From the NCBI GenBank assembly GCA_022823725.1, contig JAJEHL010000041.1, forward strand, positions 1 through 64,000: a stretch of 64,000 bases of DNA, written 5' to 3'. This stretch comes from Candidatus Latescibacterota bacterium. Lineage in GTDB: Bacteria; Latescibacterota; UBA2968. The notes under the pieces are model-generated. The model had not been told where the DNA came from. It saw nothing but the letters and a program-made list of their open reading frames with translations, and made no database searches. The position numbers and the translations under genes are program-made. Below, in pieces: positions 1 through 64,000 of the stretch (the stretch's first letter is position 1; each line of letters starts with the position of its first letter).

Positions 1-185
1 TCGACATCAGCGCCGATACTTGGGGATTTACAACGACCTTGTCCTGATCATTTACATCTAAAAGATAATCTGCCCTATCTGCGATGGTATTGGGAGTTTT
101 TACACACTCTCGCGCCCAAAAAAATGAAGTCGCCGAAGGCAAGAATGCGTTCTTCGCGTGTCAATGTCAAATTTTCTAAAGTCAT
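1..185 (-). CDS. Partial gene of unknown function with apparent frameshift
   Basis: An ATG at 185-183 overlaps the stop of the upstream small gene by four bases (ATGA), the usual sign of translational coupling. Read in that frame the protein stops after about 36 codons near position 75. A second frame is open from about 157 to the window edge and reads sensibly (..IADRADYLLDVNDQDKVVV..). The two frames join cleanly if one base is removed from the run of seven A's (T's on the coding strand) at 118-124. The likely product is therefore one protein starting MTLENLTLTREER and running off the window. I recognise no family. The break may be a sequencing/assembly error, a real frameshift mutation, or slippage at the homopolymer; the sequence alone cannot tell. 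Confidence 0.45.
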
Positions 186-463
186 ATCGAGGTGGTTAGA
201 GAGCGATGGGTCATGCCTACGATTTCACCGGTGTGGTCATTGATTTCAACGATCTTAAACGAACGGTTCTTCCAGTCTTTTCCCCCGAGGTTGGCTGCAA
301 GGCTCCGCCGCTCCCAGGGGCGAGAGAAGCCTATGGTTATTTTCCAAGCATTTTCTGTTTCGTCGAATACAACCTCTTCAAGTCCTAAGTCCTGAACTTC
401 CTCGTCGGCAAATAGTTCAGTTATGTATTTGTTTGCCGCTCGTACGGCTTCTTTTACATTCAT
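182..463 (-). CDS. Small conserved-looking protein of unknown function (93 aa)
   Basis: A 93-residue acidic protein without signal peptide or membrane segment. An N-terminal helix (AVRAANKYITELFADEE) is followed by a beta-rich half with aromatic positions (WKITIGFSRPW, then FKIVEINDHTGEIVGM). This shape is typical of small cytosolic alpha/beta proteins often found as the first member of two-gene units, but I cannot name the family. A good ribosome site (GGAGG, about 6 bases before ATG) supports the start. The stop overlaps the next start by four bases, so the two are probably co-translated. Function unknown; a toxin-antitoxin-like or immunity role is only one guess from the two-gene layout. 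Confidence 0.65.
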   Translation of the reverse strand: MNVKEAVRAANKYITELFADEEVQDLGLEEVVFDETENAWKITIGFSRPWERRSLAANLGGKDWKNRSFKIVEINDHTGEIVGMTHRSLTTSI

Positions 464-565
464 TTATGCCTCCATTTCTACAGTCGTATCATTTTTTTAT
501 AGATTAAATTTTTTAAAAAGTAACCAATTCAGGCTGATAAGAAAAGCGTTTCTATTACAAAAAAA

Positions 566-1528
566 TTAAAAAAGTGAGAGTTGGACGGGGTCTTGTTCTG
601 GGGTGGGTTGTCTGGCAGGTATCTCATCGGGATAGCACACGGCTTTGAAGGGGCAGGTGGTACACAGGTGGGTATTTGTCGTCATTGGGAAGGTGTCTTG
701 CGAGGCGGTGTTTTGCTCGGGGTCGTCGAGGAGGGCGCGCATTTTCTGGACGCTCTCGGTGACAAATATACGGGTCTGGTCGAGGTCATCGGGAGAGATT
801 TCTAAGGTGCGTTCGGTGTTGGTTTGCAGGTAGATATCCTGGAGTTGCAGATCGGGCAATGCAACGTTCCACTGCGAGGTGGCATAGAGGGCGTACACAG
901 CGAGTTGGTGGTGGTCGGCCTGGCGTTCGCGTCCGGTTTTCCAGTCGAAGATATGGACAGATTGGTTGCGGCGAATTGCCACGTCGAGAACGACCCAGAT
1001 TTTTGTATTGGCAAGGGTAAAATCTGTGAGGTCTTCAATGGTGAGATAGTCTTCGGAGCGGGCAGATTGCAGGGTGGTGTAGGCTTTGGAGGCGAAAAAA
1101 GCTTTGAGACTGGTCGAGATGTGATCGGTAGAGTTGTTCTGATCGGTTTCGGTAAAGGGTTCGTTGTAATAGTGTTCAAACAAATTGGTGTATTGAGAGG
1201 CCGAATGGCGCCAGAGATGATCTTTGGATTCTTGCAGGCGTTGGCGGAATAAATTTTGCGCGTAGGTCTCAACGGCAAAGGGGAGAATATCGCGCCCCAA
1301 TTTTAGTGCATTGAGCGCGTTGCTGATGGCGTCGTGAACCACGGTACCGATGAGTTGCGGTACTGTGGTTATTTTTTTCAGGCGATAGAGCAGTCGGGTC
1401 TGTGCGTCTGCGTCTTTGTCCCAGCCACCCCAACTGCCGTAGTAGTTGAAGTAGTATTGTCGCCTGCACGATTCAAACATGCGATGGCGCGATGGCGACC
1501 AGGAAAATTCGTTTTGGAATTTGGACAT
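566..1528 (-). CDS. PD-(D/E)XK nuclease family protein, RecB/Cas4-like, probable Fe-S cluster
   Basis: About 320 residues. The N-terminus has the SPSRHRMFESCRRQYYF signature seen in AddB/RecB/Cas4-type nucleases, with one cysteine near residue 21. A GTVVHDAIS motif follows near 64 (catalytic-site histidine), then an aspartate in VVLDVAIR near 178, FDWKTG near 193 (the D-x-K core) and QLAVYALY about ten residues later. The C-terminus carries CTTCPFKAVC, so four cysteines could bind a [4Fe-4S] cluster as in AddB and Cas4. Role by family: DNA end processing or repair; no helicase or CRISPR genes lie nearby. It lies downstream of aroA in the same direction. The longest frame starts at TTG 1534 inside the aroA stop; ATG 1528 is the simpler start. 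Confidence 0.8.
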   Translation of the reverse strand: MSKFQNEFSWSPSRHRMFESCRRQYYFNYYGSWGGWDKDADAQTRLLYRLKKITTVPQLIGTVVHDAISNALNALKLGRDILPFAVETYAQNLFRQRLQESKDHLWRHSASQYTNLFEHYYNEPFTETDQNNSTDHISTSLKAFFASKAYTTLQSARSEDYLTIEDLTDFTLANTKIWVVLDVAIRRNQSVHIFDWKTGRERQADHHQLAVYALYATSQWNVALPDLQLQDIYLQTNTERTLEISPDDLDQTRIFVTESVQKMRALLDDPEQNTASQDTFPMTTNTHLCTTCPFKAVCYPDEIPARQPTPEQDPVQLSLF

Positions 1529-1530
1529 GT

Positions 1531-2805
1531 TCAATAAAGTGCGTTTAAGACGTCGAAATACGTGGGAAATGTTTTGTTGACGCAGTCGGGGTCGTTTATG
1601 ACAATGCCGGGGGTTTTCAGTCCGATCAGCGATAGGCTCATTGCCATGCGATGATCGTCGTACGTGTCGAGTGCCGCGGGTTGGATGTGGTCTGCGGGAT
1701 AGACTGTGAGGCCATCGGCGCGGGTATCAACGCGCACGCCGAGTTTGTTCAGTTCGGTTTTAAGTGCGGCGATGCGGTCGGTTTCATGGAGGCGGAGGAC
1801 GGCTACGTTGCGTACGCTGATTGGATCAGAGGCAAACGGGGCCAGGGCGCACAGGGTTGGCACGATGTCGGGCGTGGCGTTCATGTCGATGTCGAGGCCT
1901 GACAGGCGGCCTGTTCCACGCACTGCAATGCCTTCGGGGTCTTTGTCGATCTCACATCCCATTTTGGAGAGGATATCGACAAAGCCGATGTCGCCTTGAA
2001 TGGATTGCGCCGTTAAATTGGGTACGCGTACGCGACCACCTGTGAGTGCGGCTGCGGCAAAAAAATAAGAGGCATTGGACGCATCGGGTTCGATCTGGTA
2101 GGTGCGGGAATGATAGCGCTGGCCAGCGCGTATGGCGAAAGAGCGGTAATTATTATTGGTAACTTCAATGCCGAAGTCGCGCATGACGGCAATGGTGAGG
2201 TCGATATACGGTTTGGATACGAGGTCGCCTTTGACGTGGATTTCGACATCGGTTTGGGCGTAGGATGCCACCTGAAGCAGGGCCGTGAAATACTGGCTGC
2301 TTTTGCTGCCGTTCATGGTGGTGCGGCCGCCTTTGAGGCCAGAGGCGACGATGAGCGCGGGGGGGCATAGCCCGTCCTTGCCTTCGCAGCGCGCAGTTAC
2401 GCCGAGGGGGATGAGGCCGTCGAGGAGGTCCTGAATGGGGCGCTCGCGCATCCGTTCGACGCCGTCTATGGTATAGGTTCCGGTGCCCAGGCCGAGATAT
2501 GCCGCGAGAAAGCGCGCTGAGGTGCCCGAGTTGCCAATGTGGAGTTCTGCGCGGTCAGCGGGAATAAGTCCGCCTGTGCCATAGACGCGAAATGCGTTAT
2601 CTGACTTATCTACGCGAATGCCCAGATCGCGCAAGGCATTTGCCATATACCGCGTGTCATCGCTCATGAGTGCGTTGTTGAGGTGGCTGATACCGTCTGC
2701 GAGGGCGGCGATTAGCAAAACGCGGTTGGTGATGCTTTTAGAACCCGGAATCGCGACATCTGCATCGATTGGGGTTGTCATGGGTTGGATTTTAAGAGTT
2801 TTCAT
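1531..2805 (-). CDS. aroA: 3-phosphoshikimate 1-carboxyvinyltransferase (EPSP synthase)
   Basis: Catalyses transfer of enolpyruvate from PEP to shikimate-3-phosphate, the sixth step of the shikimate pathway, in the cytoplasm. At 424 residues it has the family length. Clear motifs: IPGSKSITNRVLL near the N-terminus (shikimate-phosphate binding), LHIGNSGTSARF near residue 90 (PEP-binding glycine-rich loop), RERPIQDLLDGL, and the C-terminal DDHRMAMSLSLIGL. The gene starts ATG at 2805 without an obvious Shine-Dalgarno sequence; a candidate -10 box sits only a few bases upstream, so the message may have almost no leader. Its stop overlaps the TTG of the nuclease frame downstream. No other shikimate gene is in the window. 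Confidence 0.97.
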   Translation of the reverse strand: MKTLKIQPMTTPIDADVAIPGSKSITNRVLLIAALADGISHLNNALMSDDTRYMANALRDLGIRVDKSDNAFRVYGTGGLIPADRAELHIGNSGTSARFLAAYLGLGTGTYTIDGVERMRERPIQDLLDGLIPLGVTARCEGKDGLCPPALIVASGLKGGRTTMNGSKSSQYFTALLQVASYAQTDVEIHVKGDLVSKPYIDLTIAVMRDFGIEVTNNNYRSFAIRAGQRYHSRTYQIEPDASNASYFFAAAALTGGRVRVPNLTAQSIQGDIGFVDILSKMGCEIDKDPEGIAVRGTGRLSGLDIDMNATPDIVPTLCALAPFASDPISVRNVAVLRLHETDRIAALKTELNKLGVRVDTRADGLTVYPADHIQPAALDTYDDHRMAMSLSLIGLKTPGIVINDPDCVNKTFPTYFDVLNALY

Positions 2806-2812
2806 AGGTATG

Positions 2813-2841
2813 AAAATAAATTAAAAATTAAAAATGAACAA
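2813..2841 (-). promoter_or_regulatory. Candidate promoter of aroA
   Basis: On the minus strand TTGTTC (2841-2836), 17 bases, TATTTT (2818-2813). Transcription would begin near 2806, next to the aroA ATG at 2805, implying a leaderless or near-leaderless message. The region is AT-rich, so chance matches are likely. Confidence 0.3.
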
Positions 2842-2914
2842 GGCACAATAGTTTTTCTGTGGGTGTTTTTTTGATGTCCTGTTTTAATGGCGTTACACCC
2901 TGCCATTCTGTCGC

Positions 2915-2943
2915 TTGATTTTTCCCTCGACCCGTTTTAGATT
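2915..2943 (+). promoter_or_regulatory. Candidate sigma-70 promoter of dnaE
   Basis: TTGATT (2915-2920), 17 bases, TAGATT (2938-2943). It would give a leader of roughly 95 bases before the dnaE ATG at 3046. Five of six and four of six consensus bases match. Confidence 0.45.
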
Positions 2944-3045
2944 AAAGAGCAGATTGTGATATTCTCTCCTAATTTTATTTCCTCTCTCCAATTCTTTTTT
3001 TCGAGATGCCCCTCCCCCAACATCTCCATTTACGGGAGCGTGTTG

Positions 3046-6000
3046 ATGAAATCCTCTGACTTTGTCCATTTGCACAGCCATACCATGTACAGCCTGCTCG
3101 ATGGCGCGTCGAGAATAGAAGATATTGCCCAGGTAGCCGCCGAATGGGGTATGCCTGCGGTTGCGATGACCGATCACGGCAATCTTTTTGGTGCCATTGA
3201 TTTTTATCGGGCGATGAAAGATGTGGACGTCAATCCGATTATTGGGTGCGAAGTTTATTGCGCGGTTGGGAGCCGGTTTGACAGAAAATCTGCGCCGGGT
3301 CTTCAGGGCAATTCGAACCATCTGGTTTTGCTGGTGAAAAATTATACGGGCTATAAAAATTTGATCAAGCTGGTATCTGCCGGGTATCTCGAGGGCTTTT
3401 ATTACAATCCGCGCATAGACAAAGATTTGTTGCGCCAGCATTCGGAAGGGCTGATTTGTCTGTCGGCGTGCATCGGGGGCGAGATCCCCTATTTGATCGA
3501 CCGCGAGGGATACAAAGCGGCACAAAAGGCTGTGGAGACCTATCTCGATATTTTTGGCGATGATTATTATCTGGAGATTCAGCGGCACGGCATTGATAAA
3601 GAAAAAAAGATCAATCCCGGATTGGTCAAGCTGCACGAGGAAATGGGCGTGCCTCTGGTGGCGACCAATGATTCGCATTTTACGCGGGCTGAAGACCACG
3701 AAGCGCATGCGGCTCTGGTTGCTATTCAGACGGGCAAGACATTGGACGATCCCAAGCGCATGTGTTATCCCGAAGGCGTGTATTTTAAGTCGGCAGAAGA
3801 GATGTACAAGCTATTTCAGGATATGCCGCACGTTTTGGAACCCACGCTCGAGATTGCCGAAAAATGCAATCTGGAGATTTCTTTTGACGAATACCGCGCA
3901 CCCGATTTTCCCTTGCCAGAGAAGTATGATGCGGCCAGCGATTATCTGGGTGATCTGGCGCGCGAGGGCATGGAAGCGCGGTGCAAGCAGGTGACCTCTG
4001 AGCATGAGGAACGCCTGAAGTTTGAGTTGGACGTGATCGATCAGACGGGATATCCGGGCTATTTTTTGATTTTGCACGATTTGATGCAGTTTTCCAATGC
4101 CTCTGGCATCCGCGCAGGTGCGCGCGGATCTGCGGTGAGCAGCCTGGTGGCTTATGCACTGGGCATAACGGCTGTGGATCCCATTGAATACGGGCTGGTG
4201 TTTGAGCGGTTTTTGAATCCCGAGCGGATTTCGCCGCCCGATATCGATCTCGATATCGCTGACCGCGACCGCGAGCAGGTCATCGATTACGTGGTGCAAA
4301 AATACGGGCGCGACAATGTGTGTCAGGTGATTACGTTTGGCACTATGGGCGCGAAGGGCGTGATCCGCGATGTGGGGCGGGTGTTGGATCGACCATTTGC
4401 AGATGTCGATAGAATTTCAAAACTGGTACCCGCAGAATTGAAGATGACGCTCAATAAAGCACTCGATCAGGTGCCCGAGTTGCGTCAGATTGCCGAAGAT
4501 GGCGACATGGGGCAAAAGATGATCGGCATTGGTAAGCAACTCGAAGGCCTGGCGCGCCATGCGTCGATTCACGCGGCTGCAGTGGTGATTACGCCCGAGC
4601 CTGTGACCGAGTTTATGCCTGTTTACAAAGCGCCCAAGGGCGGCGAGGTGATGACGCAGTACAATATGCACCATGTGGAAGACCTGGGCTTTTTGAAGAT
4701 GGATTTTTTGGGGCTTCGCAATCTGACGGTGATTGATGATGCCGTGAAGATGGTGAAGGAAAATTACGGCGTGGATGTGGATGTGGATAACTTACCTCTG
4801 GACGATAAGGAGACCTATCGCCTATTTGGTCGAGGCGATACGACCGGAGTGTTCCAATTTGAAAGTGGGGGGATGAAGGGGTATTTGCAACAACTGAAGC
4901 CGGATACGATTGGCGATATTATTGCGATGAATGCGCTTTATCGCCCGGGACCGATGCAGTATATCCCAAATTATATCGACCGCAAGCACGGACGGGAGGA
5001 AGTGACATATAACGACGAGAAGATGCGCCCAGCTCTGGAGGAGACGTACGGCATCATTACTTACCAGGAGCAGGTGCAGCGCCTGTGTCGTGATCTGGCT
5101 GGATTTACACTTGCCAAAGCCGATGGTATCCGCAAAGCCATGGGGAAAAAGTTGGCCGATGTGATGGAAAAGTATCGGCTCGAATTTTTAGAGAGTACCG
5201 TGGCCAATGGCGTTGAAAAAACAGTTGCACAACAGATATGGCGAGATATCGAGGTTTTCTCGGGCTATGGGTTCAACAAGGCGCACAGTGCGGGCTATTC
5301 GATGGTGGCTTACCAGTGTGCGTATCTCAAAGCACATTATCCCGCCGAATTTATGGCGGCGAATCTCAACAGTGAAATTGGCAATATAGAGCGTCTGGTC
5401 GTTCTGGTCGAAGAATGCCGCCGGATGGGTCTGGACGTATTGCCTCCGGATGTGAATGAAGGGCAGGTCGATTTTATGGCTGCCAAAAACGAGATTCGAA
5501 TGGGTATGGCTGCTATTCGCAATGTGGGACGCAGCGCGGTTCAAGCGATTGTAGCAGCGCGTGAAGATGGCCCTTTTGAGTCGCTATTTGATTTTTGCGA
5601 CCGCGTGGATTCTCAGGCTGTGAATCGGCGGTGTGTTGAAAGTCTGATTAAAGCCGGTGCTTACGATAGCGTGTCCGGGCATCGCGCGCAGTTGTTCGAA
5701 GCTGTAGATCGCGCATTGGAGATGGCGCAATCTGTACAGATGGATCGTGCCCGGGGGCAAATTTCCATGTTTGAAATGGTCGAGATGCAAACGCAGGTGG
5801 TGAACGACCAATCGCTACCCGAGGTTGAGGAATGGACTGAGCGAGAACGCCTCGCTTATGAAAAAGATATGCTGGGCTTTTATCTTTCGGGACATCCGCT
5901 GGAACGCTACAGAACCGATTTGTCGGAGATGGGTATGCGGTCGGTAAATGATCTGGCGGGATTGCCCGATGGTGCAGAAGTGCAGATTGGGGGCGTTTTA

Positions 6001-6546
6001 ACGGAAGTCAAACCGCATACGACGCGCGATGGTCGGCCTATGGCTTTTGGCACGCTGGAAGATTTGAGTGGCACGGTTGATCTGGTGGTGTTTTCCGATC
6101 ATTTTGAAAAATTGCGCGAGCAACTGCTGGCCGATGAAATGGTGGTTTTACAAGGTCGGTTTTCCGCACGCAATGGCCGGTCTTCGGTGCAGGTTGAAAA
6201 TGTGATGCCCATTGAGCAAGCGCGCGAGCAACTGGCCGATACCGTCAATGTGATGTTGCCGGGTGATTTCATACGGATGGAGCCACTCAAATTACTGCAT
6301 ACTCTGTGTCTGAAACATCCGGGCAACTGTCAGTTGCGATTACATCTGAAATTGGAGCGCGACCACTCCACCATCATCCTGTCCCGTCAGGTTCAGGTGT
6401 TGCCTTCCGATGTCTTGTTGCGAGAAATTGCCGAACTTACGGGTGGCGCCAATGCATGGGTATCAACCGAGGCGGGGCGCGCCCGACGCGCAGCGAGACG
6501 CCAATCCGATGAAATGGCCTTAGAAGGGGGACTTGTTACGGCGTGA
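3046..6546 (+). CDS. dnaE: DNA polymerase III alpha subunit
   Basis: Replicative DNA polymerase catalytic subunit of the C family, 1166 residues with the chosen start. Domains in order: N-terminal PHP domain (HLHSHTMYSLLDGA from residue 8), palm with the catalytic pair in PDIDLDIADRDRE near 399-401, finger region with YRPGPMQYIPNYI and YQEQVQRL, tandem helix-hairpin-helix around 820-880 (NKAHSAGYSMVAYQ precedes it), and an OB fold around 985-1060 (GVLTEVKPHTTRDGRPMAFG). The longest frame begins at 2956, but the extra 30 residues are unlike the family; ATG 3046 has GGGAG upstream and gives the usual M..DFVHLH start. The extreme C-terminus ends in an arginine-rich stretch. No 3'-5' exonuclease insert of PolC type. 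Confidence 0.97.
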   Translation: MKSSDFVHLHSHTMYSLLDGASRIEDIAQVAAEWGMPAVAMTDHGNLFGAIDFYRAMKDVDVNPIIGCEVYCAVGSRFDRKSAPGLQGNSNHLVLLVKNYTGYKNLIKLVSAGYLEGFYYNPRIDKDLLRQHSEGLICLSACIGGEIPYLIDREGYKAAQKAVETYLDIFGDDYYLEIQRHGIDKEKKINPGLVKLHEEMGVPLVATNDSHFTRAEDHEAHAALVAIQTGKTLDDPKRMCYPEGVYFKSAEEMYKLFQDMPHVLEPTLEIAEKCNLEISFDEYRAPDFPLPEKYDAASDYLGDLAREGMEARCKQVTSEHEERLKFELDVIDQTGYPGYFLILHDLMQFSNASGIRAGARGSAVSSLVAYALGITAVDPIEYGLVFERFLNPERISPPDIDLDIADRDREQVIDYVVQKYGRDNVCQVITFGTMGAKGVIRDVGRVLDRPFADVDRISKLVPAELKMTLNKALDQVPELRQIAEDGDMGQKMIGIGKQLEGLARHASIHAAAVVITPEPVTEFMPVYKAPKGGEVMTQYNMHHVEDLGFLKMDFLGLRNLTVIDDAVKMVKENYGVDVDVDNLPLDDKETYRLFGRGDTTGVFQFESGGMKGYLQQLKPDTIGDIIAMNALYRPGPMQYIPNYIDRKHGREEVTYNDEKMRPALEETYGIITYQEQVQRLCRDLAGFTLAKADGIRKAMGKKLADVMEKYRLEFLESTVANGVEKTVAQQIWRDIEVFSGYGFNKAHSAGYSMVAYQCAYLKAHYPAEFMAANLNSEIGNIERLVVLVEECRRMGLDVLPPDVNEGQVDFMAAKNEIRMGMAAIRNVGRSAVQAIVAAREDGPFESLFDFCDRVDSQAVNRRCVESLIKAGAYDSVSGHRAQLFEAVDRALEMAQSVQMDRARGQISMFEMVEMQTQVVNDQSLPEVEEWTERERLAYEKDMLGFYLSGHPLERYRTDLSEMGMRSVNDLAGLPDGAEVQIGGVLTEVKPHTTRDGRPMAFGTLEDLSGTVDLVVFSDHFEKLREQLLADEMVVLQGRFSARNGRSSVQVENVMPIEQAREQLADTVNVMLPGDFIRMEPLKLLHTLCLKHPGNCQLRLHLKLERDHSTIILSRQVQVLPSDVLLREIAELTGGANAWVSTEAGRARRAARRQSDEMALEGGLVTA

Positions 6547-6575
6547 TGAGAGAGAAAAAATTAATAAACAAAGAT

Positions 6576-6609
6576 AAAAGGCGAGAGGCCATCCGGCTTC
6601 TCGCCTTTT
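6576..6609. terminator. Strong bidirectional intrinsic terminator between dnaE and rodA
   Basis: A near-perfect hairpin: AAAAGGCGAGAGGCC, four-base loop, GGCTTCTCGCCTTTT, a 15-bp stem with one G-T pair. The A-run on the left and T-run on the right allow it to stop both the plus-strand dnaE transcript and the minus-strand rodA operon. Confidence 0.88.
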
Positions 6610-6627
6610 GCGTTTTACATCACACCC

Positions 6628-7848
6628 TTAATAATCCTCATACCTGTTGGCGTAAATGTTGAGTAACAGACCAACGAGGATCATATTTGTGATGAGAGTG
6701 GAACCTCCGTAGCTCAGGAAAGGCAATGGGAGACCCGTGACGGGCATGATGCCGATGGTCATTCCAATATTGACAAAAATGTGGAAGAGGAGAATGGTCG
6801 CCAGCCCGATAGCCGTCAAGCTGGAGAAGCGGTTTTTGGTCTGGACGGCAATGGACAAGGCACGCCATAAGATGAATATAAACAATACCAGGACAAAAAA
6901 GGCACCGATAAGCCCAAATTCTTCGCATATAACGGAAAAAATAAAGTCGGTGTGTTGTTCCGGTAAAAAGGCGAGTTTGGTTTGTGTGCCTTCTAAAAAT
7001 CCTTTGCCTGTGAGGCCGCCAGACCCAATGGCGATTTTGGACTGAATGACCTGATAGCCCGCGCCGAGCTTGTCCATATCGGGGTCGAGAAAGGTGAGGA
7101 TGCGGCGTTTTTGGTAGTCGTGGAGTTTGTTTTCCCACACATAGGGTGCGGCGATAGCAACCGTGAGATTGATCAATAGCAAGATGCTTGCGGTGAATAA
7201 ACGGGGGCGTTCATAGAAAAGGATCCCAATGAGCAGGAGCACCATCGCAACCAGCATCCAGGGATGAAAAGCACATATCAGGGTGAGGGCTGGAGAGATC
7301 AAAAAAAACAGATGTATGGGGCTGGCACCGGCCCAAAAGAACAGGGGCAGGATGAGGATGCTAAAAACCAGAGCGGTACCCAGGTCGGGTTGTTTAAAGA
7401 CGAGCAATATGGGCAAGAGAACGAGCAACAGAGGTGGGACAAAGGCACGTGCGCGGGTCAGGTCTCGGTTGGGATAGGCCAAAAAGCGCGCGAGTACCAG
7501 GACAGTCGTTATCTTGGTGAATTCAGAAGGTTGTATGTTAATGGGACCCATGTCGAACCAGCGCCGGTCCCCCAATTCGAGCACGAGTATCAAAAGAGTA
7601 ACTGTCAGGCCATAGAGGATATACGCAAAGGCGTAAAAAAGTTTGAGGGGAATGACCATGGTGATGACCATGGCAACAAATCCGAGTAAGGTCCAGATAA
7701 TTTGCTTTTCATAAATATTGCCGGCCAGGCCCAGATCCCAATTGTAGCTGGCACTGTATATGGTGGTAATGCCCACACCAATGCCCAGGCATATCGCCGT
7801 GAAGAGGCCGATGTCGAGGTCGCGTCGAACAAATAGAGAAAGATTCAC
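6628..7848 (-). CDS. rodA: Rod-shape peptidoglycan glycosyltransferase RodA (SEDS family)
   Basis: Polytopic inner-membrane SEDS glycosyltransferase that polymerises lipid II for lateral wall growth with its partner PBP2. 406 residues with about ten hydrophobic spans. Family landmarks: RRWFDMGPINIQPSEFTK near 95, KQPDLGTALVF in the middle (the catalytic aspartate region), a long periplasmic loop with YQVIQSKIAIGSGG and FLPEQHTDFIF, and the C-terminal GLPLPFLSYGGSTLI. Starts with GTG at 7848, preceded by GAGG at six bases. It is the last gene of the elongation operon, 24 bases after mrdA, and is followed by the strong terminator near 6600. Confidence 0.96.
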   Translation of the reverse strand: MNLSLFVRRDLDIGLFTAICLGIGVGITTIYSASYNWDLGLAGNIYEKQIIWTLLGFVAMVITMVIPLKLFYAFAYILYGLTVTLLILVLELGDRRWFDMGPINIQPSEFTKITTVLVLARFLAYPNRDLTRARAFVPPLLLVLLPILLVFKQPDLGTALVFSILILPLFFWAGASPIHLFFLISPALTLICAFHPWMLVAMVLLLIGILFYERPRLFTASILLLINLTVAIAAPYVWENKLHDYQKRRILTFLDPDMDKLGAGYQVIQSKIAIGSGGLTGKGFLEGTQTKLAFLPEQHTDFIFSVICEEFGLIGAFFVLVLFIFILWRALSIAVQTKNRFSSLTAIGLATILLFHIFVNIGMTIGIMPVTGLPLPFLSYGGSTLITNMILVGLLLNIYANRYEDY

Positions 7849-7872
7849 AACTGCCTCGAAAAATGTGAGAGG

Positions 7873-9744
7873 TTACTGGTTAGTGAAGACAAATAACCCG
7901 TTGGTGCGTTTTGGCTTTGGCAGCGCGTGTTCAAAATAGGCTTCAAGCGTTTTTTGTGCAATAGGCGCGGCAACACTGCCCCCCGAACCGCCGTTTTCAA
8001 CAATTACGGCAATGGCAATGCGCGGGTTTTCTGCCGGTGCATAAGCGACAAACCAGGCGTGGTCTTCACCATGAGGATTTTGCGCGGTGCCCGTTTTTCC
8101 CGCAACGACAATATCGGGTAAACGGGCGCGATGACCAGTGCCGCCAGGGCTGTTGACCACATCTGTCATGATGCTTCGCACTGTTTTAATCACCTCTTGC
8201 GAGAGGGGTAGAGATGTGGTTCCTCCCTGTGCGCCTTTGATCACATGCGGAATGGGTAACTGACCGGTTGCCAATGCACTCGTATAGCGCGCTATTTGAA
8301 GGGGCGTTGCCAAAAGTTCACCTTGCCCAATGGTCAAGTTGAGCATATTGCCACCAGCCAAGAAGCCGTGCCTTTGTTTGTAATAGGCGCGGCTGGGTAG
8401 CAGACCGCGTGCTTCACCATCGCCTTCCGAAGCGATGTCGATATTTGTCAATTCACCAAATCCGAACATAGCGGCATACCGATGCCAGTCGTCAATGCCC
8501 ACTTTGAGGCCGAGTTGATAAAAGAATACATCACAAGATTTTACGAGTGCTTGCCGCATGTTGATTGTTCCGCAGCCTTTTTTGTTGTGACATCTAAACC
8601 GACGATCGCCGAAAACCATGCCTCCTGTGCATGGTTCCAAGCGATATTCATCGGCTTTGAGTATGCCCAGGTCCAAAGCGGCAATCGATGTTATCATTTT
8701 GAATACCGAAGCGGGTGGATATTCGCCCTTAAGGCTGCGGTTGAGCAAGGGTTTGGATGGATCTGTTTGCAAGTGCTGCCAGGCTTTGGGGTCCCGGATG
8801 AATTGTGGATGAAAACCGGGTTTGCTGACCATGGCTATGATTTCGCCAGACTGTGGATGCATGGCAATCAGGCTGCCGCGCATGCTATCTGCAAAGGCGT
8901 GTTCGGCGGCATGCTGTACGCGCCAGTCGAGCGTGAGCCACAGATCTTCACCGGAAATGGGAGGGTCTGTTTTTTCGGGGAAAATGCCCACCTCGCGTCC
9001 CTTTGCATTTACTTCGATGTATTTGACGCCCTTATGGCCCCGCATTCGGTCTTCAAACAGGCGCTCAATGCCTCGTTTTCCAATGTGGTCGTCGTAGCGA
9101 TAACCTTCTGCTTTCAGACGAGAATATTGCGAGGCGTTGATCAGCCCGATATAGCCCAGAGTATGCGGTGCTAATGGAAAAGATTGACTCGCGTTGTGCC
9201 GCGCGTGCGAAGATTCGGTGGATATCTCCGGAGGGGAGGCAAAGATGGGATAGCCCCTGCGGGGTTCAATTTGGATTTCGACACCGGGGAAATCATAGCG
9301 GTTTTCTTCGATAATGGAAACGGCTTCAAAGTCAACATCGCGTTTGAGATTGATCGGATCGTAATAATGCCGGTTAGGCGATTGCAATTTTTCTGTTATG
9401 GTTTCACAGGGCAGATCTACAATTTGCCCGAGGCGTTCGAGAAGCCCATTGCATTTGCCTTCTTCAATATTTGCCAAAAAGCGAGGGGGAATGACCGAGA
9501 TGTTATAAGATGGTCTGTTATCGACCAGAATGATACCATTGCGGTCGCGGATCAGACCGCGATTGGCCTGAATGATGACGGGTTGCATGGTATTTTTTTC
9601 GGATTTAATGCGGTACTGTTCCCATTCGGCAATTTGCAACATATAGAGACGGATGCCCAATATGCCAAAGAGGAATGCGACGACGCCAATAAGAATGCGT
9701 GCGCGACGCTCTCGAATGCCGTTATGTGTGAAGTCATTCTGCAT
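7873..9744 (-). CDS. mrdA: Penicillin-binding protein 2 (elongasome transpeptidase)
   Basis: Class B penicillin-binding protein that cross-links peptidoglycan with RodA. About 623 residues: a single N-terminal membrane anchor (ILIGVVAFLFGILGIRLYML), a pedestal/dimerisation domain beginning with NRGLIRDRNGIILVDN, and a transpeptidase domain with active-site SVFK near residue 345, the S-x-D triad form SCD near 400 usual in PBP2, and KTGTAQ near 549. The longest frame starts at TTG 9753; ATG 9744 is chosen. Either way the gene overlaps the end of mreD (11 bases with this start), indicating tight coupling. Periplasmic, membrane-anchored. Confidence 0.95.
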   Translation of the reverse strand: MQNDFTHNGIRERRARILIGVVAFLFGILGIRLYMLQIAEWEQYRIKSEKNTMQPVIIQANRGLIRDRNGIILVDNRPSYNISVIPPRFLANIEEGKCNGLLERLGQIVDLPCETITEKLQSPNRHYYDPINLKRDVDFEAVSIIEENRYDFPGVEIQIEPRRGYPIFASPPEISTESSHARHNASQSFPLAPHTLGYIGLINASQYSRLKAEGYRYDDHIGKRGIERLFEDRMRGHKGVKYIEVNAKGREVGIFPEKTDPPISGEDLWLTLDWRVQHAAEHAFADSMRGSLIAMHPQSGEIIAMVSKPGFHPQFIRDPKAWQHLQTDPSKPLLNRSLKGEYPPASVFKMITSIAALDLGILKADEYRLEPCTGGMVFGDRRFRCHNKKGCGTINMRQALVKSCDVFFYQLGLKVGIDDWHRYAAMFGFGELTNIDIASEGDGEARGLLPSRAYYKQRHGFLAGGNMLNLTIGQGELLATPLQIARYTSALATGQLPIPHVIKGAQGGTTSLPLSQEVIKTVRSIMTDVVNSPGGTGHRARLPDIVVAGKTGTAQNPHGEDHAWFVAYAPAENPRIAIAVIVENGGSGGSVAAPIAQKTLEAYFEHALPKPKRTNGLFVFTNQ

Positions 9745-10213
9745 GGGATTCAATATTGAAAAGTGAGAGATGGGTAAGGATAAGCGACAATGCCGTGCCC
9801 AACGCGGCTGTGTAAAGGCCTGTACCCAATCCGACGCTCAAGATTTTGAGTGGTTGCAAAATAATAAAAAAGAAAATAATATCATGTAAAAGTGTTGCTA
9901 AAAATAAAATAGCAGCCTGTGCGCGCAGGGTTTCTGCGGCGATACTCACACGACTATAACCCGCAAAAAAACCAATCAGGCTGTTGGCAAGGGCATTGGT
10001 GCCCAAACGCGAGCCGGGGTCGTATATGTCGATGAGCAATCCCGATATAAAACCCAGTGCTGTCGCTTCAATTTGTCCCCGGGTAAAGGCAATAAAAACC
10101 AGTATGATAATGACGATATCCGGTGCGATACCGTAAATTGCGAAGATATCGATCCAGGATGCCTGGAGAAGCAGTGCCAAACAAATGAGCAAAATATTGC
10201 GGGCGATAATCAT
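9734..10213 (-). CDS. mreD: Rod shape-determining membrane protein MreD
   Basis: 159 residues, almost entirely hydrophobic with five to six predicted spans, and family landmarks such as LQASWIDIF, FTRGQIEATALGFISGLLIDI and GLYTAALGTALSLIL. MreD is part of the MreBCD-PBP2-RodA elongation complex in the inner membrane. In most genomes mreD follows mreB and mreC; here neither is present and the upstream neighbours are a lytic transglycosylase and a SPOR lipoprotein. It overlaps mrdA downstream. The assignment rests on hydropathy, length and gene order. Confidence 0.88.
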   Translation of the reverse strand: MIIARNILLICLALLLQASWIDIFAIYGIAPDIVIIILVFIAFTRGQIEATALGFISGLLIDIYDPGSRLGTNALANSLIGFFAGYSRVSIAAETLRAQAAILFLATLLHDIIFFFIILQPLKILSVGLGTGLYTAALGTALSLILTHLSLFNIESHAE

Positions 10214-10301
10214 AATGGGAAGCGGTCAGTCAGCTATCAGTCTCTAAAACACAACACATCAGCGATCAGCAGTTAACTTCTCGCTATCCAAATAGGGTAA
10301 A

Positions 10302-12146
10302 TTAATCCGCAATTTCTCTAACGCGAATACGGGTGCCTGGCCGCAAGCGCGATGGACTTCGAATGTCGTTCCAGGATTGTAGGGCTGCAACACTGGTATC
10401 AAAGGCACGCGCAATGCTCCACAGGGTATCACCCGTGCGTACTGTATAAAAGATAGTAGATTCCGATGTTCCATCTTTGGGTACCCACAATGTGAGGCGA
10501 TCGCCCGGGTGAATGGGACGATTGGTATTCAGATTATTCCAGGCGCGCAGGTGCGAGACCGTAATGCCTTTTCGTTTGGCAATGTCCCACAGGGTATCGC
10601 CTGTACGCACAGTAACATTGATCTGGCGATAGTGTTTGGGGTCGGGCCTTTGGTCAATATTCTTTGTTTGAAGTACTGGGCGCGCCCGTGTTGCAGCAGA
10701 CAGGCGTTGGGCGTTGGGATACATTGGAATGCTGAGTTTCTGACCGATTTGCAGGCGACGAGGGTTGGTGATGCCATTGGCCGCTTGCAGATCGGATGAC
10801 GACACGCCCACGTAGGATGCGATACCCGATAAGGTGTCGCCGCGTTTGACCACATAGTCGATAAGTTGGATTTTTTTATGTTCTGGTATTTGCGCGTAAT
10901 TGGCTCTGAATTTCGCACCTGCACCCTTTGGCACGCGCAAATTATAGGCGTTTCGCCGCATGGCAGGCGGTGTATATGGGCGGCGCAGTTCGGGATTAAG
11001 GTAGCGCAGATAGGTGTAGGTAGTGCCCGCACACTCTGCAGCCAAATGCAGGTTCACAGGTTCTGTTAAAGCGACTTTGTCATAAGACATGGGAGGTTGA
11101 TAGACAATATCCTTGAAGCCAAAAAAAGCGGGATCTTTGGCAATGATGATCGCTGCCATAAATTTGGGTACGTGATTGCGAGTTTCTCTGGGTAGTGCGT
11201 CGATTTCCCAAAAGTCGCGGGTTTTAGATTTTGCAATGGCGCGATCCATCCGGCCCTGTCCACAGTTGTAGGCCGCGACTACCAGGCGCCAATCTCCAAA
11301 GTAGTCGTATAGATGATTGAGATGTCGCGCAGCAGCATGTGTGGATTTTTCGAGGTTCATGCGATCGTCGATATAGGTGTTGCGCCGCAGGCCATAGAGC
11401 AAGCCAGTGCGGTACATAAATTGCCACATGCCCAGGGCATAAGCACGCGAAAGTGCGCGGGGATTAAACCCGCTTTCGATCATGGCTTTGTACGCGAGGT
11501 CCACAGGCAAGCCCTGTTCGCGGAAAACTGTCTGGATCATGGGCAAATAGGCGGTGGAGCGGGACAGACACCTTTCTAAGAAGTCGCGCTTTACCGTGAG
11601 GAAATATTGGATATAAGCTCTGACTTCGGGTGTCAGGTCAATAGGTACATCGGCTTGCCCTGCCAGTACTCTTATTTTTATTTCACGATAGTGCGGATGA
11701 TGCAACAGGTCGGCAACTATAGATTCGGGAAGGGCATTGAGCAGGGTTGCCAGCGGTGTATGCGGCGGTATGGGCGCACGGGACAGAATCGCGTGATAGC
11801 GTTCGAGTGTGAAACGCATTATCGCGGTCCATTTGGCGGCTGTATTTGGTTCGGCAGCAAAACGATGGCGCAACATGTGCGCTGCCGTATCGAGTAGCGC
11901 TCTTACGCGAAGAGAGTGGGTTTCGGCGGCGGCGTTTTGAAGCAGGTCATAGAGGCGATCGCCCGTGGGTTCCATCTCTTCTATAGCTATAGAAGGCTTT
12001 ATTTGTCTAATTTGTTCCGCAACTTCTGCTGGTTCTGTAACTTCTGTTACAGTTACGGGAGCAGGTGCGGGTGCAAGAGGGGTGCGTGCGGTAGTAGCGC
12101 AACCCGCCAAAACTATAACTGCAATGAGACAAAGGTTATACCGCAT
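10302..12146 (-). CDS. MltD-like membrane-bound lytic murein transglycosylase with three LysM domains
   Basis: Lipoprotein that cleaves glycan strands between MurNAc and GlcNAc. Residues 1-16 form a lipoprotein signal (MRYNLCLIAVIVLAGC) ending at the lipid-modified cysteine. A GEWL/Slt-type catalytic domain follows, with the catalytic glutamate in AMIESGFNP near 223, then ALGMWQFM and VAAYNCGQG. Three LysM repeats close the protein (about 428-475, 508-552, 565-610), each beginning V..GDTL, binding peptidoglycan. A start at 12200 would add 18 residues and overlap the upstream gene by 41 bases; ATG 12146 gives a standard lipoprotein signal and a short gap. Second gene of the elongation operon. 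Confidence 0.92.
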   Translation of the reverse strand: MRYNLCLIAVIVLAGCATTARTPLAPAPAPVTVTEVTEPAEVAEQIRQIKPSIAIEEMEPTGDRLYDLLQNAAAETHSLRVRALLDTAAHMLRHRFAAEPNTAAKWTAIMRFTLERYHAILSRAPIPPHTPLATLLNALPESIVADLLHHPHYREIKIRVLAGQADVPIDLTPEVRAYIQYFLTVKRDFLERCLSRSTAYLPMIQTVFREQGLPVDLAYKAMIESGFNPRALSRAYALGMWQFMYRTGLLYGLRRNTYIDDRMNLEKSTHAAARHLNHLYDYFGDWRLVVAAYNCGQGRMDRAIAKSKTRDFWEIDALPRETRNHVPKFMAAIIIAKDPAFFGFKDIVYQPPMSYDKVALTEPVNLHLAAECAGTTYTYLRYLNPELRRPYTPPAMRRNAYNLRVPKGAGAKFRANYAQIPEHKKIQLIDYVVKRGDTLSGIASYVGVSSSDLQAANGITNPRRLQIGQKLSIPMYPNAQRLSAATRARPVLQTKNIDQRPDPKHYRQINVTVRTGDTLWDIAKRKGITVSHLRAWNNLNTNRPIHPGDRLTLWVPKDGTSESTIFYTVRTGDTLWSIARAFDTSVAALQSWNDIRSPSRLRPGTRIRVREIAD

Positions 12147-12159
12147 GGCAGTCTTCGCG

Positions 12160-12891
12160 TTATTGAGAAGAATTTGTCTGTACAATGAATGCTGTTTCAT
12201 AGCCTTTCTTTTTTACCTCCTCGAGTAATATTTCCGCATCGTTGCGCGTCTGAAAATTGCCGATGCGGACCTTGAAATAAGGGGATTCAAAATCGATAAA
12301 AACATCATCGCGCGTCAGTTGAACACGCGCTTGCGTTTGTGCATTTTCCGCTGAGCCTCGCGTCGTTGACGAAAAGATTTGAATTCTAAACCCCGATGTG
12401 GCATCGCTTTCAGGTTGCACATTGGCAATTTGTGTGCGAACCACGTAAGCATCGGGAAAGCCCAATGCTCTAATGGCATCGCGCAGTGTTTGGGCCGATT
12501 CGGGCGTGCGACTGTTGCCCGCTTGAATTTTGTAGAGTTGGATATCTTCGTCGAGATGAATATATGTCAGGATCTGAGCATCGTTCTGAATTTGTTCGCG
12601 CAAGGCTTCTGCCCGGTTGTGATCGCGAAGAGCTGCAACTTGAACGCGGAAGCCCTCAATTTGTGATACTTCCGCAGAGGGCATTGCTTCGGTGCGTACA
12701 GGTGTTTGCAACACCGGGTCGTCGTCCATGAGGGTCTGCGGATCAAATTCTTCTCGCACCGCCGATGAATCAACTTCCGCTGAATCAGCCATCGGTGAAT
12801 CAGCCGGAGGCGCGAGTTGGGTCTGCTGTGCGACACAGCCGATCAGGAACACGACAAATAAGACAAATAGTAAGAAGTTTTTTCTTATCAT
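12160..12891 (-). CDS. Lipoprotein with two SPOR peptidoglycan-binding domains
   Basis: 243 residues. The N-terminus is a lipoprotein signal (LLFVLFVVFLIGC). An acidic serine-rich linker (residues 30-75) leads to two SPOR repeats: one from EGFRVQVAALRDHNRAEAL (about 80-155) and one from GFRIQIFSSTT (about 165-240), each with the R-V/I-Q-I/V and Y-K/V-R/I-G pattern. SPOR domains bind denuded glycan strands at division or remodelling sites. First gene of the operon, with GGAGG seven bases before the ATG and a near-consensus promoter. RlpA- or DamX-like in layout but without their other domains. Confidence 0.85.
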   Translation of the reverse strand: MIRKNFLLFVLFVVFLIGCVAQQTQLAPPADSPMADSAEVDSSAVREEFDPQTLMDDDPVLQTPVRTEAMPSAEVSQIEGFRVQVAALRDHNRAEALREQIQNDAQILTYIHLDEDIQLYKIQAGNSRTPESAQTLRDAIRALGFPDAYVVRTQIANVQPESDATSGFRIQIFSSTTRGSAENAQTQARVQLTRDDVFIDFESPYFKVRIGNFQTRNDAEILLEEVKKKGYETAFIVQTNSSQ

Positions 12892-12935
12892 TTTGCCTCC
12901 ACGAACAGTTGTCAGTTTTATTTTTTAACCTTTGT

Positions 12936-12950
12936 GTGTGACACTCACAC
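12936..12950. promoter_or_regulatory. Palindromic operator candidate at the start of the elongation operon
   Basis: GTGTGA-CAC-TCACAC, a perfect six-base inverted repeat with a three-base spacer, lying on the predicted transcription start (near 12942) and touching the -10 box. The position suits a repressor site; a small hairpin in the leader is the alternative. Confidence 0.35.
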
Positions 12951-12977
12951 TTTAAGAATGCATGCAAAATTTGTCAA
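12949..12977 (-). promoter_or_regulatory. Sigma-70 promoter of the SPOR/MltD/mreD/mrdA/rodA operon
   Basis: On the minus strand TTGACA (12977-12972), exactly 17 bases, TAAAGT (12954-12949). It lies about 60 bases before the SPOR gene start in an AT-rich 190-bp gap, the only gap of that size in the operon. Confidence 0.65.
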
Positions 12978-13080
12978 TAACTTATATTGCGTAATTTATC
13001 GAAAAATGCACTATTTTCCCCAATATCTTGTATATCTTAAAAAATAGAAAAGCCGCTTAATTATGCGATAAACCAGGGCG

Positions 13081-14118
13081 TCACTCTCCAAACCACCGCT
13101 CAAATATTTCTGTGTAATTGTCTTTTGCCACGCCTTTTTCCGTTATGATCGCCGTGACGAGATGGTTGGGGGTCACGTCAAAGGCGGGATTGTACACCTG
13201 GATACCACTTGGCGCGGTTTTCCGGCCCATGCCGTGTGTGATTTCTTCTGTTTCGCGCTCTTCTATGGGGATTTGTGCGCCAGTGTCGCGTTTCATGTCA
13301 ATGGTAGATAAGGGTGCGGCCACGTAAAAAGGCACCTGATGTGCTTTGGCCAAAATGGCCAGTCCATAGGTGCCGATTTTATTGGCTACGTCTCCGTTTT
13401 TGGCAATGCGATCTGCGCCGACAACGATGCTGTCGATGTTTTTTTCGCGCAGCACCGCAGCGGCCATGCTATCGCATATTACGGTGACATCTACGCCGCT
13501 TTGATTCAGTTCCCAGGCCGTGAGACGCGATCCCTGTAAGAGCGGGCGGGTTTCGTCGGCATAGACCGCGACTTGTTTTCCCGCTTCAACTGCGGCGTAA
13601 ACCACTGCGAGAGCCGTGCCGTAGTCGGCCGTAGCCAGGCCGCCCGCATTGCAGTGGGTCAATACAGTCGCTTGCGAAGATAGCAATTCGGCACCATTGC
13701 GGCCAATCTGGCGGCATATCCTTTTGTCGTCTTCAAAAATTTCATGGGCTTCTTTGAGCAGGTGGTCGCGTTTTTCTTCGGGTGAATGGTTATTTGCTTT
13801 GGCGAGGACCTTTTTTTGGCGGTCGAGTGCCCAAAAGAGGTTGACGGCTGTGGGGCGCGTTTGCGCCAGTTTTTGAATGCTTTCTGCGACATACCGGTCA
13901 AAGTCGGCATGTCGCGCTATGGCTTCTTGCGCTGCAATCACGACGCCATAAGCAGCCGCTACGCCAATGGCTGGGGCGCCGCGCACCCTCAAGCTGACGA
14001 TGGCCTCTGCCACTGTGCCGACATCGCGGCAAGTGATAAATTTGTACTTTTCGGGCAATAAGGTCTGGTCGATGAGGCGCAGGGCATCATTTTCCCAGGT
14101 GATGGTTGGAACAGGCAT
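13081..14118 (-). CDS. mtnA: S-methyl-5-thioribose-1-phosphate isomerase
   Basis: Methionine-salvage enzyme converting methylthioribose-1-phosphate to methylthioribulose-1-phosphate; cytosolic. 345 residues, the family length. Landmarks: RGAPAIGVAAAYGVV near 45-60, THCNAGGLATADYGTALAVV near 155 with the catalytic cysteine, YADETRPLLQGSRLTAWEL, and VVGADRIAKNGDVANKIGT near 235 with the catalytic aspartate. GGAG precedes the ATG by nine bases. It is the last gene of a three-gene run with rsfS and a LytR_C protein, 16 bases after rsfS. Related eIF2B-like proteins are excluded by the cysteine and aspartate motifs. No other methionine-salvage gene is nearby. Confidence 0.95.
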   Translation of the reverse strand: MPVPTITWENDALRLIDQTLLPEKYKFITCRDVGTVAEAIVSLRVRGAPAIGVAAAYGVVIAAQEAIARHADFDRYVAESIQKLAQTRPTAVNLFWALDRQKKVLAKANNHSPEEKRDHLLKEAHEIFEDDKRICRQIGRNGAELLSSQATVLTHCNAGGLATADYGTALAVVYAAVEAGKQVAVYADETRPLLQGSRLTAWELNQSGVDVTVICDSMAAAVLREKNIDSIVVGADRIAKNGDVANKIGTYGLAILAKAHQVPFYVAAPLSTIDMKRDTGAQIPIEERETEEITHGMGRKTAPSGIQVYNPAFDVTPNHLVTAIITEKGVAKDNYTEIFERWFGE

Positions 14119-14134
14119 TGGCCATCTCCAGTTG

Positions 14135-14518
14135 TCACGGGTCGCGGATTAAATTGTCCATTACTACGTCGTCTTCAATATGCTCTATTGGGGCGTCGCG
14201 CCACAGGCGTTCCAGGCCGTAAAATTGACGCGATTCTCTTTGAAAAATATGTACGACAATGTCGAAAAAGTCGATCAGTACCCATTTCCGTATATCATAT
14301 CCTTCGACCTGATAAGGGGGCTGTCCTTCTGCCTTAAGTCCCTCGATTACCGCATCGGCCAGAGCGCGAACATGTACATCGGAAGTTCCCGTGCAAATGA
14401 TAAAGTAATCGACAAAGTCGGCTGTTTGGCGCAGGTCAATAGCAATGAGGTCTTCGGCTTTGCGCGATAGCAACTGTTCAATACAGGCACTGCGAACGAT
14501 TTCGGTGGTATCTGACAA
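14135..14518 (-). CDS. rsfS: Ribosome silencing factor RsfS (Iojap family)
   Basis: Binds ribosomal protein L14 and blocks subunit joining when nutrients are low. With a TTG start at 14518 the protein is 127 residues, the normal length. Landmarks: KAEDLIAIDLR, DYFIICTGTSDVHVRALADAV and the C-terminal VLIDFFDIVVHIFQRESRQFYGLERLW. The longest frame begins at 14593, inside the upstream gene; AGGGAG six bases before the TTG, and family alignment from memory, favour the later start. It sits 16 bases after the LytR_C gene and 16 bases before mtnA. RsfS is often found downstream of nadD or LytR genes, and the LytR_C neighbour fits that. Confidence 0.9.
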   Translation of the reverse strand: MSDTTEIVRSACIEQLLSRKAEDLIAIDLRQTADFVDYFIICTGTSDVHVRALADAVIEGLKAEGQPPYQVEGYDIRKWVLIDFFDIVVHIFQRESRQFYGLERLWRDAPIEHIEDDVVMDNLIRDP

Positions 14519-14534
14519 ATTGAACTCCCTCTTC

Positions 14535-14951
14535 TCATTTAAATATTTCCAACCCGCGATAATCGCGCCCAATGATGACGGTGACTTCCTCAATGCGAAA
14601 GGGGTCGGGTGTTTTTTGCTGGATCACATTGGGCGTACCGAGTACATAGGCGACTTGTCGGGCATATTCTATTTTTCCCATGCGGTCTATGACAATGGTT
14701 TCGGGAAAGTTGAAATTTTCAGCATTGCCCAGGGTCATGACATCTATGCCAAAATCGCGCAGTTTTTGTCCGACCTTATTGGCGACGCCGCCTGTGCCAC
14801 AGCCATTGAGGATCTCAACGCGAATATTGTGAGAGACCTGGGGAGCTTCGGGCACGACCTCAGGTGCCGTTTGCGGTTCCCAATAGGCTTTTGTAGCAAA
14901 GACCAGACCGACGATGAGCAGGCCGCCGAGAATCCATAACCAGCGTTTCAT
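14535..14951 (-). CDS. Membrane-anchored LytR C-terminal domain protein
   Basis: 138 residues: an N-terminal transmembrane anchor (LWILGGLLIVGLVFA, residues 4-18), a proline/glutamate-rich linker, then a LytR_C-type domain beginning NIRVEILNGCGTGGVANKVGQKLRD and continuing with ETIVIDRMGK and VTVIIGRDY. In this family the domain normally follows a LytR-CpsA-Psr phosphotransferase; here it stands alone, outside the membrane. Function is not defined; a cell-envelope role is inferred. First gene of a unit with rsfS and mtnA. The terminator of the preceding gene lies about 20 bases upstream, so the gene needs its own promoter or read-through. Confidence 0.8.
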   Translation of the reverse strand: MKRWLWILGGLLIVGLVFATKAYWEPQTAPEVVPEAPQVSHNIRVEILNGCGTGGVANKVGQKLRDFGIDVMTLGNAENFNFPETIVIDRMGKIEYARQVAYVLGTPNVIQQKTPDPFRIEEVTVIIGRDYRGLEIFK

Positions 14952-14970
14952 GTTGATAAATATAAGGATA

Positions 14971-15004
14971 AAAAAAAAAGACGCCAGTCTTACGCGCTGG
15001 CGTC
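14971..15004 (-). terminator. Intrinsic terminator after the 15.0 kb exported-protein gene
   Basis: On the minus strand GACGCCAG, a nine-base loop, CTGGCGTC, immediately followed by ten T's. An eight-bp GC-rich stem plus a long T-run is a textbook terminator. It lies 22 bases after the stop at 15027. Confidence 0.9.
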
Positions 15005-15026
15005 CCTATCTGTTAATATCGCGCTT

Positions 15027-15485
15027 TTAATAGCGCCTGTACCTGTCGTTGTAATAATAGGGATAGCCGTTAAAGGTGCTGAATCCAACTTCGATGCGAA
15101 TATTTGGCTTGGGCTGATATAAGAGACTGACATTGGGAACGACGACTTGAACACCCCCCGATGAGGTCGAACCGTAGCGCGTATTGCCCGACATTTGATT
15201 GACCAGGCCAACTTGCGCTCTGACGATGAGCGGTTTGGATATCTGGTAGGTGATGTCGTTGAGATAATACTGGTTCAGGCCACCATATCCCGAACTGTAA
15301 CTGACCCCAATGGTATGGTTAAATTTGAGCTTTTTCAGGTCGAACAAACCGCTGGTAGTTTTTAACCCGTTCACGAGGTTTTCACCTGCGTGCGGGATTT
15401 TGTTTTGCGGCTGAATGCCAATTTCTGCCCGTGCCTGTGTCGCGATCAAGGCGACAACTGCAAGTGTGCAAATCCATTTGTACAT
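15027..15485 (-). CDS. Small exported beta-rich protein, probably outer-membrane associated
   Basis: 152 residues. A Sec signal peptide (WICTLAVVALIATQARA, cleavage after ARA) precedes a short low-complexity region and then alternating hydrophobic/polar strands rich in glycine, serine, asparagine and tyrosine (HTIGVSYSSGYGG, YYLNDITYQISKPL, RAQVGLVNQMSG, NVSLLYQPKPNIRIEVGF). The pattern F-D-x-K-x-L-x-F-x-H-T followed by L-Y/N-x-I-x-Y and V-S-L-L-Y-Q-P resembles a short beta-rich family I associate with FCB-group genomes; this is recollection, not a search result. The tail ends in YYYNDRYRRY. Single-gene transcript with its own strong promoter and terminator. Confidence 0.7.
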   Translation of the reverse strand: MYKWICTLAVVALIATQARAEIGIQPQNKIPHAGENLVNGLKTTSGLFDLKKLKFNHTIGVSYSSGYGGLNQYYLNDITYQISKPLIVRAQVGLVNQMSGNTRYGSTSSGGVQVVVPNVSLLYQPKPNIRIEVGFSTFNGYPYYYNDRYRRY

Positions 15486-15512
15486 GTATAAAACCCCCTT
15501 TCCAGTATAAAC

Positions 15513-15541
15513 AGGATACAGAATCTGAGATGAGATGTCAA
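15513..15541 (-). promoter_or_regulatory. Sigma-70 promoter of the 15.0 kb exported-protein gene
   Basis: On the minus strand TTGACA (15541-15536), 17 bases, TATCCT (15518-15513), about 28 bases before the start codon at 15485. One of the best promoter matches in the window. Confidence 0.65.
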
Positions 15542-15609
15542 GTGTTCTGTTTTCTTAGACACCTGAGCATATCTGTGCGTTCCAAAATAGAAATTGCGCT
15601 TGAAAGAGG

Positions 15610-16734
15610 CTATTTCGCCTTGTCCATCAATTTTGCAAACTCGTCGAAGAGATAATCCGCATCGTGCGGGCCAGCGGAGGCTTCGGGATGGTATTGGACG
15701 GAGAAGGCGGGCAGTTCGCGGTGGCGCAGGCCCTCGAGGGTATTGTCATTGAGGTTGATGTGGGTGAGTGCTACGACTTCCTGATCGAGAGTGTCGAGAT
15801 CGACACAGAAACCGTGGTTTTGCGCGGTGATTTCGACTTTGCCCGTGCTGGCGTGTTGTACAGGCTGGTTGGCACCCCGATGACCAAATTTGAGTTTGTA
15901 CGTTTTTCCACCCAGTGCCAGACCGAGAAGCTGATGCCCCAGGCATATTCCAAAGGTGGGGCGTTCGCGGATCAATTTGCGGATGTTTTCTACCGCATAA
16001 CTCACGGGTTCTGGATCGCCCGGGCCGTTGGATAAAAAGATGCCGTCGGGATCGATTTCGAGGAGTTGCTCTGCGGGTGTGTCGGCGGGAAAAACAGTTA
16101 CATCGCAGCCGCGGTCAACGAGGTAGCGCAAGATGTTGTGTTTGATGCCAAAGTCGTAAGCCGCCACGCGGTATTTGGTGTTTTGTCGCAGATGTCTGGT
16201 CTGACCGGTTTTGAGATCGCAAAGGCCCTCGACCCAGTGGTAGGGTTCTGAGCAGGTGACGTTTTGCACGAGGTCGCGGCCGACCAGGCCGGGAAAGTCG
16301 CGCGCTTTTTGAACGAGGCTATCGGTATCGAGGTCAATGGTTGACAGCACGCCTTTCATCGCGCCTTGACGACGGATGTGCCGCACGAGGGCGCGGGTGT
16401 CAATGCCCTCAATGCCGGGTATGTTGTGTTCTTTTAGAAAGTCGCCGAGGGCAATGGTCGATCGCCAATTGCTGGGATATGGACAGTATTCTTTGACCAC
16501 AAAGCCTGAGACCTGGGGTTTTTGAGACTCGAAGTCGGATGGGTTGATGCCGTAGTTGCCGATGAGTGGGTAGGTCATGGTTACGATCTGGCTGTTATAA
16601 GACGGATCTGTGAGGATTTCCTGATATCCCGTCATGCTGGTGTTGAAGACGACTTCCCCTTCGCATTCAATATCTGCGCCAAAGGATGTTCCTTTAAAAA
16701 TGGTGCCGTCTTCCAATGCGAGAATCGCTTCCAT
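15610..16734 (-). CDS. carA: Carbamoyl-phosphate synthase small subunit
   Basis: Glutamine amidotransferase subunit supplying ammonia to CarB for carbamoyl phosphate, feeding pyrimidine and arginine synthesis. 374 residues, normal length. N-terminal small-subunit domain with [32 protein letters not shown] and [13 protein letters not shown]-terminal class I amidotransferase with the catalytic cysteine in [15 protein letters not shown] and the H/E pair in [18 protein letters not shown] precedes the ATG. It follows pyrC by 13 bases. carB is not in the window; the pairing of carA with pyrC points to pyrimidine supply. Confidence 0.97.
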
Positions 16735-16747
16735 GAATGTCTTTCCT

Positions 16748-18019
16748 TTACTGTTTGTACGTCACCCGACCGCCCAATATTGTCATCGTGGCCCGGCCTT
16801 TTAATGACCATCCGTGAAAGGGCGTGTTGCGAGATTTAGATTTGAACTGATTGGCATCTACAATCCATTTGAGATTGGGATCGATGACTGTTATATCAGC
16901 GGGTTTGCCGAGGGAGAGGCTGCCGCCTTCAATGCCGAGGATGCGCGCGGGTTCTATGGTGAGTTTGGCAATTGTATCTGAGAGGGGGAGGAGGTCGGTG
17001 TGGACGAGTTTGGTGAAGATGACACCGACAGCGGTTTCGAGGCCGAGTATGCCATTGGGCGCGCTGGTAAATGCATCCAATTTTTCTTTTATCGTATGTG
17101 GCGCGTGGTCTGTGGCGAGTGCGTCAATGGTGCCGTCCTGTAAGCCCGCAATTACGGCTTCCCGGTCTTCATTGGAGCGAAGAGGCGGACTCATTTTGCC
17201 CGCCGTGCCGAGTACGGGCACATCTTCATCGGTCAATGCAATGTGATGGGGCGAGGCTTCGCAGGTGACGGGCAGGCCCTCTGCTTTGGCTTTTCGCACG
17301 AGTTCGGCAGCGCGTTTGACACTGAGGTGCAAGATGTGGAGACGTCCCCGAGTTTGGCGCACGAGTTCGATGTCGCGTGCGTTCATGGCGGCTTCGCCTT
17401 CGGCGGGCATGCCTTTCAGGCCGAGTTCGCGGGAAACCGCGCCTTCGTGCATGTGCCCTCCGTGCGTGAGTTCAAAAACTTCTGAGTGTGGATAAACCGC
17501 AAAATCGTTGGCGGCGGCGCGCGCCAAAAGTTGACGCATCAGGGATTCGGATTCTATGGGGAGGCCGTCGTCGGAAAATCCAATAGCACCCGCTTTGAGC
17601 AGGGCATCGGTGTCGGTGAGTTTTTCGCCCTGCATTTTTTCGGTTGCACAGGCAATGGGATACACGCGGGCATCTGCCGATTTTGCCTGTTGGACGATAT
17701 ATTGCACAATTTCCGGGCTGTCCATCGGCGGTTCTGTATTGGGCAAACAGGCGACAGATGTGAAGCCTCCGACGGCAGCGGCTTCACATCCGGTTTTGAT
17801 GGTTTCTTTTTCTGGGAAACCCGGATCGCGCAGGTGGACGTGCATATCGATGAGGCCGGGTACGACGATTTGGCCTGAGATGTCGATGGCTTTGGCACTT
17901 GCGGCGATATGCGGTTCAATGCGCGCGATGCGACCGCGTTGGATGAGCAGGTCGGCTATTTCATCGCGATTGTTGGCCGGGTCGATGATGCGACCGTTTT
18001 TGAGCAGGATATCGGGCAT
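16748..18019 (-). CDS. pyrC: Dihydroorotase (class I)
   Basis: Zinc amidohydrolase closing carbamoyl aspartate to dihydroorotate in pyrimidine synthesis. 423 residues. Metal and substrate motifs: [17 protein letters not shown] near 58-74 (H-x-H and substrate arginine), [23 protein letters not shown] near 150, histidines in VYPHSEV and LHILHLS, CEASPHH, and TDHAPHT near 300 (catalytic aspartate). Family length and motifs match the B. subtilis/Aquifex type rather than the shorter E. coli type. Located 24 bases after the LarA-like gene and 13 before carA, so probably one transcript. pyrB is missing here. Confidence 0.96.
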
Positions 18020-18043
18020 TGGAAAGGGTGTAAATATCCTCGC

Positions 18044-19345
18044 TCAATCTGCGAAAACGGATTCGGGCACGCGGTCGCGGTAGGCTTCGATGGGCGGTAG
18101 ATTGCCGTCGGCCTCTGTTTCGAGGGGGCGCAGGTCGGTGAGGATTTCGAGGTCGTCGCGAATGTCGGCCTGTGCCAGATAAGCTTCAGAGGCTTCGACT
18201 TCACCCAGGTCGAGCGTGTTGGGGATCCAGAGTACGCGGGCGTCTTCTGGCGCGATAAGGCCAATGGATTCGAGAGCGATGTCGAGAACTTCAGCGTCTG
18301 TGTCGCAGTGGAGTGGGACTGCTCCTGCTGAAACGTGTTGCCCGGTGATGACATTGGTATAGGTGGCGTGATAATCGATTTTATCGACGAGACGCCGGGT
18401 GGTAAATTCAGCCATGCCGATGCCGGTGGCGTTGCCGTGCGTGGCTTCGGTGAGGTCGCGCACAAAGATGCGCAAGACGCGCGGGGTTTCGTCGCCCATT
18501 GCGCGGCGGTCATTGCGTTTGCGCCCGATGACGTTGGTGTCCATGCCCGAGCCGGAAATGTTTTTGCCCATTTCGTCGATGATGAGGAGATCGACATCGT
18601 CGAAGGGAAGCGAGGGACACCACTCTTTGGATTTTGCCTGAAGTACTTTTTCGCGTTCTTCAAAGTCTGCTGCGGGAATGGCTTCGATGTGTGCGGTTTC
18701 GTCATAGCCGTTTTCAAGAGTGGCCACGCCAAAGGTGATGGGCATTTCCTCGCACACGACTTTGCCGACCAAGCGTACGATTTTATCAAAGGAATGGTGG
18801 ATGATCGCGCGGTGATACACCGAGGCGCCTTTGTGTTTGCCCAGACCAATGAGCATCATTTTCATCAGCCCGCTTTCAATTTCACCGGCAAATCCCGTAT
18901 GTGGTTTGACGCGGTTGACCACAATGACGTGATCGGCTTCGGATGCGTGTTTGTCAAAATAGATGGGCATGCCAAAATCCGATACGCCGATCTGGACGAC
19001 GTCCATCGACGATTTGATCGGGCAACCCATTGTGCCTTCGGTGATGCCATATCCGGCCAGGACCTGGGTTTGGCCCTCGGCTGTGCCTCCGCCGTGCGAT
19101 CCCATTGCGGGCACGATATAGGGAACGGCACCAATGGCTTTCATTTCTTCGACGATGGTTTTGATGATGGTGTCGATGTTGGCGACGCCGCGGCTGCCTG
19201 CGGTTATGGCGACGGTTTGACCGGGTTTGATCACAGAACTGGGGTTGATTTTTGCGATTTCATCGCGCACAGTGCTGGCGATGTCATCGACGCGAGGGGC
19301 GTCGAAGTGCTGGCGAATGCGGAACATTTGTGGGTAAGTCGGCAT
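18044..19345 (-). CDS. LarA-like nickel-dependent racemase/DUF2088 domain protein
   Basis: 433 residues resembling the N-terminal catalytic domain of lactate racemase LarA and its homologues, which use a nickel-pincer nucleotide to racemise or epimerise 2-hydroxy acids. Visible family features: GQTVAITAGSRG near 43-54, AMGSHGGGTAEGQ near 80 (metal-site histidine), VVNRVKPHTGFAGEIESG near 143 (second histidine region) and GLGKHKGA with the lysine that would carry the cofactor. AGGAGG precedes the ATG. No larB, larC or larE for making the cofactor is in the window. The adjacent iron alcohol dehydrogenase suggests a hydroxy-acid pathway. Substrate unknown; overall class fairly sure. Confidence 0.75.
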   Translation of the reverse strand: MPTYPQMFRIRQHFDAPRVDDIASTVRDEIAKINPSSVIKPGQTVAITAGSRGVANIDTIIKTIVEEMKAIGAVPYIVPAMGSHGGGTAEGQTQVLAGYGITEGTMGCPIKSSMDVVQIGVSDFGMPIYFDKHASEADHVIVVNRVKPHTGFAGEIESGLMKMMLIGLGKHKGASVYHRAIIHHSFDKIVRLVGKVVCEEMPITFGVATLENGYDETAHIEAIPAADFEEREKVLQAKSKEWCPSLPFDDVDLLIIDEMGKNISGSGMDTNVIGRKRNDRRAMGDETPRVLRIFVRDLTEATHGNATGIGMAEFTTRRLVDKIDYHATYTNVITGQHVSAGAVPLHCDTDAEVLDIALESIGLIAPEDARVLWIPNTLDLGEVEASEAYLAQADIRDDLEILTDLRPLETEADGNLPPIEAYRDRVPESVFAD

Positions 19346-19372
19346 GGTTTATCCTCCTGTTGTGATTTTCTA

Positions 19373-20533
19373 TCACATGGATTCTTCGTAAAGGGCGATT
19401 ACGTCTTTTATCGTTGTTTTGCGCGGGTTGACTTGAATATTGCCGCTTTTCATCGCGTCTTCGGCCATGATAGGGATACCTTCGGCTTTTGCACCGGCTT
19501 CGCCCAGTGTGGCGGGAATACCCACGTCGTCGGATAGATTTTGTACGGCTTCAACGGCGAGAACAGATGCGTCAACAGCGCTCAATCCATTGACATCTTC
19601 GCCCATGGCAGCGGCGATGTCGGCGAATTTCTCTGGGCAGGCATAGCGATTGTAGGTCATGATGCGGGTGAGCAAGATCGAGTTGGCAATGCCGTGTGGC
19701 ACGTCGTAGTGACCGCCGACTGGATGCGACATGGCATGTACGTTTCCCAGGCGCGTTTGTGAGAATGCGAATCCGGCCATGGTGCTGGCGATGATCATGT
19801 TTTGCGTGGCCTCGTGGTTGTGGTCGCTGTACGCGGCTTGTCGCAGGTTTTGAGAGATGAGGCGGATGGCGTGCAAGGCCATGCCTTCAGAGATGGGATT
19901 GGACATCAGCGACACGTATGATTCAATGGCGTGTGTCAATGCATCCATTCCGGTCGCTGCGGCAATGGGCAGCGGCAATGCGACGGCCACATCGGCATCG
20001 AGTATGCCCACATCGGGAATGACATAGGGACCTGCGACGGTGCCTTTGAAGTGGTTGTCGTCGGTAATGACGGCAAAGGGCGTGACTTCGCTGGCTGTGC
20101 CATAGGTGGTGGGGACGCACAGGAGAAAGGGGATGGGACCGGGAACGGGTTTTTCGCCAATAAAATAATCGGTGATTTTTCCCCCGTGGTTGATGAGTAC
20201 ACCGGAGGTTTTTGCCACGTCCATTGAGGATCCCCCGCCAATGGCGAGCAGGAAATCGCAATTTTCCGATTGGTATTGCGCGGCACATTCCTCGACGTTG
20301 CGAATGGGGGGATTGGGTTCAACGCCGTCGTAGATGCTGTAGGCGATGTGTGACTCGTCGAGTATTTCTGTAACGAGGGCGACAACGCCGGCCTGGACGA
20401 GGCCCCTGTCGGTGACGATTTGTGCCTTTTTTACTTGCTGTTCGTTTAAAATTTGGGGGATGTTGCCAATAGTCCCTCGCCCCATGATGAGGTGCGTGGG
20501 ACCGTAATAAGCAAAGTGATCTTGAAACGCCAC
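19373..20533 (-). CDS. Iron-containing alcohol dehydrogenase
   Basis: NAD(P)-dependent group III dehydrogenase, about 386 residues. N-terminal Rossmann-like half with GRGTIGNI and AIGGGSSMDVAK near 92-103 (nucleotide binding); C-terminal helical half with the metal ligands in GMDALTHAIESYV (aspartate and histidine) and VHAMSHPVGGHYDVPHG (two histidines). Substrate cannot be told; the family spans 1,2-propanediol, butanol, 4-hydroxybutyrate and similar. The longest frame opens with TTG at 20539, but GAGGAG sits seven bases before GTG 20533, which is chosen. First gene of the run leading to the LarA-like protein, pyrC and carA (gaps of 27, 24 and 13 bases). Confidence 0.88.
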   Translation of the reverse strand: MAFQDHFAYYGPTHLIMGRGTIGNIPQILNEQQVKKAQIVTDRGLVQAGVVALVTEILDESHIAYSIYDGVEPNPPIRNVEECAAQYQSENCDFLLAIGGGSSMDVAKTSGVLINHGGKITDYFIGEKPVPGPIPFLLCVPTTYGTASEVTPFAVITDDNHFKGTVAGPYVIPDVGILDADVAVALPLPIAAATGMDALTHAIESYVSLMSNPISEGMALHAIRLISQNLRQAAYSDHNHEATQNMIIASTMAGFAFSQTRLGNVHAMSHPVGGHYDVPHGIANSILLTRIMTYNRYACPEKFADIAAAMGEDVNGLSAVDASVLAVEAVQNLSDDVGIPATLGEAGAKAEGIPIMAEDAMKSGNIQVNPRKTTIKDVIALYEESM

Positions 20534-20607
20534 GAGCAAGCTCCTCTGTAGTTTTTTTCAATAGTAGCTAAAAAAAGAAAATGGTTTTTGATGGCATTGT
20601 CAATGAG

Positions 20608-20630
20608 ATAAAAACACACCCATTAGTGTG
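20608..20630 (-). terminator. Weak terminator candidate after the metalloprotease/barrel gene
   Basis: On the minus strand CACAC, six-base loop, GTGTG, followed by five T's, nine bases after the stop at 20639. The stem is only five bp, so efficiency would be low. Confidence 0.3.
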
Positions 20631-20638
20631 GCGTGGGT

Positions 20639-23572
20639 TTAGAACGATGTACCGAGGCGGACATAGTAGCCCGCGCCCTCTGGATCGGTGAATCGGTATG
20701 CCACACCCGTGCGGAGGCGGATGGGCGCATAGAAGATGGCATAGTCGGCGATAAGCTCGGTGCCAGCCGATAGGAGTGGGCGAGATTGCGAGGTGTCGTG
20801 CCCATAGGTGTTGGCGGCGTCGGCGAAGAATGTCCAGAAGATGCGGTCGGCGTGTAGCGGCAATGCCACCAATCCGCGGTTTTCCAATTCGAGGGGTGCG
20901 CGGTATTCCAGCGATGCAGACCAGGCATGTCGTCCCGACCGTGTAGATGTTTTGTATCCCCGTACTGGAAAAGTGATCGATTCAGCACCGCCGATGTCGA
21001 AGTAGCCGTTGTCGCTACCCGGTCCTCGAGATGCGCCTGCACTTGCGCGAAATGCCAGTACGGGTGCCGCAAATTGGCGCCCTGGAAACCAGTGCGGTAG
21101 CCGCACGTAGGTCCTGACGGTACCTCTGATGTCATCTACGGAGCGATCGTTTGAGGAGCGAGAGAGGTCGTGGCGCCGTCTGACGCGGACGGAGAACGAT
21201 GTGCCGGTCGCTGGTCCCATCTGAAAGGCGTGTGAGCGCGCAGTGGTGGCGGAGAAACGCACCGATAGTTCGCCCAGGGTGCCGCGCGGATCGTCGAGGC
21301 GAAAGCGGTCCGTTGTCTGTAGCGTGGAATCCAGTACCTCCCGATCCTCTCGCACGAGCCCGCCGGCGACTGTAAGTGAAACACCGCTCCGCGCCCTTGG
21401 CCGCACCAGCGTCATTGATGCTGAGGCGCGGCGTTGCCGCTCGAGGATGAAAAATGTGTTGTCGGTCTCTTGTTGTATTCTGGCGCCGTCTTCGTCCCAG
21501 TTCTGCGACAGGAAGAACCCGAGTATGGGATTTTCCAGTCCGTAGTACCGGTACGACAAATTGCCCGCTGCTCTCCCGCGAGAAGAGGATTTAACTGGTA
21601 GGAAGATGCGTGCGCCGACATTATATGAATGACGGCGCACGAGGTCGATCCCGGAGGTGCGAGCGCCGACGGATGTGCCGAGTACTTCGGTGCGGGGTAT
21701 CGCCGTTTCTCCCTTGCGGTGAGCGGATACTGCGATGGAGGAATTCCATGCAGGTATCCAGTAGTAGGGACGCAGGGTTTCAAGTGGCGAGTAGGCGCGC
21801 ACCTGTCCCTCAGCGCGTCCGCGTGATCTTTTGGCGACCTCGATGTGTGTCGAGTCCGCGCGAGGCGCAGGTGGTGCAGCAGTGGGATTGAAGGGGATCC
21901 GTTCGATCTCCCAGCCATCGACGTGGTAACCAGAAAAGTAGAGCCAGCGTCCCGATGGATCGACGCTGGGGTACGCCGCGCCTGTGCGGAGATTGGTCAG
22001 CATGACGGGGGGCGAGATTTGTCCGTTATCGACTTTTGACGCGAGTACGTTTGGGATACCGCTGCGGTCAGATGCCCAGACCAGCCACTGCCCGTTGGCA
22101 CTCCAGGAGGGAGCGAAATCGAGGGCGCGGTCGCGGGTTACTTCGCGGATGAGATTGCCGTGTGCATCGAGGAGGACGATGTCGTGGTGTCCCTTTGTCC
22201 AGCGGGTCGCCGCAATCCAGCGGCCATCTGGTGAGATTGCCGGGTGCGCCCAGTGGATGTCCGGGTCGGGAGGGACCAGCATCTCGATGGTGTCGCTGCC
22301 GAGATTGACCCGCGCCAGCCCATTGGTTCCCCCGCCTTCGACGACTGCGATTGCCCAGCCTGCGGGGCTGACCGATGGAGCGGTTAAGCGGGCGCGCGTT
22401 GTGATGCGTCGCGTATCACCGTTCGGGGTTATGCGGTAGAGATCGCTGAATCTGCGGTAGGGGCCAGCAAATTCATATTGCGCGAAGATGATGCCGCCAT
22501 CAGGGGCGAACGCGAATGTGGGGCCGTTGATCAGGGTTATGGTTGATTCTCCGCTGCCATCTAATTTTGCCGATACAAGTTTTGGGTCTGATCGTCCATC
22601 TGATCGGATGTAGTACAGTGCTGCGCCATCGGGCGATACTTTTGGGTGGAGCGCATAGCGGGCACCGCGGGTCAGAGCCTCTGGCTCGGTGATGGCACCG
22701 AATCTGGCGAGGCTGCTGTCCAGTTCCTCGGCTGCTGTTCGCTGTGTATCAGCCCACGCTTTCCACTCATTCGTCAAGGTAACGCCAAAGGCGTTGCGCC
22801 CGGCGGCATTGAGACGGTAGGGTATCCACTGTTTCTCCACCGCCTTGACAAAGGCTATCATGCGGTCGCGCCCATATTTTTGTACCAGGTGTTCAAAGAA
22901 GAGCGATCCGTAAGCATAAACACGGGTGCCACCCGGCCACTGGGGCGAGTAGCCACTTGCTTGACCAATGGACTCGAACCGTCCTTCGAGAGCCGCTGTT
23001 CGCAGGACCATTTTGTGAAATGTTCCCTGAACGCGCCCGGTGCCGGTCAATGCTGATTCGTACCAGGTGGCGATGCCTTCGATATTCCACAGCGGGGTGG
23101 TGATCGCTGGGAACACCGGCACTCGTCCGAACAGCTTGCGAAAGAAGCTATAGCGACCCGGTCGGTCTATGTGGAAGATGTGCGTCAATTCATGTGCGAT
23201 GAGGTTTTCCAGCCAGTCGTCGAAGTAGGCAAGGCCGAAAGAGTCGGTCGGTGGGCGGGCGAAGATGATGATTCGGTTCGAGGGCAACGGGGTCGCGGAG
23301 CCATTCGAGACATCGATGTGATCGGTTAGTACGAGGTCGATTATGCCGCGTGGCGCGGCGATGAATTGTTCGGATAATTGGGCATACGCCCATTCTGCGC
23401 GCTCCGCTGCCTTGCGTCCAGGGTCTTCGAGATGTGCGGGAAATGTGACGCGAAAGTGTTCTGTTTCGAGTGTGCGCCACGATTCGTCCGGCGCAATGCG
23501 TTGCGCCGATGCCGAAGCTGTGCTGATGGCGATGATTACCGCTTTTATCCCTATACTGATCCTTGATTTCAT
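20639..23572 (-). CDS. Exported metalloprotease / beta-propeller / outer-membrane beta-barrel protein
   Basis: 977 residues in three parts. After a signal peptide (residues 1-23, ending ASA), a gluzincin-like protease domain carries HELTH near 124-128 with a downstream glutamate in NIEGIATWYES as probable third zinc ligand. From about 300 to 570 come PD40/TolB-like propeller blades (LHPKVSPDGAALYYIRSDG, PAISPDGRWIAATRW, PSVDPSGRWLYFSG). From about 620 the sequence alternates like a beta-barrel (arginine/serine-rich strands, YRYYGLENPILG, RVRRRHDLSRSS) and ends in GYYVRLGTSF, with the terminal phenylalanine typical of outer-membrane proteins. The barrel resembles the Omp85/BamA surface-antigen type. 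Probable outer-membrane protein with a surface or periplasmic protease. GC and codon use look higher than in neighbouring genes. Ten bases after the upstream membrane-protein gene. Confidence 0.72.
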   Translation of the reverse strand: MKSRISIGIKAVIIAISTASASAQRIAPDESWRTLETEHFRVTFPAHLEDPGRKAAERAEWAYAQLSEQFIAAPRGIIDLVLTDHIDVSNGSATPLPSNRIIIFARPPTDSFGLAYFDDWLENLIAHELTHIFHIDRPGRYSFFRKLFGRVPVFPAITTPLWNIEGIATWYESALTGTGRVQGTFHKMVLRTAALEGRFESIGQASGYSPQWPGGTRVYAYGSLFFEHLVQKYGRDRMIAFVKAVEKQWIPYRLNAAGRNAFGVTLTNEWKAWADTQRTAAEELDSSLARFGAITEPEALTRGARYALHPKVSPDGAALYYIRSDGRSDPKLVSAKLDGSGESTITLINGPTFAFAPDGGIIFAQYEFAGPYRRFSDLYRITPNGDTRRITTRARLTAPSVSPAGWAIAVVEGGGTNGLARVNLGSDTIEMLVPPDPDIHWAHPAISPDGRWIAATRWTKGHHDIVLLDAHGNLIREVTRDRALDFAPSWSANGQWLVWASDRSGIPNVLASKVDNGQISPPVMLTNLRTGAAYPSVDPSGRWLYFSGYHVDGWEIERIPFNPTAAPPAPRADSTHIEVAKRSRGRAEGQVRAYSPLETLRPYYWIPAWNSSIAVSAHRKGETAIPRTEVLGTSVGARTSGIDLVRRHSYNVGARIFLPVKSSSRGRAAGNLSYRYYGLENPILGFFLSQNWDEDGARIQQETDNTFFILERQRRASASMTLVRPRARSGVSLTVAGGLVREDREVLDSTLQTTDRFRLDDPRGTLGELSVRFSATTARSHAFQMGPATGTSFSVRVRRRHDLSRSSNDRSVDDIRGTVRTYVRLPHWFPGRQFAAPVLAFRASAGASRGPGSDNGYFDIGGAESITFPVRGYKTSTRSGRHAWSASLEYRAPLELENRGLVALPLHADRIFWTFFADAANTYGHDTSQSRPLLSAGTELIADYAIFYAPIRLRTGVAYRFTDPEGAGYYVRLGTSF

Positions 23573-23582
23573 CGTTGAAATA

Positions 23583-25571
23583 TTAAAAATTGTGGAAGCC
23601 GTGTCCCGAGCCGGGGAACCAGATGAGGTCTATGACCATGCCGACGCCAATGCCGGTGCAATAGCCAATTACTGTGCCGTAGAAGAAGGGTTTTGCGCGT
23701 TCGTAGAGGCGGGGACCGCCAAAATGGACGATGAGGAGTTTGGCAGCCCAGACCATGAGGATGCTCAGGGCGTAATAGCGCGGTCCCGTTGTGTATTGAA
23801 ATGCGAGGCCGAGGGGGTGAAGTGGCCAGCGGGGGAACCATGTGCGCAGGCCCGCCAATAATGCGGCTATTCCCGCTCCGAGGAGCCAGATGCTGAGTTT
23901 TTGCAGGTCGAAAGATGTTTTTTCGGTTTCGCCCAATGCGCGCCCAATTCCGCCAAAAATACCCAGTGGTCCTTCCCAAAGTGTCCACGAACGCAGGAAG
24001 AGCGCGGAGTCGCGATAACAATAGTAGATGATGGTGGCGGCACAGACAAAGAAGCCCATGGTGAATGCGAGAAAGACGACGGCACTCGTCCAGTGTTTGC
24101 CGCGTTCTGTGGGTACGTCGTCCATGGCTTTGAAGTGGTGGGGCAATACCTGCATGGTTTGAATGCGCCCGCCGCCGTAGAATACGCCGCTGTTGACGAG
24201 GTGCATTGCGGTCATTTCGCGGGTCGATAGGGTGGCTGTGCCGAGGATGGCGTTGACAAAGCCCGATCCTTTGATCCATACGGGGAAGAGGTAGCCAAAT
24301 CCGCTGGCGGCAATAAATTTGGAGGTCGCAAAATACGCGATGAACATTAATAGCAGGTGGACAATTGCAAGGGAGAACGACATGCCCAGGGATATGAAAA
24401 AGCTACAGAGGTACAACACGGAAATAATCAGGCCGATAACGGCGAAGCGATAGGAGATGGGGCCATCGCCGCGGTTGCCTTTTAAGGCGGTTTTTGCAAC
24501 ATGTATCAGATGTCGCCGCGCGATCCATACAGACCAGACGACGAGTACTGTCATTGCGCCGTGGCTTTCGAGATTGACGATTTCTCCGCCTTTGGCAACT
24601 TGTCCTTCTAAACCGACGGTGAAACCGGTGCGGTTGATGACGCCCATTTTGACCACGGCGAGGAGGCCAAAGAACCAGAAGCTGAATAAGAGATCCAGGC
24701 TGCACAAATATCCGAGGCCGATGACCAGGGGTAAGACGCGCAAATAGACGGGCGGAAAGCTCTGTGCAACGGTCATGGATTTGGTGTTGATGCTGTCGAA
24801 GAGCGTGATGCGGGGTACGTTGGGAAACCAGAAATTGATGATGTTCCATCCGATGATGCCCGCGGTCCAGGCAAAGCCGGCCCAGAAGACGGGATCGCGG
24901 AAAATTTTGGGCAATGCGCGGCCTTCGCCAAAGCCCTCCATGAGGTCCATGGGGAAATTGACGAGGGGGTAGGTCAAGCGCTCGGCATCTGCCCATTGGC
25001 GGTGAAAGATGGCGATGACAAAAAATCCGGCGGCCATGAAGGCGAGGACGCCAGAGAACCACCATAAGACGGAGGGTATCCAGCCCGTCCAGGGGACGTA
25101 TTCTCCCGTGTGCAGACCGAAGTAGAAGCGGTCCATGATCCAGGGCGTGGGTTCGGGAAATGCCCAGTGGGGCAGTTCGTCTAAGAATAATTCTGCCCAT
25201 CGGTTTTCTGGAGATGCAAAAAAATAAGGTGCGGGCAATGCGCCGATAAAATATCCCATCCATCCGACGCCAGGCATCATGCCCACGATCCACATGGTGG
25301 CAAAGATGACCATCATTTCATGGCGCGTGAGCACAGATTGGGGCGCGATTCGGGCGATGATCATGTTGATCACGACCCAGAGGAGGAATCCCAGGATGAG
25401 GGCGACGGGAAAACTGGATTTGACCATCGATCCCGCATGGAGTACGATTTCGAGGACATTTTGAGAATAGGCCATCAGGCCAGCGGTGAGCAGGCCGAGG
25501 AGGATGGATCGCCCGGTGATACGCGGGGATTCGGCCGGTTGGATTTGGGGATCGGGTTGCGAGATAGCCAT
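23583..25571 (-). CDS. Large polytopic membrane protein (DUF6785/DUF6784-like)
   Basis: About 662 residues with around fourteen hydrophobic spans and several soluble loops rich in tryptophan, proline and aromatic residues (PHWAFPEPTPWIMDRFYFG, WADAERLTYPLVNFPMDLMEGF). The overall shape, length and the motif ERLTYPLVNFP remind me of DUF6785-type integral membrane proteins common in planctomycete- and Latescibacteria-like genomes; OPT-like transport is possible but no transporter motif is clear. The longest frame starts at 25709, but its first 46 residues are low-complexity; ATG 25571 with GGAG nine bases upstream gives MAISQPDPQ, chosen here. Coupled to the metalloprotease/barrel gene by a 10-base gap. 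Confidence 0.65.
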   Translation of the reverse strand: MAISQPDPQIQPAESPRITGRSILLGLLTAGLMAYSQNVLEIVLHAGSMVKSSFPVALILGFLLWVVINMIIARIAPQSVLTRHEMMVIFATMWIVGMMPGVGWMGYFIGALPAPYFFASPENRWAELFLDELPHWAFPEPTPWIMDRFYFGLHTGEYVPWTGWIPSVLWWFSGVLAFMAAGFFVIAIFHRQWADAERLTYPLVNFPMDLMEGFGEGRALPKIFRDPVFWAGFAWTAGIIGWNIINFWFPNVPRITLFDSINTKSMTVAQSFPPVYLRVLPLVIGLGYLCSLDLLFSFWFFGLLAVVKMGVINRTGFTVGLEGQVAKGGEIVNLESHGAMTVLVVWSVWIARRHLIHVAKTALKGNRGDGPISYRFAVIGLIISVLYLCSFFISLGMSFSLAIVHLLLMFIAYFATSKFIAASGFGYLFPVWIKGSGFVNAILGTATLSTREMTAMHLVNSGVFYGGGRIQTMQVLPHHFKAMDDVPTERGKHWTSAVVFLAFTMGFFVCAATIIYYCYRDSALFLRSWTLWEGPLGIFGGIGRALGETEKTSFDLQKLSIWLLGAGIAALLAGLRTWFPRWPLHPLGLAFQYTTGPRYYALSILMVWAAKLLIVHFGGPRLYERAKPFFYGTVIGYCTGIGVGMVIDLIWFPGSGHGFHNF

Positions 25572-25732
25572 TTTGTGCTCCGTATTTGGAATGTGCGTAA
25601 TATACGATGCCTGAATAGTGGTGTCAAACGCATGGGGTTGTGTTTGTCTATTTGTGATATTGGGGTTATTATGATGGGTGAAGGGTTGGATGGTCATCTT
25701 ATGTCTCACATTTTACGTCTCACCTTAATTTT

Positions 25733-25987
25733 ATGGCACGCAAAGATATTCGAACCATTTCGATTTTTTGTGCGAAATGTAGAACACTGCTGTACAAATA
25801 CCGCAAAGGCGGACGAGGCGGGTTGGTGAAGTGCATGGTGGAGCGGATTGCCGAAGACCATACCCGGGGCGATATGAAATGCCCAAAATGCGGGCAGGCG
25901 TTTGCGAGGTTCGCGATGTATGGTGGGCAGGCCGCGCATAAGATTATACAGGGAAAGGTTTTTATCAGGGGAATGAGCAGGCGATAA
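25733..25987 (+). CDS. Small zinc-ribbon protein
   Basis: 84 residues with two C-x2-C knuckles, FCAKC (13-16) and KCPKC (50s), separated by a basic loop with one extra cysteine, and a basic tail (KVFIRGMSRR). The spacing suits a zinc ribbon that binds nucleic acid or acts as a small adaptor. No signal or membrane segment. It ends 21 bases before the CE15-like esterase gene and may be transcribed with it, though no functional link is evident. Its start at 25733 lacks a strong ribosome site. Confidence 0.65.
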   Translation: MARKDIRTISIFCAKCRTLLYKYRKGGRGGLVKCMVERIAEDHTRGDMKCPKCGQAFARFAMYGGQAAHKIIQGKVFIRGMSRR

Positions 25988-26008
25988 TAAAAAAGGAGCG
26001 AAAGTACG

Positions 26009-27187
26009 ATGGCTGAATTTGTCGCGAATTACGATGAAGATAAGGTGCCCGATTATACATTGCCCGATCCGTTGATTTTTGAAGATGGGACACAGGTCAA
26101 AGATGCGGCTTCGTGGGAAAGACGGCGGGCAGAGATTTTGTCTTTGTTTGAGACACAGGTGTATGGCAAGATGCCGGGTGCTGCGGCGGGCATGCATTTT
26201 GAGACGCGGTTTGTGAATGGGGTGTGTAAGGAAGTTCGCGTTTGCTTTTCCGCAGATGCGGAGCCGAGGATGGATATTTTAATTTTTCTGCCAAAAGACG
26301 CCGTTGGTCCCGTGCCGTTGTTTGTGGGATTGAATTTTGGGGGGAATCACACTATTCATTCCGATCCCGAAATCGCGTTGTCCGAGCAGTGGATGCGCTC
26401 GAAGACGGCGGGCGTTGTAGATCATCGGGCGACGGAAGCTGCGCGCGGTAAGGCTGCGAGCAGGTGGCCTGTGGAGAGGATTTTGGCAAGGGGCTATGGT
26501 CTGGCTACGATTTATTGCGGCGACCTGGATCCGGATTATGACGATGGGTTTCAAAATGGCGTGCATCCGCTTTTTGATAGGCGAAATACTGGGGATGACT
26601 GGGGGGCTATTGGCGCGTGGGCGTGGGGATTGATGAGGGCGATGGATTATTTTGAGAGCGATGAGGCGATTGATCACGCGCGGGTTGCTGTGATGGGGCA
26701 TTCGCGATTGGGTAAGACGGCGTTGTGGGCTGGCGCGCAAGACGAGCGGTTTGGTTTTGTGATTTCAAATAATTCGGGTTGTGGGGGTGCTGCGCTTTCC
26801 CGCCGTCGATATGGCGAGACTGTGGGGCGGATTAATACCAGTTTTCCCCACTGGTTTTGCGATAATTTTAAGCGGTATAATGAGCGCGAGGACGATTTGC
26901 CTGTTGATCAGCATTTGCTCATTGCTCTGATGGCACCTCGTCCGGTTTATGTTGCCAGTGCAGAAGAAGATAGGTGGGCGGATCCAAGGGGGGAGTTTTT
27001 GGGCGCGAAACACGCGGATGCGGTTTATCGTTTGTTGGGAACAGATGGTCTGAATGCTGAAAATATGCCGCGCGTTCACGAGCCGATTATGAGTCGAATA
27101 GGATATCATATTCGCGCAGGTGGGCACGATGTGACGAATTACGACTGGGACAGATATATGGATTTTGCCGATAAACACTGGGAATGA
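26009..27187 (+). CDS. CE15-like glucuronoyl esterase / alpha-beta hydrolase
   Basis: 392 residues of alpha/beta-hydrolase type. The nucleophile elbow is [11 protein letters not shown] near 230-240, close to the G-C-S-R-x-G-K motif of carbohydrate esterase family 15 (glucuronoyl methylesterases); the catalytic histidine probably lies in the C-terminal [11 protein letters not shown] and an acid in the [18 protein letters not shown] segment. Other family-like features are [11 protein letters not shown] near 47 and [13 protein letters not shown]15 enzymes cleave esters of 4-O-methylglucuronate in plant cell walls and usually are exported; no signal peptide is visible here, suggesting an intracellular substrate. 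GGAG lies 11 bases before the ATG. Followed after 30 bases by a mannonate-dehydratase-like gene, consistent with uronate use. Confidence 0.8.
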
Positions 27188-27217
27188 AGTTCGATTTAAA
27201 AGGAGAAAGGAATAGCT

Positions 27218-28270
27218 ATGGCAACTCAAACAGAACGATCTTACGCGCTTAAAGCTGTGCCGGGATTTTATTCGTCGTATTCGGGTATTCAGATTGCAGC
27301 GCAGACGTCGGATAGTGCGAGCGATGAAGATTTGCAATTTATGCAGCAACTCGGCGTGGAGTGGATGATGGTCGGCGTTGATGATCAGGAGAACCAGAAT
27401 GCCGATTATTACAAGGCGTTGAAAGACAGGTTTGCAAAATACGGTTTGCAGATTTATCGCATTGCCAATCGCAGTGTACACAATATGCCCGAAGTGACCC
27501 TGAATTTGCCGGGGCGCGATGAGAAGGTCGAGGAATTTATCACTTTTATTCGCAATCTGGGCGAGGCGGGTATTCCGTACAATACGTATGCACACATGGG
27601 CAATGGGATCTGGAGTTCGGGACGCACAACGCGGCGCGGGGGCATGGATGCGCGGACGCTCGATATCGAGAATGCCACCGGACATTGGGACGGTCAAATT
27701 TTTGAAGGGAAATTGACACACGGGCGGGTATATAGCGAGGATGAGCTTTGGGAAAATTACGAGTATATGATTCGCAGGGTCGCGCCAGTTGCCGAAGAAT
27801 CAGGCGTTTATATCGGTATTCATCCCGATGATCCCCCCGTGTATTCTCTGGGCGGGATTCCGCGTTGTATGTTCGGCAATTTTAAGGGGTACAAGCAGGC
27901 AATGGATATTGCGGATAGTCCAAATATCGGAGTTTGTCTGTGCGTGGGGTGCTGGCTCGAAGGGGGTAAAGAGGGCATGGGCGTGGATGTGATTGAGGCC
28001 ATTCACTATTTTGCCAGCCGCAAGAAGTTGTTTAAGGTGCATTTTCGCAATGTTTCAAATCCGATGCCAGAGCCGTGGGCAGAGACTTTGATAGACGATG
28101 GGTACCAGGATATGCATGCGGTGATGAAAGCACTGCGCGAGGTGGAATTTGACGGGGCGATTATTCCCGATCATATCCCGCAGATTCTGGGAGGTCGTCG
28201 CGCGGGGGTGGCGTATTCGATTGCCTATATGCGTGCGCTGGTTCAGGCAGTGAACAATGAAGCGGGTTGA
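27218..28270 (+). CDS. Mannonate dehydratase (UxuA)-like TIM-barrel enzyme
   Basis: 350 residues. Family features of UxuA, which dehydrates D-mannonate to 2-keto-3-deoxygluconate: GVEWMMVG near the N-terminus, a central VYIGIHPDDPP (metal region), FGNFKGYKQAMDIADSPNIGVCLCVGCW, KLFKVHFRNVS, and the C-terminal PDHIPQILGGR. Length is close to bacterial UxuA. A metal-dependent TIM barrel in the cytoplasm. GGAGAAAGG lies a dozen bases before the ATG. With the esterase upstream it would form a short uronate-processing cassette; uxaC, uxuB and kdgK are absent, so the exact substrate is inferred. Confidence 0.85.
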   Translation: MATQTERSYALKAVPGFYSSYSGIQIAAQTSDSASDEDLQFMQQLGVEWMMVGVDDQENQNADYYKALKDRFAKYGLQIYRIANRSVHNMPEVTLNLPGRDEKVEEFITFIRNLGEAGIPYNTYAHMGNGIWSSGRTTRRGGMDARTLDIENATGHWDGQIFEGKLTHGRVYSEDELWENYEYMIRRVAPVAEESGVYIGIHPDDPPVYSLGGIPRCMFGNFKGYKQAMDIADSPNIGVCLCVGCWLEGGKEGMGVDVIEAIHYFASRKKLFKVHFRNVSNPMPEPWAETLIDDGYQDMHAVMKALREVEFDGAIIPDHIPQILGGRRAGVAYSIAYMRALVQAVNNEAG

Positions 28271-28281
28271 GGTGATAGGGT

Positions 28282-29742
28282 TTACGGTCCTTGTTTTCCC
28301 GTGGCGATGATTGTGCCAGCGGGCAATAAGGTGTCAAGGCGGTTTGGCAGGTTGTCGCCGATGCTGTGTAGCCATGTCATGAGTTGATCGCGCAGGTCGT
28401 TTTCTGCTGTTGATATGTGGGGTTGCCTACTCAAGTTTCTCATTTCGTATGGGTCGGTTTGCAGGTCGTAAAATTCGTCGATGTCTTGCGGATTCCACAC
28501 GTATTTGTATCGCTCATTGCGAATGGCGCGCACTTCAAAGCTGTAACCGTTGTAGCGGTAGTAGGTGCCATGTGCGATTTGCGGCCAGTCGGGCGGGCGG
28601 CTTTGCGTACCGACGAGTGGGAGAAGGTTGCGCCCTTCGCGCGGTTGGTCGGGAGATGCTTCGGCAAGGATGAGAGAGAAGAGGGTTTCGCCAATGTCGA
28701 GCAATGAGACATAGGCGTCCTGGGTTGCAGGCGGTGTGTTGGGCGCGCGAATGATGAGCGGGATGCGCCAGACTTCTTCATAAAAATAAGCCCCTTTGTC
28801 AAATCGGTTGTGCGCGCCTTCCATGTCGCCGTGGTCAGATGTGAAGACAACGGTTGTCGATTCGGCGAGGTCGAGGCGGTCTAAGGCGTCGAGCATGCGC
28901 CCGATGGCTTCATCGACCATTGTGATGTGTGCGTGGGAATAGGCGATAACGGTTTTCCATTCTTCTTCGTCGATTGGGGAGGTGTCCATGCACCCCCACC
29001 AGGGTGTCGAGTGAAAATAGGGGCGTCCCTCGCAGTTGTCGCTCAGGTTTGTGGGCAGTTCGACGCGTGTGCGGAGTTCTTCGGCGAGTTTGACGTATTC
29101 TTCGGGCAGGTGATGCGGAAAGTGTGGCGGTGCGGAAGATACGGTGAGAAAGAAGGGTTTGTTTTGGTGGTTCTGTGCCCATGTTTCGAGAAATTTTACG
29201 CCTTTGTTTATTGTGGGAAAGGGTTGGATATTTTCTTTTGGTTGCGGTGAGTCTCCCCAAAATGGCGCGCGGCCTTTGATGAGGTTTTTGGTTTGGTTGG
29301 CGTAGCTGGCAACGGTTTTTGCGTAGGTGTGATCATTTGTTTGTGGGTGGTATGGCTTTGCGTGTGTTTCGATATTGGGATCAAAGCCGTGTGCGCCGCG
29401 TTTTTCCGGGTTGATATGCCCGAGGTGCCACTTGCCGTAATAACCGACGTGATAGCCGAGTCGCACGGCTTCGTCTATCCATGTTTTTTGGTCGAGTGGC
29501 ATGGATTCCTGGAGAGAATAGCCGACGGATTGGTTGTCGTAAACGCCATTTTGATGCGGCCAGCGAGCCGTGAGCAATGTGCCCCGAGCAGGTGTGCAGA
29601 GCGGGCAAGATGTGAAAGCATTTGTGAATACTGTGCCCTGGGATGATAGGCGATCAATATTCGGCGTGGGAATGTCGGCACCGAGAAAGCCAAATGCCCA
29701 GGCAGGCCATTGGTCGGTGAGGATGAATAAGACGTTTTGCAT
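28282..29742 (-). CDS. Sulfatase (type I, formylglycine-dependent)
   Basis: 486 residues. N-terminal NVLFILTDQWPAWAFGFLGA with metal-binding D, then CTPAR at 49-53, the C-x-P-x-R signature whose cysteine becomes the catalytic formylglycine; the last serine position of the motif region is A here, an accepted variant. Further metal and active-site motifs: YGKWHLGH near 125, TSDHGDMEGAH near 310 (D-H pair) and GAYFYEEVWRIPLI. No signal peptide is visible, so a cytosolic location is likely although most sulfatases of this type are exported. GGAAGG lies before the ATG. Convergent with the mannonate dehydratase gene, 11 bases apart. The substrate (sulfated sugar or other ester) cannot be told. Confidence 0.9.
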   Translation of the reverse strand: MQNVLFILTDQWPAWAFGFLGADIPTPNIDRLSSQGTVFTNAFTSCPLCTPARGTLLTARWPHQNGVYDNQSVGYSLQESMPLDQKTWIDEAVRLGYHVGYYGKWHLGHINPEKRGAHGFDPNIETHAKPYHPQTNDHTYAKTVASYANQTKNLIKGRAPFWGDSPQPKENIQPFPTINKGVKFLETWAQNHQNKPFFLTVSSAPPHFPHHLPEEYVKLAEELRTRVELPTNLSDNCEGRPYFHSTPWWGCMDTSPIDEEEWKTVIAYSHAHITMVDEAIGRMLDALDRLDLAESTTVVFTSDHGDMEGAHNRFDKGAYFYEEVWRIPLIIRAPNTPPATQDAYVSLLDIGETLFSLILAEASPDQPREGRNLLPLVGTQSRPPDWPQIAHGTYYRYNGYSFEVRAIRNERYKYVWNPQDIDEFYDLQTDPYEMRNLSRQPHISTAENDLRDQLMTWLHSIGDNLPNRLDTLLPAGTIIATGKQGP

Positions 29743-29764
29743 TGTGGGGATCCTTCCTGTGTTT

Positions 29765-29825
29765 ATCCCTGCTTACACCCGCAGAGCCTGCCCCGTAGTG
29801 TTTTTATACGGGGGACATGCCTGCG
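29765..29825 (+). repeat. 61-bp dispersed repeat, copy 1
   Basis: Sixty of 61 bases match copy 2 at 60363-60423 (one g/t difference near 29781). Its core CCCCGTA-(9)-TACGGGG can fold into a seven-bp hairpin. It sits 22 bases upstream of the sulfatase start, inside that gene's likely leader, reading in the opposite direction. The match continues less exactly into the left flank, and the right flank joins as CTGCG-GAT where copy 2 has an extra ten bases. Confidence 0.85.
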
Positions 29826-29884
29826 GATAGTTCTTTTCGATAATAAACCGATCTTTGCGGTATTTCGCAATCTCAGATTTGCCC

Positions 29885-29913
29885 TTGATAGATGCACATA
29901 TAGTCACTATATT
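29885..29913 (+). promoter_or_regulatory. Sigma-70 promoter of parE-parC
   Basis: TTGATA (29885-29890), 17 bases, TATATT (29908-29913). The leader to the parE ATG at 30038 would be about 118 bases. Confidence 0.6.
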
Positions 29914-30037
29914 ATATCACTTCTTATTTCTCCCCTGAATATGCGGTACCCCGCCGTGCATTGATTTTTCCCTCTCCACATGTCTGTACTGTTACGTCAC
30001 CTTCCAAATATGTGTCTATCAGGATAAGGGATGTCTT

Positions 30038-31930
30038 ATGGCAACAGCAACAAAATCACGCGCTTCTAACGCTACGCAACTCGATTTGCTCTCGCAACCG
30101 GGGACCAATGGAAAAGCCAATGGGAGAACCAGGGGCAAGAGCAATGGTGCTCATAACTACGACGAGAGCAAGATCAAAACCCTTTCTTCGCTCGAGCATA
30201 TTCGGTTGCGTACGGGTATGTATATTGGGCGGCTCGGATCGGGTGCTGATCCCGATGATGGGATATACGTTTTGCTCAAAGAGGTGGTCGATAATGCCGT
30301 CGATGAATTTATTTCGGGTTTTGGCACAAAAATCGATGTGACTATTGACGCCAATCACGTCAGTGTGCGCGACTATGGGCGCGGCGTTCCGCTCGGCAAA
30401 ATTGTCGAGTGCGTTTCTGTGATCAATACCGGTGCCAAATACAACGACGATGTTTTCCAATTTAGCGTGGGCCTCAATGGCGTGGGTAGCAAGGCGGTTA
30501 ACGCGCTTTCTACGGATTTTCGCGTGGTTGCCTATCGCGACGGCAAGTACGCCGAAGCCCGCTTTACGCGCGGGAAACTCATTGGCGAAAAAAAGGGGAG
30601 GACTCGGGAACCAGATGGCTCCCTTTTTGAGTTCACGCCCGATCCGGAGATTTTTGAGGAATACGATTACAATTTCGAATATGTCGAGCGCCGCATGTGG
30701 AACTACGCTTGTCTCAATAGCGGTCTTACGCTCGTTTTTAATAAGCAGAAATTCGTTTCAAGGCGCGGCTTGCTCGATTTTCTCAGCCGCGAGGTTGATG
30801 ATTCGGCGCTTTATGAACCCGCGTATTACAAGGGGCAATATCTCGAATTTGCATTTACCCATACGTCCAATTATGGGGAAAATTATTTTTCTTTTGTGAA
30901 TGGGCAATACACCATTGACGGTGGCACGCATCAAAGTGCTTTTCGAGAGGGCATCTTAAAAGGCGTCAATGAGTTTTACAAGAAGAATTACAGCGGTGTG
31001 GATGTGCGGGAATCTATCAATGGCGCTGTTGCGGTCAAGCTCAAAGAACCCGTTTTTGAGTCGCAAACAAAAAACAAACTCGGCAATACCGAAGTGCGCT
31101 CGTGGATTGTTGCTGAAACGCGCAGTGCGGTAGTCGATTTTTTGCACAAGAATACCACGGCGGCGCAAAAACTCCAGGAGAAGATTAATCAGAACGAACG
31201 TCTGCGGAGAGAACTCAACGATGTAAAGAAAAAGGCAAAGGAAGTCGCTCGCAAAGTCTCTATCAAAATTCCACATTTCAAGGATTGCAAATATCACAAG
31301 GGCGACAAAAAACGCGGCGATGAATCTACTATTTTTATTACCGAAGGTCCGTCTGCTGCCGGGTCTATGGTTGCCGCCCGCGATGTGGAGACGCAGGCTA
31401 TTTTTGGTCTGAAGGGCGTGCCTCTCAATGTGTTTGGAAAAACAAAAGCCGCGATTTACAAGAATGAAGAGCTCTACAATCTCATGACGGCTTTGGGTAT
31501 TGAAGACAGCGTTGAAAATCTCCGTTTCAACAATGTGGTTATTGCTACGGATGCCGATTACGATGGTTTCCATATCCGCAATTTGCTGATGACCTTTTTC
31601 CTCAATTACTTCGAAGAACTCGTTACTTCTGGTCACGTCTATATTCTGGAGACGCCGATTTTTCGCGTTCGGAATAGCCGTGAGACGCGCTATTGTTATA
31701 GCGAAAAAGAACGCAATCAAGCTGTTGCCGATTTGCGAAATCCCGAGGTTACGCGCTTCAAGGGGTTGGGGGAGATTTCCCCTAACGAGTTTGGACAGTT
31801 CATCGGAGAGGATATGCGCCTGATCAAAGTCGGCGTGCGCTCGCTCGCCAAGGTTCCAACTACTCTTGAATTTTACATGGGAAAGAATACGCCTGATCGA
31901 AGAGATTATATTGTGGAGCATTTGATTTAG
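30038..31930 (+). CDS. parE: DNA topoisomerase IV subunit B (ParE/GyrB family)
   Basis: ATPase subunit of a type IIA topoisomerase, 630 residues. A lysine/asparagine-rich N-terminal tail of about 45 residues precedes the GHKL ATPase domain (RTGMYIGRLG, LLKEVVDNAVDEF with the Mg-binding asparagine, RDYGRGVPLG, FSVGLNGVGSKAVNAL). The TOPRIM domain has TEGPSAAGSM near 437 and DADYDGFHIRN near 508. The C-terminus RFKGLGEISPNEFG is standard. Sequence style is that of Bacteroidota ParE-like proteins, without the long insert of proteobacterial GyrB. Translationally close to parC, ten bases downstream. It could equally be the organism's only gyrase-like B subunit. Confidence 0.9.
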   Translation: MATATKSRASNATQLDLLSQPGTNGKANGRTRGKSNGAHNYDESKIKTLSSLEHIRLRTGMYIGRLGSGADPDDGIYVLLKEVVDNAVDEFISGFGTKIDVTIDANHVSVRDYGRGVPLGKIVECVSVINTGAKYNDDVFQFSVGLNGVGSKAVNALSTDFRVVAYRDGKYAEARFTRGKLIGEKKGRTREPDGSLFEFTPDPEIFEEYDYNFEYVERRMWNYACLNSGLTLVFNKQKFVSRRGLLDFLSREVDDSALYEPAYYKGQYLEFAFTHTSNYGENYFSFVNGQYTIDGGTHQSAFREGILKGVNEFYKKNYSGVDVRESINGAVAVKLKEPVFESQTKNKLGNTEVRSWIVAETRSAVVDFLHKNTTAAQKLQEKINQNERLRRELNDVKKKAKEVARKVSIKIPHFKDCKYHKGDKKRGDESTIFITEGPSAAGSMVAARDVETQAIFGLKGVPLNVFGKTKAAIYKNEELYNLMTALGIEDSVENLRFNNVVIATDADYDGFHIRNLLMTFFLNYFEELVTSGHVYILETPIFRVRNSRETRYCYSEKERNQAVADLRNPEVTRFKGLGEISPNEFGQFIGEDMRLIKVGVRSLAKVPTTLEFYMGKNTPDRRDYIVEHLI

Positions 31931-31940
31931 AGGACAAAAA

Positions 31941-33842
31941 ATGGCTTATATCGACAGGTTATTTGACCAGTATTTTTTAGAACACGCTTCTTATGTTGTG
32001 AAGGATAGGGCGATTCCCGACATTGACGATGGGTTCAAGCCCGTACAGCGCCGCATTTTACACGCCTTGAAAGAGCAGGACGATGGGAAATTTCACAAGG
32101 TAGCCAATGTCGTGGGGCAGACGATGAAATACCACCCCCACGGCGATCAGTCGATTTACGGCGCGCTGGTTCATCTGGCTAATAAAGACCTGTTCATCGA
32201 TAAACAGGGCAATTTCGGCAATATTTATACCGGCGACGAAGCCTCGGCTGCGCGCTATATCGAATGCCGATTGACCCCACTTGCCAAAGATGTGTTGTTC
32301 AATCCGGAGATTACCGAGTACATTGAATCCTACGATGGGCGCAATAACGAACCCGTTGTTTTTCCGGCGAAGATCCCCGTGCTTCTCGCGCAGGGCACTG
32401 AGGGTATTGCGCCGGGTATGACGACGCGGGTTTTGTCCCATAATTTGATCGAATTGTTGCAGGCGCAAATTGCCTATCTCCAGGGGGAGGATTTTCAGGT
32501 CTTTCCCGATTTTGCAACGGGCGGTTTTGTCGATGTGACCGAATATGCCGATGGCAATGGCAAAGTGCTCGTACGCGCCAAACTCGATACCAAAAATTCT
32601 AAACGCATTGTCGTGCGCGAATTGCCTTTTGGTTCTACGTCTGACTCCCTTATCGCCTCTATTGAAGGTGCAGCCCGGAAAAACAAACTCAAGATCGCGG
32701 GTATCAGCGATTATACGGGGGAGGAAGTCGAAATTGAAATTCGCCTTGCCCGGGGCGTGCATACTAAAGATACGGTGGATGCGCTTTACGCCTTTACCGA
32801 CTGCGAGCAATCTATTAGCGTCAGTGCGCTCGTTATCAAGGATAACCGCCCCCATATCGCCACGGTGAGCGATATTCTCAAACACAATGCCGACCGATTA
32901 GTCGATGTTCTCAGGGCAGAGCTTAAAATTGAGCAGAGTCAGGTACGCGATAAGTTGCACGCCAAAACCCTCGAACAGATTTTTATCGAGAATCGCGTTT
33001 ATAAAGCAATTGAGGAAGTCGCCGATTCCAGTGCGATTCACAAGGCGATACGCACGGGTCTCGAGCCTTTTTTCAGTACAATCAGGCGCAAGGTCACGGC
33101 AGAAGACCTCTATACACTTTTACAAATTCCCATTCGGCGCATTTCGCTTTACGATATCACGAAAGCGAAAAAAGAGATGCGTGAGATGCGCGCGCGGCTC
33201 AGAGAGATCAAGGCCAATCTCGACAATATTACGGGCTTTACCATTGATTTTCTGGAATATCTGATCGATGAATACAAAGATGCGTACCCCCGTCGCACCG
33301 AAGTGACCTCTTTTGATCAGGTGGATGCACGCGAAGTGGCACAGCGCAATCTCAAGTTGCGATATGATAAGAAGACGGGCTATCTCGGTTATGATGTCAA
33401 TGGCAATACGCTCATGGATGTGTCGCAATACGATCGCGTGCTCGTGATTCGCAAAAATGGCACGTATTCTCTGCACGAAGCACCCGACCGTCTCTTTGTG
33501 GATAAGGGGATGCTGTTTTGCGATTTTGTCGATTCCGAACGGGTGTACACGGTTATCTACCGGGATAAGAAGACCAATTATCCCTGTATCAAACGCTGTA
33601 AGCTGGACACATTTATTATGAATAGGGGATATGAACTCGTACCACCGGGATGCCGCTTGCTCAAGCTCACAACCGACCGCGATGTTGAGGTTCACGTATC
33701 CTACAAACCCAAACCCCGCGTGCGTATTCTCAATGAAGAATTTGCCATCGAAGATTATGCAGTTCGCGGCAAGACTGCCAAAGGCGTGCGTCTGTCAGCG
33801 CGCGAGGTCAGAAGCGCTAAATTTGTGAAGCCTAAAGTTTGA
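31941..33842 (+). CDS. parC: DNA topoisomerase IV subunit A (ParC/GyrA family), short C-terminus
   Basis: DNA-cleaving subunit, 633 residues. The winged-helix/tower core is complete: IPDIDDGFKPVQRRIL near 25-40, KYHPHGDQSIYGALVHLA near 63-80, NFGNIYTGDEASAARYIE with catalytic Tyr106, and coiled-coil IKANLDNITGF. After about residue 480 only some 150 residues remain, with one or two propeller-like strands (TGYLGYDVNGNTL, LVIRKNGTYSLHEAP), so the usual five- to six-bladed DNA-wrapping domain (about 300 residues) is missing or reduced. Ends in a basic tail. GAGGACA precedes the ATG. Interacts with ParE encoded just upstream. Confidence 0.88.
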   Translation: MAYIDRLFDQYFLEHASYVVKDRAIPDIDDGFKPVQRRILHALKEQDDGKFHKVANVVGQTMKYHPHGDQSIYGALVHLANKDLFIDKQGNFGNIYTGDEASAARYIECRLTPLAKDVLFNPEITEYIESYDGRNNEPVVFPAKIPVLLAQGTEGIAPGMTTRVLSHNLIELLQAQIAYLQGEDFQVFPDFATGGFVDVTEYADGNGKVLVRAKLDTKNSKRIVVRELPFGSTSDSLIASIEGAARKNKLKIAGISDYTGEEVEIEIRLARGVHTKDTVDALYAFTDCEQSISVSALVIKDNRPHIATVSDILKHNADRLVDVLRAELKIEQSQVRDKLHAKTLEQIFIENRVYKAIEEVADSSAIHKAIRTGLEPFFSTIRRKVTAEDLYTLLQIPIRRISLYDITKAKKEMREMRARLREIKANLDNITGFTIDFLEYLIDEYKDAYPRRTEVTSFDQVDAREVAQRNLKLRYDKKTGYLGYDVNGNTLMDVSQYDRVLVIRKNGTYSLHEAPDRLFVDKGMLFCDFVDSERVYTVIYRDKKTNYPCIKRCKLDTFIMNRGYELVPPGCRLLKLTTDRDVEVHVSYKPKPRVRILNEEFAIEDYAVRGKTAKGVRLSAREVRSAKFVKPKV

Positions 33843-33859
33843 TTAAAAGGACTTGTTAT

Positions 33860-34252
33860 ATGGATAATGGCGAAATACGTGAAGCACTCCTGCGCGGTTA
33901 TGATAAAGTGCGTTGGTTGGATGAGGCAAAGCGTTTGCAATACCGTCGTTCGTCTATTTTGGATATTCGATTCGATGAGTCACACATGCATGTTTATCTC
34001 GATGATGACCGGGGTATCTCTGTACCGTTACGGTGGTATCCGCGTTTGTACTTCGGCTCGCCAGAAGATAGGGCGGATTGGGAACTGTGGTGTCACGAAA
34101 GCGAAGATGTGTATGATGTGATTGCCTGGGAAACCTTGGATGAACACATACGTCTTGAGAGTTTGTTGGCAGGACGAGCGAGCCGTGAAAGTGTAACATC
34201 TATACGTCGATGGTTGAAAGGTGAAAGGTTGTACGAAATATATGATGAATAA
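33860..34252 (+). CDS. DUF2442-like small protein
   Basis: 130 residues with the start at 33860 (AAAAGGA eight bases upstream); an upstream in-frame ATG at 33839 lacks a ribosome site and overlaps parC. The pattern DIRFDESHMHVYLDDDRGISVPLRWYPRL resembles the DUF2442 fold, in which short strands end in a V-P-L-x-W/R-Y-P-R-L motif. The C-terminal half has an acidic helix and an RRWLKGERLYEIYDE tail. DUF2442 proteins are often found beside DUF4160 proteins in toxin-antitoxin-like pairs; no DUF4160 partner is seen here. Function unknown. It follows parC by 17 bases. Confidence 0.65.
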   Translation: MDNGEIREALLRGYDKVRWLDEAKRLQYRRSSILDIRFDESHMHVYLDDDRGISVPLRWYPRLYFGSPEDRADWELWCHESEDVYDVIAWETLDEHIRLESLLAGRASRESVTSIRRWLKGERLYEIYDE

Positions 34253-34271
34253 TTTTTTTGGTCGTTCTGTA

Positions 34272-34277
34272 TATAAT
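34272..34277 (+). promoter_or_regulatory. -10 box upstream of the methyltransferase gene
   Basis: A perfect TATAAT 34 bases before the methyltransferase ATG at 34311; no good -35 element is visible at 17 bases upstream. It suggests that the methyltransferase has its own promoter after the DUF2442 gene. Confidence 0.4.
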
Positions 34278-34310
34278 TCCTAAAACAAAATTGTAATACG
34301 GAGAAATTTT

Positions 34311-35774
34311 ATGGAAGTTGCTGAATTAACGCTTGAACGTGCGACAACTCTGCAAGATGAGTGCAGAAACGAAACACACACGCTGCACAGAGACTTGTTA
34401 GAAAAGAAATACGAGAGCCTGATTACCCACAATCCGAAATTGACAAGGACCCTTGTCAGCTTTCAGGCGAATAAAAACACGCCGTATTATCGATGGTTTA
34501 AGTACAAAGAAGGCTTCTCAGCGCAGATGGTTCATTATCTTCTGAACACATTGGCGGAGAAGCAGGGCGTATTGTTGGATCCGTTCTCGGGAACAGGAGC
34601 GGCTTTATTTGCATCGCAGGAATTGGGATGGGAAGCAACGGGTATTGAGCTTCTTCCTGTAGGATGTGCGATTACCGAAGCCAGACAAGCAGCCGAGCAA
34701 GTGGATATTATACAGCTAAAAAAAGAAATTGAGGCTCTGGGTAGCATTGATTTTTCGACGATCAAATCCGATAGCCCGATCCAACATATCGCGATTACTG
34801 AAGGTGCGTTTTCTCGAGATACGGAAGCCCAGCTAAATGGTTATTTAACCTATTGCGACAATCAGATTGAAGATGCTCATATTAAGACGCTTCTTCGCTT
34901 TGCCGCTTTTTGCATTCTGGAAAGGATCAGTTATACCAGAAAGGATGGGCAATATCTCCGCTGGGATTATCGTGCGGGCAGAACAAGAGTGAAGTCGAAA
35001 TTTAACAAGGGCAAAGTCTATATGTTCAAAGAAGCACTTCAACTTCAGCTCAATTTGATGGTTGAGGATCTTCTCTATGAGGACATGGATCTTTTTAAAA
35101 AGGAAAATTTGTCTAACACAGAACAGAACATTCGGTTGATTCAAGGGTCCTGTCTTGAAGAGTTGTGCAAATTCAGTGAGGAGAGTTTTAACTTTATTTT
35201 GACGTCTCCGCCTTATTGTAACCGCTATGATTACACGCGTACCTACGCGCTTGAACTGGTATTTCTCAATAAGAACGAAGAAGAAGTCAAGCACCTGCGA
35301 CAGCAAATGCTATCCTGTACTGTCGAAAACAAAGAGAAAGTTGAATCGCTGGAGACTCAATATGCAGACATGAAAAGAGAAGACTTTTTGCAGAAGGCTA
35401 TTTTTGCTTTTGAGAACCATAATGCACTGCAAGAAGTCCTATATTGGCTGAATACATATAACGGGGAAGGTCAGTTGAACAATTCCAATATTCCGCGAAT
35501 GATCGCAAATTACTTCCTCGAAATGGCTCTGGTCATATTTGAAATGAGTAGAGTATTGAAGCCAGGTGGAAAGGTCGCGATGGTGAACGACAATGTGCGG
35601 TACGCGGGAGAAGAGATTCCCGTTGATTTAATTCTTTCCGACTTTGCTGAAGCAGCGGGCTTATCCACCAGGAACATCTGGGTTCTGGGAACAGGCAAGG
35701 GGAATAGCAGCCAACAGATGGGCAAGTACGGTCGCGCAGAGTTGCGGAAATGCGTGTATGTTTGGGAAAAATAG
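34311..35774 (+). CDS. Type II DNA methyltransferase (amino-methylating, TSPPY)
   Basis: 487 residues. The S-adenosylmethionine site is DPFSGTGAALF at 90-100 (motif I), and the catalytic motif IV is TSPPYCNRYDYTR near 298, the S/D-P-P-Y form used by N4-cytosine and N6-adenine enzymes. Motif I precedes motif IV with a large intervening region (about 200 residues) that could hold target recognition. CGGAGAAA precedes the ATG. It ends one base before the stop of the opposing restriction endonuclease, so the two form a tail-to-tail restriction-modification pair. By pairing it should protect the AvaI/BsoBI site CYCGRG; the methylated base is not predictable from sequence. AT-rich codon use compared with flanking genes. 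Confidence 0.88.
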   Translation: MEVAELTLERATTLQDECRNETHTLHRDLLEKKYESLITHNPKLTRTLVSFQANKNTPYYRWFKYKEGFSAQMVHYLLNTLAEKQGVLLDPFSGTGAALFASQELGWEATGIELLPVGCAITEARQAAEQVDIIQLKKEIEALGSIDFSTIKSDSPIQHIAITEGAFSRDTEAQLNGYLTYCDNQIEDAHIKTLLRFAAFCILERISYTRKDGQYLRWDYRAGRTRVKSKFNKGKVYMFKEALQLQLNLMVEDLLYEDMDLFKKENLSNTEQNIRLIQGSCLEELCKFSEESFNFILTSPPYCNRYDYTRTYALELVFLNKNEEEVKHLRQQMLSCTVENKEKVESLETQYADMKREDFLQKAIFAFENHNALQEVLYWLNTYNGEGQLNNSNIPRMIANYFLEMALVIFEMSRVLKPGGKVAMVNDNVRYAGEEIPVDLILSDFAEAAGLSTRNIWVLGTGKGNSSQQMGKYGRAELRKCVYVWEK

Positions 35775-35775
35775 T

Positions 35776-36750
35776 TTAAAGGTCAACCAGCCAGTTCACG
35801 AGTCTTTCGATTTGTTGCGGTTTACATAGATTTGCTACGCCAGCCAGTTTGCCGTCCTCCATACGCTGGATGATTTCCTGCGCCATTGAATCCTCTATAG
35901 CAGCACCGATAAAAACCAGTCTGAGAGCAGGCGTTGAAAAACTTTCCGCGATCCGATCAAGAGCGGACCTTGCTGTCTTCCAGTGTTCATCCGCGCCAGC
36001 CGGATCAATCCCTCCCTTTAATTCCCCACACAGAATGTAATTTTCTTTCTCGCGTAATAACGCGCTTACGTCAGTGCGTGAGCAAATATTCCTGGGAGTT
36101 CTCAAGAGGATGATATCCACATTATTTCCCCCTAAACCGACTAAAGGGCATTTCATATTAAAAGCGAGAATCCTGCACGGCCATTGCAAGGCACTCAAGC
36201 CACTTTCAAGGAGAACGCTGGTGTCTGTGCCGAGTAGATTCATGAAATTATTTATTCTTCTTTGCAAATAGCTCACGCCAAAACTTTGATATTTTGTCTG
36301 CATCCTCGCCAAAAGATATTCCCCGAATTTTATCTCAGCTTGCTTACCCGTGTCGTTGCGCTTGACGCCTCCGAGTTGATCCCCAGAATTCAGCGCGTAT
36401 CGGTACAGAATATTGTTGATTATATCCGGTTCAAGGAAGTCTTGCTTTCTTGCCAGGATGTGTCTTCTCAGAAATTTTTTCGTTTCTTCGGAACCAATAG
36501 CATTTCTGGCTTTCTCTGTTAGCCCCAATGCCCCGATGAGGATTTCTATAATCTCTTGATCTCTTTCCGCTGCTTGGAGCAAATTATCTAAATCCGATCC
36601 GATGTGTGCGAGCTTTCTCTGGGCTTCAATTATTCTGCTGACAAATGGTGATGCCGATGTGAACTGCCTCATGGATTGTTGGCGAAATCCTTCGGCAGTT
36701 TCCGCTGAGGTGGTTGTGATTTCGGATGGATGATGATAAATGGGCCGCAT
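35776..36750 (-). CDS. AvaI/BsoBI-family type II restriction endonuclease
   Basis: 324 residues, close to AvaI (315) and BsoBI (323). The N-terminal TTSAETAEGFRQQSM and the catalytic segment CGELKGGIDPAGADEHWKT near 240, with E-x-K plus an upstream aspartate (NNVDIILL), match what I recall of the BsoBI active site (D212, E240, K242). Family members cut CYCGRG leaving four-base 5' ends. A CTCGAG site occurs in dnaE near 3391, so protection by methylation is needed. Ribosome site CCAGGAAAA before the ATG. Convergent with the methyltransferase. The recognition site is inferred from the family. Confidence 0.82.
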   Translation of the reverse strand: MRPIYHHPSEITTTSAETAEGFRQQSMRQFTSASPFVSRIIEAQRKLAHIGSDLDNLLQAAERDQEIIEILIGALGLTEKARNAIGSEETKKFLRRHILARKQDFLEPDIINNILYRYALNSGDQLGGVKRNDTGKQAEIKFGEYLLARMQTKYQSFGVSYLQRRINNFMNLLGTDTSVLLESGLSALQWPCRILAFNMKCPLVGLGGNNVDIILLRTPRNICSRTDVSALLREKENYILCGELKGGIDPAGADEHWKTARSALDRIAESFSTPALRLVFIGAAIEDSMAQEIIQRMEDGKLAGVANLCKPQQIERLVNWLVDL

Positions 36751-36802
36751 CTGGTTTTCCTGGCATTATAGGGGCGGATGTTTTTTCTTTTACAACTTCA
36801 AA

Positions 36803-36832
36803 TTGTCTATTAACTTTCTGATGAAGTATAGA
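36803..36832 (+). promoter_or_regulatory. Candidate promoter of the class III aminotransferase gene
   Basis: TTGTCT (36803-36808), 18 bases, TATAGA (36827-36832), about 45 bases before the ATG at 36885. It lies in the divergent gap after the restriction enzyme start. Confidence 0.4.
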
Positions 36833-36884
36833 AAGAATTTTGAAAAAAACAAGACCAGACATCCTTTTTAATTGGAGAACTCTA

Positions 36885-38216
36885 ATGAGTAGTGCTGCTT
36901 CTATTGATTTGCGCGATGTTCGCAAGCAGGATTTGAATCACGTATGGCATCCTTTGATGCAGTATGAGGGCAGGAGTGAAGATGACCTGCTCGTTATTGT
37001 GTCGGCAGATGGGTGTGAGATCACGGATTCGGACGGGAAAACGTATCTCGATGCGTATGGCGGGATATGGAATGTCAATGTGGGGTATGGCCGGGATGAG
37101 ATTGTCGAAGCTGTGTATGAACAGATGAAGACACTCCCGTTTTATCCCATGACGCAGATCAATGTGCCCGCGGCGCGACTCGCTGCTCGATTGGCGGAAT
37201 TGTCACCGGGCGATCTCAACCATTTCTATTTTGTCAATAGCGGTTCAGAGGCAAATGAAACCGCGATTAAAGTTGCGCGACAATACGGCAGGGCGACGCA
37301 TCCGGGCGAGAGTCGCTTTAAAATTATCTGTCGGTATAAGGGCTATCACGGCTTTACGATGGGATCTATGTCTGCGACCGGGCAGGTGAGGCGGCGAGCG
37401 CCGTTTGAACCTCTGGTGCCGGGATTTATTCACGTTGAATTGCCCACTGCCAATGCCCACGGAGCAGATGAGATCGCGCGGGTTATCGAACGCGAAGGGC
37501 CCGATACGGTCACGGCTGTTCTTGCGGAACCCGTTGTTGGCGGTGGTGGCGTGCATGTCCCGCCAGACGATTATTTTCCCGCTCTGCGCGAGGTGTGCGA
37601 CCACTATGGTTGTTTGCTGATGTTTGATGAGGTGATTACTGGGTTTGGGCGTACTGGGAAAATGTTTGCCGCCGAACACTGGGGTGTCGTGCCCGATGTG
37701 ATGACGATTGCCAAGGGCGTGTCGAGCGGGTACCTGCCGCTGGGGGCATGCGCTGTTACCGAAAAGGTATGGTCGGCATTTTTGGGGGGGGCGGATGAGG
37801 GAAAGGAATTTGCTCAGGTTTCCACGTATGGGGGGCATCCGGCCTGTTGTGCTGCGGCGCTGGCCAATCTCGAAATTCTGACCCGGGAACGGCTGTGGGA
37901 AAATTCGGAGACTGTGGGGACGTACTTGTTGGCGCGGCTTAAAGATATGTCATCGCCTCTCGTCAAAGAAGTTAGAGGGCTGGGGCTTATGCTCGCGGTT
38001 GAGCTTCAAAATGAAGATGGGACGGAACTGGATGGCGAGAGGACGAAAAAGTTTGGCGGCGCGCTTCGAGACGCGGGTGTGATTACCGGGAAGATGAGCC
38101 ATGTTATGGTCGGGTCGGAGCCTGTTTTTACACTGGCACCACCCCTGATTTTAACAGAAGAACAGGCTGACCGAATAGCAGGTGCGTTTGTGACTGCGCT
38201 GCGGGCTATAAGCTAA
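36885..38216 (+). CDS. Class III pyridoxal-phosphate aminotransferase
   Basis: 443 residues with the ATG at 36885 (TGGAG eight bases upstream); a TTG at 36840 in the same frame is not used because it precedes the ribosome site. Features of omega-amino-acid:pyruvate-type enzymes: NHVWHPLMQY near 17-26, VNSGSEANETAIKVAR near 115 (phosphate binding), LMFDEVITGFGRTG near 245 and the Schiff-base lysine in IAKGVSSGYLPLGA near 277. The N-terminal HVWHP pattern recalls taurine:pyruvate and related aminotransferases. The sodium:solute symporter 11 bases downstream suggests that it imports the amine or amino-acid substrate. Substrate unknown. Confidence 0.88.
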   Translation: MSSAASIDLRDVRKQDLNHVWHPLMQYEGRSEDDLLVIVSADGCEITDSDGKTYLDAYGGIWNVNVGYGRDEIVEAVYEQMKTLPFYPMTQINVPAARLAARLAELSPGDLNHFYFVNSGSEANETAIKVARQYGRATHPGESRFKIICRYKGYHGFTMGSMSATGQVRRRAPFEPLVPGFIHVELPTANAHGADEIARVIEREGPDTVTAVLAEPVVGGGGVHVPPDDYFPALREVCDHYGCLLMFDEVITGFGRTGKMFAAEHWGVVPDVMTIAKGVSSGYLPLGACAVTEKVWSAFLGGADEGKEFAQVSTYGGHPACCAAALANLEILTRERLWENSETVGTYLLARLKDMSSPLVKEVRGLGLMLAVELQNEDGTELDGERTKKFGGALRDAGVITGKMSHVMVGSEPVFTLAPPLILTEEQADRIAGAFVTALRAIS

Positions 38217-38227
38217 CAGGAATACGC

Positions 38228-39769
38228 ATGCACCTGAGTTGGATTGACTACGCCATCGTTCTCGTCTATGTGGGCGGCACCATCGTCGCCGGTACGTTGG
38301 CGCGAGGTGCTATCAAGGGCATATCCGACTTCCTTGTCGCTGGCCGCGGTCTCAAAATTCACATGGCCGTCGCCACGATGGTCTCAACCGGTCTCGGGCT
38401 GGTTACGGTCATGTACATGGCCGAGGAAGGCTTTAAGTACGGCTTTGTGCCCTTCGTTTTTGGCCTCATGGCATTGATTACCACCGTGATCATCGGTCGT
38501 ACGGGCTTCATCGTCAGCCGCCTGCGCCATTTGCAGGTCATGACCGTGCCCGAATTCTACGAACTCAAGTACACGCGTGGCGTGCGCCTGCTCGGCGGCA
38601 TCATCCTCACCCTCGCCGGCACCCTCAACATGGGGCTTTTTCCCATTCTCGGCAGCAAATTCGTCGTTGGCTTCACTGGCCTCGACAAGGAATACGTCAA
38701 CTACGTCATGATCGGCATGTTGCTCATTGTCGTATTCTACACACTGATGGGCGGCATGGTCTCGGTGGTGCTGACAGACTTCGCGCAGTTCGTGCTGCTG
38801 GCGCTGGGGTTTTTCTTTGGTACGTTCGTCATTCTCAATCATCCGCAACTCGGTTGGGACAATCTCGTCCAGGCCGTGCAGGTCCACAAAGGCGATGTCG
38901 GCTTTGACCCCATAGCCAATCCCGGCTACGGCATCTCAATGATCTTATTTTTATTCTGCGTCGGTTTGGTCGGCGTGGTCTGGCAACCCGAAATGATGCG
39001 GCCGCTGAGTGCCGAAAGCCCCAAGGTGGCCCGCCGCGTGTTCTGGATTTCTTCTGCCACAGTTATGGGGCGGGCGATGGTGCCGATGTTTTGGGGCATC
39101 GCGGCACTGGCCTATTTTGGCAACCCCGAACTCGATCCCCACTACGCCATGCCCGAGATGCTCGGCAAAATCCTGCCCATTGGCATCGCTGGTCTGCTCA
39201 TGGCCGGGATGTTCGCGGCTTTCATGTCCACCCACGACAGCTATCTGCTGGCCTGGAGTGGCGTCATCGTCCGTGACGTGGTCTCGCCGATCAAGGCCAT
39301 GTTCGCCAAATCGAGCGGCGAACGCGAGGCGGATGGAACCTGGGGCGGGCTGTCGAGCGAGCGTGAGATCTACTGGACCCGGGCCATCGTCGTCATCCTC
39401 GCTGCCTTCTTGGCGATTTTCGGCGCGCTCTACCAGCTTCCCGAGACGGCCTTCCGCTTTATGTACGTCACCGGCACCATCTATTTCGCTGGCTGCGTCG
39501 GCACTGTGGTCTTGGGATTGTATTGGAGAAAGGCCAATACCCCGGGCGCTTACTGCGCCCTGATCCTGGGCGCGCTGGTGCCGCTCAACTTCCTGATTAT
39601 GACCGAAAACCAGCACCTGGTGCCCGAGTTTTTGTTGCCGTTGGTCGAAAATTCCAACCTCGTCGGCATTACCAGCCTGGTCTTGGGCGGCCTCGCCATG
39701 CTGGTCGTCGCCTCGCTCACGCAGCGCTCGCACCCGCCGCGTCCTTTAGACTTTAGCAACATGGAGTAG
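38228..39769 (+). CDS. Sodium:solute symporter (SSS family)
   Basis: 513 residues, thirteen hydrophobic spans, LeuT-fold SSS transporter. Family-like segments: FLVAGRGLKIHMAVATMVSTGLG in spans 1-2 (the G-R-x-L and A-T motifs), RLRHLQVMTVPEFYELKYT, MLLIVVFYTLMGGMVSVVLTDFAQF (the G-G-M/L...A/D-x-x-Q motif) and WQPEMMRP. It imports a small solute with Na+ into the cytoplasm. Codon use is markedly C-ending and more GC-rich than the aminotransferase just upstream, hinting at separate ancestry. A 59-residue membrane protein gene begins five bases after its stop. The solute is probably an amino acid, amine or sugar acid, inferred from neighbours only. Confidence 0.9.
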   Translation: MHLSWIDYAIVLVYVGGTIVAGTLARGAIKGISDFLVAGRGLKIHMAVATMVSTGLGLVTVMYMAEEGFKYGFVPFVFGLMALITTVIIGRTGFIVSRLRHLQVMTVPEFYELKYTRGVRLLGGIILTLAGTLNMGLFPILGSKFVVGFTGLDKEYVNYVMIGMLLIVVFYTLMGGMVSVVLTDFAQFVLLALGFFFGTFVILNHPQLGWDNLVQAVQVHKGDVGFDPIANPGYGISMILFLFCVGLVGVVWQPEMMRPLSAESPKVARRVFWISSATVMGRAMVPMFWGIAALAYFGNPELDPHYAMPEMLGKILPIGIAGLLMAGMFAAFMSTHDSYLLAWSGVIVRDVVSPIKAMFAKSSGEREADGTWGGLSSEREIYWTRAIVVILAAFLAIFGALYQLPETAFRFMYVTGTIYFAGCVGTVVLGLYWRKANTPGAYCALILGALVPLNFLIMTENQHLVPEFLLPLVENSNLVGITSLVLGGLAMLVVASLTQRSHPPRPLDFSNME

Positions 39770-39773
39770 TGCA

Positions 39774-39953
39774 ATGGACGTCGAAACATGGAAAGTCTTC
39801 TGGCAATACGTCTTTATCGTCGCTAGCGTCCTCTTTTACGGCATTGTCATCGCCGTCGCCTACAAAGGCTTTGGCGATGTGGCCCAGATGATCCGCAACA
39901 TGGCCGCTGGCCGCGGAGCCAGCGAATCCGCTGCAGATTCCCAGCATGAGTGA
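39774..39953 (+). CDS. 59-aa single-span membrane protein, probable symporter accessory subunit
   Basis: A short open frame beginning with ATG 39774, four bases after the symporter stop, with GGAG in the symporter's own last codons as ribosome site. It encodes MDVETWKVFWQYVF followed by one hydrophobic segment (IVASVLFYGIVIAVAY, residues 15-30), then an amphipathic positively charged stretch (GDVAQMIRNMAAGRG) and an acidic tail. The C-ending codon use is the same as in the symporter, so the two were probably acquired and evolved together. Tiny accessory proteins of this type exist for several SSS transporters; this one I assign by position, topology and codon use, not by recognised similarity. 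Confidence 0.72.
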   Translation: MDVETWKVFWQYVFIVASVLFYGIVIAVAYKGFGDVAQMIRNMAAGRGASESAADSQHE

Positions 39954-40002
39954 CGCAGGGCACCTTCTCAGGAACTGCGCTAATTTAATCAAGGAAACCG
40001 CG

Positions 40003-40470
40003 ATGATCAATGCGACCCTGTGCTATGTCAAAAATGGCAATAAAACGCTGATGCTACACCGGGTAAAAAAAGAGAATGACATACACGAGGGCAAATGGAA
40101 TGGCCTGGGTGGCAAAATGGAAGCGGGCGAGACGCCTGAGGAATGCGTGATTCGGGAGGTGCATGAAGAGAGTGGCCTGCAGATTCAAAATCCCGCTTTG
40201 AGAGGGGTGCTCACGTTTCCAAAATTTGATGGGGTCAATGACTGGTTGGCTTTTGTGTTTACCGCGGAGAGTTTCACGGGTGAGTTGATCGACTCGAGTG
40301 AAGGTATCCTGAAATGGATTGACGACTCAGAACTCCTTGATCTCAATCTTTGGGAAGGCGATAAAATTTTTCTGAAGTGGTTGCACCAGGATGCGTTTTT
40401 TTCGGGTAAATTTACGTATGAAAATAAGCGGTTGATCGATCACGATGTCGTGTTTCACACATTTATTTAA
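40003..40470 (+). CDS. Nudix hydrolase, MutT/8-oxo-dGTPase-like
   Basis: 155 residues with the ATG at 40003 (AAGGAAA eight bases upstream); the longest frame from 39946 overlaps the small membrane protein gene and is not used. The Nudix box G-x5-E-x7-R-E-U-x-E-E-x-G-U is intact, beginning GLGGKMEAGETPEE near residue 36 and ending REVHEESGL. N-terminal MINATLCYVKNGNKTLMLHR and the WNGLGGK segment are typical of MutT-like 8-oxo-dGTP diphosphatases that clean the nucleotide pool, but other Nudix substrates remain possible. Its end overlaps the opposing TIM-barrel gene by eight bases. Confidence 0.9.
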   Translation: MINATLCYVKNGNKTLMLHRVKKENDIHEGKWNGLGGKMEAGETPEECVIREVHEESGLQIQNPALRGVLTFPKFDGVNDWLAFVFTAESFTGELIDSSEGILKWIDDSELLDLNLWEGDKIFLKWLHQDAFFSGKFTYENKRLIDHDVVFHTFI

Positions 40471-41320
40471 CTTTTTCTAAAATCCGCCGCAGATAATCCG
40501 CGTCTTCTTTTGCCCAGGCTTCCAAATTGGGAGGTGATGTTTGCGCGTAACCGACTTGACGGATGATGGTTTCGTCAAATTTGTATTCGGTGTGGACGGA
40601 TAGAGGACCGTCAAATCCCATCTCGTGCAATAGCCCCAGGCAGCGATGCCAATCTACGCATCCTTCTCCTGCTTTTGTGAAGCAGGGGCGATAGCGCGGC
40701 GTTTGACCTTCCGGTTGCGGCAGGTAATACGCATCTTTAATTCCCACGACTGAGATATAATCCCGAATCATCGCCAATCCCATTGCCCAGTCTTCTCCAT
40801 CCAGTGCGAGATGTCCGAAATCGGGGTACGCGCCCACGTATTGCGGATCAAAGCCTTTGATGAGGTGCATCAATCCCGCACAGTTGCTTCCCAGGCAAGG
40901 CCCACTGTGAATCTGATAGCAGGTCTGTACGCCATATTTTTCACTCAGACTCACAATTTTTTTAAAATCCCTTCGCGCTGTATCTACAACTTGCCAGTAA
41001 TCATCGCCGGGCTGATATTTCCAAAATCCGATTTTGAGACGGGGTATTTCGGCTTCGGCGCAAGCGGTGTAGTAATTTTCTATTTCTGGTGATTCTGGAT
41101 CTACGAGTGTCACGGGCGCGGTTATCATGGGGCAGATCAGGCCCTGACTGCGCCAGATTTCGGCTGCTTTGGGCAATGCCTCAATTACATTGTCTGCGTG
41201 AATGGGATGGCCCGGGCGCACGCACAGGTCAATGCCGTCGTAGCCCAATTCTATCGCTTTTTCACCGAGTTCTGGCACGGAATACTGGGCGAAAAATTTG
41301 GAGTTGATAATGAGTTCCAT
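40463..41320 (-). CDS. Sugar phosphate isomerase/epimerase-like TIM barrel
   Basis: 285 residues of the xylose-isomerase-like/AP-endonuclease-2 superfamily, metal-dependent TIM barrels acting on sugars and related compounds. Features: ELGEKAIELGYDGIDLCVRPGHP at 18-40, IPRLKIGFWKY, VQTCYQIHSGPC with the metal histidine, VGAYPDFGHLALDGEDWAMG near 175 (metal aspartate region), VVGIKDAYYLPQPEG and FDGPLSVHTEYKFD near 245 (metal glutamate). AAGGAA before the ATG. No domain or pathway neighbour fixes the substrate. Common in the sugar-acid and inositol catabolism of environmental bacteria. Confidence 0.82.
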   Translation of the reverse strand: MELIINSKFFAQYSVPELGEKAIELGYDGIDLCVRPGHPIHADNVIEALPKAAEIWRSQGLICPMITAPVTLVDPESPEIENYYTACAEAEIPRLKIGFWKYQPGDDYWQVVDTARRDFKKIVSLSEKYGVQTCYQIHSGPCLGSNCAGLMHLIKGFDPQYVGAYPDFGHLALDGEDWAMGLAMIRDYISVVGIKDAYYLPQPEGQTPRYRPCFTKAGEGCVDWHRCLGLLHEMGFDGPLSVHTEYKFDETIIRQVGYAQTSPPNLEAWAKEDADYLRRILEKVK

Positions 41321-41373
41321 CTGAATGATTCCTTATTCTCTATGGGAAATGGAAATTTGATCTCGGAACCAGT

Positions 41374-41402
41374 TTGATTTCTAACCACTGACCCATTATA
41401 CT
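41374..41402 (+). promoter_or_regulatory. Sigma-70 promoter of the PhyH/ceramidase-like unit
   Basis: TTGATT (41374-41379), 17 bases, TATACT (41397-41402), giving a leader of about 40 bases to the dioxygenase ATG at 41447. Strong match in the divergent gap. Confidence 0.6.
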
Positions 41403-41446
41403 GCTTATAAGGTGTATTCGGTAGTTAAAACGACAAGGAAAATAAA

Positions 41447-42262
41447 ATGAAGACGTTGAACGCAAAAGAAGTCGAAGGATTTAGAGAGCGGGGATACCAT
41501 ATTGCGCGGGGCGTGTTTGATGGGGATGAGATTGCGCGTTTGCGTGAGGGATACGACTATATTCTCGGACTGGCTGCGCGGACAGACCTTCCCGATGCAA
41601 TTCTTCAGGGTAAAGACCGCGAAGTGCATATTCACTTGCAGACACCCGGGCCGATGGTTGGTCCAGAGGCTGTTCCGTATCTGCGAAAGGTTCAGTGGCC
41701 GTCTCTTATTCACCCCGCGTTTGAGGAGATTCGGAACAGTGCGAAGTTTCCCGCGCTGTTAGAGCCGTTGATCGGTACTTCGTTGAAGCAGTATATCAAT
41801 CAGATTAATTTCAAGATGCCTGGTGGGGATATTCAGTTCCCGTGGCATCAGGATATCCGCCCTACACCTGCGTTTCGCGATCAGGTGAATAATTATGTAC
41901 AGACTATTATTGTGGTGGACGAGGCGACTGTTGCCAATGGGTGTTTGCACATTGTTCCCGGCAGTCACAGGTTGGGAAATTTGAAGGTGGCGCGATATGC
42001 AAAGGGAGAAGTTGAGGAACAGATAGATGTGTCGTCGGCTGTGCCCTGTGAGGCAATGCCGGGTGATGTGGTGATGTTCACGTCTTATACGGTTCACGGC
42101 TCGGTACCAAATACAACGGATAAGCCGCGGCGTTCGTATATCAATGGTTTTGTTCGCGCTTCGGCGTGCGATGTGGGAAAGTGGGCATTTCTGGAAGGGA
42201 AACCCGTTCCGATTACGAGTGACCGCGATTATCACGAGATTCGCTATGGGGCTGCTGGTTAA
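41447..42262 (+). CDS. Phytanoyl-CoA dioxygenase (PhyH) family protein
   Basis: 271 residues, a Fe(II)/2-oxoglutarate-dependent hydroxylase of double-stranded beta-helix fold. Metal-binding H-x-D is in FPWHQDIRPTP near 139-141; the distal histidine is in YTVHGSVPNT near 218 and the 2-oxoglutarate arginine in KPRRSYINGF. Family members hydroxylate fatty acyl chains, amino acids or small natural products in the cytoplasm; such genes are very abundant in Latescibacteria-like genomes. It shares its promoter with the ceramidase-like gene 16 bases downstream. The substrate is not predictable. Confidence 0.88.
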   Translation: MKTLNAKEVEGFRERGYHIARGVFDGDEIARLREGYDYILGLAARTDLPDAILQGKDREVHIHLQTPGPMVGPEAVPYLRKVQWPSLIHPAFEEIRNSAKFPALLEPLIGTSLKQYINQINFKMPGGDIQFPWHQDIRPTPAFRDQVNNYVQTIIVVDEATVANGCLHIVPGSHRLGNLKVARYAKGEVEEQIDVSSAVPCEAMPGDVVMFTSYTVHGSVPNTTDKPRRSYINGFVRASACDVGKWAFLEGKPVPITSDRDYHEIRYGAAG

Positions 42263-42278
42263 TAAAGAGAGGTTCACA

Positions 42279-43595
42279 ATGCGTACAGCAAAAGCTGGTT
42301 GGGCGCAGTTTGATTCAACGCCGCCGCTGGGGCTGCCAATGGGCGGGCGGGGTCCGCGGTTTTCACCCGGGTCTGAGGTGCTTGATCCTCTGGTTGCCCA
42401 GGCGATTGTCATTGAAGATCCAAAGGGCTATCGCACGGTCTGGATTTCGATTGATATGATCGGGATGACATGGCATGTGACGAGTCGCTTGCGCTGCGAG
42501 TTGGCTGGGATAATGGGTATTCCTTTTGAAGCGATTATTGTCAATTTTTCACATACGCACAGCGGACCGATGTCCGGGTTTGAGGGATATGCGACGACTG
42601 TGGCTAAACCTGCAGAACTCGAGGTTTATGAAACTGATTTGCTATCTCGCTCGATAAAAATGGTGGTTGAAGCCATTGAGAATATGCGAGAAGTTTCTGT
42701 TTGTGTGTATCGTGGGACGTCTGAGATTGGGATTAACAGGCGCAGACGGAATGCCGATGGCAGTATGGGAATGAGGCCGAATCCAGATGGATATATGAAT
42801 CGAGATCTCTGGGTGCTCGATCTCGTTGCGGATGATGGCCGTTGTGTGCTGTTTAACTATGGATGCCATCCGGTGATGGTTTACGGTTTTGCCTGGGATG
42901 GCATTTCTGCTGATTTTCCCGGGGTGTGTCGCAATCGGTTGGTCGAATATCTCGAACCGAATACCCACGCACAGTTTATTCAGGGGCTTGCTGGCAATAT
43001 TCGACCGCGCCGCCTCGCGGGGACGGATGCATTTCGCAAATCTACGCCAGAGGATGTTGTTGCGACGGGTGTTCAACTCGCCGATGATGTTATCTCGGCG
43101 ATGGATGCGGGTGGTGAATTTCTGGAATTGGATCTCAACTGTGTTTCGGGGTTCGCGCTGGCGCCGCGCGATATGGATGCGATTCCGCCTCTTGCTCATT
43201 GGAAAGCACTTGCCAATAGCGAGGCAGAACTGGAGCGCAATCTCGGTGCGTACTGGGTCGAGCGTTTGGGGTCTGGCATTCCGCCAGCGCGTTTTTTGCC
43301 CTGGGCGGTTGGTCTTATTCGCCTGACGGAGGAACACACTATTGCGTGGCTTGGTAATGAGGTGGTTGCGGAGTGGCTCCCCTTGCTGAGGACTTATCTC
43401 AATGATCCGAATCTCATTGCCTGGGGATATTGTCAGGATGGGCGCAATTACATGCCGACAGACGCGCTTATTCCCGAAGGTGGGTATGAAGTTGACCGCG
43501 CGAATGCGTACACCAAAGCGGGTCCTGGTCCATTCCGGATTGGTATTAACGAGGTGACCAGGAAGACATTTCTCGAGCTGGCCGAACGGCTGTGA
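42279..43595 (+). CDS. Neutral/alkaline ceramidase-like hydrolase (no signal peptide)
   Basis: 438 residues with ATG 42279 after AAAGAGAGG; an in-frame start at 42144 lies inside the dioxygenase gene and is not used. Zinc-site motifs of the ceramidase N-terminal domain are visible: NFSHTHSGPM near 90, FNYGCHPVMVYG near 190, and the substrate-region start GWAQFDSTPPLGLPMGGRGPRFSPG. In neutral ceramidase this catalytic domain (about 500 residues) is followed by an Ig-like domain and preceded by a signal; both are absent here, so a cytosolic amidase or esterase acting on another acylated compound is more likely than a true ceramidase. Probably acts with the dioxygenase. Ends three bases before the opposing GH113-like gene. 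Confidence 0.8.
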   Translation: MRTAKAGWAQFDSTPPLGLPMGGRGPRFSPGSEVLDPLVAQAIVIEDPKGYRTVWISIDMIGMTWHVTSRLRCELAGIMGIPFEAIIVNFSHTHSGPMSGFEGYATTVAKPAELEVYETDLLSRSIKMVVEAIENMREVSVCVYRGTSEIGINRRRRNADGSMGMRPNPDGYMNRDLWVLDLVADDGRCVLFNYGCHPVMVYGFAWDGISADFPGVCRNRLVEYLEPNTHAQFIQGLAGNIRPRRLAGTDAFRKSTPEDVVATGVQLADDVISAMDAGGEFLELDLNCVSGFALAPRDMDAIPPLAHWKALANSEAELERNLGAYWVERLGSGIPPARFLPWAVGLIRLTEEHTIAWLGNEVVAEWLPLLRTYLNDPNLIAWGYCQDGRNYMPTDALIPEGGYEVDRANAYTKAGPGPFRIGINEVTRKTFLELAERL

Positions 43596-43598
43596 TGG

Positions 43599-44690
43599 TT
43601 AGTTTTGATTCGATCGCCTGCCTCGTCCGCGACGACGCTGTTCACGCCACCGCTGGTATGCTTCTTCGTCAAACTCGATAACGGGGACTTCACCTTGCCA
43701 CGCATCGGCAATGATGGGCATGATGCGCGATGTCGCCAATTGGAAATCCCGTCCAAAAGGTCTCGGGTTTGGAAACCATTTCCACAGGAGAGCACCTGTG
43801 ATCCGCGGTTCGTTTTCAATGGCTTTGAGCGCGACGCGCCAGCACATTTCCTGTAAGGGGCGCGCGCCATCGTCATCCACGCGATATGTCCACGGTTCTG
43901 ACGCTGCTTTATAAGATTGGTTGTATCCCAATTCGGTAAATACGATGTTGCGATCTATTTTTTCAGCATAAGCTCGCAGTTCTTTTATTAGGCGATCCCA
44001 TCCACTTCGGAGGTTGGCCTCCGTGGGGTTCTGGTTTTTCGCTATCGGGAAATAGCCCTGAATACCGATCGCATCCAGGGCGTCCCAGAATGGCACGCGG
44101 GTGTAATCCGACCAATTCGCCGCATAGGTGATCCGCCCTTTATATACTTTTCGCACATCCGCAATCAGGGCACGCCATTCGGCTTCGTGATGCAGGGTTT
44201 TGTCCAATTCTGTCCCGACGACAAATGCATCGGCGTCTTTACAGGCTTCGGCCACAGCCAAAATCCAGGCGCGATAATCTGCCCAAAAGCGCGCCCATTC
44301 TTCCTCAGAGCGAAACGCAATTTCGCCGCGCCACTCAAATCCCGACCGCCAGTATGCCAAATGGGGCTTGATGCAAATTTTCAATCCCCGTTTGTGGGCT
44401 TCTACAATTGGTCGCGTCCAATGCGCGGGCGCCATCTCACTGGCCCCTTCAAACCGCCTCACCCTGACCGATCCATCCTGCGAAATGCCCGCGTAGGGAT
44501 GGGTCGCCACCCAATTTGCCCCCAGAATTTCAATATCCCGCATTGTTGAAACCATTTCGTCACTCGCCCAATCTCGCCCACCTCCATGCGTTGAAATCGT
44601 GATCCCCCGCATTGGCGTATCATCGTCAAATGCATGGGATTCAAACGCGGTTAATAAGCTAAATAATAGAATGGTGCAATAACGAGGCAT
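43599..44690 (-). CDS. GH113-like glycoside hydrolase, exported
   Basis: 363 residues. A signal peptide (YCTILLFSLLTAFESHA, cleavage after SHA) leads to a TIM-barrel glycosidase: GITISTHGGGRDWAS, LGANWVATHPYAGI, KICIKPHLAYWRSGFEW, catalytic acid/base candidate in FVVGTELDK near 165, and nucleophile candidate in IVFTELGYNQ near 255, followed by GALLWKWFP. This pattern matches GH113/GH5-like retaining beta-mannanases or related enzymes. The last 25 residues are arginine-rich (QRRRGRGRRSNQN), unusual for an exported enzyme and possibly an electrostatic anchor. AAAGGCC before the ATG. Convergent with the ceramidase-like gene. Confidence 0.78.
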   Translation of the reverse strand: MPRYCTILLFSLLTAFESHAFDDDTPMRGITISTHGGGRDWASDEMVSTMRDIEILGANWVATHPYAGISQDGSVRVRRFEGASEMAPAHWTRPIVEAHKRGLKICIKPHLAYWRSGFEWRGEIAFRSEEEWARFWADYRAWILAVAEACKDADAFVVGTELDKTLHHEAEWRALIADVRKVYKGRITYAANWSDYTRVPFWDALDAIGIQGYFPIAKNQNPTEANLRSGWDRLIKELRAYAEKIDRNIVFTELGYNQSYKAASEPWTYRVDDDGARPLQEMCWRVALKAIENEPRITGALLWKWFPNPRPFGRDFQLATSRIMPIIADAWQGEVPVIEFDEEAYQRWREQRRRGRGRRSNQN

Positions 44691-44709
44691 GATGGCCTTT
44701 CATTGATGC

Positions 44710-44735
44710 AAAAAAGGCGCAGTAAAAACTGCGCC
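44710..44735 (-). terminator. Intrinsic terminator of the gltB-gltD operon
   Basis: Minus strand GGCGCAGT, loop TTTT, ACTGCGCC, then a T-run of six: an eight-bp GC-rich stem followed by T's, 94 bases after the gltD stop. It also shields the GH113-like gene start downstream. Confidence 0.85.
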
Positions 44736-44828
44736 CTCCCGTGTGGTCTGATTCGTTTTTATTCTGCTCATCCTTAAATCACTGGATAGAATCTCTCCAG
44801 TGCAGGCTCTGAAAATCCTGATCCTTTT

Positions 44829-46322
44829 TTACGGCAGGTCGGTCGATCCCATGAGGTAGCGGTCTGCTTCGCGGGCGGCACCGCGACCTTCTGCGAAAGC
44901 GAAGACAACGAGGCTCATACCTCGGCGCACATCACCTGCGACAAAGAGGCCGGGGATTTTGGTGGTGAATTCGCCTTCGATGGCTTTGGCGTTGGAGCGT
45001 TCGTCGCGTTCGAGTTCAAGTTCTTCCAGAATGGTATCTTCGGGACCGAGCCAGCCCATGGATAGGAAAACGAGATCGGCAGGCCATTCTTTTTCCGTGC
45101 CGGGCACTTCGCGGAATGGCGCGCCGTTTTCTGCGGGTACCCATTCCACTTGCATGGTTTTTAATGCTTTGAGTGTTCCGTTTTCATCGCCGATAAATTC
45201 TGTGGTGCTAATGAGATATTCGCGTGGGTCTCTGCCAAAAACGGCGGCGGCTTCCTCTTGACCATAATCGGTTTTAAAAATGAGTGGCATTTGTGGCCAG
45301 GGGTTGCTGTCGGTGCGCGTTTTGGGCGGTTCGGGAATAATGTCGAACTGGTACAGACTTTTGCAGCCGTGGCGCATCGCAGTGCCCACGCAGTCGGTTC
45401 CCGTATCCCCGCCGCCGAGCACGATAACGTGTTTGTCTCTGGCGTTTATATAATTGCCGTCTTCATGGTTGGAGTCGAGCAGGCTTTTGGTGTTTTTGTG
45501 CAAATACTCAATGGCCTGATGTACGCCGTTGAGTTCGCGGCCTTTGATGGGCAGGTCGCGGGGTTTGAGGGCGCCAATGCAGAGCACGACCGCGTCGTAT
45601 TCATTGAGGAGATCTTTTGCCAGCAGGTCTTTGCCAATTTCTGTATTGGTGATAAACTCAATACCCGATTCTATCATGAGGTCAATGCGGCGTTGCACAA
45701 CTTCTTTTTTGTCGAGTTTCATGTTCGGGATACCGTACATGAGCAATCCACCAATGCGGTCAGAGCGCTCGTACACGGTGACTTTGTGCCCGGCTTTGTT
45801 GAGTTGTGCCGCGCAAGAGAGGCCTGCGGGGCCTGAACCCACGACAGCCACGCGTTTGCCCGTGCGTTTTTCGGGTATATCGGGTGTGACCCAGCCCTCT
45901 TCCCAACCTTTGTCAATGATGGAAACTTCGATGTTTTTGATGGTGACGGCGGGGTCTGTCATGCCCAGCACACAGGATCCCTCGCAGGGAGCGGGACAAA
46001 CGCGACCCGTAAATTCGGGAAAGTTGTTGGTTTTGTGTAATCGCTCGAGGGCTTCTTTCCACAGGCCGCGATACACGAGATCATTCCATTCGGGAATGAG
46101 GTTGTTGATGGGACAGCCAGAAGGAAAGGGTGTGGATTCGGGCAGGCGCACACCGGTATGGCAAAAGGGTATGCCACAATCCATACATCGCGCACCCTGT
46201 TCACGAAGTTTTTCATCGGGGTGATGATGGTGAAATTCTTCCCAATCTGCGATGCGCTGTGCGGGGTCTCTATCGGCCGGAAGTTCTCGCTGAAATTCCA
46301 TGAATCCGGTCGGTTTTCCCAT
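44829..46322 (-). CDS. gltD: Glutamate synthase small (beta) subunit
   Basis: NADPH-oxidising flavoprotein subunit of GOGAT, 497 residues. N-terminal helical region with the two Fe-S cysteine motifs ([12 protein letters not shown] near 42-53 and CPAPCEGSC near 105), then FAD domain [17 protein letters not shown] near 155, NAD(P)H domain [13 protein letters not shown] near 300, and C-terminal FAD contact [26 protein letters not shown]. It passes electrons to GltB, which makes glutamate from glutamine and 2-oxoglutarate. AAGGAG lies seven bases before the ATG, 14 bases after gltB; the terminator follows. Full length, no oddity. Confidence 0.97.
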
Positions 46323-46336
46323 AAATACTCCTTTTT

Positions 46337-49300
46337 TCAGGCTTCAATTTCCACGCCGCGGCGGAATGCTTCGAGCCATGCATCTTCGCCTTTCAAACCC
46401 TCTTGTTGCGCGGTTTCATAAGCAGAGAGAATGCGTTTGTAGGGTTTGGGGAAGACTTTGACGAATTTGGGCAACATGTCATCCCAATGGACGAGGATGT
46501 GTTGCGCCACGCTACTCTCGGTGTAGTCGGCGTGTTTGGTAATCATGCTTTTGAGTTCTTCAATGTCTTCGTCGTTTTGGACGGGTTCGAGATCGACGAG
46601 TTCGGGATTGCAGCGTATGTGGAAATCGCCGTCTTCGTCGAGCACATAAGCTATGCCTCCGGACATGCCGGCTGCAAAGTTGCGTCCGGTTTTGCCCAAA
46701 ATGACAGCCATTCCACCCGTCATATATTCGCAACCGTGGTCACCAATGCCTTCGACGACTGCGCTAACGCCCGAGTTGCGCACGCAGAAGCGTTCGCCCG
46801 CTTGACCGCGAATGAAGGCCTGACCATTGGTCGCACCGTAGAAAGATACATTGCCGATGATGATGTTGTCTTCGGCTTTGAAGGTGGATCCCTTGCGCGG
46901 ATAGACAATTAATTTGCTACCGCACAAGCCTTTGCCAAAATAATCATTGGCGTCGCCTTCGAGGTGGAAGGTGATGCCCGGCGGGGTAAAGGCTGCAAAA
47001 GATTGTCCGGCTGATCCCTCAAAGGTGATGTCAATGGTGTCTTCGGGCAAGCCATCGGGGCCGAACCTGCGCGTGATTTCGCTACCGAGGATGGTGCCGA
47101 CCACGCGGTTGGTATTTTTAATGTCGAATTTTGCGTGTACTTTGCTGCCATCTTTGAGGGCGGGTTCGCAAAGTTCGAGCAAGATCTGGTTGTCCATCGC
47201 GTTTTCGAGACCGTGATCCTGTTCGATCTGGCAATAACGGCCAATGTCGGGATCGGCGTCCGGTTTTTCGAGAATGGGAGACAGGTCCAGATATTTCGCT
47301 TTCCAGTGATCGGTTTTTGCCTGGTGGAGCAGGTCGGTGCGACCGATGAGTTCATCGATGGTGCGCACGCCGAGTTGCGCCATTATTTCGCGCATGTCCT
47401 GTGCGATAAAACGCAAGAAATTGACGACCTGATCGGGGTCGCCCATAAATTTTTTGCGCAGTTCGGGATGCTGTGTAGCCACACCTACAGGACAGGTGTC
47501 GAGATGGCAAACGCGCATCATGATGCAGCCCATGGCGACGAGTGCTGTGGTGGCAAATCCAAATTCTTCGGCACCGAGCAGGGCTGCAATAATCACATCG
47601 CGTCCGGTTTTGAGTTGTCCGTCGGTTTCGACTATGATGCGCGATCTCAGATTGTTGAGCACCAGGGTCTGGTGGGTTTCGGCAACGCCTAATTCCCAGG
47701 GCAGGCCAGCGTGTTTGATGCTGGTTTGCGGCGATGCGCCGGTGCCTCCGTCGAGACCGGAGATGAGCACCACATCGCCGTGGCCTTTGGACACACCCGC
47801 TGCGACGATGCCCACATTGATTTCTGCGACGAGTTTGACATTAATTCTGGCGTGGTGATTGGCATTTTTGAGATCGTGGATGAGTTGCGCCAGATCTTCG
47901 ATGGAGTAAATATCGTGATGCGGCGGCGGTGAAATGAGTTCTACGCCCGGTGTGGAGTGCCGAACCGTGGCAATCCACGGATACACCTTTTTGCCGGGCA
48001 ATTCACCGCCTTCGCCCGGCTTGGCACCCTGCGCCATTTTGATCTGTAATTCTTTGGCATGGACCAGATAATTGCTGGTGACGCCAAAGCGCCCAGAAGC
48101 CACTTGTTTGATGGCGCTGTTTTTGGAATCGCCATTGGGCTCGAGGGTATAACGCGCAGGGTCTTCGCCGCCTTCGCCGGTGTTGCTTTTGCCACCGAGA
48201 CGATTCATCGCGATGGCGAGTGCCTCGTGCGCTTCTTTAGATATCGATCCATAGGACATGGCACCGGACTTAAAGCGTCTGGTGATTGCTTCAACGGGTT
48301 CAACTTCGTCAATGGGAATGGGTTCGCTGGCATAGTTGAAGTCCAGGAGACCGCGCAGGGTCGCCAGGTTTTTGGCCTGTTGGTCGATGAGGGTGGTATA
48401 TTCTTTGTACACGTCGTAATCGTTGATGCGCGTAGCGTGTTGGAGCTTGTGAATCGTAAGGGGGTTAAAGAGGTGATATTCCCCGCCTTGCCGCCACTGA
48501 AAATGCCCGCCTACATCGAGGGTGCTGCCATTGACTGAAATTTCGGGATATGCATCGCGGTGCCGCATCAGGGCTTCTCGAGCAATGACATCGAGGCCAA
48601 TGCCATCTATGCGGGAATCTGTCCAGGTAAAGTATTGATCAATGGTGTTTTTTGAAATGCCAACGGCTTCAAAAATTTGAGCACCCCGATAAGACTTGAT
48701 GGTGGAGATGCCCATTTTGGCCATGACTTTGACCACGCCTTTGGTTGCGGATTTGACATATCCTTTGACCGCCTCGCGGTAGGAGATATCGGTTAACTGC
48801 TTTTCGGAGATCATGTCGGCGAGGCTTTCATAAGCCATATAGGGGTTGATCGCCTGAGCACCATAGCCGATGAGCAAGCAGAAGTGATGAACTTCGCGGG
48901 GTTCTCCTGTTTCGAGAGCAATCCCGACTTTGGTGCGTTTACCTTCTCGGATGAGGTGGTGATGGAGACCGCTCATGGCCAGGAGCGCGGGAATGGGGGC
49001 GTGGTCTTTGTCAATACCGCGGTCTGAAAGAATGAGAATGGTATAACCGTCTTCAATCGCATTGTCGGCTTCTGCACACAATTTATGCATGGCTTTTTCG
49101 AGGCCGGCTTCACCATCGGCCACATTGAAGAGCATGGGAATGGTGGTGGCTTTGAGCCCCGGGCGGTCAACGCCGCGCAACTGTTCGAGTTGCTCATTGG
49201 TCAAAACGGGCGTGTCGAGATGGATTTGTCTGCAACTTTCGGGTTCGGGAATCAGCAGATTGCGCTCTGGACCAATGGTCGCATCGGCTGAGGTGATGAC

Positions 49301-50911
49301 CTCTTCTTTGAGGGGATCGAGAGGTGGATTGGTCACCTGGGCAAAGAGCTGTTTAAAGTAGTTGTAGAGCAAGTGTGGTTTGTTGGACAATACCGCCAAT
49401 GGTGCGTCGTTGCCCATTGATCCGACGGGATCGCGCCCAATTTTGGACATGGGACCAACAAAAATTTTGAGGTCTTCAAACGTGTAGCCAAAAGCCTGTT
49501 GCCGCATGAGCACTTCGGCGTGATTTGTGGGGGGGGCAATGGGGGCGACTGCGGGCAGGTCTTTGAGAGGAATGAGATGGTCGTCGAGCCATTGCTGGTA
49601 GGGATACTCGGAGATCATTGACTGTTTGACTTCGTCATCGGAAATGATACGGCCCTTTTCGGTATCGACGAGAAGGATGCGACCGGGTTGCAATCGACCT
49701 TTGTAAGCGATGCGTTCGGGTTCTAATTCGCAGACACCCGCTTCGGAACTGAGGATGAGCAGGTCGTCTTTGGTGACGTAATAACGCGAGGGACGCAAGC
49801 CATTGCGATCGAGGCAGGCTCCCACGACTTCGCCATCGGTAAAGCCAATAGAAGCCGGGCCATCCCAGGGTTCCATGAGGCAGGAATGGTATTCGTAGAA
49901 GGCGCGCCTTTCGGGACTCATGCTCTCGTGATTTTCCCAGGGTTCGGGAATCATCATGACGGCTGCATGCGCCATTGAGCGGCCAGAAAGAGACAGAAAT
50001 TCAAAGCAGTTGTCAAAGATTGCGGAATCCGAACCGTCTTCGTAGAGGATGGGGATTATTTTTTCTACGTCATCACCCCAGAGTGCTGAAGCCAGCATGG
50101 CCTGTCGGGTTTTCATCCAGTTTTGATTCCCGCGCAGGGTGTTGATTTCGCCGTTGTGGATGAGGTAGCGATAGGGATGCGACCTCTCCCAGGAGGGAAA
50201 GGTGTTGGTGGAAAACCGGGAATGCACGAGGACAATCGCGGCTTCCATGCGGTGATCTTGCAGGTCGGGATAAAATTCGGGCACTTGCATGGGCGTGAGC
50301 ATGCCTTTGTACACAATGGTGCGCGACGACAAGCTGGGGATGTAAAAATTTTCGTCGTGCCCGGCATAGCGGATCGTATTGGTGGCGCGCTTGCGAATGA
50401 CGTAGAGTTTGCGTTCAAATGCCATCGGGTCTGGCAAGTTGGCACTGCGACCAATGAAAATTTGCCACACAACGGGTTCAAAAGACCTGGAGGTGAGGCC
50501 CAGATAGAAGTTGTCGGTGGGGACTTTGCGCCAGCCGAGGACTTCCTGTCCTTCTTCCTGGACAATATCCTCGATAATTTGACGCGTTTTTTGGCGGATG
50601 GATCGATCCTCATCATCGGTCATGAAAATCATGCCGACACCGTATTGACCGGGATCTGGCAGATCGATGCCAACTCCCTTGCAGGCGTGTGCAAAGAACC
50701 GATGTGGGATTTGCATCAAAACACCAGCGCCATCGCCCGTGTTGTCTTCGGCACCGCGCGCGCCCCGGTGGTCGAGACAGACAAGGGATTCGAGAGCCAT
50801 TTTGACGATCTGGTTGGATTTTTCACCTTTGATATTTACGACAAATCCAATGCCACAGGCGTCGCGTTCGTATTTGGGATTGTAGAGTCCGTGTTTGCGA
50901 GGATATGCCAT
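46337..50911 (-). CDS. gltB: Glutamate synthase large (alpha) subunit
   Basis: 1524 residues. After a 17-residue propeptide the class II amidotransferase begins at Cys18 ([15 protein letters not shown]), the nucleophile that releases ammonia from glutamine. The central domain leads to the FMN/Fe-S synthase domain ([27 protein letters not shown]..), where [19 protein letters not shown] carries the three cysteines of the [3Fe-4S] cluster. The C-terminal beta-helix has [15 protein letters not shown] and [16 protein letters not shown]. Ammonia channelling to 2-oxoglutarate takes place within the protein. AAGGAAT before the ATG. It precedes gltD on the same transcript; the hairpin at 50940-50972 lies upstream. 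Confidence 0.97.
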
Positions 50912-50939
50912 AAAATTATTCCTTAATCACATGGCGCGA

Positions 50940-50972
50940 AAATGCCAGAACCGCGATCCGGCCCTGGCATTT
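50940..50972 (-). terminator. Hairpin between ferredoxin and gltB, terminator or attenuator
   Basis: Minus strand AAATGCCAGGGCCG, five-base loop, CGGTTCTGGCATTT, a 14-bp stem with two G-T pairs, then only a short T-run (four T's including the stem end). It lies 24 bases after the ferredoxin stop and 28 bases before gltB, so it may end the ferredoxin transcript and limit read-through into gltB. Confidence 0.6.
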
Positions 50973-50996
50973 GAAAACCGGTTATTTTGTTAGAAG

Positions 50997-51260
50997 CTAT
51001 TCAAAGGCGACTGCATTGATTTCGATGTACTCCAACCATTCGTCCGGCGTGTCTTCTTCGGCGAAGATTGCCTCAACCGGGCATTCGGGTTCACAGGCTC
51101 CGCAGTCGATGCATTCTTCGGGGTGAATATAGAGCATATTGCGACGTTCATCTTCCGGTAACTCGGTTGCGTCGGGTTCGTAGATGCAGTCCACCGGACA
51201 AACTTCCACACAGGCCTTATCCATAACATCAATGCATGGCTCGGCGATAATATAGGCCAT
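50997..51260 (-). CDS. Seven-iron type ferredoxin
   Basis: 87 residues with a ferredoxin fold of the FdxA/Thermus type. Cysteines Cys9, Cys17, Cys21 and Cys25 in the first half ([18 protein letters not shown]) and [12 protein letters not shown] in the second provide a [3Fe-4S] plus [4Fe-4S] pair; an acidic tail ([15 protein letters not shown]) is typical. It is a soluble electron carrier that could serve the siroheme reductase encoded upstream and GltBD, although GltBD normally uses NADPH. AAAGGAAA before the ATG, and a near-perfect promoter 56 bases upstream. Confidence 0.92.
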
Positions 51261-51315
51261 TTTTATTTTCCTTTCCTTTGCTATTGTTCCAACTCATCCG
51301 GCGTTGACTTTGCCA

Positions 51316-51343
51316 AATATACTTATTTGGTTAGCTTTGTCAA
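51316..51343 (-). promoter_or_regulatory. Sigma-70 promoter of the ferredoxin gene
   Basis: Minus strand TTGACA (51343-51338), 16 bases, TATATT (51321-51316). Five of six consensus bases in the -10 and all six in the -35 box, in the gap that follows the 187-residue gene. Confidence 0.68.
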
Positions 51344-51396
51344 GCATTGTAAGTTAAAATTATGATTACAGGTACATAAAAGAAGAAAATTTACTT

Positions 51397-51960
51397 TTAG
51401 GGCAGATTGTCGAGGAGTTTTGCAACGGACCAATCACCTTCGGTGCGAATGTCAAGGGTGAATCGTTGTCCAGTATCTTTTCTGCGTTCGGCAATCACCG
51501 CTGAACCGTTGTAAAGCTGGTGCAACAATGCCTGAAGATCGTCCTTTATGGCATTGTGCGTGTTTTCTGTATTGGGAGCATTGAGGCGGTCGTTGAGGAT
51601 AAGCCTGAGTTCATTTCCTCGGAAAGCGACCGTTTCTTCTGTTTCAAGACGCTGGCAGATTGTACAGGCCGCGCGGATCGCTGAGGACAATTGCTGTGCA
51701 AAATTACCTCCGTTGGGTTGCTTGCGGTTGTAGAGCAAGCCGCGTTTTGCGTCCGTGTCGTCAATGCTGATGTCGTATTCGTGACCGATGAGCAGGGTCA
51801 CGGGACCGTTGGGTACGTGGCTGTAATCGGCTACATCGAGTAGCACATCGGCCCCATTGTGGGCAGAAATCCAGTTGTTGAAGGTTTTGAACCAGGTTCC
51901 AGGTGCGATATTGTGCCCCTGATCGAGATAAAATTTGACGCTGATTTTATGGGTTGGCAT
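51397..51960 (-). CDS. Unknown protein linked to the nitrite/sulfite reductase
   Basis: 187 residues, soluble, slightly acidic. N-terminal strand (KISVKFYLDQ) is followed by GTWFKTFNNWISAHNGADVLLDVADYSHVPNGPVTLLIGHEYDISID, then ARGLLYNRKQ-like and helical segments, and a C-terminal LHQLYNGSAVIAERR and FTLDIRTEGDW. I do not recognise the family. It begins nine bases after the siroheme reductase stop (AAAGGTAATT ribosome site), so the two are surely co-transcribed. The single AACTIC pair is not a metal motif. Possible roles are a chaperone or regulator of the reductase; this is inference from position only. Confidence 0.7.
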   Translation of the reverse strand: MPTHKISVKFYLDQGHNIAPGTWFKTFNNWISAHNGADVLLDVADYSHVPNGPVTLLIGHEYDISIDDTDAKRGLLYNRKQPNGGNFAQQLSSAIRAACTICQRLETEETVAFRGNELRLILNDRLNAPNTENTHNAIKDDLQALLHQLYNGSAVIAERRKDTGQRFTLDIRTEGDWSVAKLLDNLP

Positions 51961-51969
51961 AATTACCTT

Positions 51970-54198
51970 TCACACCACATTCATTTGACCATAACAGGCA
52001 TAAGCTTCTTCGATGAAGAGCTGGGCTTCTTCGACGACCTGATGGGCAATGTCGCGGGTGTATTCGGCGACTTCCTCTTCGTGAACGCGGAAGAGGTAAT
52101 TGGCAAATTTTGCGCCAGCAAACTGGTTGTAGAACAACTCGGTATCGCAAAAGCGCGTGCGAAATTCTTCGACAATGACACCGGCCTCTTCTGGTACGTC
52201 GAGATACTGCGTTTTGACCAGTGCTTTGGCGGCGTGCAACATGGCGCTGAAAGCCGTTTTGTACGCGGCTTCATAGTCGCCTTCCTCCAGGTAGATCTGC
52301 GATTCAAAAGATTCGGTTTCGCAGCCAGACAGTTCAAATTGTACCAGTGAAACCACTTCGCCAGCGCATTCGCCTTTGCCCATATCGCCGAGTGTAAATT
52401 CCCGCGTGTCGCCCCAGTCTGTATAGTAGGAGGAATCTATTTCGTGCATGGGAACCTGCGTGAAGCCCTGAAGCAGGTCTTTGACGTCTTTTTTTCCGAT
52501 GCGCTGGATATAGGCCTGGAAGCTTTCGTCTTTTTCGCGGTTTTCAACATAATTGCCGGTGATGCGTTCGATGACAGCCGGAATATTTTTTGAGGGAATA
52601 GCACCCATGGCAAGACCATAAGATCCCGCATTTTCGGTCCATTGTCCGCCGAGTACGACCTGGAAGTGCGGCACGGTATAGCCATTAATTTTTCGGCTGT
52701 TGCCGTAAAAACCGAGATCGGCTACGTGGTGTTGCCCACAGGAGTTAAAACACCCGCTGATTTTGATGCGGAAGTTTTTGATGGCATCGTCGAGTTGGAG
52801 ATTCTGTTGCGCCAATTGCGTTCGCAACTCCGCTGCGAGACCGCGCGACGAGGAAATGCCCAATTTGCAGGTATCGGTGCCCGGGCAGGCAGTGACATCG
52901 ACGATGGTGCCAGCTCCTGGTTCAGCTAATTCCAGTTCACGCAAGTCATTGTAGAGTGAAACGACATCGGATTCGCTGACCCATCGCAAGATGATGTTTT
53001 GCTCGACGGTAGTGCGAATGGTGTCTTTGACATATTTGCGCGCGATATCGGCCAGATTTCGCATCTGGTCGGATGTGAGATCCCCCAGCGGCAGAGATAT
53101 GGTTGCGACCACATAGCCTTCTTGCCGTTGTTTGTAGATGTTGGTTTCTGCCCAGGCGTCAAATGCTTCGGGACGCGCGACTCCATTGAGGGGAGCAGCG
53201 ATTTTGAGAGGTTCTTCAACGTAGTTATCCAGGTCGTCGAGATAGGCTGTCCACGCTGGGTCTTCGGGCATGATTTTGCGTTCTTCTTCGACCAGACGAA
53301 TAAACTCTTCGATGCCGAGCTTGGCGACGAGGAATTTGATGCGCGCGCGGGCGCGATTTGTTTTTTCGCCCAGGCGGGCAAAAACACGGCATATTGCCTG
53401 CGCTGTGGGCAAGAGTTCTTCGGGAGGCAGAAATTCCGAGTAGAGCTTGGCCTGGTGGGGCACGGCGCCCAAACCGCCACCGACGTAGGTTTCGAACCCG
53501 CGTTTGCCGTCTTTGATGCGCGCGATCATGCCCATGTCGTGCATGCTGGTCAGGCCGCAGGCTTCCTGAGCGCATCCGGAAAAGGCGATTTTGAATTTGC
53601 GACCAAAGTCCTGACAGTCGGGGTGTCCGAGAAGGAATTGGGCAAGGGCATGGGAATACGGCGTGACATCAAATGTTTCGGTGTGACACACGCCCGAGAG
53701 CGGACAGGCCGTGACATTGCGGATGGAGTTTCCGCAGGCCTCGCGGGTGGTAATGCCCACGGCGGCGAGGCGGCGCATGAGGTCGGGTGTGTCTTCGATG
53801 TGTATGTAGTGGATTTGAATATCCTGGCGCGTGGTGATGTGCAATATGCCATCAGAATATTCTTCGGCTATGTCGGCCAATACCTCCATTTGATCGGTGG
53901 TAAGACCGCCATAAGGAATTTTGATGCGCTGCATACCTGGCGCATCCCAGACCGTGTCTGGTCCTTTGAGGAGGTCGCCGCTGGGATAGTCGAGTGCTTT
54001 GGTTATTTGGCCGTCAAAGCGTTGTCCATTGTCGTAGCGCTGGCCGTAAACACCGCGGCGAAGACGGGTTTCGGCAAAGACGCGGTCGTCAATTTGTCCC
54101 TGTTTTTTTTGTTCGATCTGCGCTTCAAACGTATCGATTTCAGCACCTATATCTTCCGGGATCAAATCGCGCAATTCTTCTTTCCAGTTCGCGTTCAT
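51970..54198 (-). CDS. Ferredoxin-type nitrite/sulfite reductase with C-terminal helical extension
   Basis: 742 residues. Two ferrodoxin-like half-domains (GGLTTDQMEVLADIAEEYSDG near 105 and LGDLTSDQMRNLADIARKYVKD near 380) and the siroheme/[4Fe-4S] cysteines in ACPGTDTC near 440 and SGCFNSCGQ near 484 define the family, which reduces nitrite to ammonia or sulfite to sulfide in the cytoplasm. A third set NVTACPLSGVCHTE and SGCAQEACG lies in the N-terminal half, its degenerate counterpart. Usual length is about 500-580; the extra 150 residues after about 590 are helical (EAAYKTAFSAMLHAAKALVK, EEEVAEYTRDIAHQVVEEAQLF) and look HEPN-like. AGGTGAT before the ATG. Confidence 0.85.
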   Translation of the reverse strand: MNANWKEELRDLIPEDIGAEIDTFEAQIEQKKQGQIDDRVFAETRLRRGVYGQRYDNGQRFDGQITKALDYPSGDLLKGPDTVWDAPGMQRIKIPYGGLTTDQMEVLADIAEEYSDGILHITTRQDIQIHYIHIEDTPDLMRRLAAVGITTREACGNSIRNVTACPLSGVCHTETFDVTPYSHALAQFLLGHPDCQDFGRKFKIAFSGCAQEACGLTSMHDMGMIARIKDGKRGFETYVGGGLGAVPHQAKLYSEFLPPEELLPTAQAICRVFARLGEKTNRARARIKFLVAKLGIEEFIRLVEEERKIMPEDPAWTAYLDDLDNYVEEPLKIAAPLNGVARPEAFDAWAETNIYKQRQEGYVVATISLPLGDLTSDQMRNLADIARKYVKDTIRTTVEQNIILRWVSESDVVSLYNDLRELELAEPGAGTIVDVTACPGTDTCKLGISSSRGLAAELRTQLAQQNLQLDDAIKNFRIKISGCFNSCGQHHVADLGFYGNSRKINGYTVPHFQVVLGGQWTENAGSYGLAMGAIPSKNIPAVIERITGNYVENREKDESFQAYIQRIGKKDVKDLLQGFTQVPMHEIDSSYYTDWGDTREFTLGDMGKGECAGEVVSLVQFELSGCETESFESQIYLEEGDYEAAYKTAFSAMLHAAKALVKTQYLDVPEEAGVIVEEFRTRFCDTELFYNQFAGAKFANYLFRVHEEEVAEYTRDIAHQVVEEAQLFIEEAYACYGQMNVV

Positions 54199-54309
54199 AA
54201 GTATATCACCTGTGGCGAAGATTGTAGATTGAACATGATCAAAAATCGAATGTGAAACTTAGTGTATTATGGGGATTTGTCAAGGGTAAAAGGTAAGAGG
54301 TAAGAGGTA

Positions 54310-55320
54310 TTATCCCCCAATTTGATACATTTCGATTTTGCGCGTTGCCGGGGTGTGAGCAGAGCGGATTTCGGAGTAGCGGTCTGTGCGGCGGTGCCAT
54401 ATCCGGGTGATCTGGTCGCGGATATGGGCGTTGGACGCGCCTCGTCGCAGAGCCTCGCGCAGGTCTGTCCCCTCTGAGGCGAAGAGACAGGTGTATAGTT
54501 TGCCGTCGGTAGATAAGCGGGCGCGCGTACAGTCGCCGCAAAAGGGTTGCGTGACAGAGGCGATGACTCCGATTTCACCGCCGCCGTCGAGATAGCGATA
54601 GCGTTTTGCGACTTCGCCTGTGTAGTTGGGGTCGAGAGGCTCGATAGGTAAGACGGTGTGAATGCGGTCGATAATTTCTGCGGCGGGCACGACCTGATCC
54701 AGGTTCCAGTTGTTGCGATTGCCCACGTCCATAAACTCGATGAATCGCAGGATGTGTCCCGTGTTGTGGAAGTGTTGGGCAAGGTCGATAACGAGATGGT
54801 CATTGATGCCTTTTTGTACAACTGCGTTGATTTTTATCGCTTGAAAGCCCGCTTTTTTAGCTGCGCGGATGCCTTCGAGTACGCGCTCGGTGCCATAGGT
54901 GCGGCCGCTCATGAGATTAAAGGTCTGGTCGTCAATTGCATCGAGGCTCACGGTGAGCCGGTGCAGGCCTGCGTCTTTGAGGCTCTGCGCTTTGTCGGCG
55001 AGGAGATAGCCGTTGGTGGTGAGGGTGAGGTCCTGAATGCCATTGATCTGCGACAGTTTGGCGATGAGGGTTTCGAGGTCTCGGCGCAGGAGGGGTTCAC
55101 CGCCGGTAACGCGGATTTTGGTGACGCCGAGATCCGCGAAAATTCTGGCGAGGCGGGTGATTTCTTCAAAGGTGAGGATTTCTGCTTTGGGAAGAAATTC
55201 ATATTTTTCGCCAAAAATTTCGGCGGGCATGCAATAGGGACAGCGGAAATTGCATTTGTCGGTGACCGAAATACGCAGGTCGCGGATGGGGCGTTGCAAG
55301 GTGTCGAGGAGATCGGACAT
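54310..55320 (-). CDS. moaA: GTP 3',8-cyclase MoaA (molybdopterin biosynthesis)
   Basis: Radical-SAM enzyme that starts molybdenum-cofactor synthesis from GTP. 336 residues: N-terminal radical-SAM motif CNFRCPYCMP near 23-32, IRVTGGEPLLRRDLETL near 67, and the second cluster CGDCTRARLSTDGKLYTC near 258-275. The last residues are the conserved GG (EMYQIGG), essential for catalysis. Located 10 bases after the endonuclease/phosphatase lipoprotein gene. No moaC, moeA or moaE is in the window. Alternative radical-SAM roles (NirJ, PqqE) lack the second motif and the GG end, so the assignment is firm. Confidence 0.95.
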   Translation of the reverse strand: MSDLLDTLQRPIRDLRISVTDKCNFRCPYCMPAEIFGEKYEFLPKAEILTFEEITRLARIFADLGVTKIRVTGGEPLLRRDLETLIAKLSQINGIQDLTLTTNGYLLADKAQSLKDAGLHRLTVSLDAIDDQTFNLMSGRTYGTERVLEGIRAAKKAGFQAIKINAVVQKGINDHLVIDLAQHFHNTGHILRFIEFMDVGNRNNWNLDQVVPAAEIIDRIHTVLPIEPLDPNYTGEVAKRYRYLDGGGEIGVIASVTQPFCGDCTRARLSTDGKLYTCLFASEGTDLREALRRGASNAHIRDQITRIWHRRTDRYSEIRSAHTPATRKIEMYQIGG

Positions 55321-55330
55321 TGTGATACCA

Positions 55331-56347
55331 TTAGAATTTTAAGATTGTCCATACGGGTACGTGATCCGAAGCAAAGTCGCCGCGTGTGGTATAGACGATT
55401 TCGCCATCAGAGAAACTGATGCGCGAGCGGGTTCCCTTCACGGCTTCGGCGCGGGTGAAAATACCCGATGATTGGACGTGATCCTTCAGGTTTCGGGACA
55501 CGAGGATTTGATCGAAAAGAATCGCTTTGACTTTGACGTCTCGCATAAAATTGTGGGGTCTGTCTCGCCATTTGTTGTTTTCTGTGCGCGCACCCGGGAC
55601 CACGGGATCAAAGGTATCGCTTTCGATTTTGTCGTAGAGATAGTTGTATCCATAAGAACAATAGTTCGAATCTAACAGGCTCTCGGATGTGTTGTAGAGA
55701 AATGCATCGGGTACATGGTCGATTCCGGCAAGGGCGTCGGGATCGCCGGATTCGAGAATGTTGAGCGAGCGGTCGTCGGGGTTGTCGTTGAAGTCGCCGA
55801 GCAATACGATGTGGTCGTATTTCACGCGGCTGGTGAGATAGCGCATGGTCATGGTCGCGCTGGCTTCTCGGCGCGCGCTGGTTTTGGCGCGACCACCCGA
55901 TCGCGATTTGGCGTGGTGAACCAGAATAATCAAGCGGCGTCCATATCCTTCGACATAGGCCTGGAGAAGATCGCGTTTTCGGGGAAATGCCTGGTCGTGT
56001 ACTTTTTCGGGAAAGACCATTTTGAGGTCGGTAATTTCAAATGGCTCGCGCACAGCTATGGCGAGTTCCTGGCGTTCTTCGGGATCATCGAGCATGCCAA
56101 TGGTATAGTTGTCGGGCAAAATGCGTTCGAGTGCGGATTTTGATTGGATTTCCTGAAACCCGATGATGTCCGCATTGAGTTTGTCTATAACTGTTTGCAG
56201 GCGTTCCTGGCGCGCAGCGGAAATGCCATCGTCGAGCCAATAGATGTTGTAAGTCGCAACCTTGATCTCGGCGGGCTGTGGGCCACACGCAAAAAATAGA
56301 AGCAGAATTAGGGAGGCGAGATATGTCCTCCTTACGCGTTTTTGCAT
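55331..56347 (-). CDS. Endonuclease/exonuclease/phosphatase family lipoprotein
   Basis: 338 residues. The start chosen is ATG 56347 (GGAG eight bases upstream), giving a lipoprotein signal MQKRVRRTYLASLILLLFFAC with a cysteine at position 21; the longer frame from 56467 adds a second, unlikely hydrophobic start. The DNase-I-like fold is seen in VATYNIYWL near 34, IIGFQEIQS near 70 (metal glutamate), LIILVHHAKSR, VLLGDFNDNPDD near 205 and the C-terminal FASDHVPVW (catalytic D-H). Members cleave nucleic acids or phosphodiesters. As a membrane-anchored periplasmic enzyme it may scavenge nucleic acids or phosphate. Ten bases upstream of moaA, without obvious functional link. Confidence 0.82.
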   Translation of the reverse strand: MQKRVRRTYLASLILLLFFACGPQPAEIKVATYNIYWLDDGISAARQERLQTVIDKLNADIIGFQEIQSKSALERILPDNYTIGMLDDPEERQELAIAVREPFEITDLKMVFPEKVHDQAFPRKRDLLQAYVEGYGRRLIILVHHAKSRSGGRAKTSARREASATMTMRYLTSRVKYDHIVLLGDFNDNPDDRSLNILESGDPDALAGIDHVPDAFLYNTSESLLDSNYCSYGYNYLYDKIESDTFDPVVPGARTENNKWRDRPHNFMRDVKVKAILFDQILVSRNLKDHVQSSGIFTRAEAVKGTRSRISFSDGEIVYTTRGDFASDHVPVWTILKF

Positions 56348-56414
56348 ACAAATCTCCAGATAGGAACAGGAAGAGATAACCTGTCCAATAATATACACGA
56401 TTGCGAGAAAAATA

Positions 56415-56444
56415 AAAGGGCGGCGGTTTATACCGTCGCCCTTT
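56415..56444 (-). terminator. Intrinsic terminator of smc
   Basis: Thirteen-bp inverted repeat AAAGGGCGACGGT-loop-ACCGCCGCCCTTT (minus strand, one G-T pair), followed by TTATTTTT. It lies 20 bases after the smc stop and 68 bases before the downstream lipoprotein gene start. Confidence 0.88.
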
Positions 56445-56463
56445 GTGTTGTCTGAGGTTGGGA

Positions 56464-59400
56464 TCAATCGTCATCTGCGGGTTGTGCCACGGCCTCGGTG
56501 AACGCGTCAACACTATCGACCTGGTTTTCGCTATCGCTGGATATTTTGACGGAAACGAGCCTGGATACGCCGGGTTCTTCCATGGTCACGCCGTGCAGGG
56601 TTTCGCCAGATTCCATCGTCCCTTTGTTGTGGGTGACAACGATGAACTGCGACTGTTTGGAGAATTTTTGGATGACTTTTACAAAGCGCGCGATATTGGC
56701 GTCATCGAGGGGCGCATCGACCTCATCGAGGACGCAAAATGGACTGGGTTTGACCAGATAAATTGCGAATAGAAGAGCGATGGCCGTCAGCGCGCGTTCT
56801 CCGCCGGAAAGCAGGTTAATGCTCTGAAGGCGTTTGCCCCAGGGCCGTGCTGTGATGATGATGGGTGCCTCGAGGGGATCTTCTTCGGGCGGCATGGTCA
56901 GGTCGGCTTCGCCGCCTTCAAAAAATTCCTGGAATGTATTCTGGAAGTTTTCTCGAATGCGACCGAAGGTATTGAGAAAGCGCTGGCGCGCCGTGCGGTC
57001 GATGCGCGTGATGGTGCGCTTGACGATTTCTTCTGCCTCCAGAAGGTCGTCGCGTTGATGCGTGAGAAACTCAAGACGTTCTTTTTGAACTTCGTACTCT
57101 TCGAGTGCCGCCAGGTTGACAGACCCCATGCGCCTCATACGCTCTTGTAGTTCGTGGGTCTTTTTTTCTGTCATATCCGCGTTAAATTCTGGATCTCGAA
57201 AACGCCCTTGTTCGGCAATATCGACTTCGTAATCGCGTTTGAGGCGTTCGATGATCCCCTCACCGCGCTCTTTGATGTGCGCCATGGCGACTTGAATTTC
57301 GCTCAAACGCTCGCGGTGTTGTGTTGTGCGGCGATTTTTTTCGCGCAACTTTTCTTCAATGGCGCGCGCCGCCATCACGATTTCGTGTTGTCTGTGCGCT
57401 TGTGCATCGCGTTTGTGCTCAATGCGAGATTGTTGCTTGTGCAGGACTTCCAGTTCGCCCGACGCTGTCCCGATGCTTTCTTCGCGTTCGTGTCTGCGTT
57501 TTTGGCTTTCATCGGCCTCGCCGGACAATCGCTCGATTTCGCGGGCAATGGCTTCGCGCTCTCGGCCCTGGCGCACGGCTTCGTGTGCCAGGCTTTCAAT
57601 GCGTTCTTTCAAAGAAGCGATTTCCACTCGCACAGCAGCGACGCCATCTTGCAGTACGCGCCTCTGGTGTTCTTTTTTTCGCAAGTCTTCATCCGCACGG
57701 CGAACCACGTCTTCGAGGGTCTCGCGTTTGGCGTCGAGCTTTGTTTGCGCCTCCTCTGCATGGGAAATCAGATGCATCAATTCGCTTTCGCGCTGTGCGA
57801 GTTGTGCAGTCTCCTGGTCGAGTTCTATTACAGCCCGAGCCTGGCGTTTGGCTTCTGTTTCGGCATTTTGCCGGTCTCTTTGAAGGCCCGCACGGCGGTT
57901 GTGCAAATCGGCCAATGCGTTATCGCAGACCTCAATTTGCGCGAGGTGTTTGTCGAGTGCTTTGAGCGTGCTTGCCAGTTGTGTTTCGATTTTTGAGTAC
58001 TCGGATTTGGCGGATTCTATGGCAGACTGGAGATCGTCAATTTGTTGCTGGCGACCAATAAGGCCCGATTCTGAGGTTGCATCTGCACCGCCATATACCG
58101 TGCCATCGGCGGAAAAAACTTCGCCGCTAAGTGTCACTATTTCAATGCCTCTGTCCTGCAGGGCACCACTGTGAACAATCGCGGTTTGTGCATCGCTTAC
58201 TATCAGGGTATGGCGCAACAGCGCAGATACGGCACCGTGTATATCGCGCTGTGGATTTAACAAATCGCTTGCCAGCCCGATGATCCCCTCTCCTTCGGGA
58301 ACTTCGCTGAGCACACCATTGGTAGTGATGATGCGTTCGAGGGGCAGGAATGCGGCGGCTCCGTGCTCTCCTTGTCGAAGAAAATCAATGGCCCAACGCG
58401 CGTCGTCGGTATTGCTGACGATCAAACATTCCAGTGCTCGTCCCAGCGCGGCTTCAATCGCGGTGACATATTCTGGCTCAACATCAACCATGTCGGCGAC
58501 AACGCCCTGTATGCGATTGGAAAAAGGCGAATCCATAGCCAGTGCGCGCACGCCTTTAGAATAGCCTTCAAAGCCTTCTCTCAGTTTTTGGAGGAGGGCG
58601 ACTCGCGCCTGATCGGCTTCGATATTTGCGCGCAAGCGGTTGCGCGATTCGATTTGTTCATCGCGCTGGGCAATACAGCGATCTCGACCGGCGATCTGTT
58701 GCTGTCGTTCTTCGGTGTGTTGGGCAATTTGGCTTTCAACTGCGGCGATTTGTTCTGCGGACTGAACGGCAGTTTCGTCAGCCTCCTGGCGGCGTGCAGC
58801 CACGCGTTCAATATCCTGGGTTAAACGCTCCTGCCGCTGGGCGATACCCTCGCGCTCGGCCTGCATGCGCTCGAGGCCCTTGCCCTGATCGCTATTTTGG
58901 CGCAATAGATCCATCAACTGAGATTTTTGGGCATCGACTTGTGTGCGCTGTGTGTCCAGATCCTGGATTTCGGCTTCAAGTTCGGTGGTTTCCTCTTCGA
59001 GTTTTGCTTCTGCAGCTTCGAGTTGCTCTGCGGCTTTTTGCCTGTCTTGCTCTGCGGCTTTTTGGCCTTTTTGCGCGCTGTCAAGACGTAACTTGAGCGA
59101 TTTTTTCTGATGCTCGGCGCGTTCTAAAAACGCCTGAATATTGCGCACTTCTTCGCGTGCGACGAGTATCTCACTGTCTTTGCTGTGTACGCGCTCAATG
59201 TGTTGCGATAGCTCGATATTGGCCTGGGCCAGTGCGCGGTCCTGATCGGTTAGTTCGGCGCGCATTTCTTCGAGTTGGGCCTCGAGGGTGGCCATGTTGG
59301 TTTCTGAAATTTCGATGTCTTCTTTGAGGAAGACCATTTCCTCGCGCAACGGTCCAGATTGGTCGGCCAGGTCAAAGTATTGGAACCGCGCCAGTTTGAT

Positions 59401-60078
59401 TTCGAGGTCGCGCAATTCATCGGATAGTGTTTTATAGAGTCTTGCTTTGCGCTCTTGCCGTTGTAGCGATGCGACCTGACGTTGGATTTCTCCGAGCCAG
59501 TCTTCCATTCTCTGCAGGTCTTGTTGCACGGCGATGAGCCGATTCCACGCAGATCGTCGTCGGATTTTATACCGCGTTACACCAGCGGCTTCTTCAAAGC
59601 ACCGTCGGCGTTCTTCGGCGTTGTCACTGATGATTTCATCTACCATGCCCTGTTCGATAACATAAGAAGACTGTGTGCCCAGCCCGGTGTCCATCAGCAA
59701 GTTTTGAATATCTTTCAGGCGGCACGGAATTTTATTGAGCAGGTAGTCGCTTTCTCCGGATCGGAACAATCGGCGGGTAATGGTGACTTCGGAAAATTCG
59801 GTGGGCAAAATTTTTTGTGAATTATCGAGTGTGAGCGATACTTCGGCCATACCGAGGGGTTTGCGCGAGCGCGTACCGGAAAAAATCACATCTCCCATGC
59901 TGCCGCTACGCAAAGATCGGGGACGCTGTTCGCCCAGTGCCCAGCGCAGCGCATCGACCACATTGGACTTGCCACAACCATTTGGTCCGACAACACAGGT
60001 AATGCCTTTTTGGAGGGGCATGTCGAGCTTTTGTGCAAAGGACTTAAAACCCAGTGCTTGCAAACGAGTCAGGTACAA
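56464..60078 (-). CDS. smc: Chromosome segregation protein SMC
   Basis: 1204 residues with the TTG start at 60078: AGGAGG lies six bases before it and the frame begins LYLTRLQALGFKSF, the canonical SMC N-terminus; a further 46 codons upstream are not family-like. Walker A is VVGPNGCGKSN at 31-39, followed by two very long coiled coils (residues about 165-500 and 680-1010) separated by the hinge around 500-660 (FEGYSKGVRALAM, EPEYVTAIEAALGRALECLIV). The C-terminal ATPase half has the signature LLSGGERALTAIALLFA near 1093 and Walker B FCVLDEVDAPLDD near 1119. Organises the chromosome with ScpAB. Single-gene transcript with its own promoter and terminator. An acidic tail follows. Confidence 0.96.
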   Translation of the reverse strand: MYLTRLQALGFKSFAQKLDMPLQKGITCVVGPNGCGKSNVVDALRWALGEQRPRSLRSGSMGDVIFSGTRSRKPLGMAEVSLTLDNSQKILPTEFSEVTITRRLFRSGESDYLLNKIPCRLKDIQNLLMDTGLGTQSSYVIEQGMVDEIISDNAEERRRCFEEAAGVTRYKIRRRSAWNRLIAVQQDLQRMEDWLGEIQRQVASLQRQERKARLYKTLSDELRDLEIKLARFQYFDLADQSGPLREEMVFLKEDIEISETNMATLEAQLEEMRAELTDQDRALAQANIELSQHIERVHSKDSEILVAREEVRNIQAFLERAEHQKKSLKLRLDSAQKGQKAAEQDRQKAAEQLEAAEAKLEEETTELEAEIQDLDTQRTQVDAQKSQLMDLLRQNSDQGKGLERMQAEREGIAQRQERLTQDIERVAARRQEADETAVQSAEQIAAVESQIAQHTEERQQQIAGRDRCIAQRDEQIESRNRLRANIEADQARVALLQKLREGFEGYSKGVRALAMDSPFSNRIQGVVADMVDVEPEYVTAIEAALGRALECLIVSNTDDARWAIDFLRQGEHGAAAFLPLERIITTNGVLSEVPEGEGIIGLASDLLNPQRDIHGAVSALLRHTLIVSDAQTAIVHSGALQDRGIEIVTLSGEVFSADGTVYGGADATSESGLIGRQQQIDDLQSAIESAKSEYSKIETQLASTLKALDKHLAQIEVCDNALADLHNRRAGLQRDRQNAETEAKRQARAVIELDQETAQLAQRESELMHLISHAEEAQTKLDAKRETLEDVVRRADEDLRKKEHQRRVLQDGVAAVRVEIASLKERIESLAHEAVRQGREREAIAREIERLSGEADESQKRRHEREESIGTASGELEVLHKQQSRIEHKRDAQAHRQHEIVMAARAIEEKLREKNRRTTQHRERLSEIQVAMAHIKERGEGIIERLKRDYEVDIAEQGRFRDPEFNADMTEKKTHELQERMRRMGSVNLAALEEYEVQKERLEFLTHQRDDLLEAEEIVKRTITRIDRTARQRFLNTFGRIRENFQNTFQEFFEGGEADLTMPPEEDPLEAPIIITARPWGKRLQSINLLSGGERALTAIALLFAIYLVKPSPFCVLDEVDAPLDDANIARFVKVIQKFSKQSQFIVVTHNKGTMESGETLHGVTMEEPGVSRLVSVKISSDSENQVDSVDAFTEAVAQPADDD

Positions 60079-60138
60079 TGAAAACCTCCTACTCGAATCT
60101 TTTTGAGAACATAAGGTGCGAAAAAACAAGGGAATATG

Positions 60139-60167
60139 GTAATAAAAGTCAGAGCATTGTGTGTCAA
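60139..60167 (-). promoter_or_regulatory. Sigma-70 promoter of smc
   Basis: Minus strand TTGACA (60167-60162), 17 bases, TATTAC (60144-60139), with a leader of about 55 bases to the TTG start. Confidence 0.6.
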
Positions 60168-60362
60168 AACCCGATGGGGAAAAATAGGGGATGCACTTTG
60201 GACTGCATTTATACACAGCAATCTGGGGAGATTTGGGGGACTACATTTTGTGGAGGGGAAGGTTGTTATCTGTCGCTATAATACTATATCTTGTGGCAGT
60301 CGTCAAGGGTAAAAAACGAATAGACGGAGTGGTGCATAACTGGTCCTCTTGCATCTGCGTTC

Positions 60363-60423
60363 ATCCCTGCTTACACCCTCAGAGCCTGCCCCGTAGTGTT
60401 TTTATACGGGGGACATGCCTGCG
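60363..60423 (+). repeat. 61-bp dispersed repeat, copy 2
   Basis: Matches copy 1 at 29765-29825 in 60 of 61 bases, same orientation, with the CCCCGTA-(9)-TACGGGG hairpin core. Here the element is bracketed by an 11-base direct repeat CTGCGTTCATC (60355-60365 and 60419-60429), whose overlap with the element suggests tandem duplication or a target-site-like footprint. It lies in the divergent gap between smc and the enolase-type gene. Confidence 0.85.
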
Positions 60424-60468
60424 TTCATCTGCGGATGTATTTTTGGGCCGGGCGGGGTTCTTTGGCGA

Positions 60469-60497
60469 TTGACATTATATCAGGGGTAATCTAATTT
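60469..60497 (+). promoter_or_regulatory. Promoter of the enolase-superfamily gene
   Basis: TTGACA (60469-60474), 17 bases, TAATTT (60492-60497), giving a leader of roughly 45 bases to the ATG at 60548. Confidence 0.5.
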
Positions 60498-60547
60498 AGG
60501 CATGGCGTTTCGCACTTGTGCAACACTTTCACAGAATGGGAGTTTTT

Positions 60548-61678
60548 ATGCTGAATTTACACGGTGAAAAAATTGTTCGAATTGAAAAAGTGGTTATGAA
60601 ATTCAAGCGCCCCCGCCTGATCGGGCGCAATGCGCGGATTGGCGTCCACGGGGATATGGTGACGGATCCCGTGGTTCGCATCCACACAAATAGTGGTGCT
60701 ATTGGCGTTGGGTGGTCGCGGTTGGGTCGGAAAGAAGCCGAGTCATTGGTGGGGAAAAGCATTGGTGATGTGTTCCAATTGCCGGGGGGATCAAATGAAG
60801 CTGGAGCGGCAATTGATTTACCTTTGTGGGATCTGGCGGCCAAATTAATGGATCAGCCGTTGTACAAACTTCTGGGTGCTCGGGGTTCTCGGGCGGTGGA
60901 GTTGTACGATGGTTCGGTTTATATCGACGACCTGGATGCTTCGGACGAGGAGGCTGTGGAGATATTCCGGGGCGAAGTGAAGACCGGACACGATTACGGG
61001 TATAAAAATTTTAAAATTAAAATCGGTCGCGGCGCGCGCTGGATGCCTGTTACAGAAGGGACAGATCGAGATGTTCTGGTTATTCACATTGTTCGAGAAG
61101 CCGCTGGCACTGATGCAAAAATTCTCGTTGACGCGAATAATGGCACGACGCTCAATATTGCAAAAGACATTCTCGAGCGCTGTGAAGATGTGGGGATTTA
61201 CTGGTTTGAAGAACCGTTTCCGGAAGATAGGGCTTTTAATGAAGATTTTAAGCAATTTATCGTTGAAAAAGGATACGATACCCTCGTTGCCGATGGAGAA
61301 TCGGGACCTCCTCCGCCCACGTATTTCGATATGGTGAGAAATGGATGGATCGATGTGGTGCAACACGATTTTCGCGCCAAGGGTCTTACGTGGTGGCGCG
61401 AGACTGCCGCGATGATCGAACCGTGGGGCGGCCAGTGTGCGCCTCATTGCTGGGGGAGTTTGATCGAGCGTTATGCCCACGCGCATTTTGCCGCTTCGGT
61501 TCCCCATTTTGCGCTTCAAGAAGCCGCTCCCGCAGATATGCCGGGTGTTGTGCTGGATGGCTGGACGATGCAGGATGGGTGTTTGATGGTGCCGGATACG
61601 CCGGGTACGGGGTTTGACCTCGAGGCAGATGTGATTGAAGAGGGCGTGAAAAGAGAAGATGGGTTCAGGGTGGGATAA
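60548..61678 (+). CDS. Mandelate racemase/enolase superfamily dehydratase or epimerase
   Basis: 376 residues with ATG 60548 (GGGAG six bases upstream); ATG-like codons further upstream give a non-family extension. The N-terminal capping domain (KIVRIEKVVMKFK..) is followed by a barrel with the K-x-K base pair in YKNFKIKIGRG near 154-158, metal ligands in DANNGTTL (aspartate near 195), YWFEEPFPED (glutamate near 221) and VADGES (glutamate near 250), and a histidine in QCAPHCWGS near 300. These are the residues of mandelate-racemase-subgroup enzymes acting on sugar acids. Substrate unknown. Six bases before the next gene, so co-transcribed with it. Confidence 0.86.
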   Translation: MLNLHGEKIVRIEKVVMKFKRPRLIGRNARIGVHGDMVTDPVVRIHTNSGAIGVGWSRLGRKEAESLVGKSIGDVFQLPGGSNEAGAAIDLPLWDLAAKLMDQPLYKLLGARGSRAVELYDGSVYIDDLDASDEEAVEIFRGEVKTGHDYGYKNFKIKIGRGARWMPVTEGTDRDVLVIHIVREAAGTDAKILVDANNGTTLNIAKDILERCEDVGIYWFEEPFPEDRAFNEDFKQFIVEKGYDTLVADGESGPPPPTYFDMVRNGWIDVVQHDFRAKGLTWWRETAAMIEPWGGQCAPHCWGSLIERYAHAHFAASVPHFALQEAAPADMPGVVLDGWTMQDGCLMVPDTPGTGFDLEADVIEEGVKREDGFRVG

Positions 61679-61684
61679 TAGGCC

Positions 61685-63502
61685 ATGAATAGAGAAGCGG
61701 GAACGCTTGAAGCATTACTGAACGCACGCGTGGTTGATGAACTGAAGAAGTTGGCACGGCTATTGACGGGGGCAAAACTTCCCACGCGCAAGGCGGAGAT
61801 TATCGCCGTTATTGTGCGCGAGATGACGGAGCACACGCGCGATTATTGGGACTTGCTGGATGACCTGCAGCAAAAAGCCGTGGCAGAAGCACTTTACGCG
61901 CCGTGGTTTGACAAAGAGGGGTTTTATTCCAAATATGGCGAGAGTCCAGATTGGGGCGAGACGTCCTCCTGGTCCTACTCTCGTATTAAGGAGCCATCGC
62001 TGCTCAACCTGTTTATTCTTAGTGGTGATCGCTATGATTCTTCCCGTGGCCAAAAGGTTGTACCCGATGATTTGAAAGTCATTCTCAAAAAATTTGTGCC
62101 CCAACCGACGCCTGCAAAATTGGACGTTGAAACAGAACGCCCGGAAATTGCAAAAATTATTCGCCATAATTTTTGGACGGAGAAAAATAGGGTCAAAAAA
62201 ATTCCGCTTTATCACGCGGATACCGAGCAGACGGCACAGGAAGACCTGATGTCTGTATTGCGACTGATTGAGGCAGGCAAAGTGGGTCTGACAGAGAAGA
62301 CCAGACGGCCAACAGCGACCAGTATTCGTGCGATTAGCGATGTTCTTTGGGGTGGTGATTTTTATCCAGACCGCGAAAAGCGCAATGAATGGGAAGAGTT
62401 GCCGGGACCGATTAAAGCACATGCCTGGCCGCTGCTCATTCACACAGCAAACCTGGCACGGTTGCAAAGCGGCAAGTTGCGGTTGACGCCTGCGGGGCGA
62501 AAGGCATTGGCTGCGCCCCCTCACGAAACCAGTAAGACGCTGTGGCAGGCGTGGCTCAAAAATGCAAAGACAGATGAAATGCAACGGGTAAGTGCCATTC
62601 GCGGGCAAACTGGACGGGGAAAATCGGGCATGACTTCTCCGGTAAAGCGGCGTACTGTAATTGTCAAAGCACTCCGAGCATGCCCTATCGAAAAGTGGTT
62701 TGGTTTTGACGCCTTTTGCAATTTTATGCGTGCGGCGGGCTATTGGTTAATTGTGTCGGATGAGCCGTGGGAACTTTATATCGGCGATTATCACTATGGG
62801 CATTTGTCCGACGATAACTGGGCTTTGCTGACGTCTCGCTATACGATGGTATTGCTTTTTGAATATGTCGCAACATTGGGGCTTGTAGATGTGGCCTATG
62901 TCGATCCGGCGGATGCATCTTTAGATGTAGATTTTGCGCGAGATCTTGCGTTTTTGAGTCGCTATGATGGGTTGATGTATTTGCGTATCAATGCGTTGGG
63001 GGCTTTTTGTTTGGGGCGGAAGCGATCTTATACGCCTTCGGAAGTAGAGATTGAACATGTGCTCAAGGTGCTGCCCAATTTCGATGTGGTCGCATTCAAG
63101 CCCCTGCCGTCGGGCGATCAAATTGCGCTGGAACAATTTGCAGAGAAGACTGCTGACAATGTGTGGAAGATTCGGCCCGAACAGATGCTCAAAGGTCTGG
63201 AGAGTGGACAATCGCTCGACCACATGCGGTCATTTTTGAAGCACAAAAGCGGCGAGGAGTTACCACATTCTGTAGCTGTGCTGTTTGACGATATAGCTGA
63301 TAAAGTACCGCGTTTGCGTGCGAAGGGCACAGCGCATTTGATTGAGGTGGCAGATGCTGAGACCGCACAGTTTCTCGCGCATGACCGAGGCGTGAGTAAG
63401 CACTGCTATCTGGCAGGTGACAGCCAACTTGTCGTGCCGGAAAAATCTCTGACAGCATTTCGCAACGCACTGAGAAAAGTTGGATATATATTGCCTAAGT
63501 GA
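61685..63502 (+). CDS. Helicase-associated XPB/Ssl2-like C-terminal domain protein without helicase
   Basis: 605 residues, soluble, no signal. The region around 455-560 (VLPNFDVVAFKPLPSGDQIALEQFAEKTADNVWKIRP, EQMLKGLESGQSLDHMRSFL, ELPHSVAVLFDDIADKVPRLR) resembles the XPB/Ssl2-type conserved C-terminal domain found in stand-alone bacterial proteins. Earlier parts look like winged-helix modules (KLPTRKAEIIAVIVREM, TRRPTATSIRAISDVL, SVLRLIEAGKVGL). No ATPase motif is present, so it is not a helicase itself. DNA binding in repair or regulation is inferred. It begins six bases after the enolase-type gene, an odd pairing. The identification is from pattern memory. Confidence 0.7.
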   Translation: MNREAGTLEALLNARVVDELKKLARLLTGAKLPTRKAEIIAVIVREMTEHTRDYWDLLDDLQQKAVAEALYAPWFDKEGFYSKYGESPDWGETSSWSYSRIKEPSLLNLFILSGDRYDSSRGQKVVPDDLKVILKKFVPQPTPAKLDVETERPEIAKIIRHNFWTEKNRVKKIPLYHADTEQTAQEDLMSVLRLIEAGKVGLTEKTRRPTATSIRAISDVLWGGDFYPDREKRNEWEELPGPIKAHAWPLLIHTANLARLQSGKLRLTPAGRKALAAPPHETSKTLWQAWLKNAKTDEMQRVSAIRGQTGRGKSGMTSPVKRRTVIVKALRACPIEKWFGFDAFCNFMRAAGYWLIVSDEPWELYIGDYHYGHLSDDNWALLTSRYTMVLLFEYVATLGLVDVAYVDPADASLDVDFARDLAFLSRYDGLMYLRINALGAFCLGRKRSYTPSEVEIEHVLKVLPNFDVVAFKPLPSGDQIALEQFAEKTADNVWKIRPEQMLKGLESGQSLDHMRSFLKHKSGEELPHSVAVLFDDIADKVPRLRAKGTAHLIEVADAETAQFLAHDRGVSKHCYLAGDSQLVVPEKSLTAFRNALRKVGYILPK

Positions 63503-63548
63503 AGATATACAGGCGGCAGACTGGTGTAACCGCTGGAGTGAGTGAGAT

Positions 63549-63869
63549 ATGAATCAACAAACAAAATCTGTTCTCGATATATTGCGCCGTCAATTTGAGA
63601 TATTTTATGGTGATCGGCTGGCGCACTTGGTGTTATTTGGTTCGCGTGCCCGCGGCGATGCAGAATCCGATTCAGATATCGATGTGCTTGTTATATTACA
63701 CGGATCTGTAGATGCTGTTGAGGAAATCAGACGAACTAGTGGGATTGTATCCAATCTTTGTTTAGAATATGAAGTAGTGATCAGTTGTGTGTTTATGGAT
63801 CTTTATCGCTATGAAAACAAACAAGGACCACTACTTCGGAATATACGCAAAGAAGGCGTTGCGTTATGA
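63549..63869 (+). CDS. MNT-type nucleotidyltransferase (antitoxin-like)
   Basis: 106 residues with the Pol-beta-superfamily signature GSRARGDAESDSDIDVLV at 31-48: G-S, and the metal-binding D43 and D45. Proteins of this size are the MNT partners of HEPN-domain ribonuclease toxins and work by modifying the toxin. GGAGTGAG lies before the ATG. The gene ends GCGTTATGA; the overlapping ATG opens only a four-codon frame (ATG AAG GAG GTA TAA), so the HEPN gene that usually overlaps here is absent, and a serine hydrolase gene follows instead. It may be a remnant antitoxin or act alone. Confidence 0.85.
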   Translation: MNQQTKSVLDILRRQFEIFYGDRLAHLVLFGSRARGDAESDSDIDVLVILHGSVDAVEEIRRTSGIVSNLCLEYEVVISCVFMDLYRYENKQGPLLRNIRKEGVAL

Positions 63870-63882
63870 AGGAGGTATAAAC

Positions 63883-64000
63883 ATGACATTCCCTGGAGCA
63901 GAATGGGAAACGAGACAGCCTGGTGATCTCGGGTTTGACGCGGAGAAACTCGCGCGGGTGCAGAGGTGGTTGCGCGAGGTGGCGGGTGACAGGTCCTTTC
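63883..64000 (+). CDS. Serine hydrolase (beta-lactamase-like), N-terminal fragment
   Basis: Thirty-nine codons from ATG 63883, with AAGGAGG seven bases upstream, running off the window. The fragment MTFPGAEWETRQPGDLGFDAEKLARV resembles the opening of class C beta-lactamase-like serine hydrolases, which typically start with E-x-L-G-x-D...L. The catalytic S-x-x-K lies beyond the edge, so the assignment is provisional. No signal peptide, which suggests a cytosolic esterase. Confidence 0.5.
   Translation, partial: MTFPGAEWETRQPGDLGFDAEKLARVQRWLREVAGDRSF

Follow-up and report, generated by a model that had tools for sequence, protein, structure and literature searches.

A candidate HEPN-scaffolded sulfite reductase and its almost obligate partner protein in diverse bacteria

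The closest described systems to the locus reported here are the ferredoxin-dependent assimilatory sulfite reductases of the NirA/Sir type, including those of Thermus and Mycobacterium (NirA). According to the accessible part of a 2023 study (PMC10229431), assimilatory sulfite reductases are duplicated and fused proteins in which the cluster motif of the N-terminal half was lost, and DsrAB is recognized by separate DsrA and DsrB chains with a CXnCCX3C motif in DsrB. In the available portion of a 2026 report (PMC13188885), zero-valent sulfur is the form released first by four assimilatory sulfite reductases. Another known system is the proteobacterial nitrite/sulfite reductase encoded with DUF2849 and DUF934 proteins. 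Neither a HEPN domain combined with a siroheme reductase nor a TusA-fused or two-siroheme form of it was found in the titles and abstract openings of the open-access matches listed, where the one match on HEPN together with sulfite reductase was an unrelated fungal paper; the HEPN superfamily paper PMC3710099 may mention the architecture, and the accessible parts of PMC3448663 and PMC10504309 do not.

We analyzed a 64,000-nucleotide stretch of DNA from a Candidatus Latescibacterota bacterium (the window). The original prediction had named a siroheme reductase with a C-terminal extension, followed nine bases later by a 187-residue reading frame, and open reading frames and profiles confirmed all three elements (Table 1). 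The reductase profile matches stop near residue 577 and leave about 165 residues at the C terminus. With the NirA/Sir type the window reductase shares two fused NIR_SIR repeats, the catalytic siroheme-[4Fe-4S] motif, the sulfite-binding residues and the assimilation context, to which it adds the HEPN domain, the partner gene and a complete N-half cysteine quartet. With the proteobacterial type it shares a ferredoxin-type reductase, small uncharacterised neighbours and siroheme or cysH genes alongside, whereas the two proteobacterial reductases examined lack the HEPN length, the GECA motif and the N-half cysteines.

Table 1. Features of the reductase/partner locus (positions in the window)
Feature	Position	Strand	Basis
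Putative assimilatory sulfite reductase (742 aa), composed of two NIR_SIR repeats, a Cys linker and a HEPN domain	51970..54198	-	ORF, profile matches
N-terminal-half quartet C165-X5-C171...C209-X4-C214, which may form a second [4Fe-4S]/siroheme site	53557..53706	-	74/74 partner-type reductases
C-terminal-half siroheme-[4Fe-4S] motif C438-X5-C444...C483-X3-C487, catalytic centre	52738..52887	-	Aligned with C434, C440, C479 and C483 of E. coli CysI
GKGECA motif (residues 607-612), Cys611, linker between reductase and HEPN domain	52363..52380	-	GECAG in 73/73 full-length locus reductases
HEPN-type helical domain (residues ~617-730), without conserved R-x4-6-H	52009..52350	-	Pfam and PDB profile comparison
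Partner protein, 187 aa, uncharacterised family	51397..51960	-	ORF, profile and structure searches
Small ferredoxin, 87 aa, 3' of the reductase/partner pair	50997..51260	-	Pfam Fer4

In comparisons of six close relatives, purifying selection was found on both the reductase extension (dN/dS 0.03-0.15) and the partner (dN/dS 0.09-0.24). Because of this selection, together with synteny across distant bacteria, we consider the locus real beyond chance. An Rfam scan of 50800-55500 gave no match reaching the gathering score. On balance, we favor the view that the pair is a ferredoxin-dependent assimilatory sulfite reductase with a dedicated accessory protein. The best reading is a HEPN-scaffolded sulfite reductase complex, for which we infer both complex formation and the function of the partner. 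In such a complex, ferredoxin would supply electrons to the siroheme, with the small Fer4 protein as the likely donor; the HEPN domain may provide a surface for dimerisation or docking; the partner could bind to it as a subunit with a structural or product-handling role; and cysteine synthase would receive the sulfide (or zero-valent sulfur).

The adjacent ferredoxin had been proposed as a member of the complex. The Fer4 gene does adjoin the pair in the window, but it is not a fixed third part, since among 80 loci collected by partner homology a ferredoxin gene was found near the partner in just 33, all of the Latescibacterota-type set. A promoter scan placed one good sigma-70-like site 5' of the ferredoxin gene (51343-51316, 11 of 12); the scan counts for little, since 7 sites were found against 3.6 expected in shuffles.

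The partner protein, which the original prediction could not place, stayed without a Pfam, NCBIfam or PDB relative. The window protein matched no family in Pfam or NCBIfam, 65 aligned relatives gave no Pfam row under E 0.04, and the best matches of partner profiles to PDB sequences (E 0.72 and 0.087) were not credible. A plasmid collection held no partner match. The predicted structure is confident (pLDDT 92), and a comparison of the model with the PDB and viral models returned nothing at E <= 0.001, which does not by itself make the fold new. As far as the Pfam, NCBIfam and PDB searches show, the partner represents an undescribed protein family, present in records that bear the labels of about ten phyla. 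Two candidate identities were rejected: a sulfur carrier, because no cysteine column exceeded 60% in the alignment, and a form of DUF934, whose profile (of two sequences) showed no similarity to the partner (hhalign probability 0.2%).

It was also considered that the partner may act in the same pathway as a free enzyme and not as a subunit. Its invariant polar residues (D42, D45, Y46, H48, D124 and R125) could form an active or ligand site, and AdoMet decarboxylases head the Foldseek matches (E 5.5e-3, TM 0.3-0.4), with a VIA Z of up to 7.0 and an rmsd of 4.8 over 136 residues against S-adenosylmethionine decarboxylase. This weak likeness may hint at small-molecule binding. On the other hand, the match lies below the safe threshold, TBP and other folds come within Z 1 of it, and the occurrence of the partner is bound to one reductase clade, so that we hold a free enzyme to be somewhat unlikely.

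The substrate of the window reductase is most likely sulfite, as judged from residues and gene context. The sulfite-binding set R91, R160, K201 and K203 aligns with R83, R153, K215 and K217 of E. coli CysI and is invariant in 74/74 partner-type reductases, as is the C-half CX5CXnCX3C motif (C438, C444, C483, C487). Genes for cysC, cysH, sat, cobA or precorrin-2 dehydrogenase were detected by tblastn within 6 kb of the partner in 12 of the 80 loci, and a cysteine-synthase-type (PALP) gene in 3 others, with Pfam confirmation for one (L194), which links 15/80 loci to sulfate assimilation. The remaining 65 loci, including all of the window's lineage, have no sulfur gene of the searched set within that distance; neighbours in the window's lineage are gltBD or pyruvate-dehydrogenase-like genes. 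The best non-HEPN relative in the plasmid collection, a Thermus reductase (40.6%), adjoins genes for PAPS reductase and ATP sulfurylase. The window's own genome contains a single NIR_SIR protein, the window reductase itself, and a cluster of cysH with a cysteine-synthase-type (PALP) gene on another contig. Sulfite is therefore preferred because the Arg/Lys set is kept, because some relatives stand beside cysH, siroheme or cysteine-synthase genes, and because the genome has cysH and a cysteine-synthase-type gene without a detected Mo nitrate reductase. The predicted assimilatory role is likewise supported.

These same data bear on the proposal that the enzyme is an assimilatory nitrite reductase that supplies ammonium to the products of the neighbouring gltBD genes. 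Plant nitrite reductases are the closest solved relatives, gltBD lies downstream and moaA upstream of the pair in the window, and a gltB-like cluster occurs in 19/80 partner loci. However, K203 aligns with an Asn in the solved tobacco nitrite reductase, a difference that speaks for sulfite; an open-access literature search for the tobacco residue found nothing. The search of the genome with PF00384 and NCBIfam found no Mo nitrate reductase: its single PF00384 protein had its best match in formate dehydrogenase alpha (E 1.7e-190), ahead of NasC (4.8e-117). Together with the cysH and siroheme genes that adjoin relatives, and with a sole NIR_SIR protein in a genome that also has cysH, these observations make a nitrite reductase quite improbable.

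By profile comparison, the extension consists of an invariant cysteine motif and, after it, a domain of the HEPN superfamily in which no ribonuclease motif is conserved. The original prediction had described the extension as HEPN-like and free of R-x4-6-H, and both statements held. Its likeness to the superfamily (PF05168; 2hsb, UPF0332) is one of profile similarity: the extension profile matched the HEPN proteins 2hsb (1.6e-4), 9xbd (0.003) and 9xbc (0.007) in the PDB, and PF05168 appeared at E <= 1 in 24/44 aligned extensions (best 4.5e-5). Individual matches are weak, with E 0.5 for PF05168 against the whole window reductase, under the Pfam cut-off, and HEPN in only 2 of 6 proteins in a separate scan, both under cut-off. 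Unlike the superfamily proteins, the extension is fused to a sulfite reductase and has no R-x4-6-H at a conserved position in the 44 aligned extensions; such strings occur at scattered places in 15/44, and the window extension has none. The superfamily similarity and the tight two-gene arrangement could be read as an active or regulatory, toxin-like ribonuclease with the partner as antidote. The missing conserved motif argues against an RNase or toxin-antitoxin role, as do the fusion to a metabolic enzyme, the single match per genome in relatives that have one, and the sulfate-assimilation genes close to some relatives, and we regard this reading as very improbable.

Co-conservation of the partner, set beforehand as the test of the original prediction, came out favourably. 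In 79 of the 80 partner loci, whose labels span about ten phyla, a reductase with the HEPN extension lies upstream on the same strand, with a median gap of 13 bases in 75 measured pairs; since the loci were found through the partner itself, this count cannot show how often the reductase stands alone. In the phylum of genome G064, the extension was detected in 18/199 genomes and the partner in 16 of those 18, in every case on the same strand and 35-95 bases from the reductase. All 16 strong extension matches have an adjacent partner; in 4 of these 16 genomes, one stop codon lies within the partner match. In a reductase tree, built by a quick method and with long outgroup branches, the partner-bearing rows share the same side of a branch whose SH-aLRT is 100. 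On these sequence grounds, the HEPN reductase clade has in the partner a nearly obligate neighbour. Two exceptions, a partner homolog 3' of an unrelated gene in L168 (titled Hydrogenedentota) and one on a separate contig in G021, are all that favors a gene-order accident in one lineage, a chance that 79/80 loci across about ten labelled phyla and 16/16 strong matches in a second phylum make negligible. The set of reductase, HEPN domain and partner thus recurs in many bacterial phyla and, as far as could be found, has not been studied before. The HEPN fusion is not limited to the window's lineage; it also occurs on Bacteroidota plasmids and in TusA-fused forms.

The NIR_SIR-HEPN-TusA fusions (G021, G051, G074) share a related extension, GECA/GECG and the N-half cysteines with the window reductase, and differ from it by a C-terminal TusA and by having no adjacent partner gene. 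The G051 fusion adjoins isc/lar-like genes and that of G074 adjoins sat and cysH. Two Bacteroidota reductases also carry GECA/GECG, and the Thermus reductase has it at its very C terminus.

In place of the single cluster motif with a lost N-half given in the accessible text of PMC10229431, the N-half quartet is complete throughout the partner-type reductases and lines up with the cysteines of the C-half siroheme cluster (hhalign E 1.3e-15). This quartet and the invariant GECA cysteine go beyond the original prediction. Several other reductases compared retain 3 of the 4 N-half cysteines, and eight of them lack C171 alone. As described in the available part of PMC10229431, DsrAB offers an analogy in its two cysteine motifs at siroheme-[4Fe-4S] positions, of which only one is accompanied by catalytic residues, and DsrC in the cysteine of its C-terminal arm. 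Identity with DsrAB was rejected, since the window reductase is one fused chain with an aSir-type CX5CXnCX3C motif in its catalytic half and no Fer4 domain listed, and DsrA and DsrB profiles match far under their cut-offs.

A bolder proposal, which we put forward as speculative and on present grounds unlikely, is that the clade consists of single-chain sulfite reductases in which both ancestral siroheme-[4Fe-4S] sites were kept or regained, one for catalysis and the other structural, as in DsrAB. With GECA (Cys611) as its own DsrC-like arm, such an enzyme might pass sulfur on in the form of a protein persulfide and not as free sulfide, to the fused TusA in one branch and via a HEPN-bound partner system in the other. 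The invariant cysteine arm, the TusA fusions and the near-obligate partner would offer a concrete possible destination for zero-valent sulfur, and the loss history of the N-half becomes directly testable with one purified protein in a widespread clade that has both cysteine motifs in full. A TusA search of the window's own genome gave one match over the cut-off (E 3.6e-7) and one below it, on contig C20.

The original prediction had placed a siroheme reductase gene nine bases from the gene of an unfamiliar partner protein, and we recovered this two-gene arrangement at the same coordinates with the same gap. moaA lies upstream of the pair and a small ferredoxin gene downstream, and the two genes beyond the ferredoxin, from our reading of their sequences, are presumably gltB and gltD. 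The closest named relative record, L115 (a Candidatus Latescibacterota MAG), shares 98% identity in the partner.

Features of the reductase locus, with positions in the window
Feature	Positions	Strand	Remark
reductase, 742 aa	51970-54198	-	ORF
partner, 187 aa	51397-51960	-	ORF
moaA	54310-55320		
small Fer4 ferredoxin	50997-51260		
gltB	46337-50911		named by reading of sequence
gltD	44829-46322		named by reading of sequence

The Pfam search assigned two NIR_SIR and two NIR_SIR_ferr stretches to the reductase, and the family profiles stop near residue 577. The genome of the window is 98% complete, and both of its NIR_SIR matches fall in this single protein. The reductase retains the sulfite-binding residues of E. 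coli CysI (R91, R160, K201 and K203) and the cluster cysteines of its C-terminal half, the C-half (438, 444, 483 and 487). These positions were invariant in 74/74 partner-type sequences, which comprise the window and the 73 full-length reductases from 80 loci chosen by partner match (the other seven were truncated or absent). In the alignment, K203 is matched by Asn in tobacco nitrite reductase, whose structure is solved; we take this position to separate sulfite from nitrite activity. Judged from these residues and the genomic context given below, the substrate of the reductase is very probably sulfite. The sole PF00384 protein of the genome (L239; G000:C30:2133-3401) is formate-dehydrogenase-alpha-like by its top match and contains an in-frame TGA, possibly a selenocysteine codon; therefore, no Mo nitrate reductase was found in this genome by the PF00384 search.

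We then analyzed the assimilation context. A Thermus plasmid relative (40.6% identity) adjoins PAPS reductase and ATP sulfurylase genes. At 12 of the 80 partner loci, tblastn detected cysC, cysH, sat, cobA or precorrin-2 dehydrogenase no more than 6 kb away, and a cysteine-synthase-type gene was found at three further loci (L171, L182 and L194, the call being backed by Pfam PALP for L194). None of those 15 loci is in the Latescibacterota-type set; for that set, the link to sulfate assimilation comes from the window's own genome, in which a different contig bears adjacent cysH, PALP and JAB-type genes. At L194 (6624-10093), the partner gene is followed by the PALP gene, a JAB-type gene and, presumably, ThiS/ThiF-like genes, an order that resembles sulfur-carrier-dependent cysteine synthesis. 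A gltB-like cluster was present at 19/80 partner loci (best 80 of 150 relatives); gltB-like genes lie near the pair in the window's lineage (44829-50911) and at the Acidobacteria-titled loci L178, L184, L187 and L189.

The partner, which the original prediction could not place, had no Pfam, NCBIfam or PDB relative in profile and sequence searches. A genome-contig scan gave 150 partner relatives, and the titles of the best 80 named Latescibacterota, Gemmatimonadota, Handelsmanbacteria, Acidobacteria, Gammaproteobacteria, Deltaproteobacteria, Planctomycetota/Phycisphaerae, Verrucomicrobia, Neomarinimicrobiota, Chloroflexi, Binatia, Myxococcales, Cyanobacteria and Hydrogenedentota, or about ten phyla as a count of submitters' labels, nearly all of MAGs. 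At 79 of these 80 loci, chosen by partner, the reductase extension (residues 581-742) was found upstream of the partner on the same strand, the sole exception being L168; at L136 and L190 the contig begins within the reductase. The gap between the two genes ranged from -1 to 393 bases, with a median of 13 (75 measurable pairs).

Since the 80 loci had been chosen by partner, we ran the reverse test, from extension to partner, in 60 genomes (the window's own and relatives). The extension was found in 45, the partner in 45 and both in 44, among which only G021 had them on different contigs; G051 had the extension alone, as a weak match, and G013 only a partner fragment. In the whole phylum set of 64 genomes, the partner profile was found in 45, all of the window's class. 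In the 199-genome phylum set of G064, the genome of the Acidobacteria-titled L178, 18 genomes had the extension. The partner was found in 16 of these, always 35-95 bases off and in the same orientation, and in 4 of the 16 the partner match extends across one stop codon. The extension match was weak in the two genomes without the partner, one carrying a NIR_SIR-HEPN-TusA protein (TusA fusion) adjoining sat and cysH (G074) and the other a divergent form adjoining cysH (G252). Co-conservation, the absence of which was one of the conditions set to refute the original prediction, was found in both directions. Partner homologs also occur apart from a HEPN reductase at L168:485-1075 (Hydrogenedentota-titled) and L075:261-851 (G021, contig start); therefore, the family of the partner extends slightly beyond that reductase clade.

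In a tree of 87 reductases, built by a quick method with long outgroup branches and rows selected by partner, the 74 partner-bearing sequences lay on one side of a branch (SH-aLRT 100), with the TusA-fused G021 protein next to them. The partner structure was predicted with confidence from 65 sequences (pLDDT 92.4, pTM 0.89) and had S-adenosylmethionine decarboxylases as its best fold rows, below a safe match (E 5.5e-3, Z 7.0). L40, D42, V43, D45, Y46, H48, G74, D124 and R125 were invariant in the partner, and no cysteine column exceeded 60%.

The N-terminal half (N-half) contains a second cysteine quartet that the original prediction did not mention, C165-X5-C171 and C209-X4-C214, each in 74/74 partner-type sequences. 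Since 75/235 N-half columns are invariant, invariance alone says little; the point is that this quartet falls on the catalytic quartet when the profiles of both halves are aligned (E 1.3e-15). The mirror positions of the sulfite-binding residues do not form a conserved basic set (366 is T in 68/74, V or A predominates at 433 and G, D or N at 475, and 477 is R or H in 72/74); therefore, a second site would be structural, as in DsrA. Outside the partner-type clade, all four N-half cysteines were found in three TusA fusions (CX4C or CX3C), three in Haladaptatus, two in Thermus and G252, and none in two Bacteroidota, two DUF934-type proteins, Deinococcus, Chlorohelix or E. coli. The 30 best NIR_SIR loci of the G064 phylum gave 23 usable proteins. 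The full pattern was present in 10 (seven partner-type; L215, whose genome has the partner; L211, a TusA fusion; and the fragment L214, at a contig edge in a genome with no extension match), while eight lacked only C171 (L209, L210, L212, L213, L220, L221, L223 and L224), three had two cysteines (L222, L232 and L237), and L216 and L236 had fewer. Retention is graded, with three of four cysteines being common, and the clade may have kept or regained the fourth. This tempers the novelty of the quartet, whose special feature is that the motif is complete and invariant.

The extension consists of a GECA-bearing linker followed by a HEPN-superfamily domain. Linker C611 was invariant in 74/74 partner-type sequences, and GECAG was present in 73/73 full-length locus reductases. 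GECA or GECG also occurs in three TusA fusions and two Bacteroidota, and was absent from two DUF934-type proteins, Deinococcus, Chlorohelix, Haladaptatus and E. coli. Since the Thermus protein, without HEPN, ends in ...GRGECAV, the motif may predate the HEPN addition. The HEPN-like character suspected originally was borne out by profile searches: Pfam HEPN matched 24/44 aligned extensions at E <= 1 (best 4.5e-5), and the extension profile matched solved HEPN proteins. R-x4-6-H strings occurred in 15/44 extensions at scattered positions; therefore, the HEPN part is not a conserved ribonuclease, in agreement with the earlier failure to see such a motif. A related HEPN fusion is carried on Persicobacter and Aureibacter plasmids (weak Pfam HEPN, 0.004 and 0.02), and cobA adjoins it in the two annotated plasmids.

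The original observation holds, and the observed gene layout, motifs, co-conservation and assimilation context take it beyond what was visible at first: the reductase is a sulfite-reductase variant that is widespread, and its partner belongs to an undescribed family. Sulfite would be reduced at the C-half [4Fe-4S]-siroheme with electrons from a ferredoxin; the HEPN domain may dimerise or dock, and the partner could be a subunit or product handler. Four assimilatory enzymes are reported to form zero-valent sulfur as their first product (PMC13188885), and DsrC is described as accepting an intermediate from DsrAB (PMC10229431). By analogy with DsrC, an arm cysteine could accept zero-valent sulfur.

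Other fusions were also seen. At L076:878-8243 (G051), a TusA fusion, with NIR_SIR and TusA domains found by domain search, directly follows a gene run that we take to be iscR-, iscS-, iscU-, larE-, larB- and larC-like, an order which suggests that sulfite reduction is connected with persulfide supply and with the synthesis of the nickel-pincer cofactor. A Natronococcus plasmid (L208:586-2985) encodes a siroheme reductase whose annotation reads "rhodanese-like domain-containing", perhaps another fusion with a sulfur-transfer domain.
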